Shown here: positions 1 to 64,000 of the stretch, one piece after another
How positions within the stretch are numbered: the stretch's first letter is position 1
Layout of the letters: the number at the start of each line of letters is the position of its first letter
From: Methanomassiliicoccus sp.
GTDB taxonomy: Archaea > Thermoplasmatota > Thermoplasmata > Methanomassiliicoccales > Methanomassiliicoccaceae
Reading direction: 5' to 3'
Assembly: GCA_018262895.1 (NCBI GenBank)
Contig: JADFDJ010000007.1
Span: 79,648 to 143,647, forward strand
Length of the DNA: 64,000 nucleotides
Notes under the pieces: generated by a model
Databases searched by the model: none
What the model saw: the letters and a program-made list of their open reading frames with translations, nothing else
Told to the model about the DNA's origin: nothing
Program-made: the position numbers and the translations under genes

Positions 1-697
1 TGCCTTTGATAGCCCTCATCAGTACCTCGTCGGCTACCTTGAAGGCGGCGTTTATGGACAGGCGGGGGCAAAGCTCCAACAGCCTGTCATTGGGGATGAC
101 GATAACGGTGTCGGCGTTGTTCCGCAAGCGGTCCAGGCCCCACTCCGCGTTCTCCATCCTCATCTTCCCCTCTCCCCTGAACGGTATGGTGGTAACGGCT
201 ATGGTAAGAGCACCGATGTCCTTGGCGATCTTGGCGATGTAGGGAGCGGAGCCGGTACCGGTGCCTCCTCCCATGCCCGCGGTGACGAACACAATATTGG
301 CATCTAGGAGAGCCTTGCGGAGCTCCTCCTCGGCCTCCATCGCTGACTCCTCACCCACCTTCGGCAGCGCGCCTGCACCGAGGCCTCGGGTCGAGCGCCT
401 TCCCAGAAGTATCTTGTGCGGTGCCCTTATGGCCAGAAGATGCTGGGCATCGGTGTTGGCGGCATAAAGCTCAGCACCGGATATACCCTCCTGAGCGATG
501 CGGTTGATGGTGTTGGAACCACCACCACCGCAGCCGATGATCTTGATGTTTGTCTTCAACTTCTGCAGCAGATCTAACAGTTCCGCGTCGGCAGAACTCG
601 ATTGTTGACTGATAGTCCTAGACGACCCGACCGTTGGCCCAAACGGTGTAGCCGCAGCGCTTTCTCTAGCTAACGCTTCTTCGACCAAAGATTTCAT
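1..697 (-). CDS. ftsZ: Cell division protein FtsZ, first paralogue (3' end beyond window)
   Basis: Tubulin-like GTPase that forms the cytokinetic ring. The ORF track misses it because the stop lies off the left edge. Read on the minus strand from the ATG at 697, it gives a low-complexity N-terminal tail of about 50 residues (many S/A/T), then the nucleotide-binding GCGGGGSNT glycine loop, an AANTDAQHL strand, RGLGAGA, and the tubulin signature GGGTGTG. The fragment ends around a DRLLEL segment, before the T7 loop. A second paralogue lies at 4026-5081 on the other strand. The family is certain; which archaeal class (FtsZ1 or FtsZ2) needs a tree. Confidence 0.95.
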
Positions 698-751
698 AGT
701 GCATCCCTACTGAGCGAAATGGTAATTTTAACTATTAATACATTGACCCAG

Positions 752-766
752 AACTTTATAATTATC
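752..766 (-). promoter_or_regulatory. TATA-like promoter of the first ftsZ
   Basis: On the minus strand an AT-rich AATTATAAAG element lies about 58-68 bases upstream of the ATG at 697. With archaeal spacing of about 25 bases to the start site, the leader would be about 30 nt. No GTCNGACA sites like those before the second ftsZ are seen here. Confidence 0.45.
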
Positions 767-775
767 GCACTCAAT

Positions 776-945
776 AAAAAAGCCCCTCAGGGGAGGGTAC
801 CAGTCTAAGATTATCGACTGGCGACGACGCTTCCTGGTCCCTTCTATCTTCTCTCCGCGCGTGCTTCGGGGCCCGAAAGCGTGCTCGAGGGATATCACCC
901 ATCGCCTCGAACGATGCCAGCCCATCGGCACAGGAAAGGCATATA
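776..945 (-). ncRNA. Candidate small RNA with TATA box and T-tract end
   Basis: The 265 bases between ftsZ and acyP hold no convincing gene, but the minus strand has the layout of a short transcription unit. A TATA-like GTATGTATATG lies near 940-950, a perfect 6-bp hairpin (CCAGTC/GACTGG) at 800-821, and a CCCC/GGGG mini-hairpin is followed by TTTTTT at 776-793. The predicted RNA would be about 140-150 nt. No known RNA family is recognised. The two short minus-strand ORFs here look like chance. Confidence 0.3.
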
Positions 946-963
946 CATACAACCCCCACTATC

Positions 964-1248
964 ATGGCGGCTATGTCCGCTAGAGCAAAGGCCCGTTTCG
1001 AGGGAACGGTTCAGGGAGTGTCCTTCCGCGCTTACACCAGGCGTTATGCGATCTCTGCAGGGGTCAGCGGTTGGGTCAGGAACCTTCCTGATGGGTCGGT
1101 GGAGGCCGTCCTAGAAGGGGACCGGGAGGCCATAGAGCATGTCATCCACAGACTGTGCACGGAGCACCCCATGGCCGTAGTGAAGAAATGCAACGTCCAG
1201 TGGGAGACCCCGACGGGAGAGTTCGATTCCTTCTCCATCCGCCAGTAG
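964..1248 (+). CDS. acyP: Acylphosphatase
   Basis: Small cytosolic enzyme (94 residues, the normal family size) that hydrolyses acyl phosphates such as acetyl phosphate or 1,3-bisphosphoglycerate. The phosphate-binding loop VQGVSFR with catalytic Arg is at residues 16-22, followed by the GWVRN motif containing the catalytic Asn, then NLPDGSVEAVLEG. A downstream ATG at 973 is an equally possible start. A TATA-like CATATACAT at 940-948 lies just upstream, giving a very short or absent leader. It ends one base before the convergent TatD-like gene. Confidence 0.95.
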   Translation: MAAMSARAKARFEGTVQGVSFRAYTRRYAISAGVSGWVRNLPDGSVEAVLEGDREAIEHVIHRLCTEHPMAVVKKCNVQWETPTGEFDSFSIRQ

Positions 1249-1249
1249 T

Positions 1250-2092
1250 TCAATCTATACTTATGCCGTAGATACGCTCAGGATTGTCCATATGGATCCG
1301 GAAGGCCCGCTCCTCCGTGAGCTCTCCAGAGGCGATCAAGGCCTTGGTGCGCTTAGGAACGGTGTTGATGTTCATTACCGCCCCTGGCCGGCTGGGCTCG
1401 TCCAGGAAGTCGGTCTCAAGAACGAAGCGGTCACCCTTGCTGAGCGCCTCCCTTACCGACGTCCTGCTCGCCAGCACTGAAGGGAACAGGCCGTGGTTCT
1501 CCTCGTTGAGCACCAGCGGGGGCGAGTAATGCTTGACCACCTTGTCCCTGGAGATGCCCGCGCGATCGGCATGAGATGCCAGGTCCAGCATGACCGCGGG
1601 GTCGCTGCTCTCTGTATGCAGTACCACCGGGCACGAGGCCTCCTTTGCCAGCTCCATGCCGTAGCGCATGATTTCATTGGATGCATCCCATATGTCAGGG
1701 GGCACCGGGAAATGGGGACGGCCGATCTCTCCGATGGCTACTGCTTTCCCCTCTCGAACGAGTTTCTGCGCCCCCTCCATCCCTCCCTTCATGATCTCCA
1801 CAGCCCGCGACAGACCATATCTCTCCGCCAGGCCCAGGAGGAGGACCGGGTATGGCCCCACGCACGCGAACACCTTGACCTCTGTCTCGGCGTTCCCTCG
1901 TTCGGCCATGCCGATCGTTATCTCGTAGGAGCGAGAGAAATCCTCAGCTGAGGATATGGGGACCTCGGCATATGGAAGATGGCAAAGCATGGCATGGGTG
2001 CCCCCAGCCTTGGAGAAATCACGCAGGGCCTCTATCCCTCGCCCGGAGGGCTGAAGATGGAAGTGGTTGTCGTATATGGGAACAGCTCTCAG
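1250..2092 (-). CDS. TatD-family metal-dependent hydrolase (archaeal, COG1099-like)
   Basis: TIM-barrel metallohydrolase, probably a nuclease or amidohydrolase of unknown substrate. The ORF track starts at an internal ATG (1990) and so omits the N-terminal metal site. Reading upstream in frame gives YDNHFHLQPSGRG, the HxH motif typical of TatD proteins. No ATG, GTG or TTG exists between that motif and the in-frame stop, so the best start is a CTG at 2092, overlapping the tbp stop as CTGA. Later motifs are GEIGRPHF (metal-bridging Glu), VLHTES and ETDFLD (catalytic Asp). With this start the protein has 280 residues. The family is sure; the start is inferred. Confidence 0.85.
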   Translation of the reverse strand: MRAVPIYDNHFHLQPSGRGIEALRDFSKAGGTHAMLCHLPYAEVPISSAEDFSRSYEITIGMAERGNAETEVKVFACVGPYPVLLLGLAERYGLSRAVEIMKGGMEGAQKLVREGKAVAIGEIGRPHFPVPPDIWDASNEIMRYGMELAKEASCPVVLHTESSDPAVMLDLASHADRAGISRDKVVKHYSPPLVLNEENHGLFPSVLASRTSVREALSKGDRFVLETDFLDEPSRPGAVMNINTVPKRTKALIASGELTEERAFRIHMDNPERIYGISID

Positions 2093-2637
2093 CGCAGCAA
2101 CCCCGCGGCCTTCAGCTCTTCGGTGATCTTGCTGACCGCAGCCTCGACGTCCTGCGGTTTCTTAGCTCCGGTACAGACGAGCTTGCCGGAACCGAACAGG
2201 AGAACCACCACCTTGGGCGAGTCCAAACGGTAGACCAGGCCAGGGAACTGCTCGGGCTCGTACTCCACCCTCTCCAGACCGAGAGAGATGGCGATGGCGT
2301 TGAGGTTGATCTCCTGTCCCAGGTCCGATGAGGCTACGATGTTCTGCACCTCGACCTTAGGCTCTGTCTTGATCATCACGCCGGCCTTCTCAAGCTGTTT
2401 GGCGACCTTGTTGATAGCCACCTTTACGTGCTCCAAGCTCTTGGCTCCCGTGCATACGACCTTGCCGCTGCGGAAGAGCAGGGTGGCCGTCTTTGGCTCC
2501 TTCAAACGATAGATAAGGCCAGGGAACTGCTCGGGCTCGTACTCCGCCCCCTCGAGGGCCAGCGCGATCGACTGTAGGTCAAGCTCCTCGCCAAGGGACG
2601 TGGAGGCAACAACGTTCTCAATCTTGATCTTGGCCAC
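2089..2637 (-). CDS. tbp: TATA-box-binding protein TBP
   Basis: General transcription factor that binds archaeal TATA boxes and recruits TFB and RNA polymerase. The 182 residues form the usual saddle of two imperfect repeats, each with an EPEQFPGLIYRL-type segment (first near residue 35, second near 125) followed by a LLFRSGKVVCTGAK or LLFGSGKLVCTGAK strand. Length matches archaeal TBPs. The gene's own promoter has two overlapping TATA elements. Its stop overlaps the start of the TatD-like gene, which suggests one transcript. Confidence 0.98.
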   Translation of the reverse strand: MAKIKIENVVASTSLGEELDLQSIALALEGAEYEPEQFPGLIYRLKEPKTATLLFRSGKVVCTGAKSLEHVKVAINKVAKQLEKAGVMIKTEPKVEVQNIVASSDLGQEINLNAIAISLGLERVEYEPEQFPGLVYRLDSPKVVVLLFGSGKLVCTGAKKPQDVEAAVSKITEELKAAGLLR

Positions 2638-2654
2638 TCGGACACCTGGCCTTG

Positions 2655-2676
2655 GTATTTATATACCTTTATATAG
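2655..2676 (-). promoter_or_regulatory. Double TATA element of tbp
   Basis: The minus strand reads CTATATAAAGGTATATAAAT, two TATA boxes about 10 bases apart. They lie about 20-38 bases before the ATG at 2637, so transcripts would be leaderless or have a leader of about 10 nt. TBP could sense its own level here. Confidence 0.6.
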
Positions 2677-2680
2677 CTTT

Positions 2681-3173
2681 TATGTTCAGCCAAAATAAAA
2701 GAACAATCTGCTGGGAACAGTATCCAAGGTCCTCTCCAGAGCTCTCTCATCATCGTCAATCTACATGACGGTCCGACCTTCACCGCAGTTACCAGACCAG
2801 CACAAGCACCTGAAAAATCGTGGGTCCCTACGAAACCGCTCGCCCTTTTCCAATATGTCTGACATTATCAATAAAAACAAAATACAATTCTCATTGAACC
2901 TAACCCCTCACCAGATTGGGGCGGCATATGCGATGGGACCAAAGCTTAGAAACGAGGGCAGATGGAGAAGAGCCGCCGCGCGGGGAGGAGGGTTACCTGT
3001 TAATCACGATGAACACTCTCATCATCATTCAGCGGCAACACCGATATCCAAGGGACGATCTCGCTTGATTAGGTTTAGGTAGGCGCTGTCACATCAGCCA
3101 CCATAAAGCCTGCAGCTCGGTCCATTTGTTGGTCTACAGGTGGACGGCTTCTTCTTTGGACCACTATTGTCCG
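2681..3173. other. Intergenic region without a supported gene
   Basis: About 490 bases between tbp and the DUF1330 gene. The only sizeable ORF (2765-3082, plus strand) has a composition unlike a protein and no ribosome-binding site. An AT-rich patch at 2850-2905 contains TGTCTGACATTATCAATAA, resembling the two GTCNGACAATAA repeats found before the tandem RHH gene. Nothing else was recognised. Confidence 0.5.
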
Positions 3174-3470
3174 CTAACCCGACACCAACCCGTCAACGAC
3201 GATCATCTCGCCGGACGCTGACTCCTTACGAAGTCCACGGGCATGACGGTATTCGGGGGAATCATAGAACTCTCTTGCTCTCTCGATGGATGGAAACTCG
3301 ATAAGAATGATCTTCCTTCTCTCTTCCGGCCCCTCCAGGGTGACAGCTGTCTCAGATCTGGCGATTACCTGGCCCCCATACTTAAGGATCACTGATGGTG
3401 CCACGGCGAGATACTGCCTGTACTGTTCCCTATCCGTGATATTGACACGTGCGATGACAAATGCCGCCAT
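3174..3470 (-). CDS. DUF1330 family protein
   Basis: Small (98 residues) dimeric alpha/beta-barrel-like protein of unknown activity. The sequence follows the DUF1330 pattern: an AFVIARVNITD start, a YGGQVIARSE strand, IILIEFPSIERAREFYDSPEY in the middle and a GEMIVVDG end. It is monocistronic, divergent from the RHH-ftsZ unit. A TATA box near 3534-3543 and an interleaved palindrome at its expected start site suggest repression by a dimeric regulator. No function is assigned. Confidence 0.85.
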   Translation of the reverse strand: MAAFVIARVNITDREQYRQYLAVAPSVILKYGGQVIARSETAVTLEGPEERRKIILIEFPSIERAREFYDSPEYRHARGLRKESASGEMIVVDGLVSG

Positions 3471-3502
3471 TTTTCCTGCTCCAAATCACGTTATCCGCCA
3501 TT

Positions 3503-3543
3503 ATTCTAAATTCATTATCTAGAATGAATCAAACTTTTTAATC
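3503..3543 (-). promoter_or_regulatory. TATA box and palindromic operator before the DUF1330 gene
   Basis: On the minus strand GATTAAAAAG (3534-3543) is a TATA-like element. Just downstream, over the expected start site, lie two interleaved inverted repeats: ATTCTA/TAGAAT (3503-3525, spacer 11) and ATTCATT/AATGAAT (3510-3529, spacer 6). Placement downstream of TATA is typical of archaeal repressor sites. Confidence 0.45.
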
Positions 3544-3592
3544 TTTCATTCTGATGGCGTGCGGTTTTGGCCGGCTGTTATCGCTCGTATAG

Positions 3593-3658
3593 TATTATAT
3601 ACTTCCTTTTCTATAATGACGTTTGTCAGACAATAATACCAATAATGTCGGACAATAA
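3593..3658 (+). promoter_or_regulatory. Promoter and twin GTCNGACAATAA sites before the RHH-ftsZ unit
   Basis: A TATA box, TATTATATAC, lies at 3593-3602, so transcription should begin near 3625. Two direct repeats, GTCAGACAATAA (3625-3636) and GTCGGACAATAA (3647-3658), start 22 bases apart, i.e. two helical turns. Each contains a GTC-N-GAC dyad. They cover the start site and leader, a good position for autorepression by the RHH protein encoded next. Confidence 0.55.
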
Positions 3659-3673
3659 AAACGAGTGAATTGC

Positions 3674-3982
3674 ATGAGCGAGACTGAACGGATCACCATA
3701 AGGATACCGAGCGATAAGGTCGAGGCCTTGGAGGTGCTGGTAAGGGAGGGCAAGTACCCCACAATCTCTGATGCCATTCGAGCGGCCATCGACAGCTTCG
3801 TGGACAGCAACTTCACTCCCGATCACATCGAGCGGGTGACGGTGGAACTGCCCAAAGGCAACGTGGTGGAGCTCGAATGTCTGGTCAAGGACGGCGACTC
3901 CGTCTCGATCGACGATGCCATAAGGAACGCTGTGAGGGAGTATACGCGGAAGAGGCTCCGGGTCATGGAGGAAATGCACTAG
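3674..3982 (+). CDS. Tandem ribbon-helix-helix regulator (CdrS-like, duplicated)
   Basis: A 102-residue protein made of two consecutive ribbon-helix-helix units: residues 5-42 (ERITIRIPSDKVEALEVLV, then TISDAIRAAIDSF) and 52-93 (ERVTVELPKGNVVELECLV, then SIDDAIRNAVREY). A single chain could therefore form the fold that normally needs a dimer. It precedes an ftsZ by 43 bases. In haloarchaea the RHH protein CdrS is encoded next to ftsZ2 and controls cell division genes; similarity of layout suggests the same role here. ATG 3674 is preferred over GTG 3665 because it sits directly before the RHH motif. Confidence 0.8.
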   Translation: MSETERITIRIPSDKVEALEVLVREGKYPTISDAIRAAIDSFVDSNFTPDHIERVTVELPKGNVVELECLVKDGDSVSIDDAIRNAVREYTRKRLRVMEEMH

Positions 3983-4025
3983 CCGCATTGATCCACATGC
4001 TGGACATAGCGGAGGTGTTGAGGCT

Positions 4026-5081
4026 GTGATCAATTTCGGGTCCCTAGAGGACCTGCAGCAGGGCGCTGCGGAGCTCAAGATACTGGTCATAGGCTGCGGT
4101 GGAGGAGGGTGCAACAGCGTCCACCGCCTTACCAGCATAGGCATCCAGGGCGTCAAGACGATAGCCATCAATACTGACAAGAGCCACCTCCGGACCATCA
4201 ACGCCGATCAGAGACTTCTCATAGGGAGCCAGGTGACCCGTGGCCTGGGGGCAGGGGGCATCCCGGAGGTTGGCGAGGGATGCATGGAGAACGCTTTGGG
4301 TGCACTGAACAACATCCTTCAGGACGCGGACCTGACCTTCATCACCGCCGGTCTGGGCGGTGGCACGGGGACAGGAGTGGCCCCCGTGGTGGCCCGGGAG
4401 GCGCGCAGGCACGGCTCGCTGGTGGTCTCCATGGCGACCACGCCCTTCCAGTTCGAGCGCGGGCGCCGCATGGAGGCGGCGCGCTGGGGCATCGGGAGAC
4501 TCAACGACAACTCCGATATGATGCTCCTCCTGGACAACAACCGGCTCATGGACATGGTCAACCACCTGCCCATCGAGCAGGGCTTCGGGGTCATGGACCA
4601 GCTGATCTCGGAGATGATCAAGGGACTGGTGGAGGCGGTGACCCTGCCCTCGCTGGTAAACATCGATTTCAACGACCTCCGCACCATCATGCGCCACAAG
4701 GGGGTCTCCACGATATTGTATGGTGAGAGCACGGACCCGGACGGGGCGGTGCGGGAGGCGCTCGGCAACCCCCTTCTGGAGATCGATTATGAGGGAGCCA
4801 CCGGCGCGCTGATCCACGTCACCGGCGGGGAGAAGCTGTCGGTGAGGAAGGTGACCAAGGTCCTGGAGGGGATGAGCGAGCAGCTGGACCCTGAGGCGCA
4901 GGTGATCTTCGGGGCCAGGGTGGACCCCTCGTACAAGGACCTCATACGCGTCATGGCCGTCATCACTGGCATCCAAGGGGTTGGCGAGAAGAAGGGCCGG
5001 CGGTCCCACGAGCGAGAGGAGCTGGTGAACACGATCGAGGAGCTGGTGGACGGAAGGCCCCGTCGTCGCTCACCGCGGTAG
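4026..5081 (+). CDS. ftsZ2: Cell division protein FtsZ, second paralogue (FtsZ2-like)
   Basis: Complete FtsZ of 351 residues. It has the GCGGGGCNSV loop (residues 24-33), AINTDKSHL, RGLGAGG, the GTP signature GGGTGTG near residue 113, the RWGIGRLNDN region, and a T7 catalytic loop NIDFNDLRTIM, so it should polymerise and hydrolyse GTP. The C-terminal tail is short and basic (RPRRRSPR). The start is GTG 4026, preceded by GGAGGTG with an 8-base gap. It is co-oriented with the tandem RHH gene, probably in one operon, and ends in a 12-base convergent overlap with the SPOUT methylase gene. FtsZ2 is assigned from context, not phylogeny. Confidence 0.93.
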   Translation: MINFGSLEDLQQGAAELKILVIGCGGGGCNSVHRLTSIGIQGVKTIAINTDKSHLRTINADQRLLIGSQVTRGLGAGGIPEVGEGCMENALGALNNILQDADLTFITAGLGGGTGTGVAPVVAREARRHGSLVVSMATTPFQFERGRRMEAARWGIGRLNDNSDMMLLLDNNRLMDMVNHLPIEQGFGVMDQLISEMIKGLVEAVTLPSLVNIDFNDLRTIMRHKGVSTILYGESTDPDGAVREALGNPLLEIDYEGATGALIHVTGGEKLSVRKVTKVLEGMSEQLDPEAQVIFGARVDPSYKDLIRVMAVITGIQGVGEKKGRRSHEREELVNTIEELVDGRPRRRSPR

Positions 5082-5789
5082 CTTCTTCCTTCCATCGATG
5101 AGCTTGGCGGCATCGCCGATGACGCCCATGATGGTGTAGAACTCCCATTTTGTCGGAACTGCCCTTCCCATCATGCGGCGGAACATGATCTCTGTGTTCT
5201 CCCTGCGGAAATCGGGGTAGTCGATAGCCTCTAAGAGGTCGGCGAAGAACTTGTAGAGCAGCTCCCGTTCCTCCTCCGAGGAGACGGGGACACGTGAGGT
5301 ACGGTGCCCTTCGGCAAGGTACAGCTCGTAAATGACTATGGTCACGGCATGAGAAAGGTTCAGCACAGGGTATGCATCGTCCGAGGGGATGTGCACCAGC
5401 AGATCGCATCTGGACAGCTCATCCTGGGTTAACCCCAGCCCCTCCTGGCCGAACAGCAGAGCGATGCGTCCATCATGTTCTGCGGTCCTTGCAGCCAGGT
5501 CCCGAGGGCTCATGGGTATGCGAACGTAATGCTTCGGACCATGGGTGACGATGCCCGTGGTGCCCACCACCAGAGAGCAGCCCTTTACGGCCTCATCGAC
5601 CGTGCCCACCACGGTCGCCCTCTCCAAAATGTGACCGGCATGCTTGGCCCTCTTGAACGCCTCCTCCCCTATGGTGCAGGGGTCGACCAGGACCAGGTCC
5701 TCGAAGGCGAAGTTGCCCATCGAACGGGCCACCGCCCCCACGTTCCCTTCGTGCTCTGGCTCTACCAGAACTACCCTGAAAACAACCAT
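5070..5789 (-). CDS. SPOUT-family RNA 2'-O-methyltransferase (TrmJ-like)
   Basis: S-adenosylmethionine-dependent RNA ribose methylase with the SpoU/TrmH knot. From ATG 5789 (239 residues) the protein opens with VVLVEPEHEGNVGAVARSM, the classic motif 1 with catalytic Arg. It continues with ALLFGQEGLGL (motif 2) and LNLSHAVTIVIYEL (motif 3). A C-terminal helical extension follows, as in TrmJ, which methylates tRNA position 32. The longer ORF in the track (from 6044) reads back through truA and has no family similarity. It is divergent from truA, with only 43 bases between starts. Confidence 0.9.
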   Translation of the reverse strand: MVVFRVVLVEPEHEGNVGAVARSMGNFAFEDLVLVDPCTIGEEAFKRAKHAGHILERATVVGTVDEAVKGCSLVVGTTGIVTHGPKHYVRIPMSPRDLAARTAEHDGRIALLFGQEGLGLTQDELSRCDLLVHIPSDDAYPVLNLSHAVTIVIYELYLAEGHRTSRVPVSSEEERELLYKFFADLLEAIDYPDFRRENTEIMFRRMMGRAVPTKWEFYTIMGVIGDAAKLIDGRKKLPR

Positions 5790-5832
5790 GCCGTTCGGAA
5801 CCATTAATAGAGCAGTTCTACTTAATCCTGAC

Positions 5833-6636
5833 GTGGTCTGGCACGCTGCGATCAAGCTCGCGTACGACGGCCGCTCCTTCATGGGCTCCCAGAGGCAGCC
5901 GGGGGAGCGAACGGTGGAATCAGAGATCATAGGCGCGCTGCTCAAGATAGGGGCCATAGGATCGGTGCCCGCTTCCCGTTTCCGCTTCGCGAGCCGCACC
6001 GACAGGGGGGTGAGCGCTCTTGGGAACGTCGCGGCCTTCGACACCGGTTTCTCACGTCAGGCGTTGCTGCGAGCGGTCAACTCCGCCGTCGAGGACGTAT
6101 ACGTCTATGGGCTTGCGGAGGTCCCCCGGACCTTCACACCTCGGCGGGCCCAGGATCGATGGTACCGGTACATGATGAGCAGTGAGGGCCTGGACATGGA
6201 GAAGGTGGCGGAATGTTCCCGCCTATTCGTGGGGAGGCACGATTTCCGCCGTTTCTGCAAACCTGAGGGCCGTTCCACCATCAAGACACTGGGATCGGTG
6301 TCGGCAATAGCCCTGGGGGATACTTTGGTCATAGACCTCAGGGCGCGGGAGTTCCTGCGCAATATGGTCCGGCGCATAGTGGCCAGCATGATAAAGGTGG
6401 GGGAGGGTAAGGCCACCCTTGAGGATGTGAGGGAGGCGCTGGAAGGCGACGGAAGGAGGGACATATCCTTCGGCTTGGCGGCCCCCGAGGGACTGACCCT
6501 CATGGACATAGACTATGGGTTCTGCTTCGATGTGCAGTGCCCACAAACGATGAGGCGAAGGGCGGAGGAGAGCCGCAGGGAAGCTCTTGCCCGCCTGCTG
6601 TTCGCCGATGCACTCCTGGACCGATGCCATCAATGA
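5833..6636 (+). CDS. truA: tRNA pseudouridine synthase TruA
   Basis: Makes pseudouridine in the anticodon stem-loop (positions 38-40). The 267-residue protein from GTG 5833 begins AAIKLAYDGRSFMGSQRQ, the standard TruA N terminus. The catalytic Asp is in FASRTDRGVSALG. YRYMM and GRHDFRRFCK follow, and the C-terminal half has RAREFLRNMVRRIVA. The track's start at 5644 extends through the divergent methylase gene and is rejected. Together with the adjacent SPOUT gene it forms a divergent RNA-modification pair. Confidence 0.93.
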   Translation: MVWHAAIKLAYDGRSFMGSQRQPGERTVESEIIGALLKIGAIGSVPASRFRFASRTDRGVSALGNVAAFDTGFSRQALLRAVNSAVEDVYVYGLAEVPRTFTPRRAQDRWYRYMMSSEGLDMEKVAECSRLFVGRHDFRRFCKPEGRSTIKTLGSVSAIALGDTLVIDLRAREFLRNMVRRIVASMIKVGEGKATLEDVREALEGDGRRDISFGLAAPEGLTLMDIDYGFCFDVQCPQTMRRRAEESRREALARLLFADALLDRCHQ

Positions 6637-6887
6637 GCCTGTCCTGATGCAGATCTGGGAGTGATGATGGAACATAAATCGTTTGTAGCACGCTTGCACA
6701 GAACGGCCCGGGCCTGGAAACTTATATTTATACTTAATTGTAGCATGCTCCACCACCCCTTTAATATTCACAATGGGGTCTATGAACGCTCAATGGCTTT
6801 GGGGAAGGTCCATGGGGAGTCACTGCGGTCGGGACGAGCCCGGTCCGCATGGATGTTTTTTTATCGCAGCTGCCTGTTCCTGACATC
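6637..6887. other. Non-coding stretch with a repeated 12-mer
   Basis: About 250 bases with no credible gene. Two near-identical 12-mers, TTGTAGCACGCT (6683-6694) and TTGTAGCATGCT (6738-6749), flank a TATA-like TTATATTTATACTTAA (6722-6737). A second AT-rich TTTAATATT follows near 6762. The 3' part supplies a TTTTTTTATC element about 25-33 bases before the kinase GTG. A small RNA or a long leader is possible but unproven. Confidence 0.4.
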
Positions 6888-7415
6888 GTGATCCTCTCCA
6901 TCACCGGCACTCCCGGGACAGGCAAGAGCAGCGTGGGAGCTTCTCTCGCGGGCAAAGGCCGCACGGTGGTGGAGCTGGGCGATCTTGTCAGGGAGCACGG
7001 TCTCTACGCTGGCATGGATGAGGAGAGAGGAAGCCTGGAGGTGGACCCTGAAGAACTCGCGGAGCGGGTACCATCCCTGCTGCCGGACGGGGATGTTATG
7101 CTCATCGGCCACCTCTCCCACTGTGTCGATGCCGACCTTATCGTGGTCCTCAGATGCCGCCCCTCCGTCCTCAGGAAGAGGCTGGAGACAAGGGGTTGGG
7201 CCCCTGCCAAGGTGCAGGAGAACGTTGAAGCGGAGGCTCTTGACGTCATCCTGGTGGAGGCAGTGGAATCCGGCCATGAGACGCTGGAGGTGGACACCAC
7301 CGAGATGACCACGGCGCAGGTCGTCGCTTCCATCGAGGAGATCCTGGCCGGAGAAAGGAAAAAGTACGAGGTCGGTCATGTGGACTGGAGCCAGGAGGTC
7401 ATGGGATGGTACTAG
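6888..7415 (+). CDS. Adenylate kinase-like NMP kinase (Fap7/COG1936 family)
   Basis: P-loop nucleoside monophosphate kinase related to Fap7/hCINAP, which act in ribosome maturation and have adenylate kinase activity. From GTG 6888 (175 residues) it starts ILSITGTPGTGKSSVG, with the Walker A loop at residues 6-14. VELGDLV, DGDVMLIGHLSHCVDADLIVVLRC (strand plus hydrophobic core) and the LID-like RLETRGWAPAKVQENVEAEALD follow. The family name is secure; adenylate kinase is in vitro knowledge of relatives. GTG 6888 is preferred because a TATA-like run ends about 25 bases before it; ATG 6849 is possible. It overlaps the next gene by 10 bases. Confidence 0.85.
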   Translation: MILSITGTPGTGKSSVGASLAGKGRTVVELGDLVREHGLYAGMDEERGSLEVDPEELAERVPSLLPDGDVMLIGHLSHCVDADLIVVLRCRPSVLRKRLETRGWAPAKVQENVEAEALDVILVEAVESGHETLEVDTTEMTTAQVVASIEEILAGERKKYEVGHVDWSQEVMGWY

Positions 7416-8086
7416 ACTCGAAGCGTGACAGCGTGGAGTTCATCATAACGCCTGTCGCCAAGGCGATGTCCCGTTTCGATCCCAACACCATCTCCTGGGC
7501 CTCCTTCGTCATGGCGTGGGTGGCTGGCATCCTGCTGTTCTTCAGCCCTTACAGCTGGGAGCTTTTGCTCCCCTTGTCGGCCGTGGCCGTGCTGGTGAGC
7601 GGCTTCCTCGACGCCATCGACGGCAAGGTCGCACGTCTGACCGGCAAGGCCTCGAAGCAGGGGGATGTGCTGGACCACATCCTGGACCGCTACTCCGACG
7701 TCGTGATGATAGGGGCAGTGGCCGTGTCAGCGTGGTGCAACCCCTACATCGGGATCATGGCCATCATCGGTGTCCTGCTGACCAGCTACATGGGCACCCA
7801 GTCCCAGGCGATCGGGGCGGGGAGATTGTACGCTGGGCTCCTTGGGAGGGCGGACCGGGTGGTGCTGCTGACGGCGGCCGCGCTCCTGCAGTTAGTTTTC
7901 ATGCTGACGCTTCCTGGCACCCTCGGGGCAGGTGATCCCACCCCCTACTACCAGTACGGCTTCCTGGAGATCACCGGTTCCATAAGCCTGTCCGCCTTCG
8001 AGCTGGTCATGCTGTGGTTTGCGGTCGTGGGCAACATCACCGCGGTTCAGCGGGCGGTGACGATCTGGAATCGATTGAAGGAGTAG
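7406..8086 (+). CDS. CDP-alcohol phosphatidyltransferase (archaeal lipid head-group synthesis)
   Basis: Integral membrane enzyme of 226 residues that joins a CDP-activated lipid or alcohol to a second alcohol. The full family signature DAIDGKVARLTG...GDVLDHILD (D-x2-DG-x2-AR-x8-G-x3-D-x3-D) is at residues 69-95. There are about six hydrophobic segments. Archaeal members include archaetidylinositol phosphate synthase; the exact head group cannot be read from sequence. It is translationally coupled to the upstream kinase. Its last 50 bases overlap the convergent priL gene. Confidence 0.88.
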   Translation: MVLDSKRDSVEFIITPVAKAMSRFDPNTISWASFVMAWVAGILLFFSPYSWELLLPLSAVAVLVSGFLDAIDGKVARLTGKASKQGDVLDHILDRYSDVVMIGAVAVSAWCNPYIGIMAIIGVLLTSYMGTQSQAIGAGRLYAGLLGRADRVVLLTAAALLQLVFMLTLPGTLGAGDPTPYYQYGFLEITGSISLSAFELVMLWFAVVGNITAVQRAVTIWNRLKE

Positions 8087-9128
8087 GCACATTCTCGCCC
8101 TTCGCCCCTCTTCGCGGCAGGTTCTTGATGCGGTAGTAGCTCAGAGGGTGCCTCACATTGGCCTTGGGGTTCGTGCACAGACTGTCCGGCTCATAGCATA
8201 TGCCGTAGCTCTTCATGGTGGCGCACTCCGGCGGCGTGTACTCCGTTCCAGATGTCTGGCCGGTGATGTGGTCCACCTGGTACTTCGTCTTGCCCTGATC
8301 GAAGTCGGGGGATGTGGCGTACAATGCCAGGATATCGTCCGAGGACAGTCCGATGTGGTGCAGGAAGGCCGTCAGGGCGAAGCGGCCCAGGTGGGGTATG
8401 TTCTCTCCGGCCTGCGCCATTCCTATCAGGTGGTTGATGCAGGGCGGAAAGTTCTCCACGCTTATCTTGCCGAAGTCCTCGGCCTTGAACTGTTCCCTCT
8501 TCACGGCGGTCCGGACCTTCAGCTCCTGCAGGTCTGCGCCCAGGGCAGTGGTGATGAACGTGTCCACCGGCAGAGGCAGCTCCTCCTCGATGCGGTCCTG
8601 GAGCGCCTGCTGGAGCACCCTGGCCAATTTCACCTGGCTCATGGCGACCTGACCTTCCTTCACCTCCGTGTTGATGAGCTTCCACTCCTTACTACGCATT
8701 CGTGACGTGTACCGCAGGTAGTCGGAGAAGTGCATCCTGATCTCGCCCCCCTCGGTGTTGAGCCTGACCCCTAGCTGGAAGGCGACCTCCTCCACGACCT
8801 CCATACTCTCCCTCTCCAGCCTCGCGTCCATGGCCACTCCCTCCGCGAGGGCGTAGCGCTTGGTGAGGAACCTGTCGTTGACGCCGGACACGAACATCCT
8901 GGCAACCGGATACGAAAGGATCTCCTCCAGCATGTCCTCCTCGGTGCCCATGGGACGGAGGCCGATCACTCCCTCCTCCAGGGCGTCGAGGACCCTCGCC
9001 TTACCGCGCGCCCGGGCCTGCCGGTAGGCCTCGTGGGTCAGAAGGTCCTCCAGGGTCACTCCCCGGTCCCTCACATGCTCGGCCGCATCCTTGAGGAACG
9101 GGTACCTAGCGTAGTGAAGGACATCCAT
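8037..9128 (-). CDS. priL: DNA primase large subunit PriL
   Basis: Non-catalytic partner of the archaeal/eukaryotic-type primase, needed for initiation and primer length control. The 363 residues contain four conserved Cys of the C-terminal iron-sulfur domain: one in NFPPCINHL (around residue 229), two in PPECATMKSYGIC and one in DSLCTNP. The FALTAFLHHIGLS segment is also typical. PriS is not in the window. A basic, proline/serine-rich tail of about 20 residues lies within the overlap with the CDP-alcohol transferase gene. The TATA-like AAATATTT about 27-33 bases before the ATG suggests a leaderless transcript. Confidence 0.93.
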   Translation of the reverse strand: MDVLHYARYPFLKDAAEHVRDRGVTLEDLLTHEAYRQARARGKARVLDALEEGVIGLRPMGTEEDMLEEILSYPVARMFVSGVNDRFLTKRYALAEGVAMDARLERESMEVVEEVAFQLGVRLNTEGGEIRMHFSDYLRYTSRMRSKEWKLINTEVKEGQVAMSQVKLARVLQQALQDRIEEELPLPVDTFITTALGADLQELKVRTAVKREQFKAEDFGKISVENFPPCINHLIGMAQAGENIPHLGRFALTAFLHHIGLSSDDILALYATSPDFDQGKTKYQVDHITGQTSGTEYTPPECATMKSYGICYEPDSLCTNPKANVRHPLSYYRIKNLPRRGAKGENVPTPSIDSRSSPPAEPR

Positions 9129-9173
9129 CGCTTTTGGTCAGGGGGTGCGGGGATAAATATTTTCAGAATTCTA

Positions 9174-10793
9174 TTACGCCCCGAAGCTCAAGAGGCCGGA
9201 TATGGAGGACGCCACCGCCGCATCGTCAAGGGCCGCCACCAGGTCCGCCTCCCCCCTCAAAGGGCGCCTGCGGAACAGGCGCATCGCCCTCTTCCTTCCC
9301 ACCCCCGGCAAGGCCTCGAGGGCCTTCAGGGGGCAGCTGTTGATGTTCAACGGATGTTCTATCGCCGTGATGCTCCTGAACCCCCAGTCGATCACCGCAA
9401 CGTCCACGAACCTGCCCAGCTCCACAGGATAGGGGATCCCTATCAGAATGGGATAGCTGCCGATCTGGCGGCCGAAGGTGGTGTTGCCGTCCCTCAGCTC
9501 GGTGTAAACGTTCCTCAGGACCCTGCCCTGGGGCACCATCCTTCGCAGCATCGGTAGATCGATCTCCCGGCGCACCATCTCCTTGAAGCGAACGAAATCG
9601 GAGTGGTCCACGGTACGAGGGAAGGTCCTGCGAACGGGGATCACCTGGCGGACGTTGATGCGCCGCAGGAGCAGGCCTTCGGCGAGCACCGTTCTCAACA
9701 GCTCCTCGTTCATCCGCAAGCTGTCCCTGGTCTCCCCCTCAAGGCCGACAATGAAGTTCAGGCCCGGCAGGAGCTCAGGAAGGCCGGTGGCCCCTACGAT
9801 ACCTCCGATGCGGTTTATGATGCGGATCGCTTCAAGTGCCTGCTCGGAAGTGGAGTTCAGGTTGTTGGCCTTCGCCACCGCGGGATCGGCGCTCTCCAAG
9901 CCCAGCGCCAGCACGTTGCCGCTGGTGCAATGGCGCACCAGAGACCTCAGGACCGCCTCCGCCTCCTGGGGGTAAGTGCCCACCACTGCAGGATTGGCAT
10001 TGTCCACGTGAAGTACATCGAAGTTGAGAGAGGACACGCCGGAGAACAGATCCTCCACGGCCCTGGGATCAGGCCGGGGCGGGTCACCGGCCGTGAGATC
10101 CGCCTTGTATGAAAGGATGCACGTCTGCGCCCCCAGCCTTAGGTTGGTTACCCCCAGCTCGCGGAGCCTTCGGCACTCAGCAATGACATCGACCTGGTCC
10201 CGGAAGGTGGGAGCCCCCTTTAGCGGCTCGATGCAGAACGAGCAGCCTCCTGAGAGGTATCGGACGCATCCCCTGAAGGTCTCCACCTCCGCGATCAAGG
10301 GCTGAGGGTGGTCAGGGTGAGAGAGCACGGCGTCCGCCCCCGACAGCAGCCAAGTGTTCCACTCCTCCATGGTCCTCCACCTTTCCCCGCTCCCTGTACC
10401 TGACAGGAGGTCGTGGACCATGGCTGCCGCATCTAAATGGGCGAAGTTATGGAACATGCCCTGGTATCTAGCGTCCGAGGCCGCCGGACCTCCCAGCACC
10501 GTGACCCCCGGCAGTATGTTGGACAGCTCCTCTATCTCCCTCCCGGACGCGGGCATGGCCCTAAGATACTTGCCGGGAACGGCGGAGCCGGCGATGATGA
10601 GGCTGAGGTCGGTCCTGGGCAGCGTGACCCCCCGGCGCCACTGCTCGACGGTCAAGTATGTTGCCTCCGCCCCCGCCTCCCGCGCCGCCCCAAAGGCGGC
10701 CCTGATCTGCGGCGAGATGTATGGGGGGACCCCAAGGCAGGCAGGCTCGTCCACAAAGCCGTCGATTATCAGCGCCTTCCGGACCTTGGCCAT
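9174..10793 (-). CDS. Radical SAM protein with C-terminal helix-hairpin-helix (COG1031-like)
   Basis: Large archaeal radical SAM enzyme (539 residues). The N-terminal about 160 residues resemble a B12-binding-type fold without an obvious DxHxxG motif. The cluster motif is CVRYLSGGCSFC (residues about 175-186), a Cx7CxxC spacing instead of the usual Cx3CxxC. TIM-barrel strands NLRLGAQ, VLHVDNANP and ALGLESADP follow. The end carries PLKALEALPGVGRKRAMRLFRRRP, a helix-hairpin-helix. The reaction is unknown; the HhH hints at a nucleic-acid substrate. A TATA box (TGATATAC, 10815-10824) sits 25 bases before the ATG. Confidence 0.85.
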   Translation of the reverse strand: MAKVRKALIIDGFVDEPACLGVPPYISPQIRAAFGAAREAGAEATYLTVEQWRRGVTLPRTDLSLIIAGSAVPGKYLRAMPASGREIEELSNILPGVTVLGGPAASDARYQGMFHNFAHLDAAAMVHDLLSGTGSGERWRTMEEWNTWLLSGADAVLSHPDHPQPLIAEVETFRGCVRYLSGGCSFCIEPLKGAPTFRDQVDVIAECRRLRELGVTNLRLGAQTCILSYKADLTAGDPPRPDPRAVEDLFSGVSSLNFDVLHVDNANPAVVGTYPQEAEAVLRSLVRHCTSGNVLALGLESADPAVAKANNLNSTSEQALEAIRIINRIGGIVGATGLPELLPGLNFIVGLEGETRDSLRMNEELLRTVLAEGLLLRRINVRQVIPVRRTFPRTVDHSDFVRFKEMVRREIDLPMLRRMVPQGRVLRNVYTELRDGNTTFGRQIGSYPILIGIPYPVELGRFVDVAVIDWGFRSITAIEHPLNINSCPLKALEALPGVGRKRAMRLFRRRPLRGEADLVAALDDAAVASSISGLLSFGA

Positions 10794-10814
10794 AGACCGA
10801 AGTAAGAGTGGTGG

Positions 10815-10992
10815 TGTATATCAATTAGGCCCTTGTGACCACCCGTGCGTCCGCTTTTACGCCTTCCAGGGATCGTCCGTTCGCTATGAAGGGCAGGATT
10901 CCAATATCTTATACGATAATCGTACAGGCTAGCGCTAGAACGAGCGAGAAAGGAACGGTTCACGGTCAAATCCCTGCTAATCCTTATATAAT
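10815..10992. promoter_or_regulatory. Divergent promoter region with two palindromes
   Basis: The 264 bases between the radical SAM and malic enzyme genes contain a minus-strand TATA (10815-10824) and a plus-strand TATA, TTATATAAT (10984-10992), giving malic enzyme a leader of about 45 nt. Two short palindromes lie between: ACGATAATCGT (10913-10923) and CTAGCGCTAG (10929-10938). They may be regulator sites. No gene is seen. Confidence 0.45.
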
Positions 10993-11057
10993 ATGATGTA
11001 AGATTTCGAGACACCCGGGCCCTGAAAACAGATCCAAACCCGGCGGAGTCGTTTCTC

Positions 11058-12404
11058 ATGACTATGGATAATAAGACCGAGGAGGAGATGCTGAAGAAAG
11101 CGTACGAGCCGGCCAGGCTGGCAATGAAATACCACCCGTTCTACGAGGGTAAGATCGAGGTAACCGCCAAGTGCCCGGTCAAGAGCTTTCAGGATTTCGC
11201 CATCTGGTACACCCCCGGCGTAGCCGAGCCCTGCAAGGACATCAAGGCCCACCCCGAGAGAGTGTACGACCACACCTCCAAAGGCAACATGGTGGCGGTC
11301 GTGTCCGATGGCACCAGGGTCCTCGGTCTGGGGGATATCGGGCCCGAGGCAGGCCTGCCGGTGATGGAGGGCAAGGCCCTGCTGTTCAAGTACCTGGGGG
11401 GCGTGGACGCCGTCCCCATATGCTTGGACACGAAGGACCCTGAGGAGATCATCAAGACCGTCAAGTACCTGGCCCCCTCCTTCGGAGGCATCAACCTCGA
11501 GGACATCGAGAACCCGAAGTGCTTCGAGATCCTGGACCGTCTCCGAGCGGAGATGGACATCCCGGTATGGCATGACGACCAACAGGGGACCGCCACCATC
11601 GAGACCGCGGGAGCTATCAACGCTCACAAGCTCGTGGGAAAAAAGATCGGGGAGTCGAAGGTCGCCATGATAGGGGCGGGCGCGGCCAACATCGCCATCG
11701 CCAGGGTGATGGTGTCCGCGGGCTTCAACATCAAGAACATAGTAATGGTGGACAGCAAGGGGACGTTGCATCAGGGAAGGACCGATATCGACGATTCGTA
11801 CAAGGAGAAGTGGTTCATGTGCACGCACTCCAACGCCGAGAACATCGTCGGCGGGGGCAAGGAGGCGATGAAGGGCGCGGACATCGTGGTGGCCGCATCC
11901 AAGCCCGGCCCGGGTACCATCCTCAAGGAATGGGTCCAGGGCATGGCCGATGATTCCATCGTGTTCGCCACCGCCAACCCCATACCGGAGATATGGCCGT
12001 GGGAGGCCAAGGAGGCGGGTGCCCGCATCATCGCTACTGGTCGCTCCGACTTCCCCAACCAGGTCAACAACTCCCTGGGCTTCCCGGGCATATTCCGAGG
12101 AGCGCTGGACGTGAGGGCCAGGACCATCACCGACGAGATGTGCATCGCTGCGGCCATGGAGATCGCCAAGACAGCAGAGGATAGGGGCCTGACGGAGACC
12201 CACATCGTGCCCACGATGGACGAGTGGGAGGTGTTCCCCCGGGAGGCCGTCGCCGTAGGAATGAAGGCCATAGAGACCGGTGTGGCCCGCACCAAGATGA
12301 GCAGGGACGAGCTGATGCACCGTGCCGAGACCGCCATCAAGCGGGCCCGCGGCGAGACCCAGCTGCTCATGGACTCCGGATACATCCGCGACTTCCCTGA
12401 GTAA
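11058..12404 (+). CDS. Malic enzyme (NAD(P)-dependent malate dehydrogenase, decarboxylating)
   Basis: Interconverts malate and pyruvate plus CO2, producing NAD(P)H. The 448 residues match the short prokaryotic form. WYTPGVAEPC carries the catalytic Tyr (about residue 50), MEGKALLFKYLGGVDAVPI the catalytic Lys, EDIENPKCF and WHDDQQGTA the metal site, and GAGAANIAIARV the dinucleotide-binding loop near residue 217. ATANPIPEIWP and NQVNNSLGFPGIFRGALD close the active site. Cofactor preference is not readable. It appears monocistronic, although the PPC gene follows 40 bases later with its own TATA-like CCTTTATCTA. Confidence 0.95.
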   Translation: MTMDNKTEEEMLKKAYEPARLAMKYHPFYEGKIEVTAKCPVKSFQDFAIWYTPGVAEPCKDIKAHPERVYDHTSKGNMVAVVSDGTRVLGLGDIGPEAGLPVMEGKALLFKYLGGVDAVPICLDTKDPEEIIKTVKYLAPSFGGINLEDIENPKCFEILDRLRAEMDIPVWHDDQQGTATIETAGAINAHKLVGKKIGESKVAMIGAGAANIAIARVMVSAGFNIKNIVMVDSKGTLHQGRTDIDDSYKEKWFMCTHSNAENIVGGGKEAMKGADIVVAASKPGPGTILKEWVQGMADDSIVFATANPIPEIWPWEAKEAGARIIATGRSDFPNQVNNSLGFPGIFRGALDVRARTITDEMCIAAAMEIAKTAEDRGLTETHIVPTMDEWEVFPREAVAVGMKAIETGVARTKMSRDELMHRAETAIKRARGETQLLMDSGYIRDFPE

Positions 12405-12444
12405 ACCTTTTTCTCCTTTCCCTTTATCTATCATCTGGATTCGT

Positions 12445-12888
12445 ATGAGGTATACCGAGGCACGGCCGGGCAGGATATTCGTCATCAGGCTTGAACAAGG
12501 CGAAGTGGTGCACGAGGTCCTTGAGAGGTTCGCCGAGGACAAGGGCGTAAAGGCCGCCGCCCTCATAGTGGTCGGGGCCGCAGATAAGGACAGCAAGCTC
12601 GTGGTCGGTCCCCAGGATGGCGATGCCCGCCCGGTGAGACCTTTGGGTTATACGCTCCCGGACGTGCATGAGATGACCGGTTCCGGCACACTGTTCCCCA
12701 ACGAGGAGGGCCGCATGATGCTCCATGTACACGCCGCCTTCGGGAGGGATGGCAGGGCCACCATGGGATGTATCCGCCGCGGCGTGGTGGTGTGGCAGAT
12801 ACTGGAGGTAATCATGATAGAGCTCCTGGGCATCGATGCAGTAAGAAAAAGGGACGCCCCCACCGGCTTCGAGATGCTTGAACCGTGA
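12445..12888 (+). CDS. PPC/DUF296-domain protein
   Basis: A 147-residue single-domain protein of the plants-and-prokaryotes-conserved family, usually trimeric and in some cases DNA-binding or metal-binding. Features are RIFVIRLEQGEVVHEVLERF at the start, AALIVVGAADK, a LHVHAAFGRDG segment with a His pair, and MGCIRRGVVVWQILEVIMIEL at the C terminus. The start ATG 12445 is chosen because the track's longer ORF (12322) runs inside malic enzyme. The role is unknown. Confidence 0.82.
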   Translation: MRYTEARPGRIFVIRLEQGEVVHEVLERFAEDKGVKAAALIVVGAADKDSKLVVGPQDGDARPVRPLGYTLPDVHEMTGSGTLFPNEEGRMMLHVHAAFGRDGRATMGCIRRGVVVWQILEVIMIELLGIDAVRKRDAPTGFEMLEP

Positions 12889-12947
12889 GATGGGCATGCG
12901 ATGGCCAGGGCTACTGTTTTTAATAAAAAGCTAGCGATGAACGGAAC

Positions 12948-13676
12948 ATGAACCGCCTTGCTCAGGTCGCCCTTGTCCTTGTCGTCATCGCAGCCGTATT
13001 AGTTGCGGCCATCCTAACGTTGGCCGCCCCCCTCAAGCAGGACCGGGAATCTCTTTACCAGGTCGGGTCCCTTAACGACCTTGTGGAGGGCAAATACGAC
13101 GGCATCGCTTCCGTTGGCGACATCCTCTCGCAGGGCGATATCGGCCTGGGGACGTTCGATGGCCTGGACGGGGAAATGATGGTCCTGGACGGTAAGTGCT
13201 ACAAGGCACGGGCTGACGGTACTGTGCAGGTCATCAGCGCCGGCGAGACCACGCCCTTCGCGCAGGTCACCCGGTTTGATGTCGATAGCACCATCGACCT
13301 TCAGGGACACTTGAACCTGAGCGAGGTGGAAGGTCTGGTAGAGGCAGCCCTCCCCTCGTCCAGCTCTTTTTATCTCATCAAGATCACCGGGACCTTCGAC
13401 AACGTTACTGTACGATCCGTTCCCAAGCAGGCAGCTCCCTACCCTCCCCTGGCTGATGTCGTTGAGAACCAGACGGTGTTCGATCATGAAGGAATCGAAG
13501 GGACCCTGATCGGCCTGTGGAGCCCGTCCGACACCTCTGTCCTGAGCTCGACGGAGTTCCACTTCCACTTCCTGAGCAGCGACCGCACCAAGGGCGGCCA
13601 TGTGCTGGACTTGGACCTCACGGACCTCCGTGCGGAGTGGGACCTCACATCTCGGTACGTTGTCGACCTGGAGTGA
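12948..13676 (+). CDS. budA: Alpha-acetolactate decarboxylase with N-terminal membrane anchor
   Basis: Converts 2-acetolactate to acetoin. After a hydrophobic signal/anchor (residues 6-28) the sequence follows BudA: LYQVGSLNDLVEGKYDG, IGLGTFDGLDGEMMVLDG, TPFAQVTRF, FYLIKITGTFDNVTVRSVPKQ and FHFHFLSSDRTKGGHVLD. The two His of HFHF and the later His fit the zinc ligands; the conserved Glu is in DGEMMV. Length (242) is normal once the anchor is removed. Some bacterial homologues are exported, so an extracytoplasmic location is plausible. No acetolactate synthase is nearby. Confidence 0.9.
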   Translation: MNRLAQVALVLVVIAAVLVAAILTLAAPLKQDRESLYQVGSLNDLVEGKYDGIASVGDILSQGDIGLGTFDGLDGEMMVLDGKCYKARADGTVQVISAGETTPFAQVTRFDVDSTIDLQGHLNLSEVEGLVEAALPSSSSFYLIKITGTFDNVTVRSVPKQAAPYPPLADVVENQTVFDHEGIEGTLIGLWSPSDTSVLSSTEFHFHFLSSDRTKGGHVLDLDLTDLRAEWDLTSRYVVDLE

Positions 13677-13677
13677 T

Positions 13678-13712
13678 AAAAAAAGGACCGATCTCGGCGC
13701 CTCGGCGCCGAG
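13678..13712 (-). terminator. Hairpin and T-tract terminator of the EF-1beta unit
   Basis: A perfect 8-bp stem, CTCGGCGC/GCGCCGAG (13693-13712), with loop CTCG is followed on the minus strand, after nine bases, by TTTTTTT (13678-13684). It sits between convergent budA and EF-1beta genes and fits an end for the minus-strand transcript. Confidence 0.6.
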
Positions 13713-13719
13713 AGAGGTT

Positions 13720-13986
13720 TCAGATAAGGGTAACGGTGGTGTTCTCCACGCTCTGTATCTGGGGAACGGAACGCAGGGCCTCTTCCAGCTTCTCGATGAT
13801 GCCCGAGGTATCGTCCATGATGCATGTTATCTCGATGATCTTCAGGCCGAAGGCGAAGGGCTTGACGACAACATTGTTGATCGCCACGCCCTCGGGGATC
13901 GTACCAGGAATGGATTTGATAATGTCCTCGAGAGGTGCCTCTGGGCTTTCGGGGATCATGTTGTAGACTGCGGCCACCTTTCCCAT
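13720..13986 (-). CDS. ef1b: Elongation factor 1-beta (aEF-1beta)
   Basis: Guanine-nucleotide exchange factor for aEF-1alpha, 88 residues, the archaeal single-domain size. It begins GKVAAVYNMIPESPEAPLEDI and has the KPFAFGLKIIEITCIMDD core and the C-terminal QSVENTTVTLI. The track's longer ORF (to 14148) is a read-through of the upstream gene in another frame; ATG 13986 is the true start. It lies 8 bases after a zinc-ribbon gene in the same direction. Confidence 0.95.
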   Translation of the reverse strand: MGKVAAVYNMIPESPEAPLEDIIKSIPGTIPEGVAINNVVVKPFAFGLKIIEITCIMDDTSGIIEKLEEALRSVPQIQSVENTTVTLI

Positions 13987-13994
13987 GTTATCAC

Positions 13995-14165
13995 CTAAGG
14001 ACCGGTGAACCCGCACTTGGTGCAGGTGTAAGTGATGCTCTGGTCCCTGCACTGGGGGCAGCGGCCGATCTCGACCACACCGCACTCGGGGCACTTGAAG
14101 AACGTCATACCGTCGTTCTTGCCCAGCCTTACTCCGCATGAGCTGCAAATCTTCTCGGACTCCAT
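13995..14165 (-). CDS. Zinc-ribbon microprotein (56 aa)
   Basis: Too short for the ORF track. The minus strand from ATG 14165 encodes 56 residues with four CxxC knuckles: CSSC, CPEC, CPQC and CTKC, i.e. two zinc-ribbon halves. It ends GFTGP, 8 bases before EF-1beta. Small archaeal proteins of this kind are known, and proximity to EF-1beta points to translation. The cysteine spacing makes a chance ORF very unlikely. Confidence 0.88.
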   Translation of the reverse strand: MESEKICSSCGVRLGKNDGMTFFKCPECGVVEIGRCPQCRDQSITYTCTKCGFTGP

Positions 14166-14226
14166 GATATTCACCGGATTTGAGCCGAGAGAGTTTTCTC
14201 CTTGTATATAAGGCCTTGCTGCCGCC

Positions 14227-15249
14227 TCAGAACCAGCCCTTGCGCCTGAATATCAGCAGCATGAGGATGGCCAGCACCAACATTATGACCAGTACCGCAG
14301 GATAGGAGTATGGGCTGCTGAGCTCTGGCATGTGGACGAAGTTCATACCGTACAGGCCGACAATGAACGTCAGGGGCGCGAATATTACAGATATGAGGGT
14401 CAGCACCTTCACTATCTTGTTCAGCTGATTGCTCACCATGCTCTGATACATGTCGAGCATCTCTGAGACCATGTCCCTGTGGGTATCCACGGTGTCCATG
14501 AGCTCGATGGTGTGCTCATATGCGTCGCGGTAGTAGGGGGCGGTGTAGGCATCGACCAGGTCGGACTGCCCCTTCACCAGAGCGTTGATGATCTCCCGTA
14601 GCGGCCATATTGCCTTACGGACCTTTATCAACGCCCGCCGTAGGCCCTGCACGTTCGCCAGCGCCTCCGTGCCGCTGTCATTCAGGATGCTGTCCTGAGC
14701 GTCCTCGATGAGGTCCCCCATCTCCTCCGAGATGGAAAAATAATCATCGATGACCGAATCGATGATGTCGTAAAGGAGGTAGTCCGTGCCCATGCTCCTG
14801 ATCTCATTGTGCTCATTGCCCAGGGCATCCATGGTCTTGTCCATCCTAACGCCTGGCGGCACTATGGTGATCAGGAAGCCCTTGCCCAGGAGACACACGG
14901 CACGCTCCTCATTCACCTCCAGGCCTTCCAAAAATAGCAACCTCCAGGTCAGGAAGATGACCCCCTGAAGGTCCATCAGCTTTGGCCGGCTGGGCCCCTC
15001 CTCGGCTATCTCATCGATCACCAATGGATGAAGCCCACCCCATTTCCGGAGCACCATCAGCTCGTCCATGTCGAGCTTGCCCTGGACCACGATCCAGGTT
15101 ACCCTCCGTCGGCCTATCCATTCCAGGGCAAATTTCATGTCGGTCGCGGCGCTCTTCTCGACAGCGGTGCTGTCATAGCTGACCACTGTGATCTTCGCTC
15201 CACGCCTCTTATGGGACGGTTCCTGCTCCAGCGGGGTCATGGGGTCCAT
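14227..15249 (-). CDS. corA: CorA-family magnesium/divalent cation transporter
   Basis: Pentameric Mg2+ channel, 340 residues. The long cytoplasmic N-terminal domain includes the helical stalk (SISEEMGDLIEDAQDSI, RRALIKVRKAIWPLREI). The C terminus has two membrane segments with the signature YGMNF (the GMN selectivity motif) between them and a short basic tail. It is likely transcribed with the phosphoesterase gene upstream, 9 bases away. Confidence 0.94.
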   Translation of the reverse strand: MDPMTPLEQEPSHKRRGAKITVVSYDSTAVEKSAATDMKFALEWIGRRRVTWIVVQGKLDMDELMVLRKWGGLHPLVIDEIAEEGPSRPKLMDLQGVIFLTWRLLFLEGLEVNEERAVCLLGKGFLITIVPPGVRMDKTMDALGNEHNEIRSMGTDYLLYDIIDSVIDDYFSISEEMGDLIEDAQDSILNDSGTEALANVQGLRRALIKVRKAIWPLREIINALVKGQSDLVDAYTAPYYRDAYEHTIELMDTVDTHRDMVSEMLDMYQSMVSNQLNKIVKVLTLISVIFAPLTFIVGLYGMNFVHMPELSSPYSYPAVLVIMLVLAILMLLIFRRKGWF

Positions 15250-15258
15250 GGTATGGCC

Positions 15259-16011
15259 CTAACGGACCCGAAGCTCGGTCCTGAGCACGATCGCTCTTTC
15301 CAGGTCATCGGTCTTGATGTCGTGGAGCACCAAGCTACGTCCCTCTATCTCCAGGATGCCCATGGCCGGTCGGGAACGCCCCTTGAGGCGGCGGGTGGTG
15401 GCCGTCGCCGTTGTTATGAAGAAGCAGCCGTCAAGGTTCCATATCCAGGGCAGGTGCTTGTGCCCTGAAAGAACGATGTCGACGCCCACCTCCTTGCACA
15501 CTCCCAGGAGGTCTCCGGCATCGGTCGGTATCTGCCTTTCCCTTCCCGTACCAGGTATCGGGATGAGGTGGTGGTGCAGCGCCAAGATCCTGATGTTCTG
15601 ACCGTTGAACTGCTCTCTGATAGGCCCGTAATGCTCCCGGCCAACGTGGCCGTCGTCCACGTCCGGCTCGGTGGAATCTAGACCCACGACCGTCACGCCC
15701 CTGCCCACATAGGTGGGGAACCTAGGCCCGAAGATCTCCTCGAAGATGGTGTAGCCAAGATTTCGGGAGTCGTGGTTACCGGGCACCACGAGCATGTCCT
15801 CCGCCTCCAGGCTGTCCAGGAAGCTCTTGGCCGCCTCGAACTCGGAGGCATAACCATCATTGGTCAGGTCCCCTGTCACCACCAGCAGGTCCGGTCGCTC
15901 CTTCTCCATGGTCCGAGCGACGTTCTCCGCCCACCGGGGAACGAACAAGGAACTTGAGAAATGCAGGTCCGATATATGGGCTATCTTCAACCATTGCCTC
16001 CAGCCGGTCAT
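15259..16011 (-). CDS. Calcineurin-like metallophosphoesterase
   Basis: Two-metal phosphoesterase of unknown substrate. Motifs occur in the usual order: IAHISDLHF (D-x-H), VVTGDLTNDG (GDxxxDG), VVPGNHDSR (GNHD), LALHHHL and VLSGHKHLP (GHxH). ATG 16011 gives 250 residues. A TTG at about 15988, just before KIAHISD, is an alternative; the track start at 16044 adds an unlikely tail. It could be a nuclease or cyclic-nucleotide esterase. It is divergent from the AlkD-like gene and probably co-transcribed with corA. Confidence 0.88.
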   Translation of the reverse strand: MTGWRQWLKIAHISDLHFSSSLFVPRWAENVARTMEKERPDLLVVTGDLTNDGYASEFEAAKSFLDSLEAEDMLVVPGNHDSRNLGYTIFEEIFGPRFPTYVGRGVTVVGLDSTEPDVDDGHVGREHYGPIREQFNGQNIRILALHHHLIPIPGTGRERQIPTDAGDLLGVCKEVGVDIVLSGHKHLPWIWNLDGCFFITTATATTRRLKGRSRPAMGILEIEGRSLVLHDIKTDDLERAIVLRTELRVR

Positions 16012-16071
16012 ATCGCAGCGATAAACTATTATGATTGCGCACATCGTTCGGCCCTGCGGCAGGTGAGCAGC

Positions 16072-16776
16072 ATGGCAGGTGTGGAGGATGAAACTCTCGA
16101 TCGCATCATGAACGAACTTCGGACCCGGGCGGACCCCTCTTCACGTGAGGGGATGGCGCGATACGGCATCAGGACAGACCGTGCCCTCGGCGGTTCCTCC
16201 CTCTACTTCCTCAGGGCCATGGCCAAGGACCTGGGGAGGGACCACGCCCTGGCCCTAGCCCTGTGGTCCACGGAGGTCCACGAGGCCCGCATGTTGGCCA
16301 CCTTGGTCGAGGACCCCAAAGAGACCACAGAGGAGCAGATGGAGGCATGGGTGGCGGACTTCGACTCCTGGGACATATGCGACCAGTGCAGTTCCAACGT
16401 CTTCTCCTTCACCTCCAGGGGGTGGACGAAGGCCCTGGAATGGTCCTCGCGCGAGGAGGAGTTCGTAAAGAGAGCAGGCTTCGCCCTCATGGCCGCCCTG
16501 GCCGTACATGACAAGAAGGCCGGGGATGAGCAGTTCGATCCCTTCTTGTCCGCCATAGAACGGGAGTCCTACGATGAACGCAACTATGTCCGCAAGGCGG
16601 TGAACTGGGCCCTAAGGAACATCGGAAAGAGGAACGTGGCCTTGAACGCGTCGGCCATCGCCTGCGCGGAGAGGGTCAGAGCTGAGGGGACCAAGTCCGG
16701 ACGTTGGATAGCATCCGACGCTCTTCGCGAGCTTCGCAGTGATGCTGTGCAGAGGCGCCTGGCAAAGCATAAGTAA
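16072..16776 (+). CDS. AlkD-like DNA alkylation repair protein
   Basis: HEAT-repeat-like glycosylase family (COG4912) that in bacteria removes bulky or cationic alkylated bases. The 234 residues are almost all helical. Characteristic segments are YFLRAMAKDLGRDHALALALW, SWDICDQCSSNVF (matching the WD..D element), WSSREEEFVKRAGFALMAALAVHDK and NYVRKAVNWALRNIGKRN. ATG 16072 is preceded by AGGTGAG with good spacing. The track's upstream start (15961) overlaps the divergent gene and is rejected. Activity on DNA is inferred from the family. Confidence 0.88.
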   Translation: MAGVEDETLDRIMNELRTRADPSSREGMARYGIRTDRALGGSSLYFLRAMAKDLGRDHALALALWSTEVHEARMLATLVEDPKETTEEQMEAWVADFDSWDICDQCSSNVFSFTSRGWTKALEWSSREEEFVKRAGFALMAALAVHDKKAGDEQFDPFLSAIERESYDERNYVRKAVNWALRNIGKRNVALNASAIACAERVRAEGTKSGRWIASDALRELRSDAVQRRLAKHK

Positions 16777-16916
16777 TGGCCAGGTGTTACATATGATCGC
16801 ATCCAGATAGGCAGGGGCGGATGGAGCAGGACCCGTTTCGTTCGGCCGTCGCTACGGCCTTATGTTTCGAAAAACACCCATGAGCTTTGGCCCCCCTCCA
16901 GGACCTAAGCCAACCT

Positions 16917-16926
16917 TTATATAATT
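16917..16926 (+). promoter_or_regulatory. TATA box of the tRNA-Lys gene
   Basis: TTATATAATT lies 44-53 bases before the first base of the tRNA, predicting a 5' leader of about 20 nt for RNase P removal. The preceding 140 bases hold nothing recognised. Confidence 0.6.
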
Positions 16927-16969
16927 AGAGGCTTTACATGGGCTTCTGCAATGCCTATTAGCTTGCCAT

Positions 16970-17109
16970 GGGCCCGTAGCTCAGCTAGGTAGGATGGCGG
17001 TAATAACATCCCTCTATCCCTAGAAAGAGCATCTGGCTTTTAACCAGGTGGTCCGGGGTTCGAAAGGCGCGCGGCCTTCCCGTGCGCTCCGAAAATCCCC
17101 GCGGGCCCG
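16970..17109 (+). tRNA. tRNA-Lys(TTT) with two introns (D-loop and T-loop)
   Basis: The acceptor stem GGGCCCG pairs with CGGGCCC. D-stem GCTC/GAGC is split by a 35-base intron (16991-17025). The anticodon arm TCTGG-CTTTTAA-CCAGG is uninterrupted, with anticodon TTT at 17039-17041. T-stem CGGGG/CCCCG is split by a 31-base intron (17065-17095). Both junctions give bulge-helix-bulge structures: for the T-loop a TTCG/CGAA central helix between AAA and AAT bulges, with an 8-bp intron stem GCGCGCGG/CCGTGCGC; for the D-loop a CTAG/CTAG central helix between GTA and AAA bulges. Cutting after the second bulge base yields an ordinary 74-nt tRNA. CCA is not encoded. Confidence 0.92.
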
Positions 17110-17171
17110 CCCTGGGGAGATAGGAGTTGAACGATGGAAGGTGCAACGTTCGGGAAGCCAGTACGGCGACG

Positions 17172-17195
17172 TTTTATTATTCTGACCAGTGGTCA
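17172..17195 (+). promoter_or_regulatory. RNA polymerase operon promoter with palindrome
   Basis: TTTTATTAT (17172-17180) is a TATA-like element about 55-65 bases before rpoH. Immediately downstream is a perfect 13-base palindrome, TGACCA-G-TGGTCA (17183-17195), between TATA and the expected start near 17203. A GAGGTGA ribosome-binding site follows at 17224-17230. Confidence 0.5.
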
Positions 17196-17235
17196 ACAAT
17201 TTCTTTCAATCTCATTCGCGGACGAGGTGAACTAG

Positions 17236-17508
17236 GTGGTCGAGTCTGATTTACACGTTTTGGAGCACGATCTCGTGCCAGAGCATACCCTGCTTTCAGA
17301 GCAGGAGGCCGAGAAGGTCTTGGCCAAGTTTAAGATTACCAAGGACCAGCTCCCCAAGATCCGGAAGGATGATGCATGCATCAGGATCTTGGAGAGGATC
17401 GAAGGTCCCATAAATCCCGGAAGGGTGATACAGATAAGACGTAAGAGCGACACCGCCGAGGAGTTCATAGTGTACCGTCTGGTGATTAGCAAGGAACTCA
17501 AGGGGTGA
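17236..17508 (+). CDS. rpoH: DNA-directed RNA polymerase subunit H
   Basis: Homologue of the C-terminal domain of eukaryotic Rpb5, part of the downstream-DNA jaw. The 90 residues begin at GTG 17236, with SD GAGGTGA five bases away. Signature segments are [34 protein letters not shown] and [13 protein letters not shown] followed by YRLV. First gene of the rpoH-B-A1-A2-rpl30e-nusA operon; 7 bases separate it from rpoB. Confidence 0.97.
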
Positions 17509-17515
17509 GAACAAA

Positions 17516-20500
17516 TTGCGTGATCTTATAGAACTATACTTCAAGGACCGGTCCATCGTAAATCACCACATCGCCAGCTTCAACGATTTCCTCTCCACGA
17601 TGGACAATCCCAACAGCCGCATGCAGAAGATCGTCGACAACCTGCGGGTATCGGCCGATGACACCACCAGAGGCATCATCAAGCTGGAGCAGGACCGCAC
17701 CGACGGACGCCAGGTGGAGATCCGGGTCGGACGGCGACGAGACGAGAAGACCGGCAACATCGATCCACAGTACAGCCGGCCGACGATAAGGATCCTAAAC
17801 CCCGTTGTCAGGGAGGCCAACGGCGCCACCCACAAGCTCACTCCCATGGAGGCCAGGCTGAGGAACCTGAACTACCTGGCGCCCATCGAGCTGGAGTTCA
17901 CGATCATCGAGGACGGCATAGAGAAGGAGCCGGAGAAGGTGCACATCGGCGACCTTCCCATCATGCTCCGGTCCAAGCGCTGCAACCTTTTCAAGGAGAG
18001 CATGGAAGAGGAGCGGGAGCTGACCGAAGCCGAGTACAAGGAGAAGCTCATCGAGTTCGGGGAGGACCCCGCTGACCCCGGCGGTTACTTCATCATCGGA
18101 GGGACGGAGAGGGTGCTGATATCCCTTGAGGACCTCGCCCCCAACAGGGTTATGGTGGAGTACAACGAGCGCTACGGCACCCAGCTGGAGGTGGCGAAGG
18201 TGTTCTCGCAGAAGGAGGGTTACCGCGCCCTCACCTTGGTGGAGAAGAAGAAGGACGGCATCCTCATGGTCACCGTCCCTGCCGCCTCTGGACAGATCCC
18301 CCTGGTCATCCTTATGAAGGCCCTGGGGATGGAGAACGACAAGGAGATCTACGATGCCATCGTGAGCGTCTCGGACATGGCCAACATCGTCTACGCCAAC
18401 ATCGAGGAGTGCCATGACAAGAAGCTCTACCCGCCCAACGGGGTCTTCACCACCGAGGACGCCCTGAACTACCTGGAGCGCAAGTTCGCCACCGGACAGG
18501 CGCGAGAGTACAGGGAGAAGAAGGTGGAGTCCATCATCGACCGCTCCCTCCTACCACACCTTGGCGACACCAAGGAGGACCGCATCAAGAAGGCCCACTT
18601 CCTGGGCAGGATCGCACGTTCGGTGTTGGAGCTCAGCATCGGCCTTCGCAAGGAGGACGACAAGGACCACTACGCCAACAAGCGCCTCAAGCTGTCAGGG
18701 GACCTCATGGAGGACCTCTTCCGGGTGGCCTTCACCAACCTGATGAAGGACCTGAAGTACCAGCTGGAGAGGAGCTTTGCCAGGAAGAAGGACCTGCGCA
18801 TCGGGTCGGCCATCCGTCCGGACCTGCTCACGCACCGGCTCTTGCACGCACTGGCGACCGGTAACTGGGTCGGCGGTAGGGCCGGAGTGTCGCAGCTGCT
18901 GGACCGCACCTCCAACATGAGCACCCTGTCCCACCTGAGGAGGGTCACCTCCTCCCTTACCCGCTCTCAGCCTCACTTCGAGGCCCGTGACCTTCACCCC
19001 ACCCAGTGGGGCCGGCTGTGCCCCAACGAGACCCCTGAGGGCCAGAACTGCGGGCTGGTGAAGAACGCCGCCCTCATAATCGACGTTTCCGAGGGATTCC
19101 GCGAGGAGGACGTCCAGTGGCTGCTCCGGGACCGGGGCGTTGTAGAGGTCAAGGCTGGAGAGATCAGCACCGGGGCCAAGGTATATGTGAACGGCGACCT
19201 GGTGGGCAATGTGGAGAACCCCCGCCTGCTGGTTTCCGAGATACGTGCCGGCAGGAGGCAGGGGCTGCTTTCCAGCGAGATCAACATACGCTACGACGAG
19301 GAGATGGGCGAGGTCATCATCAACTGCGATGAAGGCCGCCTGAGGAGGCCCCTGCTGGTTATCCAGGAGGGGCGTACCGTGATCACCCGCAGGCACCTGG
19401 AGGACATCCGCGAGGGCCGGATCAAGTGGTCCGACCTGCTGCGGGAAGGGGTCATGGAATGGATCGACGCTGAAGAGGAAGAAGATTCCCTGGTGGCGGT
19501 GGAGCCGTTCGATCCCCCTGAGAGGTGCGCCTCATGCTCCCGCGCGCTGTCGCCCACTGACATGGACTGGATGAACCCGGGGACGGACAGCAAGGAGGCC
19601 GTCCTGAAGTGCAAGCACTGCGGCGGGGACAACAAGGTCCCCCTACTGATCACCCCTGAGCACACCCACATGGAGGTAGATCCAATGGTCATCCTGGGAG
19701 TGGCGGCGGGAGTGGTCCCATATCCGGAGCACGACTCCTCCCCGCGTGTGACCATGGGAGCGGGAATGGCCAAGCAGTCGCTGGGGCTGAGCTGCACCAA
19801 CTATCGGAAGAGGCCGGACACCCGCGGCCACATCCTGCACTACCCCCAGAAGCCAATGGTCCAGACCAAGCCCATGGACTTCGTGGCCTTCAACGAGCGC
19901 CCGGCGGGCCAGAACTTCGTTGTGGCCGTCATATCCTATCACGGCTACAACATGGAAGATGCCCTCATCCTTAACCGTGCCTCCATCGAGCGCGGCCTGG
20001 GACGCTCCACTTTCATGAGGACCTACCGTGCCGAGGAGCGGCGTTACCCCGGAGGGCAGGAGGACCACTTCGAGATACCCTCCCCCGACGTCCGCGGCGC
20101 GCGTACCGACCTCTCATATGCGAACCTTGGAGAGGACGGACTAATATCCCCCGAGACCTTGGTCTCCGGCGGTGATGTCCTGGTCGGAAAGACCTCGCCC
20201 CCCAGGTTCCTGGAGGAGGAGACCGACTTCCTCACCCCGCAGAAGAGGAGGGAGACATCCATCACCATCCGGCCGGGAGAGAGCGGCTGGGTCGACTCCG
20301 TCATGCTGACAGAATCGGAGAACGGTTCCCGCTTGGTCAAGGTCAAGGTGAGGGACGAGCGCATACCCGAGCTGGGCGACAAGTTCGCCTCTAGGCATGG
20401 TCAGAAGGGGGTCATCGGCCTCATCGTGCCGCAGGAGGACATGCCTTTCACCTGCGACGGGGTGACGCCGGACCTGGTCATCAACCCCCACGCTATCCCG

Positions 20501-21115
20501 TCCCGTATGACCGTCGCCCACGTCCTGGAGATGATAGGTGGTAAGGTCGGTGCCATGGAGGCCCGGTCCATCGACGGTACGTCCTTCTCCGGGGAGAAGG
20601 AGCAGGCCATCAGGGAATCCCTGGGCCGTGCCGGTTTCAGAACCACTGGAAAGGAGGTGATGTACGACGGTCAGAACGGCAAGAAGATCGAGGCCGAGAT
20701 ATTTACCGGCGTTATCTACTACCAGAAACTGCACCACATGGTGTCGGGCAAGATGCACGTGCGTTCCCGCGGACCGGTGCAGATATTGACAAGACAGCCG
20801 ACGGAAGGCCGCTCAAGGCAGGGCGGTCTGCGTTTCGGTGAGATGGAAAGGGACTGCCTTATCGGGCACGGAGCGGCCATGGTCATCAAGGACCGGCTGC
20901 TGGACGAGTCCGATGGTACGTTCCTCTATGTGTGCGGCAACTCAAACTGCGGCCATATCGCAATGATGGACCGGAGGGGGGCGATACGCTGCCCGGTATG
21001 CGGCAATAACACCAACGTGCACCTCGTGCAGACGAGCTATGCGTTCAAGCTGCTGCTGGATGAGCTGCTGTCACTTGGCGTCGTCATGCGCCTTCAGCTG
21101 GAGGACCTAAGATGA
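17516..21115 (+). CDS. rpoB: DNA-directed RNA polymerase subunit B (unsplit)
   Basis: The second-largest polymerase subunit, here one 1199-residue chain and not the B''/B' pair found in many methanogens. The start is TTG 17516. Landmarks are the [14 protein letters not shown] fork region, [24 protein letters not shown], a zinc ribbon (CASC...CKHC, around residues 666-702), [33 protein letters not shown] (hybrid-binding Lys and His) and a C-terminal zinc ribbon CGNSNCGH...CPVCG. It overlaps rpoA1 by 4 bases (ATGA), so the two are translationally coupled. Confidence 0.98.
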
Positions 21116-23901
21116 TGCGAGGCGTTTCAAAGAGGATAGGTTCGATCAAGTTCTCGGCGTTGTCCCCTGATGAGATCAGGAAGATGTCCGCGACCAAGGT
21201 GATCACCGCGGACACATACGATGACGATGGCTTCCCCATCGACATGGGCCTGATGGACCCCCACCTGGGCGTCATCGAGCCCGGTCTGCGCTGCAAGACC
21301 TGCGGCAATAAGGTCGATGAGTGCCCTGGCCACTTCGGCCACATAGACCTGGCCATGCCTGTGATCCACGTCGGCCTGGTCAAGGAGATCAAGAAGCTGC
21401 TGCAGTCCACATGCAAGACCTGCGGCAAGCTGCTGATGACCAAGGAGGAGGCGCAGCGGAAGGCCCAGGAGTGGGAGCTCATGGACGACCTTGGCGGAGA
21501 TGCCATCGATTACCGTCTGCTCGCGAAGGGAACGGCCAAGGATGCTTCCAAGAACACCACTTGCCCACACTGCGGCCAGGAGCAGGGCAAGATCACCCTG
21601 GACAAGCCGACCACGTTCCGCGAGGACGGCCATAAGCTCACCCCCAAGGAAGTGAGGGAGCGTCTTGAGCGCATCCCCGATGAGGACCTGCCCCCCCTGG
21701 GCATAGACCCCAACTCCTGCCGTCCCGAGTGGATGGTGCTCACTGCTTTGGCGGTTCCGCCTGTGACGGTCCGCCCGTCCATCACCCTGGAGTCCGGCGA
21801 CCGCTCCGAGGACGATCTCACCCACAAGCTGGTGGACGTCCTCAGGATCAACCAGCGTCTGCGCGAGAACCGTGACGCCGGCGCCCCCCAGCTGATAGTG
21901 GAGGACCTGTGGGAACTGCTACAGTACCACGTCACTACCTATTTCGACAACCAGACCTCCGGCATTCCCCCGGCTAGGCACCGCTCCGGCCGGCCCCTTA
22001 AGACCCTGGTCCAGAGGCTCAAGGGAAAGGAGGGCAGGTTCCGTTCCAACCTGTCAGGTAAGCGTGTCAACTTCTCGGCGCGTACCGTCATCTCTCCCGA
22101 CCCCTCGTTGTCTATCAATGAGGTCGGGGTCCCATACGAGGCCGCTCGTGAACTGACCGTTCCGGTCCACGTCACCAAGGCCAATATCGATGTCCTCAAG
22201 GCCATGGTCAAGAGGGGCTCCAGCCCAGCCCTGGAGGACGGAAGGTACACCCCTGGCGTCAACTATGTGATCCGTTCTGACGGCCGCAGGATGAAGGTCA
22301 CCGACAGGAACGCCGAGATGATCGCCGACGGCCTGGAGATCGGATATGTGGTGGAGAGGCACCTTATGGACAAGGATGTCGTGCTGTTCAACAGGCAGCC
22401 TTCGCTGCACCGCATGTCCATGATGGCCCACACCGTCCGGGTCATGCCGTGGAAGACCTTCCGGTTCAACCTGTGCGTCTGCCCGCCCTACAACGCCGAC
22501 TTCGATGGCGACGAGATGAACCTGCACGTCCTTCAGAGTGATGAGGCGAGGGCGGAGGCAATGATACTCATGAGGGTCCAGGAGCACATCCTGTCTCCAA
22601 GGTTCGGAGGCCCCGTCATCGGCGCCATCCATGACCACATCACCGGAACGTTCCTTCTGACCCACCAGGACCCCAAGTTCGACAAGCAGGAGACGCTGAG
22701 CATACTTTCCAAGGTGAAGCACGATCACCTCCCCGAGCCCCTGGTGGTCGATGGGAAGGAGTACTGGACAGGTCACCAGCTCTTCTCCATGGTCCTTCCC
22801 GAGGGATTCCACACTACCTTCAAGGCATCCATTTGTCGCAACTGCGCGGTATGCAAGAAGGAGGAATGCGACCTCGACGCCTACGTGAAGATACGAGAGG
22901 GCAAGCTCATCACCGGCACCATCGATGAGAAGGCCATCGGCTCCTTCAAGGGTAAGATCCTCGACAAGATCACCCGCGATTACGGCGCGGACTCTGCCAG
23001 GGAGTTCCTGGACAACGTTACCAAGCTCGCCATCGGCGCCATCATGGTGCGCGGGTTCACCACCGGTATCGATGATGAGGACATCCCCGAGGAAGCGACC
23101 CACCAGATCAACGAAATGCTGAAGGACTCGGTGCGCAAGGTCTCGGAGTACGTCCAGGCCTACCGCGACGGTACCTTGGAGCAGAGGCCCGGCCGGTCCC
23201 TCGAGGAGACCCTAGAGGTCGAGGTCATGAAGACCCTGGGCAGCGCTAGAGATGAGGCCGGTCAGATCGCCGGCCGGCACCTGGGTATGGAGAACTCCGC
23301 GGTCATAATGGCCCGCTCCGGTGCCAGAGGTTCCATGCTCAACCTCTCGCAGATGGCAGGCTGCATCGGTCAGCAGGCCGTCCGTGGGGAACGCCTGTCC
23401 AGAGGATATTGGAACCGGACCCTACCGCACTTCAAGAAGGGGGACCTGGGCGCGCAGGCCAAAGGCTTCGTGCAGAACTCCTACAAGAGCGGTTTGACAC
23501 CGACCGAGTTCTTCTTCCACTCCATGGGTGGAAGGGAAGGTCTGGTCGATACCGCCGTCCGTACGTCCCGATCCGGTTACATGCAGCGCCGTCTTATCAA
23601 CGCGCTCGAGGACCTTAAGCTGAAGCAGGACGGCACGGTCAGGAACACCGCGGACATGATCGTCCAGCTCCAGTATGGAGAGGACGGGGTGGACCCCTGC
23701 CGCAGCGTGCAGGGAGACGCCGTGGACATCGACGACATCCTCGCGGAGGTCCTGGGCGATGATGCCGAGGCCCTCGCCCGGCTGGAGGAGAAGAAGGTGG
23801 CCGGCTACGCCACCATAGAGAAAGACCTCATGGAGACCATCGAGGAAGAGGAGGTCGAGGAGCCGGAGTACGATGCCGGAGGCGGCGGAGGTGAGGACTG
23901 A
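21112..23901 (+). CDS. rpoA1: DNA-directed RNA polymerase subunit A'
   Basis: N-terminal two thirds of the largest subunit, 929 residues. It carries the catalytic triad NADFDGD near residue 463 that holds the active-site Mg2+. The N-terminal zinc site is [17 protein letters not shown], with a second CKTC...CPHC pair further on. Other landmarks are [16 protein letters not shown] (switch/lid) and the bridge-helix region [22 protein letters not shown] at the C terminus. It ends in an acidic, Gly-rich tail. Its stop overlaps the rpoA2 ATG (TGATG). Confidence 0.98.
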
Positions 23902-25373
23902 TGGCCCGTAAGGACACGTTCAAGGCATTGTTGCGCAGGGGCATTGATGAGGCCACGGCCGACAAGCTGCTCCAAGGGTACAGCAGCATCACCGATATGG
24001 CCGCGGCCTCCGCCGCGGACATGGTGGCCCTGGGGCTCACAGAGGCCCAGGCCGCCGAGGTCAGCAAGCTCCTGGGCAAGGCCAAGAAGGAGGGCGGGAA
24101 GAAGGCAGAGAAGAAGGAGGCGGCACCGGAGCCTGTCAAGAAGACAGAGTTCCAGAAGGTCGTCAAGGCCCGCCCCCTGTTGCCGATGGAAGAGAGGCTC
24201 AATAAGTTGCTCTCCGACATCGGTAAGTTCCTCCCCCGCCGCGTGGTCGTCTCCTTAGCAGAGAGGCTGGATGGAGTGAACCTTTCCGAACCCAAGATCA
24301 AGGAGATCCTGCTCAAGGCCGCCGAGAAGTATGAGCTCCACAAGATGGACGCCAACGAATCCGCGGGGATCCTGGCGGCGCAGTCCATCGGGGAGCCCGG
24401 TACTCAGATGACCATGCGTACCTTCCACTACGCCGGTGTGGCGGAGATCAACGTTACACTGGGCCTGCCGCGCCTCATCGAGATCGTGGACGCCCGTCGG
24501 GTACCCTCCACCCCCATGATGACGGTGTACATCGAGCCGGAGCTGGCCGGTGACGTCGACGTCGTCCGTAAGGTGGCGTCAAGAATCGAGAAGACGACCC
24601 TTCTGGACATCGCGGACATCGAGACCGACATCGCCAACATGAAGGTGATAGTTCACCCTGACCGCTCCAAGCTGGAGCAGAAGGGCATCACCGAGGAGCA
24701 GATCGTGGAGAGGCTCAACAAGGACCGCCGCCTGCGCGGACAGGTGGCCCTGGTCCAGGACGAGGACGAAAAGGACCGCCGGTTGGTCGTCATATCCTCC
24801 GAGGAGGCGAGCTTCAAGAAGCTACAAGGCATCGTTCAGGCAACCCGGGATGCGGTCATCCAGGGCCTGGACGGTATCGAGAGGGCCATCCTGAGGAACC
24901 AGGGTGGCGAGTACGTCATCTACACCGCAGGCTCCAACCTCAGGGAGGTGCTGGCGGAGGAGCATGTGGACCGAAAGCGGACTACCACCAACTCCATCCA
25001 GGAGATATACGACGTACTGGGTGTGGAGGCTGCCCGGAACTCCATCATCCACGAGGCATCCAGGACCCTGGGCGAACAGGGTCTGACGGTGGACATCCGG
25101 CACATCATGCTCGTGGCCGATCTGATGACCAACGACGGCGACGTCAAGGCCATAGGTAGGCATGGGATCTCCGGCAGGAAATCAAGCGTGCTCGCGAGGG
25201 CAGCGTTCGAGATCACTGCCACCCACTTGCTCCACGCCGCTCTCACTGGAGAGACGGACGACCTGGACGGTGTAGCGGAGAACATTATCGTAGGGCAACC
25301 CGTGACCCTGGGGACAGGTGCTGTCAACCTGGTTTACGTGCCTAAGAAAAGGCCTAAGGAGGCAAGCGAATGA
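23901..25373 (+). CDS. rpoA2: RNA polymerase subunit A'' with extra N-terminal HhH-like domain
   Basis: C-terminal third of the largest subunit, containing the trigger loop and jaw. At 490 residues it is about 90 longer than the usual archaeal A''. The excess is N-terminal: residues about 5-65 ([38 protein letters not shown]) form a helix-hairpin-helix-like unit, joined by a Lys/Glu/Pro-rich linker (65-95) to the normal start [15 protein letters not shown]. The standard part has [28 protein letters not shown] (trigger loop), [12 protein letters not shown] and the late [22 protein letters not shown]. It overlaps rpl30e by 4 bases. Confidence 0.97.
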
Positions 25374-25651
25374 TAGATTTGGGAAGAGCGATTAAGGCCG
25401 CTGCGACCACCGGCAAGGTGGTCTACGGCGTGCAGCAGGCAGAGAAGGCGGTCAACAGCGGAGAGGCCAAGATGGTCATTCTTTCTGCGAACTGCCCGAG
25501 TGAGTTCCTCAGATCTGGAAACCACAACAATGTCAAGGTTGTCAAGTTTGAGGGTACCAACATGGAGCTAGGGGCTCTCTGTGGGAAACCGTTCTCGGTG
25601 TCCGCTCTAGCGGTGATCGACAAGGGTACCTCCAACATCCTTTCGTTGTGA
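25370..25651 (+). CDS. rpl30e: Large ribosomal subunit protein eL30
   Basis: RNA-binding L7Ae/L30e-fold protein of 93 residues. It matches archaeal L30e: [37 protein letters not shown], a [27 protein letters not shown] core. It starts inside the rpoA2 stop (ATGA) and is followed 4 bases later by nusA, the conserved archaeal order. Confidence 0.96.
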
Positions 25652-25655
25652 TCCT

Positions 25656-26084
25656 ATGCCGGCTGAGATAACTTTCACCGAGGACACCCTGAGGTACATC
25701 AACCTCTTCGAGGCGGTTACCAAGACCAGGGTCAAGGATTGCATGGAGACCGAGGAGAAGCTGGTGTTCGTGGTCGAGCCTGGCCAGGCCAACAGGGCCG
25801 TGGGCAAGGCCGGCGAGAACGTCATCCGCCTCAAGAACCAGACCGGGAAGAACATTCAGGTCATTGAGTACTCGGACGAGCCGGAGAAGTTCATCCGGAA
25901 CGTGTTCTACAACTACAACGTGCAGAACGTCGTCATCGAGAACCGGGGCAATGTGGTGCATGCAACCGTGACCGTCGATCCCAAGGTCAAGGGGAGGGCG
26001 ATCGGCAAGAACGGCCGCAACCTCAAGATCGCACGGGACATAGTCAACCGTCACCACAACGTCCAGAGCATCAGCGTGGCTTGA
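25656..26084 (+). CDS. nusA: NusA-like KH-domain transcription factor
   Basis: Archaeal NusA is reduced to two KH domains and binds RNA near the polymerase. The 142 residues contain two GxxG loops, one in NRAVGKAGENVIRLK (about residue 50) and one in GRAIGKNGRNLKIARDIV (about 115). Last gene of the operon here: the usual rpsL-rpsG-fusA genes do not follow. Its end overlaps the convergent radical SAM gene by 14 bases. Confidence 0.95.
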   Translation: MPAEITFTEDTLRYINLFEAVTKTRVKDCMETEEKLVFVVEPGQANRAVGKAGENVIRLKNQTGKNIQVIEYSDEPEKFIRNVFYNYNVQNVVIENRGNVVHATVTVDPKVKGRAIGKNGRNLKIARDIVNRHHNVQSISVA

Positions 26085-27138
26085 GCGGTTCCCGCTCCAC
26101 TTCCAACCGATCGGCGGTGGGGTACTCCTCCACCAGGAAGGACTCGTAGGGTAGCATGGGGGCTATCTCCTTCAGCACCCACGGGGCCACCTCAACCCTT
26201 TCCTTTTCCATGTCCTTTCTGAAGAGCCCGTCGGGCACGGTATACTTATCCCGCAGCACGGCAATGATCTCATCCATTGGTCCTTCGATGACGCCCTTGA
26301 GGAGCATGCCCTCCTCTGTGATCATGTCCGAAGGCAGGGCCACCCTCAGCGCCCGCCTCTTTATTCGCTTCCTGAGCTGAACGGAGTCCTTGAAGCTGGA
26401 TGAGCAGTAGTGAACGGGGATGGCATGCTCTCCTTCGACCACGGCCAGCGCCGTCGTTTCGCTTCCCCGGACCGCGCTGGACACGTCGTCCTTGACCTCC
26501 ATGCCCCTATCCTTCAGCTCCTCCCAGTTGCCCTCGGAGAACTCCAGCTCGTTGAGGTTTACGAAGTCCAGGCCCGCTTCCTGGGCGAACCGCACGAGTC
26601 GCCTCAGCTCCTCCTCCTGCCCAGGGATGGCCGGGACCTCCATCCCTATCTTCATGCGGGAACCCTTCTTGAACTCAGCGATCCCGGACCCCTCAAGCTG
26701 ACCCCAGGCCTCCATAGGGGGGTGCAGCCGCAGCTCGTCCAACCCCGCTTCCTCCAGAGCGCGGAACGCGGAGGTATCCAAGGACGAGGTGTAAAGGTGA
26801 ACGTGATGCCTCTTTCCGAAGGTCTTCTTTAGGAGCTTGATGAAGTGCACCGTGCGGTCCAGGCATGCCACGGGGTCCCCGCCGGTGACACCGGTGCCCT
26901 GGGCCCCTATCATCTTGGCCTCCTTGATCACGTCCTCGTCGCTGCTCGCCTTCAGCTCATTGGCATAGATGACGTTCTTCCCCCGTTTCTCCAGGGATAG
27001 GGGGCAGTAGTAGCAGCCGGTGGAGCACCTTCCGGACACGAGAAGCACCATCTTGGTCCCCTGGCGGCAAAGCACACAACCACGCGGCAACCGTCCGGTG
27101 TACGCAGACCCCGCCTCCATCGGTTCGACCCTCATCAT
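26071..27138 (-). CDS. Radical SAM protein (COG2108-like, PFL-activase related)
   Basis: A 355-residue radical SAM enzyme with the cluster motif CSTGCYYC (residues 38-45), preceded by a CVLC pair near residue 21 that may hold another metal. Further features are VTGGDPVACLDRTV, HLYTSSLD and VNLNELEFSEGNW. The C-terminal third has no catalytic motif I recognise. Archaeal members of this orthologous group lack a known substrate. ATG 27138 is immediately followed by a second ATG. It faces nusA tail to tail with a 14-base overlap. Confidence 0.85.
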   Translation of the reverse strand: MMRVEPMEAGSAYTGRLPRGCVLCRQGTKMVLLVSGRCSTGCYYCPLSLEKRGKNVIYANELKASSDEDVIKEAKMIGAQGTGVTGGDPVACLDRTVHFIKLLKKTFGKRHHVHLYTSSLDTSAFRALEEAGLDELRLHPPMEAWGQLEGSGIAEFKKGSRMKIGMEVPAIPGQEEELRRLVRFAQEAGLDFVNLNELEFSEGNWEELKDRGMEVKDDVSSAVRGSETTALAVVEGEHAIPVHYCSSSFKDSVQLRKRIKRRALRVALPSDMITEEGMLLKGVIEGPMDEIIAVLRDKYTVPDGLFRKDMEKERVEVAPWVLKEIAPMLPYESFLVEEYPTADRLEVEREPLKPR

Positions 27139-27338
27139 TGTTCCTGAGGCCTGGTCCTCTAATAAATGTTGCTTCTCCGCGTATTGGGTCTAGTTGCTCC
27201 CGCCGGTACGCCAGGGAGCTGGAACCCCTGTTACACCCACGGGACGCCGTTATATTGTCCCGCACTACTGAGCCATGGACCAATGGAGGTCTACCATCCC
27301 TAAAAATATGTGCACTGTTATGAGGTGACGGTGGTCAT

Positions 27339-27992
27339 TTGAAGAAGAACACGCGGATGGTCCTGGCCCTGGACGAGACGGACGAGAGCAGGGCGCTCAA
27401 GATCGCCGATGAGGTGGCCGACCTTGTGGACGCCATCAAGATCAACTGGCCTTTGGTGCTCTCCACATCGCCGGAGATGATCACCCGCCTATCTCACCTC
27501 TGCCCGGTCATATGCGACTTCAAGATCGCGGACATACCCAACACTGACCGTCTGATCGTGGAGCAGGTGCGGAGGAGGGGTGCCTCCGGGGTGATCGTTC
27601 ATGCATTCACTGGTTCTGATTCCCTGTCCGCGGCCGTGAAGGCGGCCGAGGACCTGGACGTGTTCGTGGTAACCGAGATGTCCCATCCCGGGGGACGGGA
27701 GTTCACCGCCCCCCTGGCCGAGCGCTTTGCCGGCATGGCCGTGGAGGCGGGGGCGGCGGGCGTGATCGCACCCGCCACTCGACCGGAGAGCATTGCCAGG
27801 GTCCGTAACATCGTGGGCGACCTCCTCATACTCACCCCGGGAGTGGGAGCGCAGGGAGGGAGCGCTTCCGACGCCATCTCCATGGGCGCGGACCATGTGA
27901 TCGTGGGGCGTTCCATCTATGGCTCCCCGATGCCCCGGGAGGCCGCAGAAAAGCTCGCCAAGGAGATCCGACAGGCGGCACAGGCCCTGTAG
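27339..27992 (+). CDS. pyrF: Orotidine 5'-phosphate decarboxylase
   Basis: Last step of UMP synthesis. TIM barrel of 217 residues: MVLALDETDE (strand 1), DAIKINWPLVL, CDFKIADIPNTDRLIVEQV (the D-K-x-x-D catalytic array), VTEMSHPGG, APATRPESI, TPGVGAQGGSASDAISMGADHVIVGRSIY (phosphate-binding loop). The start TTG 27339 is supported by GAGGTGA 10 bases upstream; ATG 27357 is an alternative. Monocistronic, with a TATA-like TAAAAATATG near 27301. Confidence 0.95.
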   Translation: MKKNTRMVLALDETDESRALKIADEVADLVDAIKINWPLVLSTSPEMITRLSHLCPVICDFKIADIPNTDRLIVEQVRRRGASGVIVHAFTGSDSLSAAVKAAEDLDVFVVTEMSHPGGREFTAPLAERFAGMAVEAGAAGVIAPATRPESIARVRNIVGDLLILTPGVGAQGGSASDAISMGADHVIVGRSIYGSPMPREAAEKLAKEIRQAAQAL

Positions 27993-28147
27993 CGTTCGCA
28001 GGTATGGTCTCCCCCCTTCGCGTCATCCGACCCTTCTCACGCCATCCAGCAGCCTTCGGATGCAATAATTGGGGAATGTGCCCGGAACAGGCACTTCCAA
28101 ACCCCCATGCACAAGGTTGTGCCAGAAAAAAGCCCTTTAAAGCCAGA

Positions 28148-28158
28148 TTTTTTATACC
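28148..28158 (+). promoter_or_regulatory. TATA box of the aglB unit
   Basis: TTTTTTATACC lies about 44-54 bases before the aglB ATG, predicting a start near 28183 and a leader of about 20 nt that includes TAGGAGA as ribosome-binding site. The 150 bases between pyrF and this point hold no gene. Confidence 0.55.
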
Positions 28159-28201
28159 GGACCAGTAATCTGAGGACGATTCTGCCTAGGAGACGTTAAC
28201 G

Positions 28202-31200
28202 ATGGATGCAAATGATGGGAGGCCAGAGGGTCGTCCCCAAAAGGTACAGAAGCCAAAGATAGGTGGTCTCCAAGCCCTGTTCAAGGAGGATTCCTGGCTG
28301 GGTCGGAACTGGGGTACCATCCTCATCCTGGTAGCTATCATTTTCATCGCACTTTTCGTGCGTAGCTACTTCGGGTACTCCACAGCGGTGGACAATGGCT
28401 TCTTGGTCGCAGGCGGCTCGGACTCGTACTATCACCAGCGCGTTATCGGGTACGTCGAGGACACAGGCAACCATCTGGTCAACGACCCCATGCTCAACTA
28501 TCCCATGGGCGTCAGGAACATGAGGCCACCTCTATACGATTGGTCCGTAGCTGTCACCAGCATGTTCATGTCCGGCGTCACAGGGATGTCGATCACGGAC
28601 AGCACAGGTTATACCCTCCTGTTCTCTACGGCCTTCTGGGGGGCACTTACCTGCATTCCAGTGTACATGCTCACGCGGGCTGCCTTCGGTAACCGCGCAG
28701 GGCTCCTAGCATCTCTTCTGTTCGCGATAATGCCGGGCAACATCACCCGCAGCGTGTTCGCGGACGCCGACCACGATGCCATGATCCTGTTCTTCGTGGT
28801 CTTCGGTCTGTACTTCCTGTTCCGTTCCCTGGTTAGTATAAACGGGACAAGATGGGTCGAGAACTGGAAGAACATCACGTCCATCAGAACGGGCGTCAAA
28901 TCTTACATGGAAACCAATCGGCGCTCCCTCATCTATGCGATGCTGGGAGGCGTCTGTTTCGCCGCAGTGGCGATGATATGGACCGGGTACACGTACATGC
29001 TCATCATCGTCCTGGTATACTTCCTGGTCCAGGTCCTGATAAACCGCTTCCGGAACATCGACTCCATGGGTGAGTTCTTCGTCATCGGGGCCATGCTCCT
29101 AACGGGCTTCGTACTCATGGCCCCTCTGTACTGGCAGCTCAGCTACTGGAGCCAGTGGTACGATGTGCCTTTCTATCTGTTCCTCGCCACGATGTTCGTG
29201 GGCGGGTTGTTCGTAGCGTCCCGGGATTACCCCTGGACACTGGTCATTCCAGTTGTCATCGGCATAATCCTGCTGGCACTCGTGGCGGTGTTCATCCTCG
29301 CCCCCAACCTGTTCGAGGCGATCGTCACTGGCCAGGGATATCTGGTCAAGAGCAAGCTATACTCCACAATCTCGGAAGCAACGGCCCCGACATTCTCCAA
29401 CCTGGCGATGTCATTTGGTGTGGTCACCTTCTGGCTCGCCATCATCGGCCTCGTCTGGGCGGCGGTGAAGATACCCAAGGACCCCTCGCCCTACCTCGTG
29501 TTCATCGTAGTGTGGATGGCGGTCAGCATGTACATGGCAGCCTCGGCCAGCAGGTTCCTGTTCAACGCCTCCCCCGCCTTCGCCATGGCCGCGGGATGGA
29601 TACTGGCCCTGCTCATAAAGAGGCTCAAGTTCGAGGACATGCCCAGGACCTTCAGCGGCTTCTGGTCCAATCCTCTGCGGACTTTGAGGAAGAACGTGAA
29701 GATAAGCCATGTCGTAGGAGTACTGTTCCTTGCCTTCCTGGTGATCCTCCCCAACGCCTGGGGTGCGATAGACGCGGGTATCCCGTCGGAGACCAAGAGG
29801 GACTACGACAAGCAGATCTACTATGCCCTGCCGGACATACTGCATCCTGCTGATTACGATACGGTCAACGGGACGTTCTGGTATCTGGGAGCGTTCTCGT
29901 ATTCGCTGCCGTTACCGACCGCGTACTATCCGGCCGCTTGGTCATGGCTCAAGACGCAGGACAGCAACCTATCGGAAGCGGACAGACCCGCCTTCCTGTC
30001 CTGGTGGGACTATGGCTTCGAGGCCATACAGGCGGGCGGTCATCCGACCGTTGCGGACAACTTCCAGAGCGGCTACGAGTATGCCGCTTCGTTCCTGATG
30101 TCGGAGAACGAGAGCGATGCCGTCTCCCTGCTCACCATCAGGCTGCTGGAGAAGACAGGCTTCACCGACAGCATCAACAGCGCGTTATCCAACAATGGTG
30201 TCGATGCCGCTGCTCTCAAGGACATCATGCAGAACCCGTCCAACTATGTCCAGACGGTGCTCGATAACCCTGACGTCTACGGCAAGTTCACGAGCGACAT
30301 AAGCGTGGCCAACGCCAAGTACGCTGCGGCCCGTATGGAGCTCGAGAAGGTCGACCTTGAGAAACTGGTCGACACATACCATGATGTCAGGGAGGTCAGC
30401 GGTTATGACATCGGCTACGTGGCCGTGGACAGCAGGCTGTTCCCCTTCAGTGCGACGGGGAGCAACATCTTCTACGCACCCGCCAAGCTGAACGATCGTA
30501 CCATAGACTCGTACACCGGGTCGCCGACCGACTACTACACCATAAAGGCCATACTAAGCGACTACAGCGCTGTGGACCTACAGAACGTGACATCTAGAGA
30601 TACCGTCCTGGGCTACCAGATCTACTATACGGACCTGTTCTACCAGACCATGATCTACAGGACGTTCATGGGCCTGAGCCCCTCGGACATCGGCGAGACC
30701 AGCCAGGGAATACCTGGATACTCGGGTACGCTTAGCAGCTACGACGCCATGCCGGCCTACAACCTGACACACTTCAAGCAGGTCTACCGCACGGCGTACT
30801 ATCTGCCTGACAACTCCACCACCTGGGAGGCGGTCTCCTATGAGGAGGCCAAGTACCTGCAGTCCCAGATAGACGCTGGGGCCATAAACGGTACCGTGGA
30901 CAAGAGCGCCTCGGTGCTGCAATCAGGTGTGGTGTTCATGCAGTACTATGACGGTGCGATACTGAACGGTACTGCCATCGCCAGTGATGGAACGCCCTAC
31001 TCTGGTGTCCACGTTACTGTGATCGACGAGAACGGCATACCGCATCAGACGGTCACCACATCATCTGACGGTTCCTACCAGGTCTATCTGCCGTTCGGCA
31101 ACGTCAGCGTGGTATATTCTGTGGGAGACCTCGACGGCAGCACCCTGATCGGCTCCGAGCTCGATCGGGTTGATTACCAGGTCTCATATGCCCAGGCCAT

Positions 31201-34200
31201 GAGGCTGGAGAGCTTCACCGCTAATGGGGACATCACCCTCGCGGGCTCGAGGCTGTCCGGTTACGTGTTCTGGGACATGGACGGTAATGGGCGTTTCAGC
31301 ACCGGAGATGAGGCCATCGCCGGCGCTTCCGTGGTGCTGAAGAACAATAAAACCGGGTTCACATCCAGCGCGACCTCCGATAGCAACGGATACTACTCCC
31401 TGCTGGGTGCGGAGAGCGACAACAACGTGCTCTACGCCACCTACGAGGATCACACCTTCGGTTACGAGTCCGTGGACCTGGCATCTACCGGATCACTGCG
31501 CCGTAACATCGCCATAGAGCCGGCGGTGGTCAGTGGGACCATCTCCTTCCTGGAGGGCGGGACCGCCAGCGGGGTCGTGATAAGCCTCACGGACACTGCC
31601 AGCGGTGAAGTGACCAACACCACCAGCGGGTCGGGAGGGGCGTTCACCTTTAATCGCCTGCTGCCGGGAGACTATACTGTGGACACTGCCGATACCAATA
31701 TCAGCGCAGGCTCCCAGACCGTTACCCTCAGTGCAGGAAGCACTGTCACCGTGAACCTGAAGATGTACAGGGCGACACAGATCACCGGCCAGGTCACCAT
31801 CGATACGGTGCCCCAGGCAAACGTGGCGGTCGGTTTCATATCCGATGCCGGTGAGCTGTTCACAACCACCGATTCCTCAGGCAACTATGTGATCACCCTG
31901 CCCCAGGGTACGTACACCGCATATGCTTTGACCCTGAGGGAAGGCGTCAACATGGTGGCCATGGAGCCCCTCGTCGCCAACACCAACAGCGCCACTCTCG
32001 ACCTGCCATTGTCCACCGGTTCGGTGGTGACAGGTGTTGTCAAGAACGGCGGCTCCGCGGTCAGCGGCGCTTCGGTCGTCTACACCTCGGTGGCCGATGC
32101 TACGTTCCTGAGGACCTCCACCAACTCCACCGGGGACTACCGTCTGGTCCTGCCTACGGGCGATTACTTCGTGTACGCGGCAGGCTCCGGAAAGGCCTAC
32201 TGGGGCAACCTGGCCATAAGCGGCACCAGCACCCAGGAGATCGCCTTACAGGACTCCACCACTATTGGTGGAACCACCTGGTACGACACCAACCTCAACA
32301 ATGAGATGGACACCAGCGAGGGCCTCGGGAACGTGGTTCTCAAGGTACAGTCCAAGACCACATCATCTCAGGTGGTGTACTTCACATCCGATGGATCGGG
32401 CGATTACAACATCACCCTGCCCACCGGTAACTCATACGTGCTCACCGCCAACCTGGACGGTTACACCGAGTATACCAACACCTACGACCCCCTGAGCTCG
32501 GCCGTTGGCAACAACATTGAGATGGTGGCCATCAACCGCACGGTCACCGGAACGGTCACATCCGGCGGGTCCCCCGTCAACGGTATAACGGTCACCTTGA
32601 CCGCCAACGGCGGAGGTGCTGTGACCACCACCGCGACCACAAGCGGCTCCGGACAGTTCGCTGTCAGCGCGGCACCTGGCACCTACTCAATCATCGTCGA
32701 TCAGAACGTCTCTGGGGACAACTCCAGCATGTACAAGGCCTCCAAGGCCCTGACGGTGGAGGTGGGCAAGGACCCCGATGCTGTCAACGTCGCGCTCGAC
32801 ACGGTCGCCAGGGTCACGGTCAACGTGACCATGCCCTCGGGAGCATCTGGATCTGTGCGGTTCATCGGACCTGACGAATCCACCGTTGCCGCGTCCTCTA
32901 CCATCACCGAGTACCTGACGCCAGGAACATACACAGTGTACACCGAGCTCTCGGACGATGATATATACTACACCGACCTCAGATCGGCGACAATAGCTGC
33001 GGGCACTAACATCGATATCGCTCCCCAGCTCTCCTACGCCCTCACCGGGCAGATGCAGTACGATGGCGAGGACCTTCTGATCCCCGCAAACATCACCATC
33101 TCCTCGGGGGCGGCCGCGGTGACCATGAACGCCAACAGCCAAGGGTCGTTCACCACCTATCTGGTGAACGGCACCTACACCGTGGATGCGGAGTACCACA
33201 CCACGGGCACGATCGATGAGAAGACCCGCTACCTTGTCTACACAGCGAGCCAAGGCGTCACGGTGAACGGTGATCAGACCGTGGACATCGCTCTCGCCCG
33301 CGGCCTTGACAACGCCACCATCAGCGGGACCATAAGCGGGGCCTCCTCAGGAGTGAGCTGGAACTTCGTTGCGCTGTCCAGCACGGCCATCGACGGCTCA
33401 GTCAGCTCCGGAGCGGGCTCCTATTCCGTGAGCCTTGCACCAGGCACCTACAGCGCCTACGGTGTCGATGGTTCTGGCAACGTGTACCTGGGTGTATTAA
33501 CCGTCAACTCCGAGGGGACCAACACCGCCAACGTGACGTTCGAGAGCGGCATACTGGTCAGCGGAACGGTCCGTTACAACGGCGCGGGTGCCGGTGGCGC
33601 CAAGGTGGTGTTCTCGGACGCCGCCCAGGTGACCGCCAACGCCAACGGGGCCGGAGGCTACTCCGCCTACCTGCCACGGGGCACCTATAATGTTACGGCC
33701 ACATGGACCAACGAGGAAGTGGCAGGGGTCACCGTGACCTACTCCCGCTCCTTCGATCTGGATGTAAACTCCAGTGTCAGCCGGGACATCGATCTGGTCC
33801 GCCAGATAAAGGGCGCTGTGGAGCTTGTCTGGGACTCCGGGAGCAAGAAGACAGTGAACGCAGGGGAGTCCGCTACCTATGATGTCACCGTGTACAACCG
33901 CGGCAACATTGACGACACCTACGTCCTCGGCAGCGACTCCAGCTGGAACGTGACCTTCTCCGAGGATACCGTGGAGCTGCCCTGGGGCGCCAACAGCTTC
34001 AGGACGGTCCAGGTGACCATAGGGACCCCGGATAACGCCAAGGTCAGCCACTCCGCCATAAAGCTGAACGCCACCTCCAAGAACCACACCAGCGCCTCTG
34101 GCACGGTCAATGTGGACGTCAACATCGTGCCGGCGTACGCGGTCAGCATCAACACGTCCACGGCGCAGACCATAAAGGGCGACACCATAACCTGTCCGTT

Positions 34201-34642
34201 CATAATCAAGAACGACGGCAACATCGTGGACACCTACAACTTCACGGTGTCCAACAAAGCAGAGCTGGCGGTGAAGGGATGGACAGCCACAATTTCCGGC
34301 ACAAGCAACGACTACAAGGTGGTGTCGGTGGCCGCGGGAAGCACTCAGACGGTCAACGTAGTGCTGACCAGGAACCAGGAGACGCCCGATGTGAACTCCA
34401 CTGTAACGGTCGCGGTCAGTTCTGAGCAGAACGCCACGGCCACAGGAGAGAGGCAGATGCAGAGGGCTGACATCAGCCTGCCGGACGACGGCCTCACGGT
34501 CAGCGGGGACGGCATCAGCATGAGAGCTCCGGAGGTACCAGGCATGACCTATGTCCTCGTGATAGCGCTGGTGCTGCTGCTGGTGATGTTCGTGGTCCTA
34601 AAGGTCAACAAGGGGGTGTTCGGACGCCGAAGAAAGAGATGA
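28202..34642 (+). CDS. aglB: Giant AglB oligosaccharyltransferase with repeat-rich C-terminal extension
   Basis: STT3/AglB transfers lipid-linked glycan to Asn in N-X-S/T sequons on the outer face of the membrane. Residues about 35-520 hold the multi-spanning core with GGSDSYYHQR and FADADHDAM (DxD-like metal/lipid-phosphate sites) and SRFLFNASPAFAMA. The sequon-binding SWWDYG is at about 600-605. Known archaeal AglB proteins are about 800-1000 residues; this one has 2146. The additional part has about 11 tandem prealbumin-like beta-sandwiches (about 919-1866), two NEW3/COG1470-like domains (about 1868-2095), then a C-terminal membrane helix and basic RRRKR end. Codon use and frame are continuous, so it is not a chimera by frameshift. 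Its stop overlaps the next gene (ATGA). Confidence 0.93.
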   Translation: MDANDGRPEGRPQKVQKPKIGGLQALFKEDSWLGRNWGTILILVAIIFIALFVRSYFGYSTAVDNGFLVAGGSDSYYHQRVIGYVEDTGNHLVNDPMLNYPMGVRNMRPPLYDWSVAVTSMFMSGVTGMSITDSTGYTLLFSTAFWGALTCIPVYMLTRAAFGNRAGLLASLLFAIMPGNITRSVFADADHDAMILFFVVFGLYFLFRSLVSINGTRWVENWKNITSIRTGVKSYMETNRRSLIYAMLGGVCFAAVAMIWTGYTYMLIIVLVYFLVQVLINRFRNIDSMGEFFVIGAMLLTGFVLMAPLYWQLSYWSQWYDVPFYLFLATMFVGGLFVASRDYPWTLVIPVVIGIILLALVAVFILAPNLFEAIVTGQGYLVKSKLYSTISEATAPTFSNLAMSFGVVTFWLAIIGLVWAAVKIPKDPSPYLVFIVVWMAVSMYMAASASRFLFNASPAFAMAAGWILALLIKRLKFEDMPRTFSGFWSNPLRTLRKNVKISHVVGVLFLAFLVILPNAWGAIDAGIPSETKRDYDKQIYYALPDILHPADYDTVNGTFWYLGAFSYSLPLPTAYYPAAWSWLKTQDSNLSEADRPAFLSWWDYGFEAIQAGGHPTVADNFQSGYEYAASFLMSENESDAVSLLTIRLLEKTGFTDSINSALSNNGVDAAALKDIMQNPSNYVQTVLDNPDVYGKFTSDISVANAKYAAARMELEKVDLEKLVDTYHDVREVSGYDIGYVAVDSRLFPFSATGSNIFYAPAKLNDRTIDSYTGSPTDYYTIKAILSDYSAVDLQNVTSRDTVLGYQIYYTDLFYQTMIYRTFMGLSPSDIGETSQGIPGYSGTLSSYDAMPAYNLTHFKQVYRTAYYLPDNSTTWEAVSYEEAKYLQSQIDAGAINGTVDKSASVLQSGVVFMQYYDGAILNGTAIASDGTPYSGVHVTVIDENGIPHQTVTTSSDGSYQVYLPFGNVSVVYSVGDLDGSTLIGSELDRVDYQVSYAQAMRLESFTANGDITLAGSRLSGYVFWDMDGNGRFSTGDEAIAGASVVLKNNKTGFTSSATSDSNGYYSLLGAESDNNVLYATYEDHTFGYESVDLASTGSLRRNIAIEPAVVSGTISFLEGGTASGVVISLTDTASGEVTNTTSGSGGAFTFNRLLPGDYTVDTADTNISAGSQTVTLSAGSTVTVNLKMYRATQITGQVTIDTVPQANVAVGFISDAGELFTTTDSSGNYVITLPQGTYTAYALTLREGVNMVAMEPLVANTNSATLDLPLSTGSVVTGVVKNGGSAVSGASVVYTSVADATFLRTSTNSTGDYRLVLPTGDYFVYAAGSGKAYWGNLAISGTSTQEIALQDSTTIGGTTWYDTNLNNEMDTSEGLGNVVLKVQSKTTSSQVVYFTSDGSGDYNITLPTGNSYVLTANLDGYTEYTNTYDPLSSAVGNNIEMVAINRTVTGTVTSGGSPVNGITVTLTANGGGAVTTTATTSGSGQFAVSAAPGTYSIIVDQNVSGDNSSMYKASKALTVEVGKDPDAVNVALDTVARVTVNVTMPSGASGSVRFIGPDESTVAASSTITEYLTPGTYTVYTELSDDDIYYTDLRSATIAAGTNIDIAPQLSYALTGQMQYDGEDLLIPANITISSGAAAVTMNANSQGSFTTYLVNGTYTVDAEYHTTGTIDEKTRYLVYTASQGVTVNGDQTVDIALARGLDNATISGTISGASSGVSWNFVALSSTAIDGSVSSGAGSYSVSLAPGTYSAYGVDGSGNVYLGVLTVNSEGTNTANVTFESGILVSGTVRYNGAGAGGAKVVFSDAAQVTANANGAGGYSAYLPRGTYNVTATWTNEEVAGVTVTYSRSFDLDVNSSVSRDIDLVRQIKGAVELVWDSGSKKTVNAGESATYDVTVYNRGNIDDTYVLGSDSSWNVTFSEDTVELPWGANSFRTVQVTIGTPDNAKVSHSAIKLNATSKNHTSASGTVNVDVNIVPAYAVSINTSTAQTIKGDTITCPFIIKNDGNIVDTYNFTVSNKAELAVKGWTATISGTSNDYKVVSVAAGSTQTVNVVLTRNQETPDVNSTVTVAVSSEQNATATGERQMQRADISLPDDGLTVSGDGISMRAPEVPGMTYVLVIALVLLLVMFVVLKVNKGVFGRRRKR
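30958..33806 (+). repeat. About 11 carboxypeptidase-regulatory-like repeats inside aglB
   Basis: Protein-level repeats of roughly 75-95 residues. Each has a G-x-V/I start (e.g. VTGTVTSGGSPVNGITVTL, VSGTVRYNGAGAGGAKVVF), a central G-Y/F strand (SSGNYVITLPQGTYTAYA), and an I-x-L ending. Two units (near 31240 and 32270) carry SdrD-like WDMDGNG or WYDTNLNNEMD loops that could bind calcium. Sequences are divergent, so DNA-level repeats are weak. Confidence 0.75.
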
Positions 34643-35370
34643 TCATGATCGCAGCGGCGATATCGCTGCTGCTGATATCTTGCCTCGCCTCGCCGGCGAT
34701 GGCGGATGAGGCGAGTGACTATAGTGTAAGCTTTTCCGGCGCCGAGTACCTTATCCCGTCCGAGAAGGGCGTGGTTGTGGTGAACATCGGGACCGACCGC
34801 CCCTCCGGCGACTACAGCTGGAACGCGTCGATAAGCTCGGGAACGATAACCCCCAACAAAGGTTCAGGGAGCGCGGACAGCTTCAACATCACTGTCACCG
34901 CTCCTACCACCACCGGGGACCCGGTCCTCAGCCTGACCCTGACCAACGGGACGGTGAACCACACCTCCACATATACCCTGCACGTCATCGAGCCGACGGT
35001 CATCTCCGCCACGGTGAAGAACAGCGGCTACCTGGCGATGCAGGATGTGAAGGTGCGGTTCCTGGCGGACGGGGCGGTCCTGAACGAGACCACCTTCGAT
35101 ATTGCCGCCAATGCTACCAGCACGGTGTCCTACAACTGGACAGCGCATGGACTGAGCGCGGGAGAGCACACCGTGCAGGTGGTGCTGGACCCGGACAACG
35201 AGTACGTGAGGTTCCTGGACGGCAGCTCCACGTACACGTCCAAGTTCTTCGTCGGCGAGTCCATCTGGGGCACCATGAACGTGATATTGGCCATCCTCGT
35301 GGCCCTCCTGATCTTCATCGTGTTCTTGACATACATGAACAGGGGGAAGAAGGGGAAGAAGAAGAGCTGA
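34639..35370 (+). CDS. Secreted, membrane-anchored CARDB/NEW3-like protein coupled to AglB
   Basis: A 243-residue protein with an N-terminal signal peptide (residues 1-22, ending SPAMADEA), an extracytoplasmic region of about 180 residues and a C-terminal membrane helix (about 210-232) with a Lys-rich cytoplasmic tail (KKGKKKS). The middle resembles a CARDB-type domain (VKNSGYLAMQDVKVRFLADG, SAGEHTVQVVLDPDNEY). It has at least six N-X-S/T sequons. The start overlaps the AglB stop, so translation is probably coupled. The role is unknown; a partner or substrate of AglB is an inference. Confidence 0.8.
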   Translation: MIMIAAAISLLLISCLASPAMADEASDYSVSFSGAEYLIPSEKGVVVVNIGTDRPSGDYSWNASISSGTITPNKGSGSADSFNITVTAPTTTGDPVLSLTLTNGTVNHTSTYTLHVIEPTVISATVKNSGYLAMQDVKVRFLADGAVLNETTFDIAANATSTVSYNWTAHGLSAGEHTVQVVLDPDNEYVRFLDGSSTYTSKFFVGESIWGTMNVILAILVALLIFIVFLTYMNRGKKGKKKS

Positions 35371-35463
35371 AACCACTTACCTCCCTTTTACTTTCACAGG
35401 GACATTCTACGTTGTCGGGAATAGCTCCAAATAGTCCCTCCTCGATTGTTCGCAACGATCGCT

Positions 35464-35787
35464 ATGGCTGAACATGTTGAGGATATCGGTCAGGATGGTT
35501 TCGATTCGTACGTGAAGGCCCACCCCAAGCTGGTGGTGGACTGCTGGGCGGCCTGGTGCGGACCCTGCCGCATGATGGGCCCCATAATCGACAAGCTGGC
35601 CGCGGACCATGCGGGCAAGGTGGCGTTCGCCAAGCTCAACGTGGACGAGAACCAGAAGCTTGCTCAGTCGCACCGTATAATGGCTATCCCTACGTTGCTG
35701 TTCTTCAAGGACGGAAAGGTCGTGGACCAGATTGTGGGGCTAGTTCCCAAGGATGAGATCGAAGAGGTCATCCGCAGGAAGCTGTGA
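35464..35787 (+). CDS. trxA: Thioredoxin
   Basis: Cytosolic disulfide reductase of 107 residues with active site WCGPC (residues 28-32), VDCWAAW before it and the cis-Pro loop [13 protein letters not shown] after it. ATG 35464 is preferred to the track's 35446 because [13 protein letters not shown] aligns with the usual start. It faces the translin-family gene, 2 bases apart. Confidence 0.95.
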
Positions 35788-35789
35788 TC

Positions 35790-36413
35790 TCACAGCTTGC
35801 GGCAAAGCTCGTCGATCTTCTTCTGCAGTCGGGCCGAGTTCACGGCCACGGCCACTTCCCCCCTCGTCTTTTCAAGAAGGGACCTGGCCACATCCTGTTT
35901 CCTCCTGATCGGTATCAGCGCGTCAGGGAAATCGAAGCGCATGATGACCAGGAACATCTCCTCCATCAAGTTCAGGAACTCCGTCGCCTTCTCCACGTCG
36001 CCCTCCCTTAGCCTTTCCAGGGCGAAGCGCCGCAGCTCCCCGATGGCATCGGCCATGCCCAGCAGGTAGGCGTTTCCGGTGATGCCCATGTCATCGGGGT
36101 CCGGAAGGTCCTCGTCCTTGACCATGGCCATGAGTATGGCGGCCTCCGCCAGCTCCTGCAGAGCGCTCTCCACCAGGCCCGACTCCCATATCTCGGGGTA
36201 GTCCTCCAGCAGTGACCGAAGGCGATGGGTCTCGTCAAGCGCCTCGTGCATGAGGGGCATGGCATCGTCCTTCTTGTGGATCATGTGCACGATGCTCCCC
36301 GACAGGCGGTTGATGGCCCGCGTGGACTTGATGGCGACCTCACGCACCTGGTCCTTCTCCTCCAGTCTGGATTCGATGCGTTCAGCGATCTCTTCCAGGT
36401 TCTTCATGCCCAT
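35790..36413 (-). CDS. Translin-family protein (COG2178-like)
   Basis: A 207-residue, all-helical protein resembling archaeal translin homologues, which form ring-shaped oligomers that bind RNA or single-stranded DNA; some have nuclease activity. Features are REVAIKSTRAINRLSGSIVHMIH at the N terminus, a central ALQELAEAAILMAMV, ITGNAYLLGMADAIGELRRFALERLREGD and FPDALIPIRRKQDVARSLLEKTRGEV near the end. Assignment is from overall pattern. It is separated from purD by 21 bases in the same direction, so it may be downstream in one transcript. Confidence 0.78.
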   Translation of the reverse strand: MGMKNLEEIAERIESRLEEKDQVREVAIKSTRAINRLSGSIVHMIHKKDDAMPLMHEALDETHRLRSLLEDYPEIWESGLVESALQELAEAAILMAMVKDEDLPDPDDMGITGNAYLLGMADAIGELRRFALERLREGDVEKATEFLNLMEEMFLVIMRFDFPDALIPIRRKQDVARSLLEKTRGEVAVAVNSARLQKKIDELCRKL

Positions 36414-36434
36414 ATGAACACCGCCCGTTTACAT

Positions 36435-37763
36435 CTAACTTCTTATCGTTTCCATATGTTCAACGCGGCGCCGTATGACCTCGGGACGGCCAATGTCATG
36501 GCGGACGAAGATGGCCTCACCTTTCACGTAGGAGAGGGCCTTCTCGCACGCCTTCTCCGCTGCCTCGATGCTGTCATCTATGCCCACCACTCCCACGGCC
36601 CGGGAGGTGGTGGTCAGCACCCTGCCGTTCTCCTCGCTCACCATGGCGTAGTAGGCTCTGGCCCCCATGGCGGCGATATTAACCTCATCGACATGCACCT
36701 CCTTGCCCGCAGCGGGGCTGGTGCCATATCCCTGGGGGACGACGTACTTGCACACCGTGGCCTTCCGGGCGAAGGAAACATCCTTATCGCTCAGGCTCCC
36801 CGCGGCGATGGCGGCACAGATATCGGTGAACGATGATGACACGATGGACAGTACGTTCATGGCCTCGGGGTCCCCGAAGCGGGCGTTGAACTCGATAACC
36901 CGTGGCCCGCTCCGAGTGTTCATGAACTGCCCGTACAGGATGCCACGGTAGGGACAGCCCTCCCTTTCCATGGCCGCGACCGTTGCCCGCATTATTTCCA
37001 GGGCCGCCTCCTTCTCCGAAGGGGTGACGAACGGCAGCAGGTGGTCCTCCTGAGAATACGAGCCCATCCCTCCCGTGTTCGGGCCCACATCTCCCTCGTA
37101 GGCACGCTTATGGTCCTGTACCAAGGGCATAGGTATGACCCTATGGCCATCGCAGAAGGCCTGCAGGGTGAACTCCTCTCCTACCAGCCGCTCCTCGAGG
37201 ACCACGCCTCCGCCGCCGATGTTGTGGGCGAAGATGTCCTCTAGGTAGCGCACGGCATCCTCCTTGGTGAGAAGGTGCTCCCCCATCACCTTGACGCCCT
37301 TGCCCCCCGTGAGCCCCACCGGCTTAACCACCAGGTCCTCGTCGTGGTCCCGGACATATGCCTTCGCGGCCTCGAGATCGTCGAAGGCCTCGAACTCTAT
37401 GTTGCCAGGAACATCGTGCTTACGCATCAGGCCCCGGGTGAAGGACTTGGACACCTCAAGCCTAGCCGCTGCCCTGCTGGGGCCGACGCAGCTTATGCCC
37501 TTGGCCTCCAGGGCATCCACAAGACCCACCTCCAGGGGGGATTCCGGTCCTATGACCGCCAGTTCCACGGCGTGATCCGCAGCGAACTCCACCACCTTGT
37601 CGACGTCGGTCTCCTTCACGAGCTTGAACTCCTGGGACAGGCCGGCGATACCGGGATTGTGGTTCCTCATTGCGGAATAGATCGTTGAACCGCTGGCGGA
37701 CAGAGCGGCGGCGATGGCGTGCTCGCGTCCGCCCCCTCCTACGACTAGAACCTTCATGGTCAT
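36435..37763 (-). CDS. purD: Phosphoribosylamine-glycine ligase
   Basis: Second step of purine synthesis: ATP-dependent ligation of phosphoribosylamine and glycine. The 442-residue ATP-grasp enzyme starts MKVLVVGGGGREHA (second ATG at 37757 fits best). It has IGPESPLEVGLVDAL, DLVVKPVGLTGGKGV (ATP lid), YEGDVGPNTGGMGSYS and RVIEFNARFGDPE (metal-binding). No other purine genes are nearby. Confidence 0.96.
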   Translation of the reverse strand: MTMKVLVVGGGGREHAIAAALSASGSTIYSAMRNHNPGIAGLSQEFKLVKETDVDKVVEFAADHAVELAVIGPESPLEVGLVDALEAKGISCVGPSRAAARLEVSKSFTRGLMRKHDVPGNIEFEAFDDLEAAKAYVRDHDEDLVVKPVGLTGGKGVKVMGEHLLTKEDAVRYLEDIFAHNIGGGGVVLEERLVGEEFTLQAFCDGHRVIPMPLVQDHKRAYEGDVGPNTGGMGSYSQEDHLLPFVTPSEKEAALEIMRATVAAMEREGCPYRGILYGQFMNTRSGPRVIEFNARFGDPEAMNVLSIVSSSFTDICAAIAAGSLSDKDVSFARKATVCKYVVPQGYGTSPAAGKEVHVDEVNIAAMGARAYYAMVSEENGRVLTTTSRAVGVVGIDDSIEAAEKACEKALSYVKGEAIFVRHDIGRPEVIRRRVEHMETIRS

Positions 37764-37805
37764 GCCTCATCAGGATAATGGGGGCCCGTAATAATAATTG
37801 GCGGT

Positions 37806-38462
37806 TCAGGCCTGGATGTTGAGCGCCTGGAACAGCTCGTCCAGCCCCTCTCCCGTCTTGGCGCAGGTGCGGTAGAGCCTGGCACCCTTCTTGACGCGGT
37901 CATAGTCGCGGTCGAGCAGGGAGACATCGATGTCCATGTACGGCAGCAGGTCGACCTTGTTAAGGACGGCGATGTCCGATTCCAGGAAGATCAACGGCTG
38001 CTTACGCACCATGTCGTCACCCTCAGTGACGGAGATGACAACCATGCGCTGGTCCGTCCCCAAAGGGAAGTCCGCGGGGCAGACCAGGTTGCCCACGTTC
38101 TCCACGAAAAGGAAGTCCAGGCTTTCCAGGTCCAGCTTGTCCAGCGCGTGGTCAACGAGGTGCGCATCCAGGTGGCATTCCTTTCCGGTGTTGACGTTTA
38201 CCGCCTTTACGCCCGCCTTCTGGAACCTATCGAAGTCATCCTGTCCGGTCACGTCACCGGCGAGGACCGCCACCCTGATGCCCTTCTTCATCATCCGTAC
38301 GGCCATCTGCTGGATGAGTAGGGTCTTGCCCGACCCGATGGAGCCCATGACGTCCACGGAGCGGATGCCGTGTTCCCTCAGCCGGTGGTGGTTCTCATGG
38401 CCCAGCTTCCTGTTCTCAGCGAGAACGTCCGCCTCTATGGAAATGTCCGATACCTTGTGCAC
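37806..38462 (-). CDS. hypB: Hydrogenase nickel-insertion GTPase HypB
   Basis: SIMIBI-class GTPase that delivers nickel during [NiFe]-hydrogenase maturation. The 218 residues include the Walker A GSIGSGKT (residues 41-48), VAVLAGDV, CHLDAHLVDHAL (metal-binding Cys-His at the dimer interface), LFVENVGNLVCPADFPLG and LNKVDLLPY (G4). The His-rich N-terminal tail of some bacterial HypB proteins is absent. HypA and hydrogenase genes are not in the window, so it stands alone; presence implies a NiFe enzyme elsewhere in the genome. Confidence 0.94.
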   Translation of the reverse strand: MHKVSDISIEADVLAENRKLGHENHHRLREHGIRSVDVMGSIGSGKTLLIQQMAVRMMKKGIRVAVLAGDVTGQDDFDRFQKAGVKAVNVNTGKECHLDAHLVDHALDKLDLESLDFLFVENVGNLVCPADFPLGTDQRMVVISVTEGDDMVRKQPLIFLESDIAVLNKVDLLPYMDIDVSLLDRDYDRVKKGARLYRTCAKTGEGLDELFQALNIQA

Positions 38463-38548
38463 GAGCGCGAAGACGAGTAGGCAGTAATAACGATTTGCTC
38501 CGATGGAGAGCGGTGCTTACGATGAAGATCATCGTCCGTCCCTCGACA

Positions 38549-38585
38549 CAAATTATAAGCAAAGAGCTGTATCCCCAGCTAGGTG
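38549..38585 (+). promoter_or_regulatory. Promoter and ribosome-binding site of gatDE
   Basis: AAATTATAA (38549-38557) is a TATA box; AGGTG at 38581-38585 lies 8 bases before the gatD ATG. Expected transcription start is near 38580, leaving a very short leader. Confidence 0.5.
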
Positions 38586-38593
38586 TCTGCTGA

Positions 38594-39898
38594 ATGAGCT
38601 ATTCTTCCCGCGTACGCGAGATCCTGCAGAAGACCGGTGCGGTCGAGGGCGACACGCTCCAGGTGAGGAGCGACGGCCACGACCACATCGGCGTCCTCAT
38701 GCCCCATCACGATTTCAGCCATCCCGACGTCGTGGTGCTGAAGCTGAAGAGCGGTTACAATGTCGGGGTCAAGGTCGGGCCAACATCGGAGCTTACGGTC
38801 GTCTCCAAGGGATCGACCAGGGAGAAGACCGCTCGCGAGGGCATCAGCGGTAAGGGAAAGAAGCAGGTGGCGGTGCTCGGTACCGGCGGCACCATTGCCA
38901 GCTATGTCGACTACCGCACCGGTGCGGTCCATCCCGCCCTCTCCGCCGGCGACCTGGTGGCCACTGTCCCGGAGATCGCCGACATTTGCGACGTGAGGGC
39001 TGAGGTGCTGTTCTCCATATTCTCCGAGAACATGAGGGCCGAGAGCTGGCAGAGGATCGCCGAGGAGGTGGCGGACCGCATTAACGGAGGGATGGAGGGA
39101 TGCATCATCCCCCACGGCACGGATACCATGGGCTACACGTCGGCGGCGCTGTCCTTCATGCTTGAGGACCTGACGCGGCCAGTGGTCCTCGTGGGTGCGC
39201 AGCGCTCCTCCGACCGCCCGTCCTCGGACGCGTACACCAACCTGCTGTCCGCCGCACGCTTCATCGTGGACACCGATGCCGCCGAGGTGGTGGTGCTCAT
39301 GCATAGCACCAGCTCCGACACCTCGGCCGCGGTCCACAGGGGGACCAAGGTGCGCAAGATGCACACCTCGCGGAGGGACGCCTTCCACAGCATCAACGAG
39401 GCCCCCATCGCCACGGTGGACTTTGAGGGACCGATCACCTTCCAAGGTGAACATCGCCGTCGGTCCGCCGGCAAGACCATCGCGCGTACTGCCATGGAGA
39501 CCAACGTCACGCTGCTGCAGTTCTACCCTGGCATGAGCCCCACGGTGTTCGGCAGCGTGCTCAGGAACAGCCGGGGAGCGGTCCTCGCCGGCACGGGCCT
39601 GGGCCACGTGTCCTCGGACATGGTGGAGGAGGTGAGGAAGGCGGTCGCAGGAGGCACCACCGTGGTCATGACATCCCAGTGCCTGTACGGCATGGTGGAC
39701 ATGAACGTGTACGACACCGGCCGGGACCTCCTGACCGCTGGCGTCATATCAGGCGGGGACATGCTGCCTGAGACAGCGTTCGTTAAGCTGATGTGGGTCC
39801 TGGGGCAGAAGGACGATGAGAAAAGCATCAGGGAGCTGATGACCACGAACCTGCGGGGAGAGCTGACATCGAGGAGGGAGCAACATGAGCGAGCATGA
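38594..39898 (+). CDS. gatD: Glu-tRNA(Gln) amidotransferase subunit D
   Basis: Asparaginase-like subunit that releases ammonia for amidation of Glu-tRNA(Gln), the archaeal route to Gln-tRNA. The 434 residues have an N-terminal beta-barrel segment (DTLQVRSDGHDHIGVLMPHHD) and the asparaginase core with VLGTGGTIASYVDYRTGAV (catalytic Thr), IIPHGTDTMGYTSAALSFML (second Thr-Asp) and VLVGAQRSSDRPSSDAY. It overlaps gatE by 14 bases. Confidence 0.97.
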   Translation: MSYSSRVREILQKTGAVEGDTLQVRSDGHDHIGVLMPHHDFSHPDVVVLKLKSGYNVGVKVGPTSELTVVSKGSTREKTAREGISGKGKKQVAVLGTGGTIASYVDYRTGAVHPALSAGDLVATVPEIADICDVRAEVLFSIFSENMRAESWQRIAEEVADRINGGMEGCIIPHGTDTMGYTSAALSFMLEDLTRPVVLVGAQRSSDRPSSDAYTNLLSAARFIVDTDAAEVVVLMHSTSSDTSAAVHRGTKVRKMHTSRRDAFHSINEAPIATVDFEGPITFQGEHRRRSAGKTIARTAMETNVTLLQFYPGMSPTVFGSVLRNSRGAVLAGTGLGHVSSDMVEEVRKAVAGGTTVVMTSQCLYGMVDMNVYDTGRDLLTAGVISGGDMLPETAFVKLMWVLGQKDDEKSIRELMTTNLRGELTSRREQHERA

Positions 39899-41750
39899 GC
39901 TGACCTGCGGGCTGGAGATCCACCAGCAGCTTGACACCAAGAAGCTGTTCTGCGATTGCCCGACATCCCTGGTGGAGGAGGAAGGGGCCACTTTCCAGAG
40001 GCGCCTCCGACCCACGACCTCGGAGCTGGGGGAGATCGACCGGGCGGCATTGGTGCAGGCGGAGAAGAGGATGCGATTCCGCTATCAGGCGCCCCCCTCC
40101 GCCTCATGTCTTGTGGATGCGGACGAGGAACCCCCTCACTGCGCCAACAATGAGGCCCTGGACATCGTGCTGACGTTCGCGGCCATGCTCAAGGCCCGGC
40201 CAGTGGACGAGGTCCACTTCATGCGCAAGATAGTCATCGACGGCTCCAACACCACGGGCTTCCAGCGTACAGCCATGATCGCTACCGACGGTCTCCTGGA
40301 GGTGAACGGCCGCGTCATCTCCGTACCCACGTTCTGCCTCGAGGAGGACGCCGCCCGCAAGGTGGACACCAAGGCCGGGGAGATAACATACCGCCTGGAC
40401 CGCCTGGGGATACCGCTCATAGAGGTGGCCACCGGTCCCGAGCTGCACACCCCTGAGGAGGTCAAGGAGGCCGCGCAGCGCCTGGGCTCTATGATGCGTG
40501 CCACCAGAAAGGTCAAGAGGGGCATCGGGACCATCCGCGAGGACGTCAATATTTCCATCCCCGGCGGAAGCAGGATCGAGATCAAGGGAGTGCAGGAGCT
40601 GAGGCTTCTACCCATCTACGTGGAGAAGGAGGTGGAGAGGCAGCGGTCGCTTCTGCGGATACGGGAGGTACTGAAGGAGAGAAAGGTCAGCAGGAGGGAC
40701 GCCGAGGTCCGAGACCTCACGGAAACCTTCTCCAAATGCCCTTCCAAGGTCATCATGGGGGCTCTCAAGAAGGGCGGCAAGGTGCTGGGCGTTCCCCTTC
40801 CTGGCTATGCCGGGGTGCTGCGCTCCCCTGACGCCAAGCTGCGACTGGGAGCGGAGATGGCACAGTATGCCCGCACCAAAGGCGTGGCCGGAATATTCCA
40901 CTCCGACGAGCTTCCGAACTATGGGATCGAGCAGGGCTACGTGGACGAAGTGCGAAAGACGTTCGAGCTGGGGCCTCAGGACGCGTTCGTGCTCTGCGCC
41001 GACGATGTTAAGAAGGCGGAGGCCGCACTGAGAGCGGCCGTGTCCCGGGCCTACGATGCCCTGGTGGGCGTCCCCGAGGAGACCCGCGATCCGCTCCCAG
41101 ACGGCACCAGCGCGTACTCCCGCCCCCTGCCGGGGGCTGCCAGGATGTACCCGGAGACGGACGTCCCCCCCATCACCCTGGAGAAGGAAAGGCTTGACCG
41201 CATCGCTTCCAACCTTCCGGAGATGCCGGAGGTGCGCACCGCCCGCATAGCATCCACCTACGGCGTCCATGAGCAGCAGGCGAGGCAGCTGGTCCGTGAT
41301 GGATGGGACGACCTTTTCGAGGAGGTCGCCTCCAGCAAGGAGCTCGCCGGCACCGCGGCCCGGACCCTGCTATCGACCTTGCCGGAGCTGGAGCGGCAGG
41401 GCGTGGACATCAGCAAGCTGGATGAGTCTACCCTGCGCGAGGCGTTCACCGCCCTATCCAAGGGGGAGTTCGCCAAGGAGGCGGTGCCGGACGTCCTGTC
41501 GCTGATGGCCAAGGGCAAGACCGTCCCTCAGGCGATCAAGGAGCTGGGAATATCGGTTATGTCCACGGATGAGGCTGCCAATGTGGTCTCCAGGATCGTG
41601 CACGAACGTGAGGGATTCGTGCGGGAGAAGGGAACAGGGGCTGTGGGCCCCCTAATGGGCGTGGTGATGGGCGAGCTCAAGGGAAAGCTTGACGGAAAGG
41701 CGGCAAGCGATCTGATCAAGAAGGAGATCGAGAAGCTGCTCTCATCCTGA
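39885..41750 (+). CDS. gatE: Glu-tRNA(Gln) amidotransferase subunit E
   Basis: GatB-type kinase/amidase subunit that phosphorylates Glu on tRNA(Gln) and amidates it. The 621 residues begin LTCGLEIHQQLDTKKLFCDCP, a GatB/E signature. They include FMRKIVIDGSNTTGFQRT, GIPLIEVATGPE, GTIREDVNISIPGGSRIEIKG, an AspRS-like GAD insertion (about residues 270-400), then the C-terminal helical and YqeY-like tRNA-binding domain ending VGPLMGVVMGELKGKLDGK. It completes a two-gene operon and implies absence of GlnRS. Confidence 0.97.
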   Translation: MSEHELTCGLEIHQQLDTKKLFCDCPTSLVEEEGATFQRRLRPTTSELGEIDRAALVQAEKRMRFRYQAPPSASCLVDADEEPPHCANNEALDIVLTFAAMLKARPVDEVHFMRKIVIDGSNTTGFQRTAMIATDGLLEVNGRVISVPTFCLEEDAARKVDTKAGEITYRLDRLGIPLIEVATGPELHTPEEVKEAAQRLGSMMRATRKVKRGIGTIREDVNISIPGGSRIEIKGVQELRLLPIYVEKEVERQRSLLRIREVLKERKVSRRDAEVRDLTETFSKCPSKVIMGALKKGGKVLGVPLPGYAGVLRSPDAKLRLGAEMAQYARTKGVAGIFHSDELPNYGIEQGYVDEVRKTFELGPQDAFVLCADDVKKAEAALRAAVSRAYDALVGVPEETRDPLPDGTSAYSRPLPGAARMYPETDVPPITLEKERLDRIASNLPEMPEVRTARIASTYGVHEQQARQLVRDGWDDLFEEVASSKELAGTAARTLLSTLPELERQGVDISKLDESTLREAFTALSKGEFAKEAVPDVLSLMAKGKTVPQAIKELGISVMSTDEAANVVSRIVHEREGFVREKGTGAVGPLMGVVMGELKGKLDGKAASDLIKKEIEKLLSS

Positions 41751-41903
41751 GCGTCCCCTCTCGGCCACCCTGGAAGCGAACCATGCGCGCTTTCCCATGG
41801 CGGCACAGAGCCGGTCATGATCGTAGGGAGCGAGGCCGGGGCCATCCCCTTCAAGCCGAGCCTTTGGGAGCCTGCCTCGGCCTCTTCAAGGTCTTTTTAA
41901 GTC

Positions 41904-42173
41904 CTACTTGACTCCCTCTTCACCGGGTCCTCGTTCCTCCACATCCTCGAACTTGTCCAGGTTATTGGTCATCACCTTGTGGAGGATATCGATCTGACCC
42001 TGGTAGTAATCCCTCTTGTCCGGCTGCTCCACCTTCAGGTACTCGAGCTCATCGATGTTGTCCTGAATGTCCTGCTTAACCAGGACCACACCGCCGCTCT
42101 GCTCGATGACCTGGGTGACGTATGCGGCCATCCTGCTCGTCCTCTCCTTCCTCTTGTCCTTGGAGCTCCTCAT
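41904..42173 (-). CDS. Small charged helical protein, unknown
   Basis: 89 residues, no recognised family. It opens with a very basic stretch (SSKDKRKERTSR), followed by AAYVTQVIEQSGGVVLVKQDIQDNI, then a long probable coiled coil (DELEYLKVEQPDKRDYYQGQIDILHKVM) and an acidic tail. The composition looks like a real soluble protein, and the opposite-strand ORFs are clearly poorer. It stands alone between gatE and the Ig-like surface protein gene. No function is proposed. Confidence 0.6.
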   Translation of the reverse strand: MRSSKDKRKERTSRMAAYVTQVIEQSGGVVLVKQDIQDNIDELEYLKVEQPDKRDYYQGQIDILHKVMTNNLDKFEDVEERGPGEEGVK

Positions 42174-42350
42174 ATTAACTCCCTCCTACCGATCGATACA
42201 TTGGGCTCAGGTTCCATACCTTCAGATCGTTTTTTCTTTATGGTCCACATCCATCTTTTTGCTTTTCTGATGTGAACGATGCGTGACCTCAGTCACGTCC
42301 TGTCTGACCTCATGAACGGCTAATATGACATGATGAGAGCATGCGTTCCA

Positions 42351-44108
42351 TCACTTCCTTCGTCTCATGAGCAATGCCACCCCTGCCAAGCCCGCTATCG
42401 CGGTCACAGCTATCCCGCCGAGGATGACAGGTTCTCCGATGATATCCCCAAGAGCATCACCGCCCGAGCTTCCCACCGAGAACTCGAGCGAGTCCTCGAT
42501 GGTCCGACCTGACGTGTCCGTTCCCTTCACAGTCAGGTTGTGCGGTCCGTTCCCGAGGCCAACGAAGGAGATCGACGTGGAGTTGAGAGGTATAGCCACG
42601 AAAGCCCCGCCGTCAAGAGAGTATTCCAGCTTATTGAGGGCTGCACTGTCGACCACGGTGAAGTGTATGGTCACGTTCCCATCCGGATAGTCCTTCCCTG
42701 GCTCTGGGAACACAATTCCAGGGGACCCTTGGGAAATGGTCAGGGTGACGTTCTTCACGTCCTCCAAATTGCCTGCCTTGTCCTCAGCATAGTATTCCAC
42801 AACGTGAGTACCATTGGTTGATAGACCGACATTGCTAGTGTAGGTCAACCACCCGCCCCCGTCGATCCGGTAAGAGGTCCTCTCGATCCCCGAGGTCGAA
42901 TCGGCGGATGTCAAATTGATAGCGGCCGCGCCTATGTACCCGCTCTCCCCCTCATTCCCGTATACAGCGATCGTGGTCACCGGAGGCAGGGTATCGACGA
43001 TGGTGCTGGCATCGGCCGCGTTCCTCCTTGCCTCGGTGACGCTCTCAACGTCCGTCCCCTGGGTGAAGAACTCATATCGCCCATCGCCAGGCGAGTTGAA
43101 TATGATGGGGCTGGAACCGAACCTGCCGTCCGGCCTCCCAGTGGTGGTGTACAGGACCCAATCACCGGTCCCGTTGACCCTATAGTACAGCTTGATGTAG
43201 TCCATGGCGACCCAGGGATCGTTGTCCACGAAGCTCACCGGGAATGAGCTGGCGGTCTGGTAATCGTCGAGCTCTTCCACCGATGTCGTCAGGGGCAGGG
43301 ACCCGACGGGCACGGTCCCGACGCAGCTGATGTCGTCAAGGAACACCCCCTCCCTCGTGCCCAATGAATTGCTGGATATCGTCCTGACACCGTACTCGGT
43401 GAAGGCATTGTATGCGTCCCCGTTGGTTGGCGGCTCTGTACCGGACACGAACTCGAAGCCTATCCACGAGGCGTTGTTGGGTATCTGCACCGATTGCTGC
43501 ATCCAGGTCTGGGCCATGGCCTGTTCCTGGCCTATCGTCCACGCCACATGCTTCGTGAGACTGCTGTTGCTGCCGGTGTAGTAGACCACGTTCAGGAAGT
43601 CATACCCGACCAGGGTGCCGGTGCCGGGCTGGGTGGCGTCGGAGATCCCGGTATCGGAGTAGAACCAGAAGGTCAAGGTGATGTTAGCGTAGACGCTCAG
43701 GCCGCTCACATACTTGCGCATCACCGCATCCATGTTCGTATCGTACCTCTGAACGTACTCTGACTGAGATACCTCGCTCGACATGTTCAGGAGGTTGAAG
43801 TTGTAAGGCTGGTTGTTGGTAGCGTTGTAGTAGTTGGAGTTGTAACCGGACTTCGCGCAGTAGGCTGCGAAACCGCCACTACGGAAGGTGTGCTTGGACC
43901 GGCACCAGGTATCATCGCTGTCCACATGGTTCTCGTCCGTCTTGTACCAGTTATCGAACCACTCCTGGAACACGGCCTCATCCGCGTTCTCGGTGAAGAA
44001 CACATGGCTGGAAGGGACCTCTGCACTGATACTCACTGGCAGAATGGTCATGACCATCAGCAGGCACAGAAGGATGGCTAAGGCCATCCTTGGATATCTC
44101 CGGTTCAC
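42351..44108 (-). CDS. Large secreted Ig-like surface protein, membrane-anchored
   Basis: 585 residues. An N-terminal signal (MALAILLCLLMVMTILPVSISAE) is followed by about 270 residues resembling a MAM/jelly-roll-like module (NITLTFWFYSDTG, WIGFEFVSGTEPP, FLDDISCVG). Two or three Ig-like units follow, among them an OmpL47-like one with SADSTSGIERTSYRIDGGG and VVEYYAEDKAGN, and PDGNVTIHFTVVDSAALNKLEYSLDGG. A C-terminal membrane helix (about 560-582) ends RRRK. Many N-X-S/T sequons suit glycosylation by AglB. The start is GTG 44108 (TATA about 25 bases upstream) or ATG 44087. Confidence 0.85.
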   Translation of the reverse strand: MNRRYPRMALAILLCLLMVMTILPVSISAEVPSSHVFFTENADEAVFQEWFDNWYKTDENHVDSDDTWCRSKHTFRSGGFAAYCAKSGYNSNYYNATNNQPYNFNLLNMSSEVSQSEYVQRYDTNMDAVMRKYVSGLSVYANITLTFWFYSDTGISDATQPGTGTLVGYDFLNVVYYTGSNSSLTKHVAWTIGQEQAMAQTWMQQSVQIPNNASWIGFEFVSGTEPPTNGDAYNAFTEYGVRTISSNSLGTREGVFLDDISCVGTVPVGSLPLTTSVEELDDYQTASSFPVSFVDNDPWVAMDYIKLYYRVNGTGDWVLYTTTGRPDGRFGSSPIIFNSPGDGRYEFFTQGTDVESVTEARRNAADASTIVDTLPPVTTIAVYGNEGESGYIGAAAINLTSADSTSGIERTSYRIDGGGWLTYTSNVGLSTNGTHVVEYYAEDKAGNLEDVKNVTLTISQGSPGIVFPEPGKDYPDGNVTIHFTVVDSAALNKLEYSLDGGAFVAIPLNSTSISFVGLGNGPHNLTVKGTDTSGRTIEDSLEFSVGSSGGDALGDIIGEPVILGGIAVTAIAGLAGVALLMRRRK

Positions 44109-44291
44109 GAGGACGTCGTTACCGATGGGGCGATAATTAATGGTTTCTCAAGGGCTCGGGGATGTGATCTGATGGATAGGGCAGGATGGTGTAAACCCCA
44201 TTTCGATGTTGCCTTACGCTTACACCATCAACGATCCCTCCGCCCAAGAGACAGCGGGGGCAAGGGATAAAAGCAAAACACCGGCAGCGAT

Positions 44292-44861
44292 CTATGGCAT
44301 CTGCAGCTCCTCGACCCACAGCTCCTCGAAGAAGTACCGGCGGGCGCCCAAACGGCGGTGGGAGAACCCTGACAGGAGAGCTTCCAGCCCTTTAGGCTCC
44401 ATCTCCGAGGACAGCAGCAGCAGGATGCGGCCCTCGGGGAGGAGATGTTCCTCCACACCCTCCAGGAACGGCGCCAGCACATCGAGGCCTGTGGCCCCAC
44501 CGGCCCAGGCCTTCTCCAGTATGCCCTCGTCCTCCGCCGCCAGGTAGGGCGGGTTGAACACCAGCAGATCGAAGGACCCTCCCACGTTAGCGAACAGATC
44601 GCTCTCCACAACCTCCCCCTGTAGGCGGTTCCTTTGGAGGTTCTTCCTCGTGCATTCCACGGCCCAGGGGTTGATGTCCGCCGCCGTAAGGACACCACCA
44701 GCGGCGGCGATATGGCAGGAGATCAAGCCGGTCCCGCACCCCATCTCCAGGACCTTCTTCCCGGGCCTGAGCGTCAAGCACCCAAGCAGCAGGAACGTAT
44801 CCTCCTTGGGAGGGTACACCAGCTCGCATTCCATGATATCTATTTCCTTGCGGTACTCCAT
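44292..44861 (-). CDS. HemK2/Mtq2-like class I methyltransferase
   Basis: A 189-residue SAM-dependent methylase. It has VYPPKEDTFLLLGCL (the Y-x-P-x-E-D substrate loop of HemK2/Mtq2), VLEMGCGTGLISCHIA (SAM motif I), LTAADINPWAVECTRKNL and the catalytic LLVFNPPYLA. Eukaryotic Mtq2 methylates the Gln of release factor eRF1 with Trm112; archaeal homologues probably modify aRF1. N-terminal EYRKEID may be an extension; ATG 44834 (MECELVYPP) is an alternative start. Confidence 0.88.
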   Translation of the reverse strand: MEYRKEIDIMECELVYPPKEDTFLLLGCLTLRPGKKVLEMGCGTGLISCHIAAAGGVLTAADINPWAVECTRKNLQRNRLQGEVVESDLFANVGGSFDLLVFNPPYLAAEDEGILEKAWAGGATGLDVLAPFLEGVEEHLLPEGRILLLLSSEMEPKGLEALLSGFSHRRLGARRYFFEELWVEELQMP

Positions 44862-44977
44862 GGCTATGGACCTGTCATAACGTGAACAGCGCCCGCGTAT
44901 AATATCCCCATCATGGTTCCACTGGTCCCAGAAGGACAGCGAAACGGTCTTAACGCGCGATGTGATTGCGTGTGAGG

Positions 44978-45868
44978 ATGGAACCCACCTCCCTTGTGAT
45001 CGTTGCCATTATCGTGGTCGCCCTGGCGGTGGGGTGTTTAAAGAGGTTCGACCTCTCCCATGTGATCGTGCTCAGCAACCTAGGCATCTTCTTCATAATC
45101 CTGTTCTCCAACAAGTTCCTGATATTCTACGATCTGGCGATGCAGCCTCAGGACCTGGAGAACGGAACGGCCGTCTATACCATCCTCACCAGCATGTTCG
45201 TGCACTACGACTTCGCCCATGTTATCGGCAACATGCTGTTCCTTTTCTTCCTGGGCAATCCGCTGGAGACCAGGATCGGGAAGGGGAGGTTCGCCCTCGT
45301 CTACTTTGTCTCCGGCATCGTCGGTTCGTTGATGGCCGCTCTCTACTTCATCTTCATCGAGCCTGTCCCGGCGATCTTCATGATGGGCGCCTCTGGGGCC
45401 ATCTCCGGCGTGGTAGGCACCTTCCTGGTCCTCTACCCCCGGGACGAGATTCCGATGTTCGTCGGCCCCATATTCCTGCCCCGTGTTCCCATCTGGATAT
45501 CCGCCCTCAGCTGGATAATCCTGGACATATTCCTGGTGCTGCTCCTGCCGAGCAACGTGTCCTGGCAGGCCCATCTGGGGGGCTTCATAGCAGGCATGCT
45601 CATCGGCCTGCTCCTGGGCCGGAGGGTCGAGGTGGAGATTAGGAGGGAGAGCGCTCCGCACGATTACTCCAAGCTCGAGGCCTTGGCCGCCACACCTCAG
45701 CTGAAAAACGCCCTGGAGAGCATCAAGGACGAGGCCCACAGGGATGTCCGCGAGGTGTGGCTGGAGTACTTCGCAGAACATGCTCAGTGTCCTAAGTGCG
45801 GGGGCAAGATGAAGTACCGTAAGGACCACTTCATATGCCAGTGCGGGGAGGTCGTGGAGATATGGTGA
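44978..45868 (+). CDS. Rhomboid-family intramembrane protease with C-terminal zinc ribbon
   Basis: Membrane serine protease cleaving transmembrane substrates. From ATG 44978 (296 residues) there are six or seven hydrophobic helices. HVIGNMLFLFFLG is the rhomboid HxxxN element, MMGASGAISGVVG the catalytic Ser (GASG) and WQAHLGGFIAGMLIG the catalytic His. After the membrane core a cytosolic helical region leads to a zinc ribbon: CPKCGGKMKYRKDHFICQCG. TTG 44966 and GTG 44972 are alternative starts. Its end overlaps the MBL gene start by 7 bases. Confidence 0.9.
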   Translation: MEPTSLVIVAIIVVALAVGCLKRFDLSHVIVLSNLGIFFIILFSNKFLIFYDLAMQPQDLENGTAVYTILTSMFVHYDFAHVIGNMLFLFFLGNPLETRIGKGRFALVYFVSGIVGSLMAALYFIFIEPVPAIFMMGASGAISGVVGTFLVLYPRDEIPMFVGPIFLPRVPIWISALSWIILDIFLVLLLPSNVSWQAHLGGFIAGMLIGLLLGRRVEVEIRRESAPHDYSKLEALAATPQLKNALESIKDEAHRDVREVWLEYFAEHAQCPKCGGKMKYRKDHFICQCGEVVEIW

Positions 45869-46455
45869 CATCGGTCCGCGTCATTTTCGAGGGTTGGCTG
45901 AGCAGGCAGGACGACGTGCTCCTGGAAGCCCATTCCACATCGACCCTTGTCGTGACCGAGGGTCACAATGTTCTTGTGGACACGTCCACGAAGCAGCAGC
46001 GGTCTCCCCTCCTCCAGGGCCTGAAGGCAGCAGGCCTGAGGCCCGAGGACATAGACATTTTGATCAACACTCACCTGCACCCGGACCATACCGGGAACAA
46101 CGACCTTTTCACCCCAGCATCGAAGATGGCACGTTCCGAGGAGCACCCAGACGCCTCCTTCATGTGCATCACCGAAGATGCGGAGATACTGCCAGGGATC
46201 CGTCTGATGCACACGCCCGGGCACAGCAGGGGGTCCATGAGCGTAGTGGTCGAGACCGATGGCCGTCGATGTGTCATCGCCGGGGACGCCATCCCTACCA
46301 GGGACAACCTCGAGAAGTGGAGGCCCCCCATGATACATTACGACAGGAGCGTCGCTCTGGACAGCATGCGGCGGATAGTGGAGCTCGCCGACGTGATAAT
46401 CCCTGGGCACGGGAAAGCTTTCGAGCCCGATCCCCGTTCTAGAACGAAGCGATAA
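45862..46455 (+). CDS. Metallo-beta-lactamase-fold hydrolase
   Basis: 197 residues with the metal-binding INTHLHPDHTGN (HxHxDH), HTPGHSRGSMSVV (third His), IAGDAIPT (bridging Asp) and IIPGHGK (last His), so the di-metal site is complete. The substrate is unknown; glyoxalase-II or lactonase-like. ATG 45862 overlaps the rhomboid stop; GTG 45865 is an alternative. The track's start at 45835 lies within the rhomboid gene. Confidence 0.9.
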   Translation: MVTSVRVIFEGWLSRQDDVLLEAHSTSTLVVTEGHNVLVDTSTKQQRSPLLQGLKAAGLRPEDIDILINTHLHPDHTGNNDLFTPASKMARSEEHPDASFMCITEDAEILPGIRLMHTPGHSRGSMSVVVETDGRRCVIAGDAIPTRDNLEKWRPPMIHYDRSVALDSMRRIVELADVIIPGHGKAFEPDPRSRTKR

Positions 46456-46496
46456 TTTTATTCCTATGAACGTTACATGGTTCCGGTCGGATATAG

Positions 46497-47096
46497 ATGA
46501 CAGTACCTAACGCGCTCTACCTGGACTGCCCCTCGTGCGGCGAGCATGCCGTACACGAGGTCCTTAGAGGAAAGCTCAGCAAGAAGCAGGACAGCATGGA
46601 GGCGACCGTGAAGTGCCAGGATTGCGGTCACACCTACTCCACGGTGGTGAGGGAACCTGAGGTGCTCAAGGTGCCCATCATCGTCTCCGAGCTGGGAAAC
46701 TCCAAGAAGGAAGAGATCGAGCTGGAGGCCGGAGAGCTGCTCAGCCTTGGCGACGAGCTATACCTGGGGGAGACGCACCTCCTCGTCACAGGCCTGGAAT
46801 GCGACGGACGAAGGGTGGAGAAGTGCGATACCAAGGACGTCTCCACCATCTGGGCCAAGAAGTTCGACAAGGTGATAGTGAAGATCTCCATCAACAAGCA
46901 CACCCGTACGATAGCCGCGCAGATCGACGCCATGCCCGATGAGGAGTTCTTCGTGGGGGACATGATGACCGTGGGCAAGGAGAGGGTGGTGATCCACAAC
47001 ATCCGCTCCAAGGATGGGACCGTAAGGCGGGGGAGCGTGCCCGCCCGGGACATCGTGAGGATATACACCAAGGCGGTGCGGACCACAAGCTACTGA
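46497..47096 (+). CDS. Archaeal zinc-finger protein (COG1326-like)
   Basis: 199 residues. An N-terminal zinc ribbon, DCPSCGEHAVHEVLRG...VKCQDCGHTY (residues 9-43), is followed by two beta-rich repeats (ELLSLGDELYLGETHLLVTGLEC and EFFVGDMMTVGKERVVIHNIRSK) and a conserved RRGSVPARDIVRIYTK end. It resembles a widespread archaeal family without known activity; nucleic-acid binding is only a guess. It has its own TATA (ATAATTTTATT, about 46452) yet runs into pcm after 6 bases. Confidence 0.8.
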   Translation: MTVPNALYLDCPSCGEHAVHEVLRGKLSKKQDSMEATVKCQDCGHTYSTVVREPEVLKVPIIVSELGNSKKEEIELEAGELLSLGDELYLGETHLLVTGLECDGRRVEKCDTKDVSTIWAKKFDKVIVKISINKHTRTIAAQIDAMPDEEFFVGDMMTVGKERVVIHNIRSKDGTVRRGSVPARDIVRIYTKAVRTTSY

Positions 47097-47102
47097 GGAG
47101 AG

Positions 47103-47756
47103 ATGTACGAGAAAGAGCGTCTGGAGATGGTGGAGAGGCTGGAACGGACAGGGTTCGTCACCAACCGTCAGGTCCTGGACGCGATGAGCAAAGTGCCCCG
47201 GCATGAGTTCCTCCCCCGTCAGCTGTGGCCGTTGGCCTACGTGGACAACGCCCTCCCCATAGGCAGCGGCCAGACGATCTCCGCTCCCCACATGGTGGGC
47301 TACATGCTGGAGGTCCTGGACCTGCATCCCGGCCAGAAGGTCCTGGAGATCGGCACAGGCTCCGGCTATCACGCCGGACTGGTGGCTGAGCTCGTGTACC
47401 CAGGAGGCCAGGTGATCTCTTTGGAAAGGATACCTGAGCTGGGCGATCAGGCCCGGAAGACCCTGGAGCGCCTAGGGTACGGTGACCTGGTCAGGGTCAT
47501 GATCGCCGACGGCACCGAGGGACTGCTGCAGGAGGCGCCCTTCGACCGCATACTGGTGACCGCAGGCGGTCCCGGCGTCCCCCCGCCGCTGAAAGACCAG
47601 CTGGGAGAGGGAGGCATCCTGGTCATCCCGGTCGGCGGCAGGACATACCAGCAGCTGACCGTGATCAAGAGGGATGGGGACAAGTTCGAAGAGAGGGCTC
47701 TGGGTCTCGTGACCTTCGTGCCTCTCATCGGTCAGCACGGGCACAAGACCAACTAG
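47103..47756 (+). CDS. pcm: Protein-L-isoaspartate O-methyltransferase
   Basis: Repairs isoaspartyl residues in aged proteins using SAM. 217 residues with MSKVPRHEFLP, the substrate-binding DNALPIGSGQTISAPHMVGYMLE, the SAM loop VLEIGTGSGYHAGLVAEL and FDRILVTAGGPGVPPPLKDQLGEGG. ATG 47103 lies 6 bases after the zinc-finger gene stop, within an AGGAGAG ribosome-binding context. It ends 4 bases into the convergent HAD gene. Confidence 0.97.
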   Translation: MYEKERLEMVERLERTGFVTNRQVLDAMSKVPRHEFLPRQLWPLAYVDNALPIGSGQTISAPHMVGYMLEVLDLHPGQKVLEIGTGSGYHAGLVAELVYPGGQVISLERIPELGDQARKTLERLGYGDLVRVMIADGTEGLLQEAPFDRILVTAGGPGVPPPLKDQLGEGGILVIPVGGRTYQQLTVIKRDGDKFEERALGLVTFVPLIGQHGHKTN

Positions 47757-48406
47757 CGACCTAATATCAGAGGGAGTACGTCCGTCAGGTTCCTTGAGCG
47801 AAGAACCACATCGGCGTTCCTCTGGACCTCGTCGTCGATGGGGTTGAAGGCTATCGATAGACCAGAGGCGCCGAACATGCTAACGTCCACGAAGCTGTTG
47901 CCGATGGCGACCGTACGCTCCTCCGACACTCCGAAGCTCTCCTGGAAGCGCTGCAGGGCCCTCCTCTTGTTAGTAAGCTCGACCCGCAGTACCCCCTCGC
48001 CGGTCAGACGCCCCCTGTCATCGCAGGCCAGACTGTTGGCGATATGGTCGTCGAAGCCGTTCTCCTCGGCTATGCGCCTTGCGGCCATGTCCAGGCCCCC
48101 GCTCACGATCACGCATCGTACGCCTCGTTGATGCAGAGCGCTCACCGTGTCCTTGATCCCCGGGATGATGGGGACCGGCCTCAGGATCTCATCGATGTCA
48201 TGGACGCTGACATCCTCCTTCAGGGCCATCCACAGCTCGATGTCCCGGCGCATGAACTCCAGGTCGTCGATGCGTCCCTCGATGTAGTCTATCAAGGACG
48301 CCTCGTTGTTGACCCTGAAATGCTCGTGCACCCACGTCCAGGAGCTGGTGTAATCGACCAGGACACCGTCCATGTCGAAGGCCACAAGCCCAAAGTCGCA
48401 GTCCAT
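47753..48406 (-). CDS. HAD-family phosphatase (SerB-like)
   Basis: 217 residues from ATG 48406. Motif I is VAFDMDGVLVDY, motif II VIVSGGLD, the conserved Lys is in ELTNKRRAL, and motif III is VAIGNSFVDVSMF, with Asn in place of the common GDGxND Asp pair (the following Asp may serve). A helical cap lies between motifs I and II. It resembles phosphoserine phosphatase, but archaeal HAD substrates are not predictable from this. The track's six extra residues are possible but unneeded. Confidence 0.85.
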   Translation of the reverse strand: MDCDFGLVAFDMDGVLVDYTSSWTWVHEHFRVNNEASLIDYIEGRIDDLEFMRRDIELWMALKEDVSVHDIDEILRPVPIIPGIKDTVSALHQRGVRCVIVSGGLDMAARRIAEENGFDDHIANSLACDDRGRLTGEGVLRVELTNKRRALQRFQESFGVSEERTVAIGNSFVDVSMFGASGLSIAFNPIDDEVQRNADVVLRSRNLTDVLPLILGR

Positions 48407-48458
48407 GTTGGGAACACCATACAAAGGTTATTAATGACCTTTGGTGTTGAATTTGGCG

Positions 48459-49175
48459 ATGATAATCCTCCTTGGCGTGGGGCACGTCTTCGATATAGCT
48501 GACCAGGTAAAGGGGCTGATCGAGAGGGAGCGTCCCGATGCGGTCTGTGTGGAGCTGGACCGGGCGCGCTACCATGCCCTTCAGAACCCTGGAGGGAAGC
48601 CCAGGGGGCGATTGATATACCGCCTCCTCGCCAAGATGCAGAAGAGGCTGGCCCACCAGTACGGGGGCGAGGTGGGGGCGGAGATGCTGGCCGCGACCCG
48701 TGCAGCCCAGTCCATCGGCGCCGCGGTGCTCCTCATCGATGTGGATGCCAACGAGACCTTCACCCGGCTGAACCGGGAGATGCCGTTCATGGAGAAGCTC
48801 AAGCTTGGATTCTCGGCGCTGTCCTCCGTGTTCATCAGCCGCAAGAGGATGGAGGAGGAGGTTAACAGCTTCGAGGAGAACGGGGACATCTACCTGCAGG
48901 AGATGCAGGAGCAGTTCCCCACGCTCAAGAAGGTGCTTCTAGACGACCGCAACACCCTGATGGCAAAGCGCATCGATGCCGCTGCCTCCCGATATCCGGT
49001 CGTACTGGCGGTGATCGGCGACGGCCACGTGGAGGGCATAGCGGACCTGTTGGACAGGGACGACATCAAGGTCTACCGCCTGAAGGACATACGCAGCGAC
49101 GGCCAGCCCTCCTCACCGCGCCAGGTGCAGAGCAACGCCGAGGTCCGCTTCCACTTCGAACGCTCGCTCCAATAG
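48459..49175 (+). CDS. TraB/PrgY-family protein
   Basis: 238 residues matching archaeal TraB-like proteins: IILLGVGHVFDIADQV (GTxH-like first motif), AVCVELDRARYHAL (ExD-R), AAVLLIDVDANETFTRL and VVLAVIGDGHVEGI (second Gly-His motif). Relatives in Gram-positive bacteria act on peptide pheromones and the fold is protease-like; the archaeal role is unknown. No membrane helices at the C terminus, unlike longer members. ATG 48459 is preferred to TTG 48441: TATTAA lies about 25-30 bases before it, suggesting a leaderless message. Confidence 0.82.
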   Translation: MIILLGVGHVFDIADQVKGLIERERPDAVCVELDRARYHALQNPGGKPRGRLIYRLLAKMQKRLAHQYGGEVGAEMLAATRAAQSIGAAVLLIDVDANETFTRLNREMPFMEKLKLGFSALSSVFISRKRMEEEVNSFEENGDIYLQEMQEQFPTLKKVLLDDRNTLMAKRIDAAASRYPVVLAVIGDGHVEGIADLLDRDDIKVYRLKDIRSDGQPSSPRQVQSNAEVRFHFERSLQ

Positions 49176-49210
49176 CATGGTTTTTACGTCGGCGGGGCAT
49201 ACTGGTCAGC

Positions 49211-49888
49211 GTGCGTGTTACCCTCCTTTCCTATACCAAGGATGCTGAGAGGCTGTGCGCCTCGGCCGCCCACTCCTGCTACTCCAGCAAGGGCGCGAGC
49301 GATCTCATGGAGGAATGGGACGAGAGGAAGGGGGCCAGATGGCTGGGCATCCCTCTGGCCTCAGGGCACCAGTCCGTTATAGAGCACGCCTCCTACACCT
49401 TCTCCATAGAGGGAGTGTCGCGTTCTTTGACCCACCAGCTGGTGCGTCACCGCCTCGCCTCCTACAGCCAGATGTCCCAGCGGTACGTGGACATGAAGAA
49501 CGCGGACTACGTGGTCCCGCGGTCCATATCCTCCGATCCCCTGCTCGAGGAACGCTACCGCGCGCTCATGGAGCGCATCTGGGAGGAGTACAGGGAACTT
49601 TCCAAGAAGGTGCCGGTGGAGGATGCCCGATACGTCCTTCCCAATGCCTGCACCACCAACATCACCGTCACCATGAACGCCCGGGAGCTTTGGCACTTCT
49701 TCGAGCTTCGCACCTGCAGGAGGGCCCAGGAGGAGATACGCGAGGTCGCCGACCAGATGCTCTTCCTGGCGAGGGAGGCGTCACCCCTCATATTCAAGGA
49801 CGCCGGACCGCCCTGCATCTCCAAGGGCAAATGCCCCGAGGGAAAGATGTCCTGCGGGAAGCCGCGCAAGGAGCTACGGGCGCTGTGA
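49211..49888 (+). CDS. thyX: Flavin-dependent thymidylate synthase
   Basis: Makes dTMP from dUMP with methylene-tetrahydrofolate (or the archaeal pterin analogue), FAD and NADPH. The 225 residues include HQSVIEHASYTFSIEGVSR, the ThyX signature RHRLASYSQMSQRY (RHR-x7-S-x-R type) at residues 79-92, VLPNACTTNITVTMNARELWHFFELRTCRRAQEEIR. A C-terminal CxxxxC-rich tail (CISKGKCPEGKMSCGK) is present, as in some archaeal ThyX proteins. The start is GTG 49211. Confidence 0.95.
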   Translation: MRVTLLSYTKDAERLCASAAHSCYSSKGASDLMEEWDERKGARWLGIPLASGHQSVIEHASYTFSIEGVSRSLTHQLVRHRLASYSQMSQRYVDMKNADYVVPRSISSDPLLEERYRALMERIWEEYRELSKKVPVEDARYVLPNACTTNITVTMNARELWHFFELRTCRRAQEEIREVADQMLFLAREASPLIFKDAGPPCISKGKCPEGKMSCGKPRKELRAL

Positions 49889-49946
49889 GGCTCTGACCAC
49901 CCTAGACCCTTCAATTGTGTCAGGCTTGTTGCCCATCTGGTACATC

Positions 49947-50180
49947 TCATTTTTCGATGTTCATCAGGTCCTCGACCCTCTCGCTCATAAAACGGTAGGA
50001 ATCACGGACCCCCTGGTTGTAGAACGCCGGGGCTATCTCATCAACGATGAAGTCCAGGAGCAGACCGGCCGCCAGGTCCCCTATCTCCTCCTCCCTGATG
50101 TTCAGGTAATAGTTCTTGATCTTCGAGATCAGGCATTCCCTCTCCTCCTTTTCGATGGTTATCTTCTGGACCTTGCGCAT
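49947..50180 (-). CDS. DUF2164-like small protein
   Basis: 77 residues: ECLISKIKNYYLNIREEEIGDLAAGLLLDFIVDEIAPAFYNQGVRDS matches the DUF2164 pattern (helix, then GDL...LLDF...YNQG). The function of the family is unknown. Single gene, divergent from the eS17 region. Confidence 0.75.
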   Translation of the reverse strand: MRKVQKITIEKEERECLISKIKNYYLNIREEEIGDLAAGLLLDFIVDEIAPAFYNQGVRDSYRFMSERVEDLMNIEK

Positions 50181-50388
50181 CGGGCACCAGGCCCCATATC
50201 CTCATATCTGTCCTTAATTCTAGGTGCCTTTTGCGAGGGCGAAGAGAAAGGGGGAACCGTACGCCTTCCCCCTTGGTCACTGGCCACTTCACATCGCCCC
50301 TCGTTTTGAAGCCTTGGAAGAGCGAATCGCACTGAAAAGGGTTAAATATGGACTCCGCCTAACCGCCTTGCTGCCTAAGGTGACACTC

Positions 50389-50580
50389 ATGGGAAACATA
50401 CGCCCTAACTACATCAAAAGGATCGCTCTCGATCTCGTACAGAAGTATCCCACAGTATTCAACGCGGACTTCGAGAACAACAAGATATTGGTATCCAAGC
50501 TGACAAATGTCGAAAGCATCATGATGCGAAACCGCATCGCTGGGTACGTCACGACGTACTGGCAGCACATGGAAAAGTAG
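50389..50580 (+). CDS. rps17e: Small ribosomal subunit protein eS17
   Basis: 63 residues, the archaeal size. Starts MGNIRPNYIKRIALDLVQKYP and ends NRIAGYVTTYWQHMEK, both typical. ATG 50389 has AAGGTGA five bases upstream and a TATA-like GTTAAATATG at 50341-50350. The track's start at 50224 is inside the upstream region and has no support. Confidence 0.96.
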   Translation: MGNIRPNYIKRIALDLVQKYPTVFNADFENNKILVSKLTNVESIMMRNRIAGYVTTYWQHMEK

Positions 50581-50626
50581 GACATTCGATACCTTTTTCT
50601 ATTAACAAGATTGTGGGCCGGGCGAT

Positions 50627-51580
50627 ATGCCCCCTGCCGTTGAGGTAACGGCTCTTTCCCGGGTTTTCGTCGGCAAGAGCCCCGTAGTTGCCCTTGACAA
50701 CGTAGACCTGGACGTAGAGGAGGGCGAGCTTTTCGGCCTACTGGGGCCCAATGGGGCGGGGAAGACCACGCTCATAAAGATACTGTCCACGCTCCTGCTG
50801 CCCTCCAAGGGATCGGCCAAGGTCCTGGGTTACGACGTGGCCAAGGAGACCTCGAAGATCAGGCCCCTGATCAACATGGTGTCCGGGGGCGAGATATCCG
50901 GTTACGGGCTTTTGACGGTGCGGGAGAACCTGTGGATGTTCTCCCAGTTCTACGGGATCCCCGGGAAGGTAGCGAATGAGCGAATAGACGCTCTCCTCCA
51001 CGCCTTCGGACTTGAGGACAAGGCCGATGTCAAGGTAAGGACCATATCCACCGGTCAGAGGCAGCGTATGAACATCATCCGGGGTTTTGTCACCGACCCC
51101 CGGCTGATCTTCCTGGACGAGCCGACGCTGGGCCTCGATGTTCAGACCAGCCGGGCCATAAGGGACTACATCCGCACATGGGTGCGCTCGCAGGAGGGCA
51201 GGACCCTGCTCCTCACCACCCACTACATGAGGGAGGCGGAGGAGCTCTGCGACCGCGTGGCCATCATAGATCGAGGGACCATCCTTGCCTGTGACTCCCC
51301 CGAGGGACTGAAAAGGAGGATGAACCGGGCCTCGACCTTCGTCCTTGACACCACCCACTTCGACAGCTCGGTCATCTCCAATATCGCTGGCGTCAAGGGG
51401 GTGAGCGCAGAGGCCATGAAGGAGGGCCTGAGGATCAAGCTGGTCGTCGAGGACGAGTCCGCCATCTCCGACATAATATCCTCCGTGGGTGCCAGCGGAG
51501 GGAAGGTGCTAGGCCTCAACAAGAGCGAGCCTACCCTGGAGGACGTGTTCATAAAGCTGGTGGGGAGGGGATTGGAGTAG
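50627..51580 (+). CDS. ABC transporter ATP-binding protein (ABC-2 export type)
   Basis: 317 residues, with Walker A GPNGAGKTTL (about residues 40-49), Q-loop NMVSGGEISGYG, an ABC signature replaced by ISTGQRQRMNI, Walker B LIFLDEPTLGLD, H-loop LTTHYM and a C-terminal DrrA-like domain of about 90 residues. STGQR instead of LSGGQ is a known variant of this DrrA/NatA-like class. It heads a three-gene operon with two permeases, 8 bases before the first. Likely exports a lipid, drug or ion; the substrate is unknown. Confidence 0.92.
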   Translation: MPPAVEVTALSRVFVGKSPVVALDNVDLDVEEGELFGLLGPNGAGKTTLIKILSTLLLPSKGSAKVLGYDVAKETSKIRPLINMVSGGEISGYGLLTVRENLWMFSQFYGIPGKVANERIDALLHAFGLEDKADVKVRTISTGQRQRMNIIRGFVTDPRLIFLDEPTLGLDVQTSRAIRDYIRTWVRSQEGRTLLLTTHYMREAEELCDRVAIIDRGTILACDSPEGLKRRMNRASTFVLDTTHFDSSVISNIAGVKGVSAEAMKEGLRIKLVVEDESAISDIISSVGASGGKVLGLNKSEPTLEDVFIKLVGRGLE

Positions 51581-51588
51581 TCGCCTGG

Positions 51589-52389
51589 ATGCTGAACGTT
51601 CGCGCCGCCTTCGGTCGGGCCTATCCTCGAGCGATCGGGGCCATCAGGGAGCCGTCATGGACCTTCTTCGACGTCCTGCTCCCTCTCCTGGGCATTGCAG
51701 CCTACATCTACTACTACCGGGCCCTGGGCGCCGATCCCGCGTTCGAGGGCTTCGTGGTTCTGGGCGGAGCGATGACGGCCTTCTGGCTCAACGTCCTGTG
51801 GGGGATGGCGGCCCAGCTGTACTGGGAGAAGGAGACCGGCAACCTGCAGCTTTTCCTGGTAACCCCCATGTCGCGCATGGCCCTGCTGGCGGGGATGGCC
51901 CTGGGAGGCATGTTCGCCGCGGGCATACGTGCCCTGTCCACCCTCCTGCTGGGGATCCTGCTGTTCAACGTCAACATGGTGGTGGTCGACCCCCTCCTCC
52001 TGGTGGCGGTGTTCATGGTGACCCTCATCGCCATCTACGGCATGGGCATGATGTTCGCCTCCCTTTTCATGCTCTACGGCAGGGATGCATGGAACATCTC
52101 CAACCTTCTGCAGGAGCCGATCTACCTGGTCTCCGGCTTCTATTTCCCGGTCAAGGCACTGGGACCGTGGGTCAGCCTGATCGCGGCGGTGATACCCATA
52201 ACCCTGGGGCTGGATGCCATGCGCCAGGAGCTGTTCGGTCCTGTCGCCAACGGCCTAATGCCGGTCGTCTGGGAGCTGACCATACTCGTCGTCCTGGCGG
52301 TGGCGTTCCTGGTAATGGCACGGTGGTCGCTGGAGTACATGGAGGGGCTGGGCCGCAAGGAAGGGAGGTTGACCCTGCGATGGCAGTGA
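51589..52389 (+). CDS. ABC-2 type permease (first)
   Basis: 266 residues with six predicted membrane segments (e.g. TFFDVLLPLLGIAAYIYYY, MTAFWLNVLWGMAAQLYW, LLVAVFMVTLIAIYGMGMMFASLFM). It has the ABC-2 signature region (EPIYLVSGFYFPVKALGPWVSLIAAVIPITLGLDAMRQ) before the last helix. It overlaps the second permease by 10 bases. The pair probably forms a heterodimer driven by the upstream ATPase. Confidence 0.9.
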   Translation: MLNVRAAFGRAYPRAIGAIREPSWTFFDVLLPLLGIAAYIYYYRALGADPAFEGFVVLGGAMTAFWLNVLWGMAAQLYWEKETGNLQLFLVTPMSRMALLAGMALGGMFAAGIRALSTLLLGILLFNVNMVVVDPLLLVAVFMVTLIAIYGMGMMFASLFMLYGRDAWNISNLLQEPIYLVSGFYFPVKALGPWVSLIAAVIPITLGLDAMRQELFGPVANGLMPVVWELTILVVLAVAFLVMARWSLEYMEGLGRKEGRLTLRWQ

Positions 52390-53240
52390 CCTCCCACCTT
52401 CGCACCCTGCGCCAGGCGGCTTGGCTGGGCTGGCAGATGGAATCGAACTGGACCAGGCCGTGGCTGTTCATCATATACTCCATCGTCCGGCCCATCGCGG
52501 CCACACTGATACTGGTGGTCATGTTCCTCGTTGTAAAGCAGGGCGTCGCCAACGACCCCCTGATGTTCACCTACACCTACCTGGGAGCGGTGTTCTTCAT
52601 GTTCGTGGCCCAGGTGCTCTTGGGCGCTACCTACGTCATAATGGAGGACCGGGAGCACTATCAGACACTGAGGCAGATCTACATAGCCCCTATCTCTCTT
52701 CACGTGTACATCATCGGGAGGTCGCTGAGCAAGGTGCTGCTCACCAGCCTTTCCGCGATCATATCCATGGCCTTCGGACTGCTGGTCCTGAGGCTCCCCA
52801 TCGACCTGCTGCGGGTGGACTGGCCCCTGTTCGCCCTCTCCATGCTGATAGGCCTGGGGTGCATACTGTCTATCGGCATCGCCCTCGCGGGCATCACCTT
52901 CCTCACCGCGAAGCACAGCACCGGCATCAACGAGGGGATTGGCGGCGTCTTCTACCTGTTCTGCGGCACGCTGTTCCCCCTAACGGTGCTGCCGCCGTGG
53001 GGTCAGAGCATCGGGATGGCCATACCCATCACCTACTGGCTGGAGCTGATGAGGAGGTCCCTGTACCCGGCGGGGGGCATTGAGACCATCAGCGGGCTGG
53101 GGGAGTTCTCCAACCCCGCGATACTCCTTCTTCTGGCCGCCTCCGCCCTGGTTTTCCTCGGGCTCTCCCTGCTCATCTTCTGGTTCGCCGATCGTATGGC
53201 GAGGAAGGCTGGGAAGGTGGACATGACCACCACATACTGA
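52380..53240 (+). CDS. ABC-2 type permease (second)
   Basis: 286 residues from ATG 52380. The track gives a much longer ORF (51657) because the frame stays open through the first permease gene. Six membrane segments, including RPIAATLILVVMFLVV, VFFMFVAQVLLGATYVI, ISMAFGLLVLRL, and a signature region GGVFYLFCGTLFPLTVLPPWGQSIGMAIPITYWLELMRR. The last gene of the exporter operon. Confidence 0.9.
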   Translation: MAVTSHLRTLRQAAWLGWQMESNWTRPWLFIIYSIVRPIAATLILVVMFLVVKQGVANDPLMFTYTYLGAVFFMFVAQVLLGATYVIMEDREHYQTLRQIYIAPISLHVYIIGRSLSKVLLTSLSAIISMAFGLLVLRLPIDLLRVDWPLFALSMLIGLGCILSIGIALAGITFLTAKHSTGINEGIGGVFYLFCGTLFPLTVLPPWGQSIGMAIPITYWLELMRRSLYPAGGIETISGLGEFSNPAILLLLAASALVFLGLSLLIFWFADRMARKAGKVDMTTTY

Positions 53241-53249
53241 GAGGCAAGT

Positions 53250-53558
53250 TCAGCGGTACGCCTCCCAGCCGCAACGGCACTTCTCCGGTTCCAGGCCGCA
53301 GACCGGGCAGCGCGGCTTATCTTCCCCAGACCCCTTTCCGGTAACGGGGACGGCGCTCTTCTTGAGCTTGATGAACCCCTCGGTCATATCCACCATGATC
53401 GCGTTGAAGCACTCGGCGCACAAGCTCGCGGCTCCCCGGGGGCGCTCCTTGCTGCCGAGCCGGACGAACATGGCGCCCTTTACGATGGTCCCCCTGCACC
53501 TATGGCAAGCTCGTTTCCTGGAAGCGATGTCCACCCAGATCGTGTAGTCCCTGTCCAT
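53250..53558 (-). CDS. Zinc-ribbon protein, unknown
   Basis: 102 residues with two metal-binding clusters: ACHRCRGTIVKG...SLCAECFNA (residues 18-50) and RCPVCGLEPEKCRCG near the C terminus. The first looks like a treble-clef or PARP-type finger (Arg/Lys-rich and GAMFVRLGSKERPRG between knuckles). No family name assigned. It faces the exporter operon tail to tail (9 bases). Confidence 0.7.
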   Translation of the reverse strand: MDRDYTIWVDIASRKRACHRCRGTIVKGAMFVRLGSKERPRGAASLCAECFNAIMVDMTEGFIKLKKSAVPVTGKGSGEDKPRCPVCGLEPEKCRCGWEAYR

Positions 53559-53706
53559 GTGCCTGCTGGGGATGAGGGACCGGCCCGCTTATGGAGGTTG
53601 CGATTCTTCGTTCATGGAATTTTTTATGGTATTTCGCTGCCAGTCCTGAGCTTGCAGAGCGGGGAGGATGCAAAAAGAATTAAAGGGGGAACTATTACAG
53701 GGGATT

Positions 53707-53780
53707 GCCCGAGTGGGGTAGCTTGGATATCCTAAGAGATTGCGGATCTTTAGACCCGGGTTCGAATCCCGGCTCGGGCG
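53707..53780 (+). tRNA. tRNA-Arg(GCG)
   Basis: Acceptor GCCCGAG/CTCGGGC, D-arm GGGT-loop-TCCT with conserved GG-A20, anticodon arm AGAGA-TTGCGGA-TCTTT (anticodon GCG), T-arm CCGGG-TTCGAAT-CCCGG, discriminator G. A20 is a known Arg identity element. Reading the anticodon as TGC (Ala) would need a G-A mismatch in the stem and lacks the G3-U70 pair. No intron; CCA not encoded. Confidence 0.9.
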
Positions 53781-53836
53781 CTTCTCAAACCCATTAACGA
53801 AGCGCTTATCAGCCCTTTGCTCGATTCTATAACACA

Positions 53837-54794
53837 ATGTCCCGTTACGGGCTCCCCTACGATCCCCTTCCGCCGCTGCTCTCCTCCTCCGACATGGCTG
53901 TCAGACTCCGGGCCGCCCGCGAGCTGGACGATCAGACCGTGGACCTTGCAGCCCTCCGGGACCTTCCCGCCGTGCGCAAAAGGGTCGACAGACAGCAGAG
54001 GGACGGCTCCTGGCGGTATCCCGGGCGGAGAGTGGACGGGACCACCCACTATGAGTACCTGGAGACCTACAGAGTATTAGGGGAGCTGGTTGAGCTGTAC
54101 GCCCTGGACGATACCCATCCAGCGGTGTCCAGGGCTGCGGAGTATCTGTTCACCCTGCAGACCGAGGAGGGCGACTTCCGGGGGATATACGGGAATGAGT
54201 ACTCCCCCAACTACACCGCGGGGATCCTGGAGCTGATGATGCATGCAGGTCTGGAGCAGGATGAAAGGGTCGAGAGGGGTCTGGATGGCTGCTCTCCTGC
54301 AGACAAATGGATGGAGGATGGGCCGCCCCCCTGCGCACCATCGGCTGGAAGTTCCACGACCCCCTTCCTGGTGGCAGTGAACCGGTACGGCCGGACACCA
54401 CCAAGCCATCGTCCCATATGATCACTGGCGTCGTGCTGCGGTCCCTTGCCGCGAGCGAGGCTCACCGCAGGAGAGAGGAGACCCTGATGGCCGCGACCTT
54501 TCTCGCCTCCCGCCTTCTCCTACCGGACAGTTATCCAGACCGCAAGGGCGTGAATACTGGACCAAGTTCTCTTTCCCCTTCTGGTTCACCGACCTAGTGT
54601 CAGCCCTGGACTCTCTATCCTTGATAGGGATACCGGCTGCCAACCCCTCCGTGGCCAAGGCCCTGGTGTGGTTCCGCTCCCGTCAGCGCGCTGATGGGAC
54701 CTGGCGCCTGCAATACCTGAAGGGGGCGGGGATAAGCATCGACGAGTGGGTCCACTTCGCCCTATGTCGGGCGCTGCGCCGCTACTCGGACTGA
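53837..54794 (+). pseudogene. Prenyltransferase/squalene-cyclase-repeat protein broken by two frameshifts
   Basis: Three ORFs in successive frames join into one alpha/alpha-barrel protein of about 319 residues. The first ends near 54280, where GATGGCTG should read GATGGNCTG to continue as LDWLLSCRQMDGGWAAP. The second ends near 54550, where AAGGGCGTG lacks one base before REYWTKFSFPFWFTD. The third gives SALDSLSLIGIPAANPSVAKAL and ends at 54794. Repeat motifs are RQQRDGSWRYP and RSRQRADGTWRLQ (QxxDGxW). Function unknown. Either a decayed gene or two single-base sequence errors. The tail overlaps rqcH by 13 bases. Confidence 0.8.
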
Positions 54795-56731
54795 TCCAGC
54801 CTCTCCGGCTCCTCCTCTATCCCCACCGTGCTGACCATGTCCACCTCCCCCGGCGGCAGTATCCGTGCGATCTCCTCCTCGGGGACCTCGAACATCTTGG
54901 CGAGGAGGGAGGACGCTTTGGTCTTGACCTTCCTCGCTGGCTCGATGACAACGTACCTGGAGGAGTGCGCCTGTACCGCACCCAGCGGCCCGCACATGAT
55001 CTTCCTCCCTCCTTCGTACATGATCTCTCCCACCGCGAGCTGCAGCGGCAGGTGGTATATATAGTTCCTCTTGCCGCGGATGACGAAGGCCCCGCGGGGG
55101 ACGAACTCCCCGGCCTGGGCCATCTTGCTCACCTGGTCCGGCAGCACCCAGTAAGCCGTACCCTCGGTGGCGCCGGCCATCCACGCCTTGGAGTGGGCGA
55201 TGGCGAAGGTGCAGGCCTCCAGCATCTCCTGGTCGCTGGCCTCGGCCCCGTTGAGGATCACCACGCTGGGCGCCCCGTGGACATCGGCGTGGGCGAAGCG
55301 CTCGGTGGCCTTGAGATGCTTCTTCACCAGCTGATCGTTGCTGTGCGCGTCCCTGCCGGCCAGGACCATCCTGCCCTCGGAGGTCAGGAACCACTTGTAC
55401 CGCTCGAACCAGTATTCCTTGGTCTTGCGGACGGCGTGCTTCTCCGCTCTCCTACGGCCCTCGCCCTCCTTGATCTTCTGTGCCAGGCGTCTCTCTGTCT
55501 CCTCGAGAGCGGTCTGAGCGCCCTGCATTTTGTCCTTGGCCTCCTTCCCCCTCTGGTAGAGCGCGTTGGCGTTGCCCTCCACGCCCAGGGTGTAGTCGAG
55601 GGTCACCTCCCGACCCGCGATCATCGTGGTCACGCTGTGCTCCTTCGGGTCCACCCTCAGCAAGTTGGGCAACGCGCTCAGGGCCTCACGCGTCTGTTCC
55701 CAGTTCAGGCCTTCGCTTCTACCTCGGACGACCCTCAACAAGGCGTCCGTGCCCATATAGTCGGAATAGATGGCCTCCGCCTGCTCGGCAAAGGCACGGG
55801 CCTCGGCCAGCTGCTTCTCCACCGCCGCCCTCTGTTGCTCCAGCTGGCGCACCAGTCGCTGGGTCTCGGGGTCCTCCTTCTCCCCAGTGAGCGGCACCCT
55901 CTCTGTTACGTACTGATGAATACCATCGGAGAACGTTCCATGCTCCCGCTGCTCCCTGTCTCCGTACTGCAGAAGAGGTATGGGTACAACGTCCACGGGC
56001 CTGCCGTCCTCGAGCACGACGCGGGGACGACGCCGGGAAGAGCACTCCTGGAGCAGAAGGGATAGGGATTCGAAGAGGCGGTCCACCTCCTCGGGCGACA
56101 GGCTCTTGGCCTTGCGGTCCTTGTCCACTCCACCACGGAGGCAGGTCTCCTCGGCGTACTGCCCCCCGATATTGATGGCGGTGGCGAGGGTCCTCACGGC
56201 ATCCGACGTGGAGCCCAGGAAGGCCTTGCGGAACGATGCCGCATCCATCCTCAGGGGGTTGAACCTGGGGGGCGGGAAGGCATACTCCAGGCCGGGGCGC
56301 ACCTCGCGGTGACGCCACTTCCGGGAGTGCACTGAGTTGAGTATCTTTCCCCCGGACACCAGTATAAGGTTGCCGTCCCCGAACAGCTCGATGATCAGCT
56401 GGTAGGAGCTGGGCCCCTTCTCCAGGTCGAGCACCATTATGCGGTCGAACTCCTGCTGATGGACGGCGGCGATCCGAGCGTTGGTGATGTACTTTCGCAG
56501 GTTCACCGCGAACTGGGAGGGCATGTCCGGTATGTCCGGCTTCTCCGGTGCCAGGTATAACCATCTCATCTCCTGCAGTACCATCTCCTTCTTGCCCTGG
56601 CCCTGTGTGTTTATCCTCAGGAGGACGTTCTTGACGTCCCAGTGGAACACCTTGTCCAGGTATCCGCCTACCAGGGACCGCATCTCCCCGGTCATGGCCA
56701 GGATGTCGAACGCGCTCATCTCTTCCTTCAT
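54782..56731 (-). CDS. rqcH: RqcH/NEMF-family ribosome quality control protein
   Basis: NFACT protein that binds obstructed large ribosomal subunits and, in bacteria and eukaryotes, adds C-terminal tails to stalled chains. 649 residues: NFACT-N (residues 1-about 190; SAFDILAMTGEMRSLVGGYLDKVFH, FAVNLRKYI), a helix-hairpin-helix part, a long coiled coil (about 285-440) and NFACT-R with YKWFLTSEGRMVLAGRDAHSNDQLVKKHL and the DVHGAPSVVI motif. Start ATG 56731; ATG 56719 is an alternative. It ends just inside the prenyltransferase pseudogene. Confidence 0.94.
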   Translation of the reverse strand: MKEEMSAFDILAMTGEMRSLVGGYLDKVFHWDVKNVLLRINTQGQGKKEMVLQEMRWLYLAPEKPDIPDMPSQFAVNLRKYITNARIAAVHQQEFDRIMVLDLEKGPSSYQLIIELFGDGNLILVSGGKILNSVHSRKWRHREVRPGLEYAFPPPRFNPLRMDAASFRKAFLGSTSDAVRTLATAINIGGQYAEETCLRGGVDKDRKAKSLSPEEVDRLFESLSLLLQECSSRRRPRVVLEDGRPVDVVPIPLLQYGDREQREHGTFSDGIHQYVTERVPLTGEKEDPETQRLVRQLEQQRAAVEKQLAEARAFAEQAEAIYSDYMGTDALLRVVRGRSEGLNWEQTREALSALPNLLRVDPKEHSVTTMIAGREVTLDYTLGVEGNANALYQRGKEAKDKMQGAQTALEETERRLAQKIKEGEGRRRAEKHAVRKTKEYWFERYKWFLTSEGRMVLAGRDAHSNDQLVKKHLKATERFAHADVHGAPSVVILNGAEASDQEMLEACTFAIAHSKAWMAGATEGTAYWVLPDQVSKMAQAGEFVPRGAFVIRGKRNYIYHLPLQLAVGEIMYEGGRKIMCGPLGAVQAHSSRYVVIEPARKVKTKASSLLAKMFEVPEEEIARILPPGEVDMVSTVGIEEEPERLDQSE

Positions 56732-56818
56732 CGTTCCCTGCTACCATTCCAGGAAGATAAGCTTTGCTGACCCCTAGAGGCAAAAAGGATTTGGTGGTCC
56801 GGCGAATATGGGAAGGTC

Positions 56819-57283
56819 ATGATAACAGAGGTGAGCGAGGCCGACCTCCCCCTCATCCTGGAGCTGCAGCGCGCCGCCTTCCGCCAGGAGGCCGAGCACG
56901 TGAAGGACCCCTTCATAAAGCCCATAACCCAGACCCTGGAGGAGCTGCGGGAGGAGCTGGCCACTAGCGTGTTCCTGAAGTACGTGGAGGACGGCGTCAT
57001 CATCGGCTCGGTCAGGGCCAAGGCGGTCGGCGGCACATGCTACATAGGTCGCCTGGTGGTGCACCCCGATCACTGGAGGAAGGGGATCGGGAGGTCCCTG
57101 ATGCGCCAGATAGAGGGACGTTTCCATGATGTCCAACGGTACGAGCTGTTCACAAGGGAGGACCACGAATACACTCGCCCCTTCTACCGCTCCCTGGGGT
57201 ACACACCTTTCAAGATCGAGAGGTACAGCGACACCCTGAGCTTCGTGTTCCTGGAGAAGCCCGTCCAGAAGGACGGCCAATAA
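56819..57283 (+). CDS. GNAT-family N-acetyltransferase
   Basis: 154 residues. The acetyl-CoA-binding motif A is IGRLVVHPDHWRKGIGRSLMRQIE (R-x-x-G-I-G, around residues 77-100), followed by YELFTREDHEYTRPFYRSLGYTPFK (motif B). The substrate could be a small molecule or protein; not RimI-like in an obvious way. ATG 56819 starts the chain directly at ITEVSEADLPLILELQRAAF. Confidence 0.9.
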   Translation: MITEVSEADLPLILELQRAAFRQEAEHVKDPFIKPITQTLEELREELATSVFLKYVEDGVIIGSVRAKAVGGTCYIGRLVVHPDHWRKGIGRSLMRQIEGRFHDVQRYELFTREDHEYTRPFYRSLGYTPFKIERYSDTLSFVFLEKPVQKDGQ

Positions 57284-57352
57284 CACAAGGCGGTTACACC
57301 GGCCTCGATCGTAACGGGAAGAATAATTATATCCGCTTGGATGTGGGGAGAT

Positions 57353-57709
57353 ATGTTGATCGACATCGAGGATGTGATTCTCCAGCGCATCGAGCAGATA
57401 GAGGAGGACGATGAAGAGCTCGAGACGGACTATGAGCTTATAGCACCCGATAACCGCGGGGTCATCACCGTTACCTACGACCTACTCCCCATAGGGGCCG
57501 AGTTCGTGGAGTCCGATGTTAGCTGGTCCCGCGAGGACGCGGTGGAGGAGTACAGCTTCGCAGCGGACGAGGGCCTCTACGTTGCGGTGATAGTTCCCAA
57601 CGAAGCCTTCCTCAGCGTAAAGGAGAGGTTGCTTCGAAAAGGCCGGATCAACATAGACGTTTTCAGCTATGAATCGCTGGGCATCCTATCCACCCCCATG
57701 GCTGGATGA
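57353..57709 (+). CDS. Unknown acidic protein, 118 aa
   Basis: No recognised family. From ATG 57353 the protein has an acidic helix (IEQIEEDDEELETDYELI), a beta-rich centre (GVITVTYDLLPIGAEFVES) and VAVIVPNEAFLSVKERLLRKGRI. A TATA-like AATTATATCC 21-29 bases before the ATG suggests a leaderless message. Coding composition is like the neighbours. It sits between a GNAT gene and tRNA-Thr. Confidence 0.65.
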   Translation: MLIDIEDVILQRIEQIEEDDEELETDYELIAPDNRGVITVTYDLLPIGAEFVESDVSWSREDAVEEYSFAADEGLYVAVIVPNEAFLSVKERLLRKGRINIDVFSYESLGILSTPMAG

Positions 57710-57778
57710 CCTCCAGCCCGCGATTGCCAGCCGGGTCGAAACCTATATTAACAACTATCGAATTGATGGTCTCCATCC

Positions 57779-57850
57779 GCCACTGTGGCTTAGTGGTATA
57801 GCGACGCCTTGGTAAGGCGTAGGTCGAGGGTTCAATTCCCTCCAGTGGCT
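57779..57850 (+). tRNA. tRNA-Thr(GGT)
   Basis: Acceptor GCCACTG/CAGTGGC, D-arm GCTT-AGTGGTA-TAGC, anticodon arm ACGCC-TTGGTAA-GGCGT (anticodon GGT), T-arm GAGGG-TTCAATT-CCCTC, discriminator T. 72 nt, no intron, CCA not encoded. A TATA-like CTATATTAAC lies about 30-37 bases upstream. Confidence 0.95.
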
Positions 57851-57928
57851 CCATCTTCATTCTCAATTCTTACAAGCTTACTTTTAATACCGCGAAGCAA
57901 GATTGTCGCCCAACTCTAGCCGTGAAGG

Positions 57929-59542
57929 ATGGGATTTGGGATGGGACGTGCTTTAGGGTTGATACTGGTAGCACTTGTTTTATTGAGCGGTTCAGCAACG
58001 CTGGGGAGCACGGCTACAGCAGCTCCAATGGTCAACTCCGGCACATTGAGCATCAACATCACGTCTCCCCTATCTGATCCTATCCAGTACCTAGAGGCCT
58101 CCTCCATAAACGTGACATGGGAGGCCTACGACACCACTTACGATATCTCTGAGTTCAACGTAAAACTGGATGGGGGGAACTGGATATCGACCTCCCTCCA
58201 GACATGGTATAATTTCACAGGCCTATCTGACGGCAGCCATACCGTTTACGTCCGAGGAACCAACAGCCACTATGATGCCGATGAGGACTCAGTGACGTTC
58301 TACATCGACACCGTACCCCCGGTACTACGGATCGTCTCGCCCAATAATGGCGATTATTTGAACAGCTCTGTCATAACAGTATCTTGGCAAGCATCCAGCG
58401 GTGTAGGGATAAAGAACTATGAGGTCCAGCTGGATTCTAATCCGTCTTTGACCACACTTGGATCATCTCAAACGTCCAATACCTTTACCGATGTGGCCAA
58501 TGGTCAGCATAACGTGACGGTCACCGCCTATGATTGGGGCGAAAGGTCCACTACCGCTGTGGTCTCCTTCAGCATTGATACCACGGTGCCCACCCTGGCC
58601 ATAACATATCCAGGGGACAACGCAGGGTTCAACCACACCGGTGTTACCGTTTCATGGAGCGGTTCTGACGCAAGCAACAACCTTGTTGGCTACCAGATCT
58701 GGGTGGATGGGGTGAAGCTCACCACGGCCGTTCCCGGGGAGAACCACCTAACCAGCAGCTACTCCAAGGGGCATCATACCGTGCGCATAGTGGCCATCGA
58801 TGTCGCCAACAATACCGCATCCGATGAGGTCACGTTCCTTGTGGACACCGAGGTCCCGGCGATAATCGACTGGTCTCCAGAAGGCGGAGATGTTGCCGTG
58901 GAAGCGGTCATCGAGGTCAACTTCACCAAGCCGATGGACCATCTCGCGACGACCATACTTGTTCCAGGGGTCGAGGGTTCCTCGCAGTGGGAGGGGACGC
59001 TCCTGAGGTTCACACCCTCATCGCCACTGGCCTATGGGACCACATATGCCGTCGTTCTCAACGCCAGCGATGCGGTGGGCAACGTGATCACCAGCTCCTG
59101 GAGCTTCACCACTACCAACCTTGGCACCATCTCCGGCGTGATCACAGACACGGACGGGAAACCGGTCTCCGGAGTGAAGGTAGCGCTCGATAACGGTGCG
59201 AGCGTGGTCACCGATAGCTCCGGCGCATTCACCCTGACCGCACCTGCCGGTCCCAACAACCTAACCTTCAGCAAGATGGGATGGGACTCCACGACCAGGA
59301 CCGTGGAGGTCGTGGCCGGTGAATCCGTCAACCTTGAGACCATCTCCGTGAAGCCATCCAATCCTCTGGCCATCTATGGCGTGGTCGCTGCCGTCGCGGC
59401 CGTGCTCATCGCCATCCTCCTGTATACGTTCCGCCGCCACAAGCCTCAGAAGGCCCCTCCGGCCAGGTCGTGGAAGGGTATGGAGGACCTTCAGAGGCGG
59501 TCACGCCGAGCGATGGATGATGACGAGGACGACCGCCTGTAG
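57929..59542 (+). CDS. Secreted Ig-like surface protein with C-terminal anchor
   Basis: 537 residues. Signal peptide (residues 1-about 32, LGLILVALVLLSGSATLG), then three Ig/FN3-like repeats, each with an INITSPLSD-type opening and a VDTVPP-like joint (VTFYIDTVPPVLRIVSP, VSFSIDTTVPTLAITYP, VTFLVDTEVPAIIDWSP). A Big_5/SbsA-like domain (VEAVIEVNFTKPMDHL, LAYGTTYAVVLNASDAVGN) and a carboxypeptidase-regulatory domain (ISGVITDTDGKPVSGVKVAL) follow. A C-terminal membrane helix and a basic/acidic cytoplasmic tail (MDDDEDDRL) end it. Many sequons. Probably surface adhesion or envelope structure. Confidence 0.85.
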   Translation: MGFGMGRALGLILVALVLLSGSATLGSTATAAPMVNSGTLSINITSPLSDPIQYLEASSINVTWEAYDTTYDISEFNVKLDGGNWISTSLQTWYNFTGLSDGSHTVYVRGTNSHYDADEDSVTFYIDTVPPVLRIVSPNNGDYLNSSVITVSWQASSGVGIKNYEVQLDSNPSLTTLGSSQTSNTFTDVANGQHNVTVTAYDWGERSTTAVVSFSIDTTVPTLAITYPGDNAGFNHTGVTVSWSGSDASNNLVGYQIWVDGVKLTTAVPGENHLTSSYSKGHHTVRIVAIDVANNTASDEVTFLVDTEVPAIIDWSPEGGDVAVEAVIEVNFTKPMDHLATTILVPGVEGSSQWEGTLLRFTPSSPLAYGTTYAVVLNASDAVGNVITSSWSFTTTNLGTISGVITDTDGKPVSGVKVALDNGASVVTDSSGAFTLTAPAGPNNLTFSKMGWDSTTRTVEVVAGESVNLETISVKPSNPLAIYGVVAAVAAVLIAILLYTFRRHKPQKAPPARSWKGMEDLQRRSRRAMDDDEDDRL

Positions 59543-59721
59543 AAACCCCGCGTCCTGTACACGGCCGATATCCGTTCAGTCCCGCCCTCGAGATGTTCGT
59601 CCCCTTCATGGTAACTCAAGACCGCAGGACCTGAACGGTGCTCTGGGGCAAATGCTCTAGGTGTCGATGAGATATGATCGCTCTTATAAAGAAAAAAAGA
59701 ATGGAGGAGGCTTGCGAGCGT

Positions 59722-59838
59722 TCAGATGGTACCTGGAACTAGGACGAACATGACCATGATCAGGCCTATGCATAGGGCGATGAAGAGGGCATCCCTCTTC
59801 TTCTGATGGATCATCTCCATGCGGTGGGTCAAGGTCAT
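59722..59838 (-). CDS. Putative single-pass membrane microprotein (38 aa)
   Basis: Below the track's length limit. The minus strand from ATG 59838 encodes a basic, amphipathic start (HRMEMIHQKKRD) and one hydrophobic helix (ALFIALCIGLIMVMFVLVP), then stops. GGAG lies about 10 bases upstream and a TATA-like GTATATTC lies near 59871-59878. It is the only plausible gene in the 390-base gap 59543-59934; the rest of that gap holds nothing recognised. Confidence 0.5.
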   Translation of the reverse strand: MTLTHRMEMIHQKKRDALFIALCIGLIMVMFVLVPGTI

Positions 59839-59863
59839 CCTTCCTGCTCCGTGTAGTACTGAG

Positions 59864-59887
59864 CGTTCGCGAATATACTTGCGAACG
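59864..59887. promoter_or_regulatory. Inverted repeat over a TATA-like element
   Basis: CGTTCGC (59864-59870) and GCGAACG (59881-59887) flank GAATATACTT. The spacer is the TATA candidate for the microprotein, so a bound dimer would block promoter access. Confidence 0.4.
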
Positions 59888-59934
59888 TCGAATACATATA
59901 GCTATCGCTTTTTATAATAATATCTACTTAGATA

Positions 59935-61140
59935 TTACTTCATGCGATATAGCACGAACCCGGACCATACCTTCGGCCAGAAGTAGGTGGTCTTCTTGGG
60001 CATCTTGCGGCCAGCCTGGGCCACCGACCACACCTCCTCCAGAGGAGGTGCGCGCACCAGGATGGTCAGGTCTGTCCCCCCGGCCTTCACCTTCCTCTCC
60101 ACGGAGGCGAGGTCATGATCGTAGTCTATGACCAGCTCATTGCCCTTGGGCATCTGGTAAAGTATGTCCTTCAGGATGATCTCCTGGCAGACGTAGGTGT
60201 CGATGGTCCAGAGGATGTCACCCCGGGGAGCGATGAACTCTGCCACCACCACCTTCCCGCTGGGGAACAGCAGCCCGAAGGTGGGTACCGTGGCGGCCTC
60301 CAAAGCGGCCTCGGCCGCGGCCTGGTCCTTCACCTGACGCAACGAGAAGTGCTTGCCCATGGCCTCGAGGAGGTCCATCTCCTGGAACTTGAGGTTCTTT
60401 ATCAATCGGTGGGTGGGACGAACGAACATCCCCCTGTCCCGTGAGGAGACCATGGTGCATAGGACGTAGCCTTTCTTCTCCTCCTGCGGGTTCTCCTGGG
60501 CGTACTTGTACGAGGTCTCGTAGCGGTGATGACCGTCGGCGATGAGTATCTTCTTATCCTTCATGGTGTCCCTGATGCTGTCGACGGTCTCCCTCTCCGA
60601 GATGCGGAACAGCTCATGGACGGTGCCCGACGGATCGCTGCACTCGTAGAGCTTGGAGGCGTTCCGGGCGATACCCCCCATGTCCAGGTCGGAGCGGTCG
60701 TAGAGGCCGAAGATGGACTCGCAGTGCGTCTCCGTGGACCGTAGGAGGTTCAGGCGGTCCTCCTTGACCTTGGGGAACGTCTCCTCGTGGGGGATGATGT
60801 TCCCGGCATCGTAGCTCTCCGACCGGAGAACGCCGATGATCCCGTTCCGCGTCAGCATACCGCCCTTGTCCTTGAAGCTCTGTCGGTACAGGTAGTAGCA
60901 CTCCACATCGTCCTGGAAAAGCTTACCTGTGGCGAGCCAGGAGTCCAGCGTCCGAGCTGCCTCATCGTACTTGCCGTCCTTGGCCCCCAGGGTGATCTTG
61001 GTGATGTTGTAGGGTTTTGACTGCAGACGTCCCTGCTCCTCTTCGGAGATGATGTCGTAGGGAGGGGATATGCGGTCTGAGATATCTTCATCGGCGCTCA
61101 GTCTCGGCAGGACGCCACGGAAGGGGCGGAAATCGACCAT
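59935..61140 (-). CDS. DUF1015 family protein
   Basis: 401 residues with the strong DUF1015 pattern: FRPFRGVLPRLS at the start, ISPPYDIISEEEQ, NIIPHEETFPKVKEDRLNLLRST, and the most conserved ILIADGHHRYETSYKYAQE. The His-His-Arg motif suggests a catalytic or phosphate-binding site. I cannot assign the activity from sequence. It is monocistronic and divergent from dedA; an AT-rich region at 59905-59935 lies at its 3' end. Confidence 0.88.
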   Translation of the reverse strand: MVDFRPFRGVLPRLSADEDISDRISPPYDIISEEEQGRLQSKPYNITKITLGAKDGKYDEAARTLDSWLATGKLFQDDVECYYLYRQSFKDKGGMLTRNGIIGVLRSESYDAGNIIPHEETFPKVKEDRLNLLRSTETHCESIFGLYDRSDLDMGGIARNASKLYECSDPSGTVHELFRISERETVDSIRDTMKDKKILIADGHHRYETSYKYAQENPQEEKKGYVLCTMVSSRDRGMFVRPTHRLIKNLKFQEMDLLEAMGKHFSLRQVKDQAAAEAALEAATVPTFGLLFPSGKVVVAEFIAPRGDILWTIDTYVCQEIILKDILYQMPKGNELVIDYDHDLASVERKVKAGGTDLTILVRAPPLEEVWSVAQAGRKMPKKTTYFWPKVWSGFVLYRMK

Positions 61141-61263
61141 GAGAAACGTTCCCGGTAATGACTCACTCGTTCAAGAGGCTTGCGACAGGCCGCATTACAA
61201 GGGAAAACCCTATTACCGTCCTCCTTCTTCGTACCGGGGAAGGAGGCGGGGAAAATCAGCATA

Positions 61264-61908
61264 GTGGCCGTCATCAGTAACACCATATTGGACCTGATAA
61301 CCTCTACCGGTTACCTCGGGATCTTCTTGGCCATGCTGATCGAGGGAGTCCTCACCCCTATACCCAGCGAGCTGATAATGCCCTTCGCGGGGTACCTCTG
61401 CTTCACCGGGACCCTGAATATGGTGGCCGTGATCGTGGTCGGCTCCCTGGGCGCGATGTGCGGGTCCACCATCGCATATCTCCTGGGACGCAAGCTGGGC
61501 AGGCCTCTCCTGGACCGCTACGGACGGTACCTGGGGATGAAGCCTGAGAGCCTGGGCAAGGCCGAGGCCTGGTTCGCGCGTTGGGGATGCTACGGTATCC
61601 TCATAGGCCATGCGGTGCCGGGGATCCGCTCCATCATATCCTTCCCCGCTGGCATATCCCGGATGGAGCTGAAGCGGTTCGCCCTGTTCACGTTCCTGGG
61701 GGCCACGGTGTGGAACACCATCCTGGTGTCCGTAGGCTACATGCTCGGCCAATACTGGATGAGCTTCGCCGAGAGCCTGGAGGGATGGGACATCGCAATA
61801 ATCATCTCCGCTGCCGCCGCGTTCGTCGCCTACGTCGCTCTAATCAGGTGGCGGGATTCAGCACGCGCAGGGAGAGGGGACCGGGTCGATAAGGACGGCG
61901 AGATCTAG
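61264..61908 (+). CDS. DedA/VTT-domain membrane protein
   Basis: From GTG 61264, 214 residues. The DedA fold is shown by LIEGVLTPIPSELIMPFAGYLCF (re-entrant helix with E and P), GSTIAYLLGRKLGRPLLDRYGRYLG (conserved G-R-x-x-G) and HAVPGIRSIISFPAGISRMELKRF (R-x-x-P-x-G), then two further helices. Family members flip phospholipids or polyprenyl phosphate carriers, which could matter for the AglB pathway. The track start (61180) has a low-quality extension. Confidence 0.9.
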   Translation: MAVISNTILDLITSTGYLGIFLAMLIEGVLTPIPSELIMPFAGYLCFTGTLNMVAVIVVGSLGAMCGSTIAYLLGRKLGRPLLDRYGRYLGMKPESLGKAEAWFARWGCYGILIGHAVPGIRSIISFPAGISRMELKRFALFTFLGATVWNTILVSVGYMLGQYWMSFAESLEGWDIAIIISAAAAFVAYVALIRWRDSARAGRGDRVDKDGEI

Positions 61909-61913
61909 CACCT

Positions 61914-64000
61914 TTACTGGAGGTCAGTGAATCGATAGGAGCCGGGCGGAACCTTCAGCTCGAAACGCGCGCCCTGTCCCTCAGAGCCGTTCTCGATGAT
62001 GGAGATGTTCGTGAACTTGAGCACCTCCCTGACCAGGAACAGCCCCAGGCCGGTGTTCTTGCCGTACCCGCGATTGAATATCCTCTCCTTGTCCGCTGAC
62101 GGTATGCCTACGCCGTTGTCGTTGAAGGCGATGATAAGCCCCGCAGGGTCCTCGGCGCACTCTATCCACAGGTCGGTGGCACACACGCCGTGACGTACGG
62201 AATTGTCCACCAGGTTCATGAAGACCTTGGGTAGCATGGGGTTGGAGAACACCTCCAGATGATGGAAGGCCTCCGGCATCCTGACAGGGTGCTGAGAGGT
62301 CATCTCCGGTATCGCATCCCTGATGCGCACCCACTGGGCATCGTAGCCGCTCAGCTCCTGCAGATCGTGCGTCAGGTCCATCTCCGAGCGGATGGCCTCT
62401 ATGGAACGCTGCGCCTTGTCCAACAGATCGATGGTGGCATCGTCCTCGATTATCCTGGCGGCCAGGTCGATGTAACCTTCGGTGGCCACGATCTTGTTGA
62501 GGCAGTCATGATGGGTAATGTTGGATATGAGGGATAGCTGCCGGTTCACCTGCTTCACCGCCTCCTCGCTCCTCTTGCGTTCAGTGATGTCGGTGAATGT
62601 GCCGGTCCACACGGTCCCCCCGTCCTTCTTCTGGGACATCGAGGAGGTGTTCAGGATCCATCTTACAGTGCCGTCAAAGTCTCTCAGTCGGAACTCGTGG
62701 CGGCACATCTGGCCAGATCTCTCCGATGTGCGCATGGCCTCCACGAACTGAGAGCGTTCCTCAGGGAGTATCCTATCGAACATCCAGGATGGGTCTTTGA
62801 GCCATTTGTCGGTGGGCACGTCTACGAACAGCTCCGCTCCCTTGCTCACGAAGATGAACTTGGGGACATCGTCCTTAAGGAATAACTGGTACACCACCCC
62901 CGGGCTCTGATCGGCGATCATCTGAAGGCGGTTTCTTTCCTCGTTGAGCTCTTCGTTCTTCAGCTCCAGGGCCTTCTGGGCGCTTATCAGGTCCGTGACA
63001 TCGTTTAGGACGTTGATGATATGCGGCTCGCCCCTGTACCTTATCAGCCTGGAGGACAGCAGCATCTTCAGGACCTCCCCCCCCGGGCTCCTGATCTCCA
63101 GGGGATGCTGGTCTATGACCCCCTCCCCGTTCAGGAACGCCTCCGAGATGTTCTGGAAGTCCTCCGGCCCTACATAGCCCAGCTCCACCGCGCCCTTCCC
63201 TATGATGTCCTCCTTCCTCGTCCCCGTGACCTGCAGGTGCTTCTCGTTGACGTCCACGAAGGTCCCGTCCAGGGTGCACAGGGCGATAGGGAAGGGGCTT
63301 TTCTCGAACAGGGTCTTGTATGCCTCCTCGCTCTCCCGAAGGTCGTTCTCAGCCTTCTTCCTCTCCGTGATAGGCCGAACGGTGATTACCAGGCCCTCCA
63401 CGCTGGGTACGTCCATCATGTTGGCACCTACGGCTTCCATGGGAGAGCATTCCCCGTTCGCCATCATGATGCGGAACTCCACAGGGTCACCTCCGCTCTC
63501 ATTGCGTCTGATCCTCTCCAGTCTAACCTTCATCTCCTCGAAATCGTCTGGATGGATCAGGTCGAACACGTTCTTTCCCAGCATCTCCTCGTCAGAGCGT
63601 CCCACGATTCGTTTGACCGAGGACGAGCAGTAGTTTATGAAGCCCTCAGGGTCGATGATGAGAATGAAATCTGAGGACTGCTGCAGGAGGTTCCGGAACC
63701 GGTTCTCGCTCTCCTCCAGCTCCCTTTTTGAACGGTAGATCTCCGCGGACCTCCTGACCATGTTGGCCAGCTCGGTGAACTGGGCCTCTACCCCTCCGCC
63801 CTTCTGGAGGTAGAAGCTTGCTCCCAGGTTCAAGGCGTTGACCGCTACGTCCTCCCTACCCTTCCCCGTGAACAGGATGAACGGTACGTCCCAGCCGCTC
63901 GTTCTCAGGCTCTTGAGCAGCTCCAGACCGTCCATCGAAGGCATCTGGTAGTCAGAGATCAAGCAGTCATAGAAGGTGGTCCCCACAAGGGTCAGGGCCT
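61914..64000 (-). CDS. REC-PAS-PAS-PAS histidine kinase (5' end beyond window)
   Basis: Sensor kinase of more than 690 residues; the open frame continues past 64000, so the track's ATG 63986 is internal. A receiver domain (CLISDYQMPSMDGLELL with phospho-acceptor Asp; conserved Lys in YLQKGG) comes first. Three PAS units follow (NRFRNLLQQSSDFILIIDPEG, AYKTLFEKSPFPIALCTLDG and RLQMIADQSPGVVYQLF), the third with a PAC-type end (VWTGTFTDITERK). The phospho-acceptor region is ISNITHHDCLNKI; ATPase boxes are NLVDNSVRHG, FNDNGVGI and GLGLFL. Soluble, no membrane helix seen. Typical of euryarchaeal signal proteins; ligand unknown. Confidence 0.92.
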   Translation of the reverse strand, partial: ALTLVGTTFYDCLISDYQMPSMDGLELLKSLRTSGWDVPFILFTGKGREDVAVNALNLGASFYLQKGGGVEAQFTELANMVRRSAEIYRSKRELEESENRFRNLLQQSSDFILIIDPEGFINYCSSSVKRIVGRSDEEMLGKNVFDLIHPDDFEEMKVRLERIRRNESGGDPVEFRIMMANGECSPMEAVGANMMDVPSVEGLVITVRPITERKKAENDLRESEEAYKTLFEKSPFPIALCTLDGTFVDVNEKHLQVTGTRKEDIIGKGAVELGYVGPEDFQNISEAFLNGEGVIDQHPLEIRSPGGEVLKMLLSSRLIRYRGEPHIINVLNDVTDLISAQKALELKNEELNEERNRLQMIADQSPGVVYQLFLKDDVPKFIFVSKGAELFVDVPTDKWLKDPSWMFDRILPEERSQFVEAMRTSERSGQMCRHEFRLRDFDGTVRWILNTSSMSQKKDGGTVWTGTFTDITERKRSEEAVKQVNRQLSLISNITHHDCLNKIVATEGYIDLAARIIEDDATIDLLDKAQRSIEAIRSEMDLTHDLQELSGYDAQWVRIRDAIPEMTSQHPVRMPEAFHHLEVFSNPMLPKVFMNLVDNSVRHGVCATDLWIECAEDPAGLIIAFNDNGVGIPSADKERIFNRGYGKNTGLGLFLVREVLKFTNISIIENGSEGQGARFELKVPPGSYRFTDLQ

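Follow-up and report, generated by a model that had tools for sequence, protein, structure and literature searches.

A long AglB oligosaccharyltransferase in Thermoplasmatota: a constant chain of beta-sandwich domains, a second membrane anchor and a coupled gene for a possible partner protein

The AglB oligosaccharyltransferases (OSTs) of archaea outside the phylum studied here are short. That of Archaeoglobus fulgidus, AglB-L, is a protein of 868 aa (PMC8342417), and accessory OST subunits have been reported only in eukaryotes and Asgard archaea (PMC10307638). In the AglB of Sulfolobus acidocaldarius (Saci1274), the soluble domain lies between membrane helices 14 and 15, hence this protein also has a C-terminal anchor (PMC4287180). 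The eukaryotic NOMO1/2 proteins of the BOS complex, part of the multipass translocon at the site of protein export, consist of 12 Ig-like domains, a C-terminal helix and a short cytosolic tail (PMC12262048, PMC11169918). The NOMO domains follow a looping path at about 3.5 nm per domain (PMC12262048), and the last two have been proposed to dock on the translocon partners (PMC11169918). Here we analyzed a window, a stretch of 64,000 nucleotides from Methanomassiliicoccus sp. (Thermoplasmatota, class Thermoplasmata, order Methanomassiliicoccales; assembly GCA_018262895.1, contig JADFDJ010000007.1), in which a first-pass annotation had assigned an AglB of 2146 residues with a stalk of repeats and another anchor in the membrane.

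The long aglB gene occupies positions 28202..34642 (+ strand) and was read through 2146 codons without interruption, with many stops on the opposite strand. A scan for promoters and terminators gave nothing above chance. The N-terminal membrane region extends over residues 32-526 (28295..29779, +) according to the helices in the AlphaFold2 model and over approximately 31-528 according to hydropathy, with the Pfam STT3 family placed at residues 43-480. Its external loops contain D74, the DXD motif D190-A-D192 and the TIXE motif TISE (389-392), all nearly invariant in 53 aligned sequences. The extracytoplasmic catalytic domain, recognized by fold match, covers residues 536-905 (29807..30916, +) and carries WWDYG at residues 601-605 (30002-30016), invariant in the same alignment. 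The AlphaFold2 model of residues 1-1200, built with 53 orthologues, had a mean pLDDT of 87.0 and a pTM of 0.77. When it was submitted to Foldseek, the top matches were AglB structures (TM-score on the target 0.63-0.67), the best being that of A. fulgidus (7e9s, E 6e-26), and eukaryotic STT3 was matched as well. The TIGR04154 model of the archaeosortase A system-associated STT3 (831 positions) aligned to residues 40-966 with 228.7 bits, below its cut-off of 450; no match to the archaeosortase/exosortase family PF09721 was found in the genome. Judged by its sequence, the open reading frame is an AglB OST with intact catalytic motifs.

The part following the core was divided by us, on the basis of the AlphaFold2 models, into 13 domains, 11 transthyretin/prealbumin-like and two NEW3/Ig-like, the same count as the first-pass annotation had proposed. 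Domain 1 (residues 906-1001; 30917..31204, +) is transthyretin-like in the models, and in the alignment of 53 sequences it is as conserved as the catalytic core. Since the TIGR04154 alignment reaches residue 966, this domain is one that ordinary AglBs of archaea possess as well; therefore, the true extra part comprises the 12 domains 2-13 and the anchor. Domains 2-11 (residues 1012-1866; 31235..33799, +) are ten transthyretin/CarboxypepD_reg-like units in fixed order, defined by Pfam, the model and profiles. Domains 12 and 13 (residues 1867-2086; 33800..34459, +), NEW3/Ig-like and adjacent to the membrane, were assigned by NCBIfam, the model and profiles. The chain ends with a membrane helix at residues 2114-2136 and a basic tail, ...VFGRRRKR (34541..34639, +), recognized from the model, hydropathy and orthologues; hydropathy alone indicated a single C-terminal helix at 2109-2143. 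Pfam detected nine CarboxypepD_reg stretches, SdrD_B and NOMO_5th on the chain. The NEW3-like region was matched by choice_anch_T (NF041740, NCBIfam) at residues 1968-2083, with 52 bits against a cut-off of 70. The AlphaFold2 model of residues 947-2146, based on the same 53 orthologues (pLDDT 87.8), consists of beta-sandwich domains throughout and the C-terminal helix, bearing out the predicted architecture, with a pTM of only 0.43, which leaves the spatial course of the chain unfixed by the model. A fold search with it returned only generic multi-Ig proteins. Other large proteins encoded in this genome also carry domains resembling those of the chain.

We also considered whether the C-terminus is a sorting signal cut by an archaeosortase. 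The genome encodes no exosortase and no conserved motif precedes the helix; therefore, it is a plain anchor.

Chain length, motifs and sequons were examined in 53 complete aligned orthologues from Thermoplasmatota, some as low as 21% identical to the window protein. The chain after the core measures 1153-1255 residues in them (1213 +/- 24) and aligns almost without gaps. An earlier positional test with pairs of single sequences was weak (the diagonal was best for 5-10 of 13 domains), and profiles were used instead. Domain models trained on the order of the window were applied to 37 species of other lineages; for 88.6% of their 481 domains the model with the same number scored best, against 7.7% expected by chance, and domains 12-13 were found at the matching position in all 37 species. 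Such recognition of domains at the same position across lineages means that the chain was complete already in the common ancestor and that its domains have kept their number and order ever since. The constant order, as read from the sequences, argues for a fixed scaffold, unlike stalks, in which the number of repeats drifts.

The architecture shared by 53 full-length proteins, together with whole-genome searches, ruled out a mis-assembly joining aglB to a surface-protein gene, and no split of the protein into two genes was found in relatives. In two apparent exceptions (loci L144 and L151), the missing part was located in a different frame or a short way downstream, and both resemble frameshifts. 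A whole-genome search of the short-form genomes likewise revealed no separate gene for the rest of the chain.

Complete AglB reading frames in the order (147 genomes) range from about 1830 to 2555 aa, and frames below this range seem mostly to have been cut at contig ends. Most AglBs of the class measure 2030-2440 aa. The other lineages of the phylum divide into those with long forms, of 2300-2740 aa or, in two families, approximately 3200 aa, and those with short forms of 1023-1427 aa, in which the core is followed by about two to five domains. The anchor is present in complete long forms, the full-length orthologues ending in a hydrophobic stretch and a basic terminus, and absent from short ones. 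The view that known AglBs end soon after the first globular domain holds for Archaeoglobus (868 aa) but not for this phylum, and in S. acidocaldarius, too, a membrane helix follows the soluble domain. In a tree of the cores of 40 long and 18 short sequences, a single change parts the two forms (the root was not inferred); because the AglBs of other archaea are short, one gain of the long form is the simpler reading. The long form is therefore, as far as sequences tell, ancient and of phylum scale rather than a local oddity.

One genus-level lineage (L143; AglBs of similar length in three genomes, G266, G274 and G296) has lost most of the middle domains of the chain. L143 still has domain 1, the final NEW3-like domain and the anchor, as well as the partner gene described below. 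As the ends are what is kept, they seem to matter most, which makes the second anchor and the membrane-proximal domains the probable functional heart. If the chain worked as a strict length ruler, a lineage with so few middle domains would not be expected.

Directly downstream, outside the region of the first-pass annotation, lies a gene of 243 codons (34639..35370, +) whose start overlaps the aglB stop as ATGA. Its product has a signal peptide, a CARDB Ig-like domain, a C-terminal membrane helix and a basic tail. A homologue adjoins the 3' end of aglB in 62 of the 71 long-form loci that could be judged, often with the 4-nt overlap; one more (L132) has it too, though it was missed by the filter, and the remaining eight, which have no adjoining partner, all come from other classes, e.g., the form of approximately 3200 aa. 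Every judgeable long-form locus of the class has the partner directly 3' of aglB, and none of 17 short-form loci has it after aglB. A hand count from the whole-genome search placed it in 133 of 135 genomes of the class, and in one of the two exceptions (G304) AglB was undetectable as well. Outside the class, near-full-length matches occurred only in three genomes (G371, G379 and G386) among the matches listed, the others listed being partial CARDB matches. Pfam recognized CARDB in 47 of 49 partner proteins and little else; in these 49 proteins no family of the known OST or TRAP accessory subunits was detected, only CARDB and generic Ig families. The partner gene may encode a second subunit of the OST. 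The description of archaeal AglBs as single-subunit enzymes (PMC8342417) counts against this, as do the long-form loci of other classes with no adjoining partner.

The reading we prefer, to which we give somewhat less than an even chance, is that of an OST carrying its own NOMO-like extracytoplasmic scaffold and accompanied by a dedicated membrane partner. The anatomy and its conservation are observed, and from them we infer the mechanism. To a normal archaeal OST core, a fixed series of twelve additional beta-sandwich domains would have been joined together with another anchor, and this most likely happened a single time, in the ancestor that the long-form Thermoplasmatota share. With both of its ends anchored, the chain would form an arch or loop above the outer face of the membrane, its contour measuring about 45 nm at most if each domain takes 3.5 nm. 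The first-pass annotation had suggested a stalk or an arch; for the same reason the arch is likelier than a free stalk. The scaffold could keep the OST beside the partner protein, and perhaps beside the Sec translocon, and hold emerging substrate chains close to the active site. Its mode of working would then resemble that of eukaryotic NOMO and the accessory OST subunits, not that of a stalk reaching into an S-layer. Against the scaffold stands that contacts of the chain with the active site, the partner or the translocon are ones that we infer. The more specific proposal, that in the long-form Thermoplasmatota AglB and the coupled CARDB protein constitute a two-subunit OST whose NOMO-like arch organizes substrate delivery, is more tentative, and we regard it as possible rather than probable.

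The chain might instead be mainly a component or spacer of the surface glycoprotein layer, with AglB merely serving as its anchor. Surface proteins typically have beta-sandwich arrays, domains like those of the chain recur in further large proteins of this genome, the chain is rich in sequons across orthologues, and an STT3 protein of Picrophilus torridus was detected in the secreted fraction (PMC8345856). Nevertheless, a single-copy enzyme would be a poor bulk component of a wall, the number and order of domains are far steadier than those of a spacer would be, the chain comes back to the membrane, and a dedicated coupled partner exists; hence we consider this alternative unlikely.

The sequons raise another option, already voiced in the first-pass annotation, namely that the chain offers acceptor sites to AglB itself, e.g., as a coat or a regulatory load. 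The 53 orthologues have on average 18.1 sequons per chain in comparison to 10.0 in shuffled sequences and 11.0 for the reversed motif, and at the column of N1704 a sequon is present in 44 of the 53. However, the 24 sequons of the window extension do not differ significantly from the 18.2 of shuffled sequences (76 of 1000 shuffles were as high), most of the positions vary among orthologues, the enrichment extends to the lumenal core, and N1704 sits in an N-G-T-Y turn that may be structural. Enrichment in both the chain and the lumenal core fits a glycosylated surface protein and would not require self-modification. The richness in sequons was thus borne out, but it lends no special support to self-glycosylation and is neutral in this respect; such a platform seems to us improbable.

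Slightly more doubtful still is the tether, also put forward initially, in which the chain spans the pseudoperiplasm and fixes the OST to the S-layer. A contour of about 45 nm, at the 3.5 nm per domain modelled for NOMO (PMC12262048), would be long enough. Thermoplasmatales, however, have no paracrystalline S-layer (PMC12448462, PMC5155288) and nevertheless retain the long form, which weakens this proposal. Their AglBs in two single-contig genomes (G208 and G203) are 2081 and 2076 aa long, both with the partner. We take these genomes to be those of Thermoplasma acidophilum and T. volcanium, respectively.

Least credible of all, and very improbable in our judgment, is that the chain is the fused archaeal counterpart of NOMO by descent: among PDB sequences the chain profile matches NOMO2 best (3e-35), NOMO_5th exceeds its Pfam cut-off and the plan of 12-13 Ig/transthyretin-like domains, a single C-terminal helix and a short tail is shared, but the profile matches are not colinear, the NOMO-type Pfam matches run 2nd, 9th, 5th, NOMO is absent among the 50 fold matches listed, and AglB as a single sequence scores 10.8 bits against NOMO2 while a papain-like protease of the same genome with one such domain reaches 20.3. 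Orthology was rejected for the lack of colinearity and because this one-domain protein surpasses AglB. A second large surface protein gave no match to NOMO2.

Neither the long form nor the partner is described in the open-access publications found by search, and searches of the open-access literature on the AglB of Thermoplasmata and the OST of marine group II turned up nothing on the extension. The class in which a translationally coupled partner is nearly universal and the 13-domain chain constant includes both wall-less acidophiles and methanogens. If the preferred reading of a scaffolded OST with a partner is true, a large archaeal lineage has built its own exoplasmic OST scaffold. On the more tentative two-subunit proposal, an OST/translocon scaffold would have been invented independently, and the partner would, to our knowledge, be the first candidate for an accessory subunit of the OST in non-Asgard Archaea.

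Compared with the known systems, the window protein shares the membrane region, the catalytic domain and the WWDYG, DXD and TIXE motifs with A. fulgidus AglB-L (7e9s, 3waj, 5gmy), which at 868 aa (PMC8342417) has neither domains 2-13 nor the C-terminal anchor nor a known partner. The short AglBs of the phylum have the core, domain 1 and a few more domains as in the long form, but measure 1023-1427 aa and possess neither the anchor nor the partner gene. Saci1274 resembles the long form in its C-terminal anchor; it belongs to a different lineage, and no long domain chain has been reported for it. The partner, small, membrane-anchored, OST-linked and with an Ig-like extracytoplasmic domain, is like the accessory subunits of OST and TRAP in eukaryotes and Asgard archaea (PMC10307638), although it has no Pfam match to their families. 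NOMO1/2 is a separate protein, not fused to the OST, and its domain order differs from that of the AglB chain. Descent from a common source is not supported, and NOMO would serve as the closest working analogy, with the long-form AglB as a testable model of the role in glycosylation of scaffolds such as NOMO and the ribophorins.

Directly downstream of aglB, the partner gene (window 34639-35370), which encodes a protein with a CARDB domain and a C-terminal membrane helix, begins in overlap with the aglB stop. This gene was kept across the class and was missing at the loci of the short AglB forms; it was treated as a part of the long-form AglB finding. The gene neighbourhood around aglB (window 21112-38462), comprising rpoA1, rpoA2, a radical SAM gene, pyrF, aglB, the partner, a translin-like gene and purD, was conserved in many relatives, with hypB also present in the nearer ones.

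At the genus level, L143 (likewise genomes G266 and G274) had lost most of the middle domains of AglB and retained the anchor and the partner. At L144 and L151, aglB was divided into two overlapping or adjacent frames, which probably represent frameshifts or sequencing errors. The AglBs of L153, L154 and L193 reached approximately 3170-3195 residues, with about 350 additional residues N-terminal to the membrane core and an even longer post-core chain; the place of the partner after aglB was taken there by a different protein of about 410 residues with one membrane helix.

Elsewhere in the window's own genome, a second STT3 match (L002, G000:C29:21525-21725) lay in a 410-aa frame; the match was weak (23 bits) and under the cut-off, and the frame is probably not a second AglB. 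Two large surface proteins were also encoded: one is a papain-like cysteine protease that carries Ig as well as CarboxypepD_reg domains (L200:1213-5325, G000:C18), the other a 2175-aa beta-helix protein (L199:618-7145, G000:C11).

Among the Thermoplasmatales, the STT3 protein PTO0786 was found by LC-MS in the secreted fraction of Picrophilus torridus, its length not being given there (PMC8345856), and this detection indicates that a Thermoplasmatales AglB is produced.
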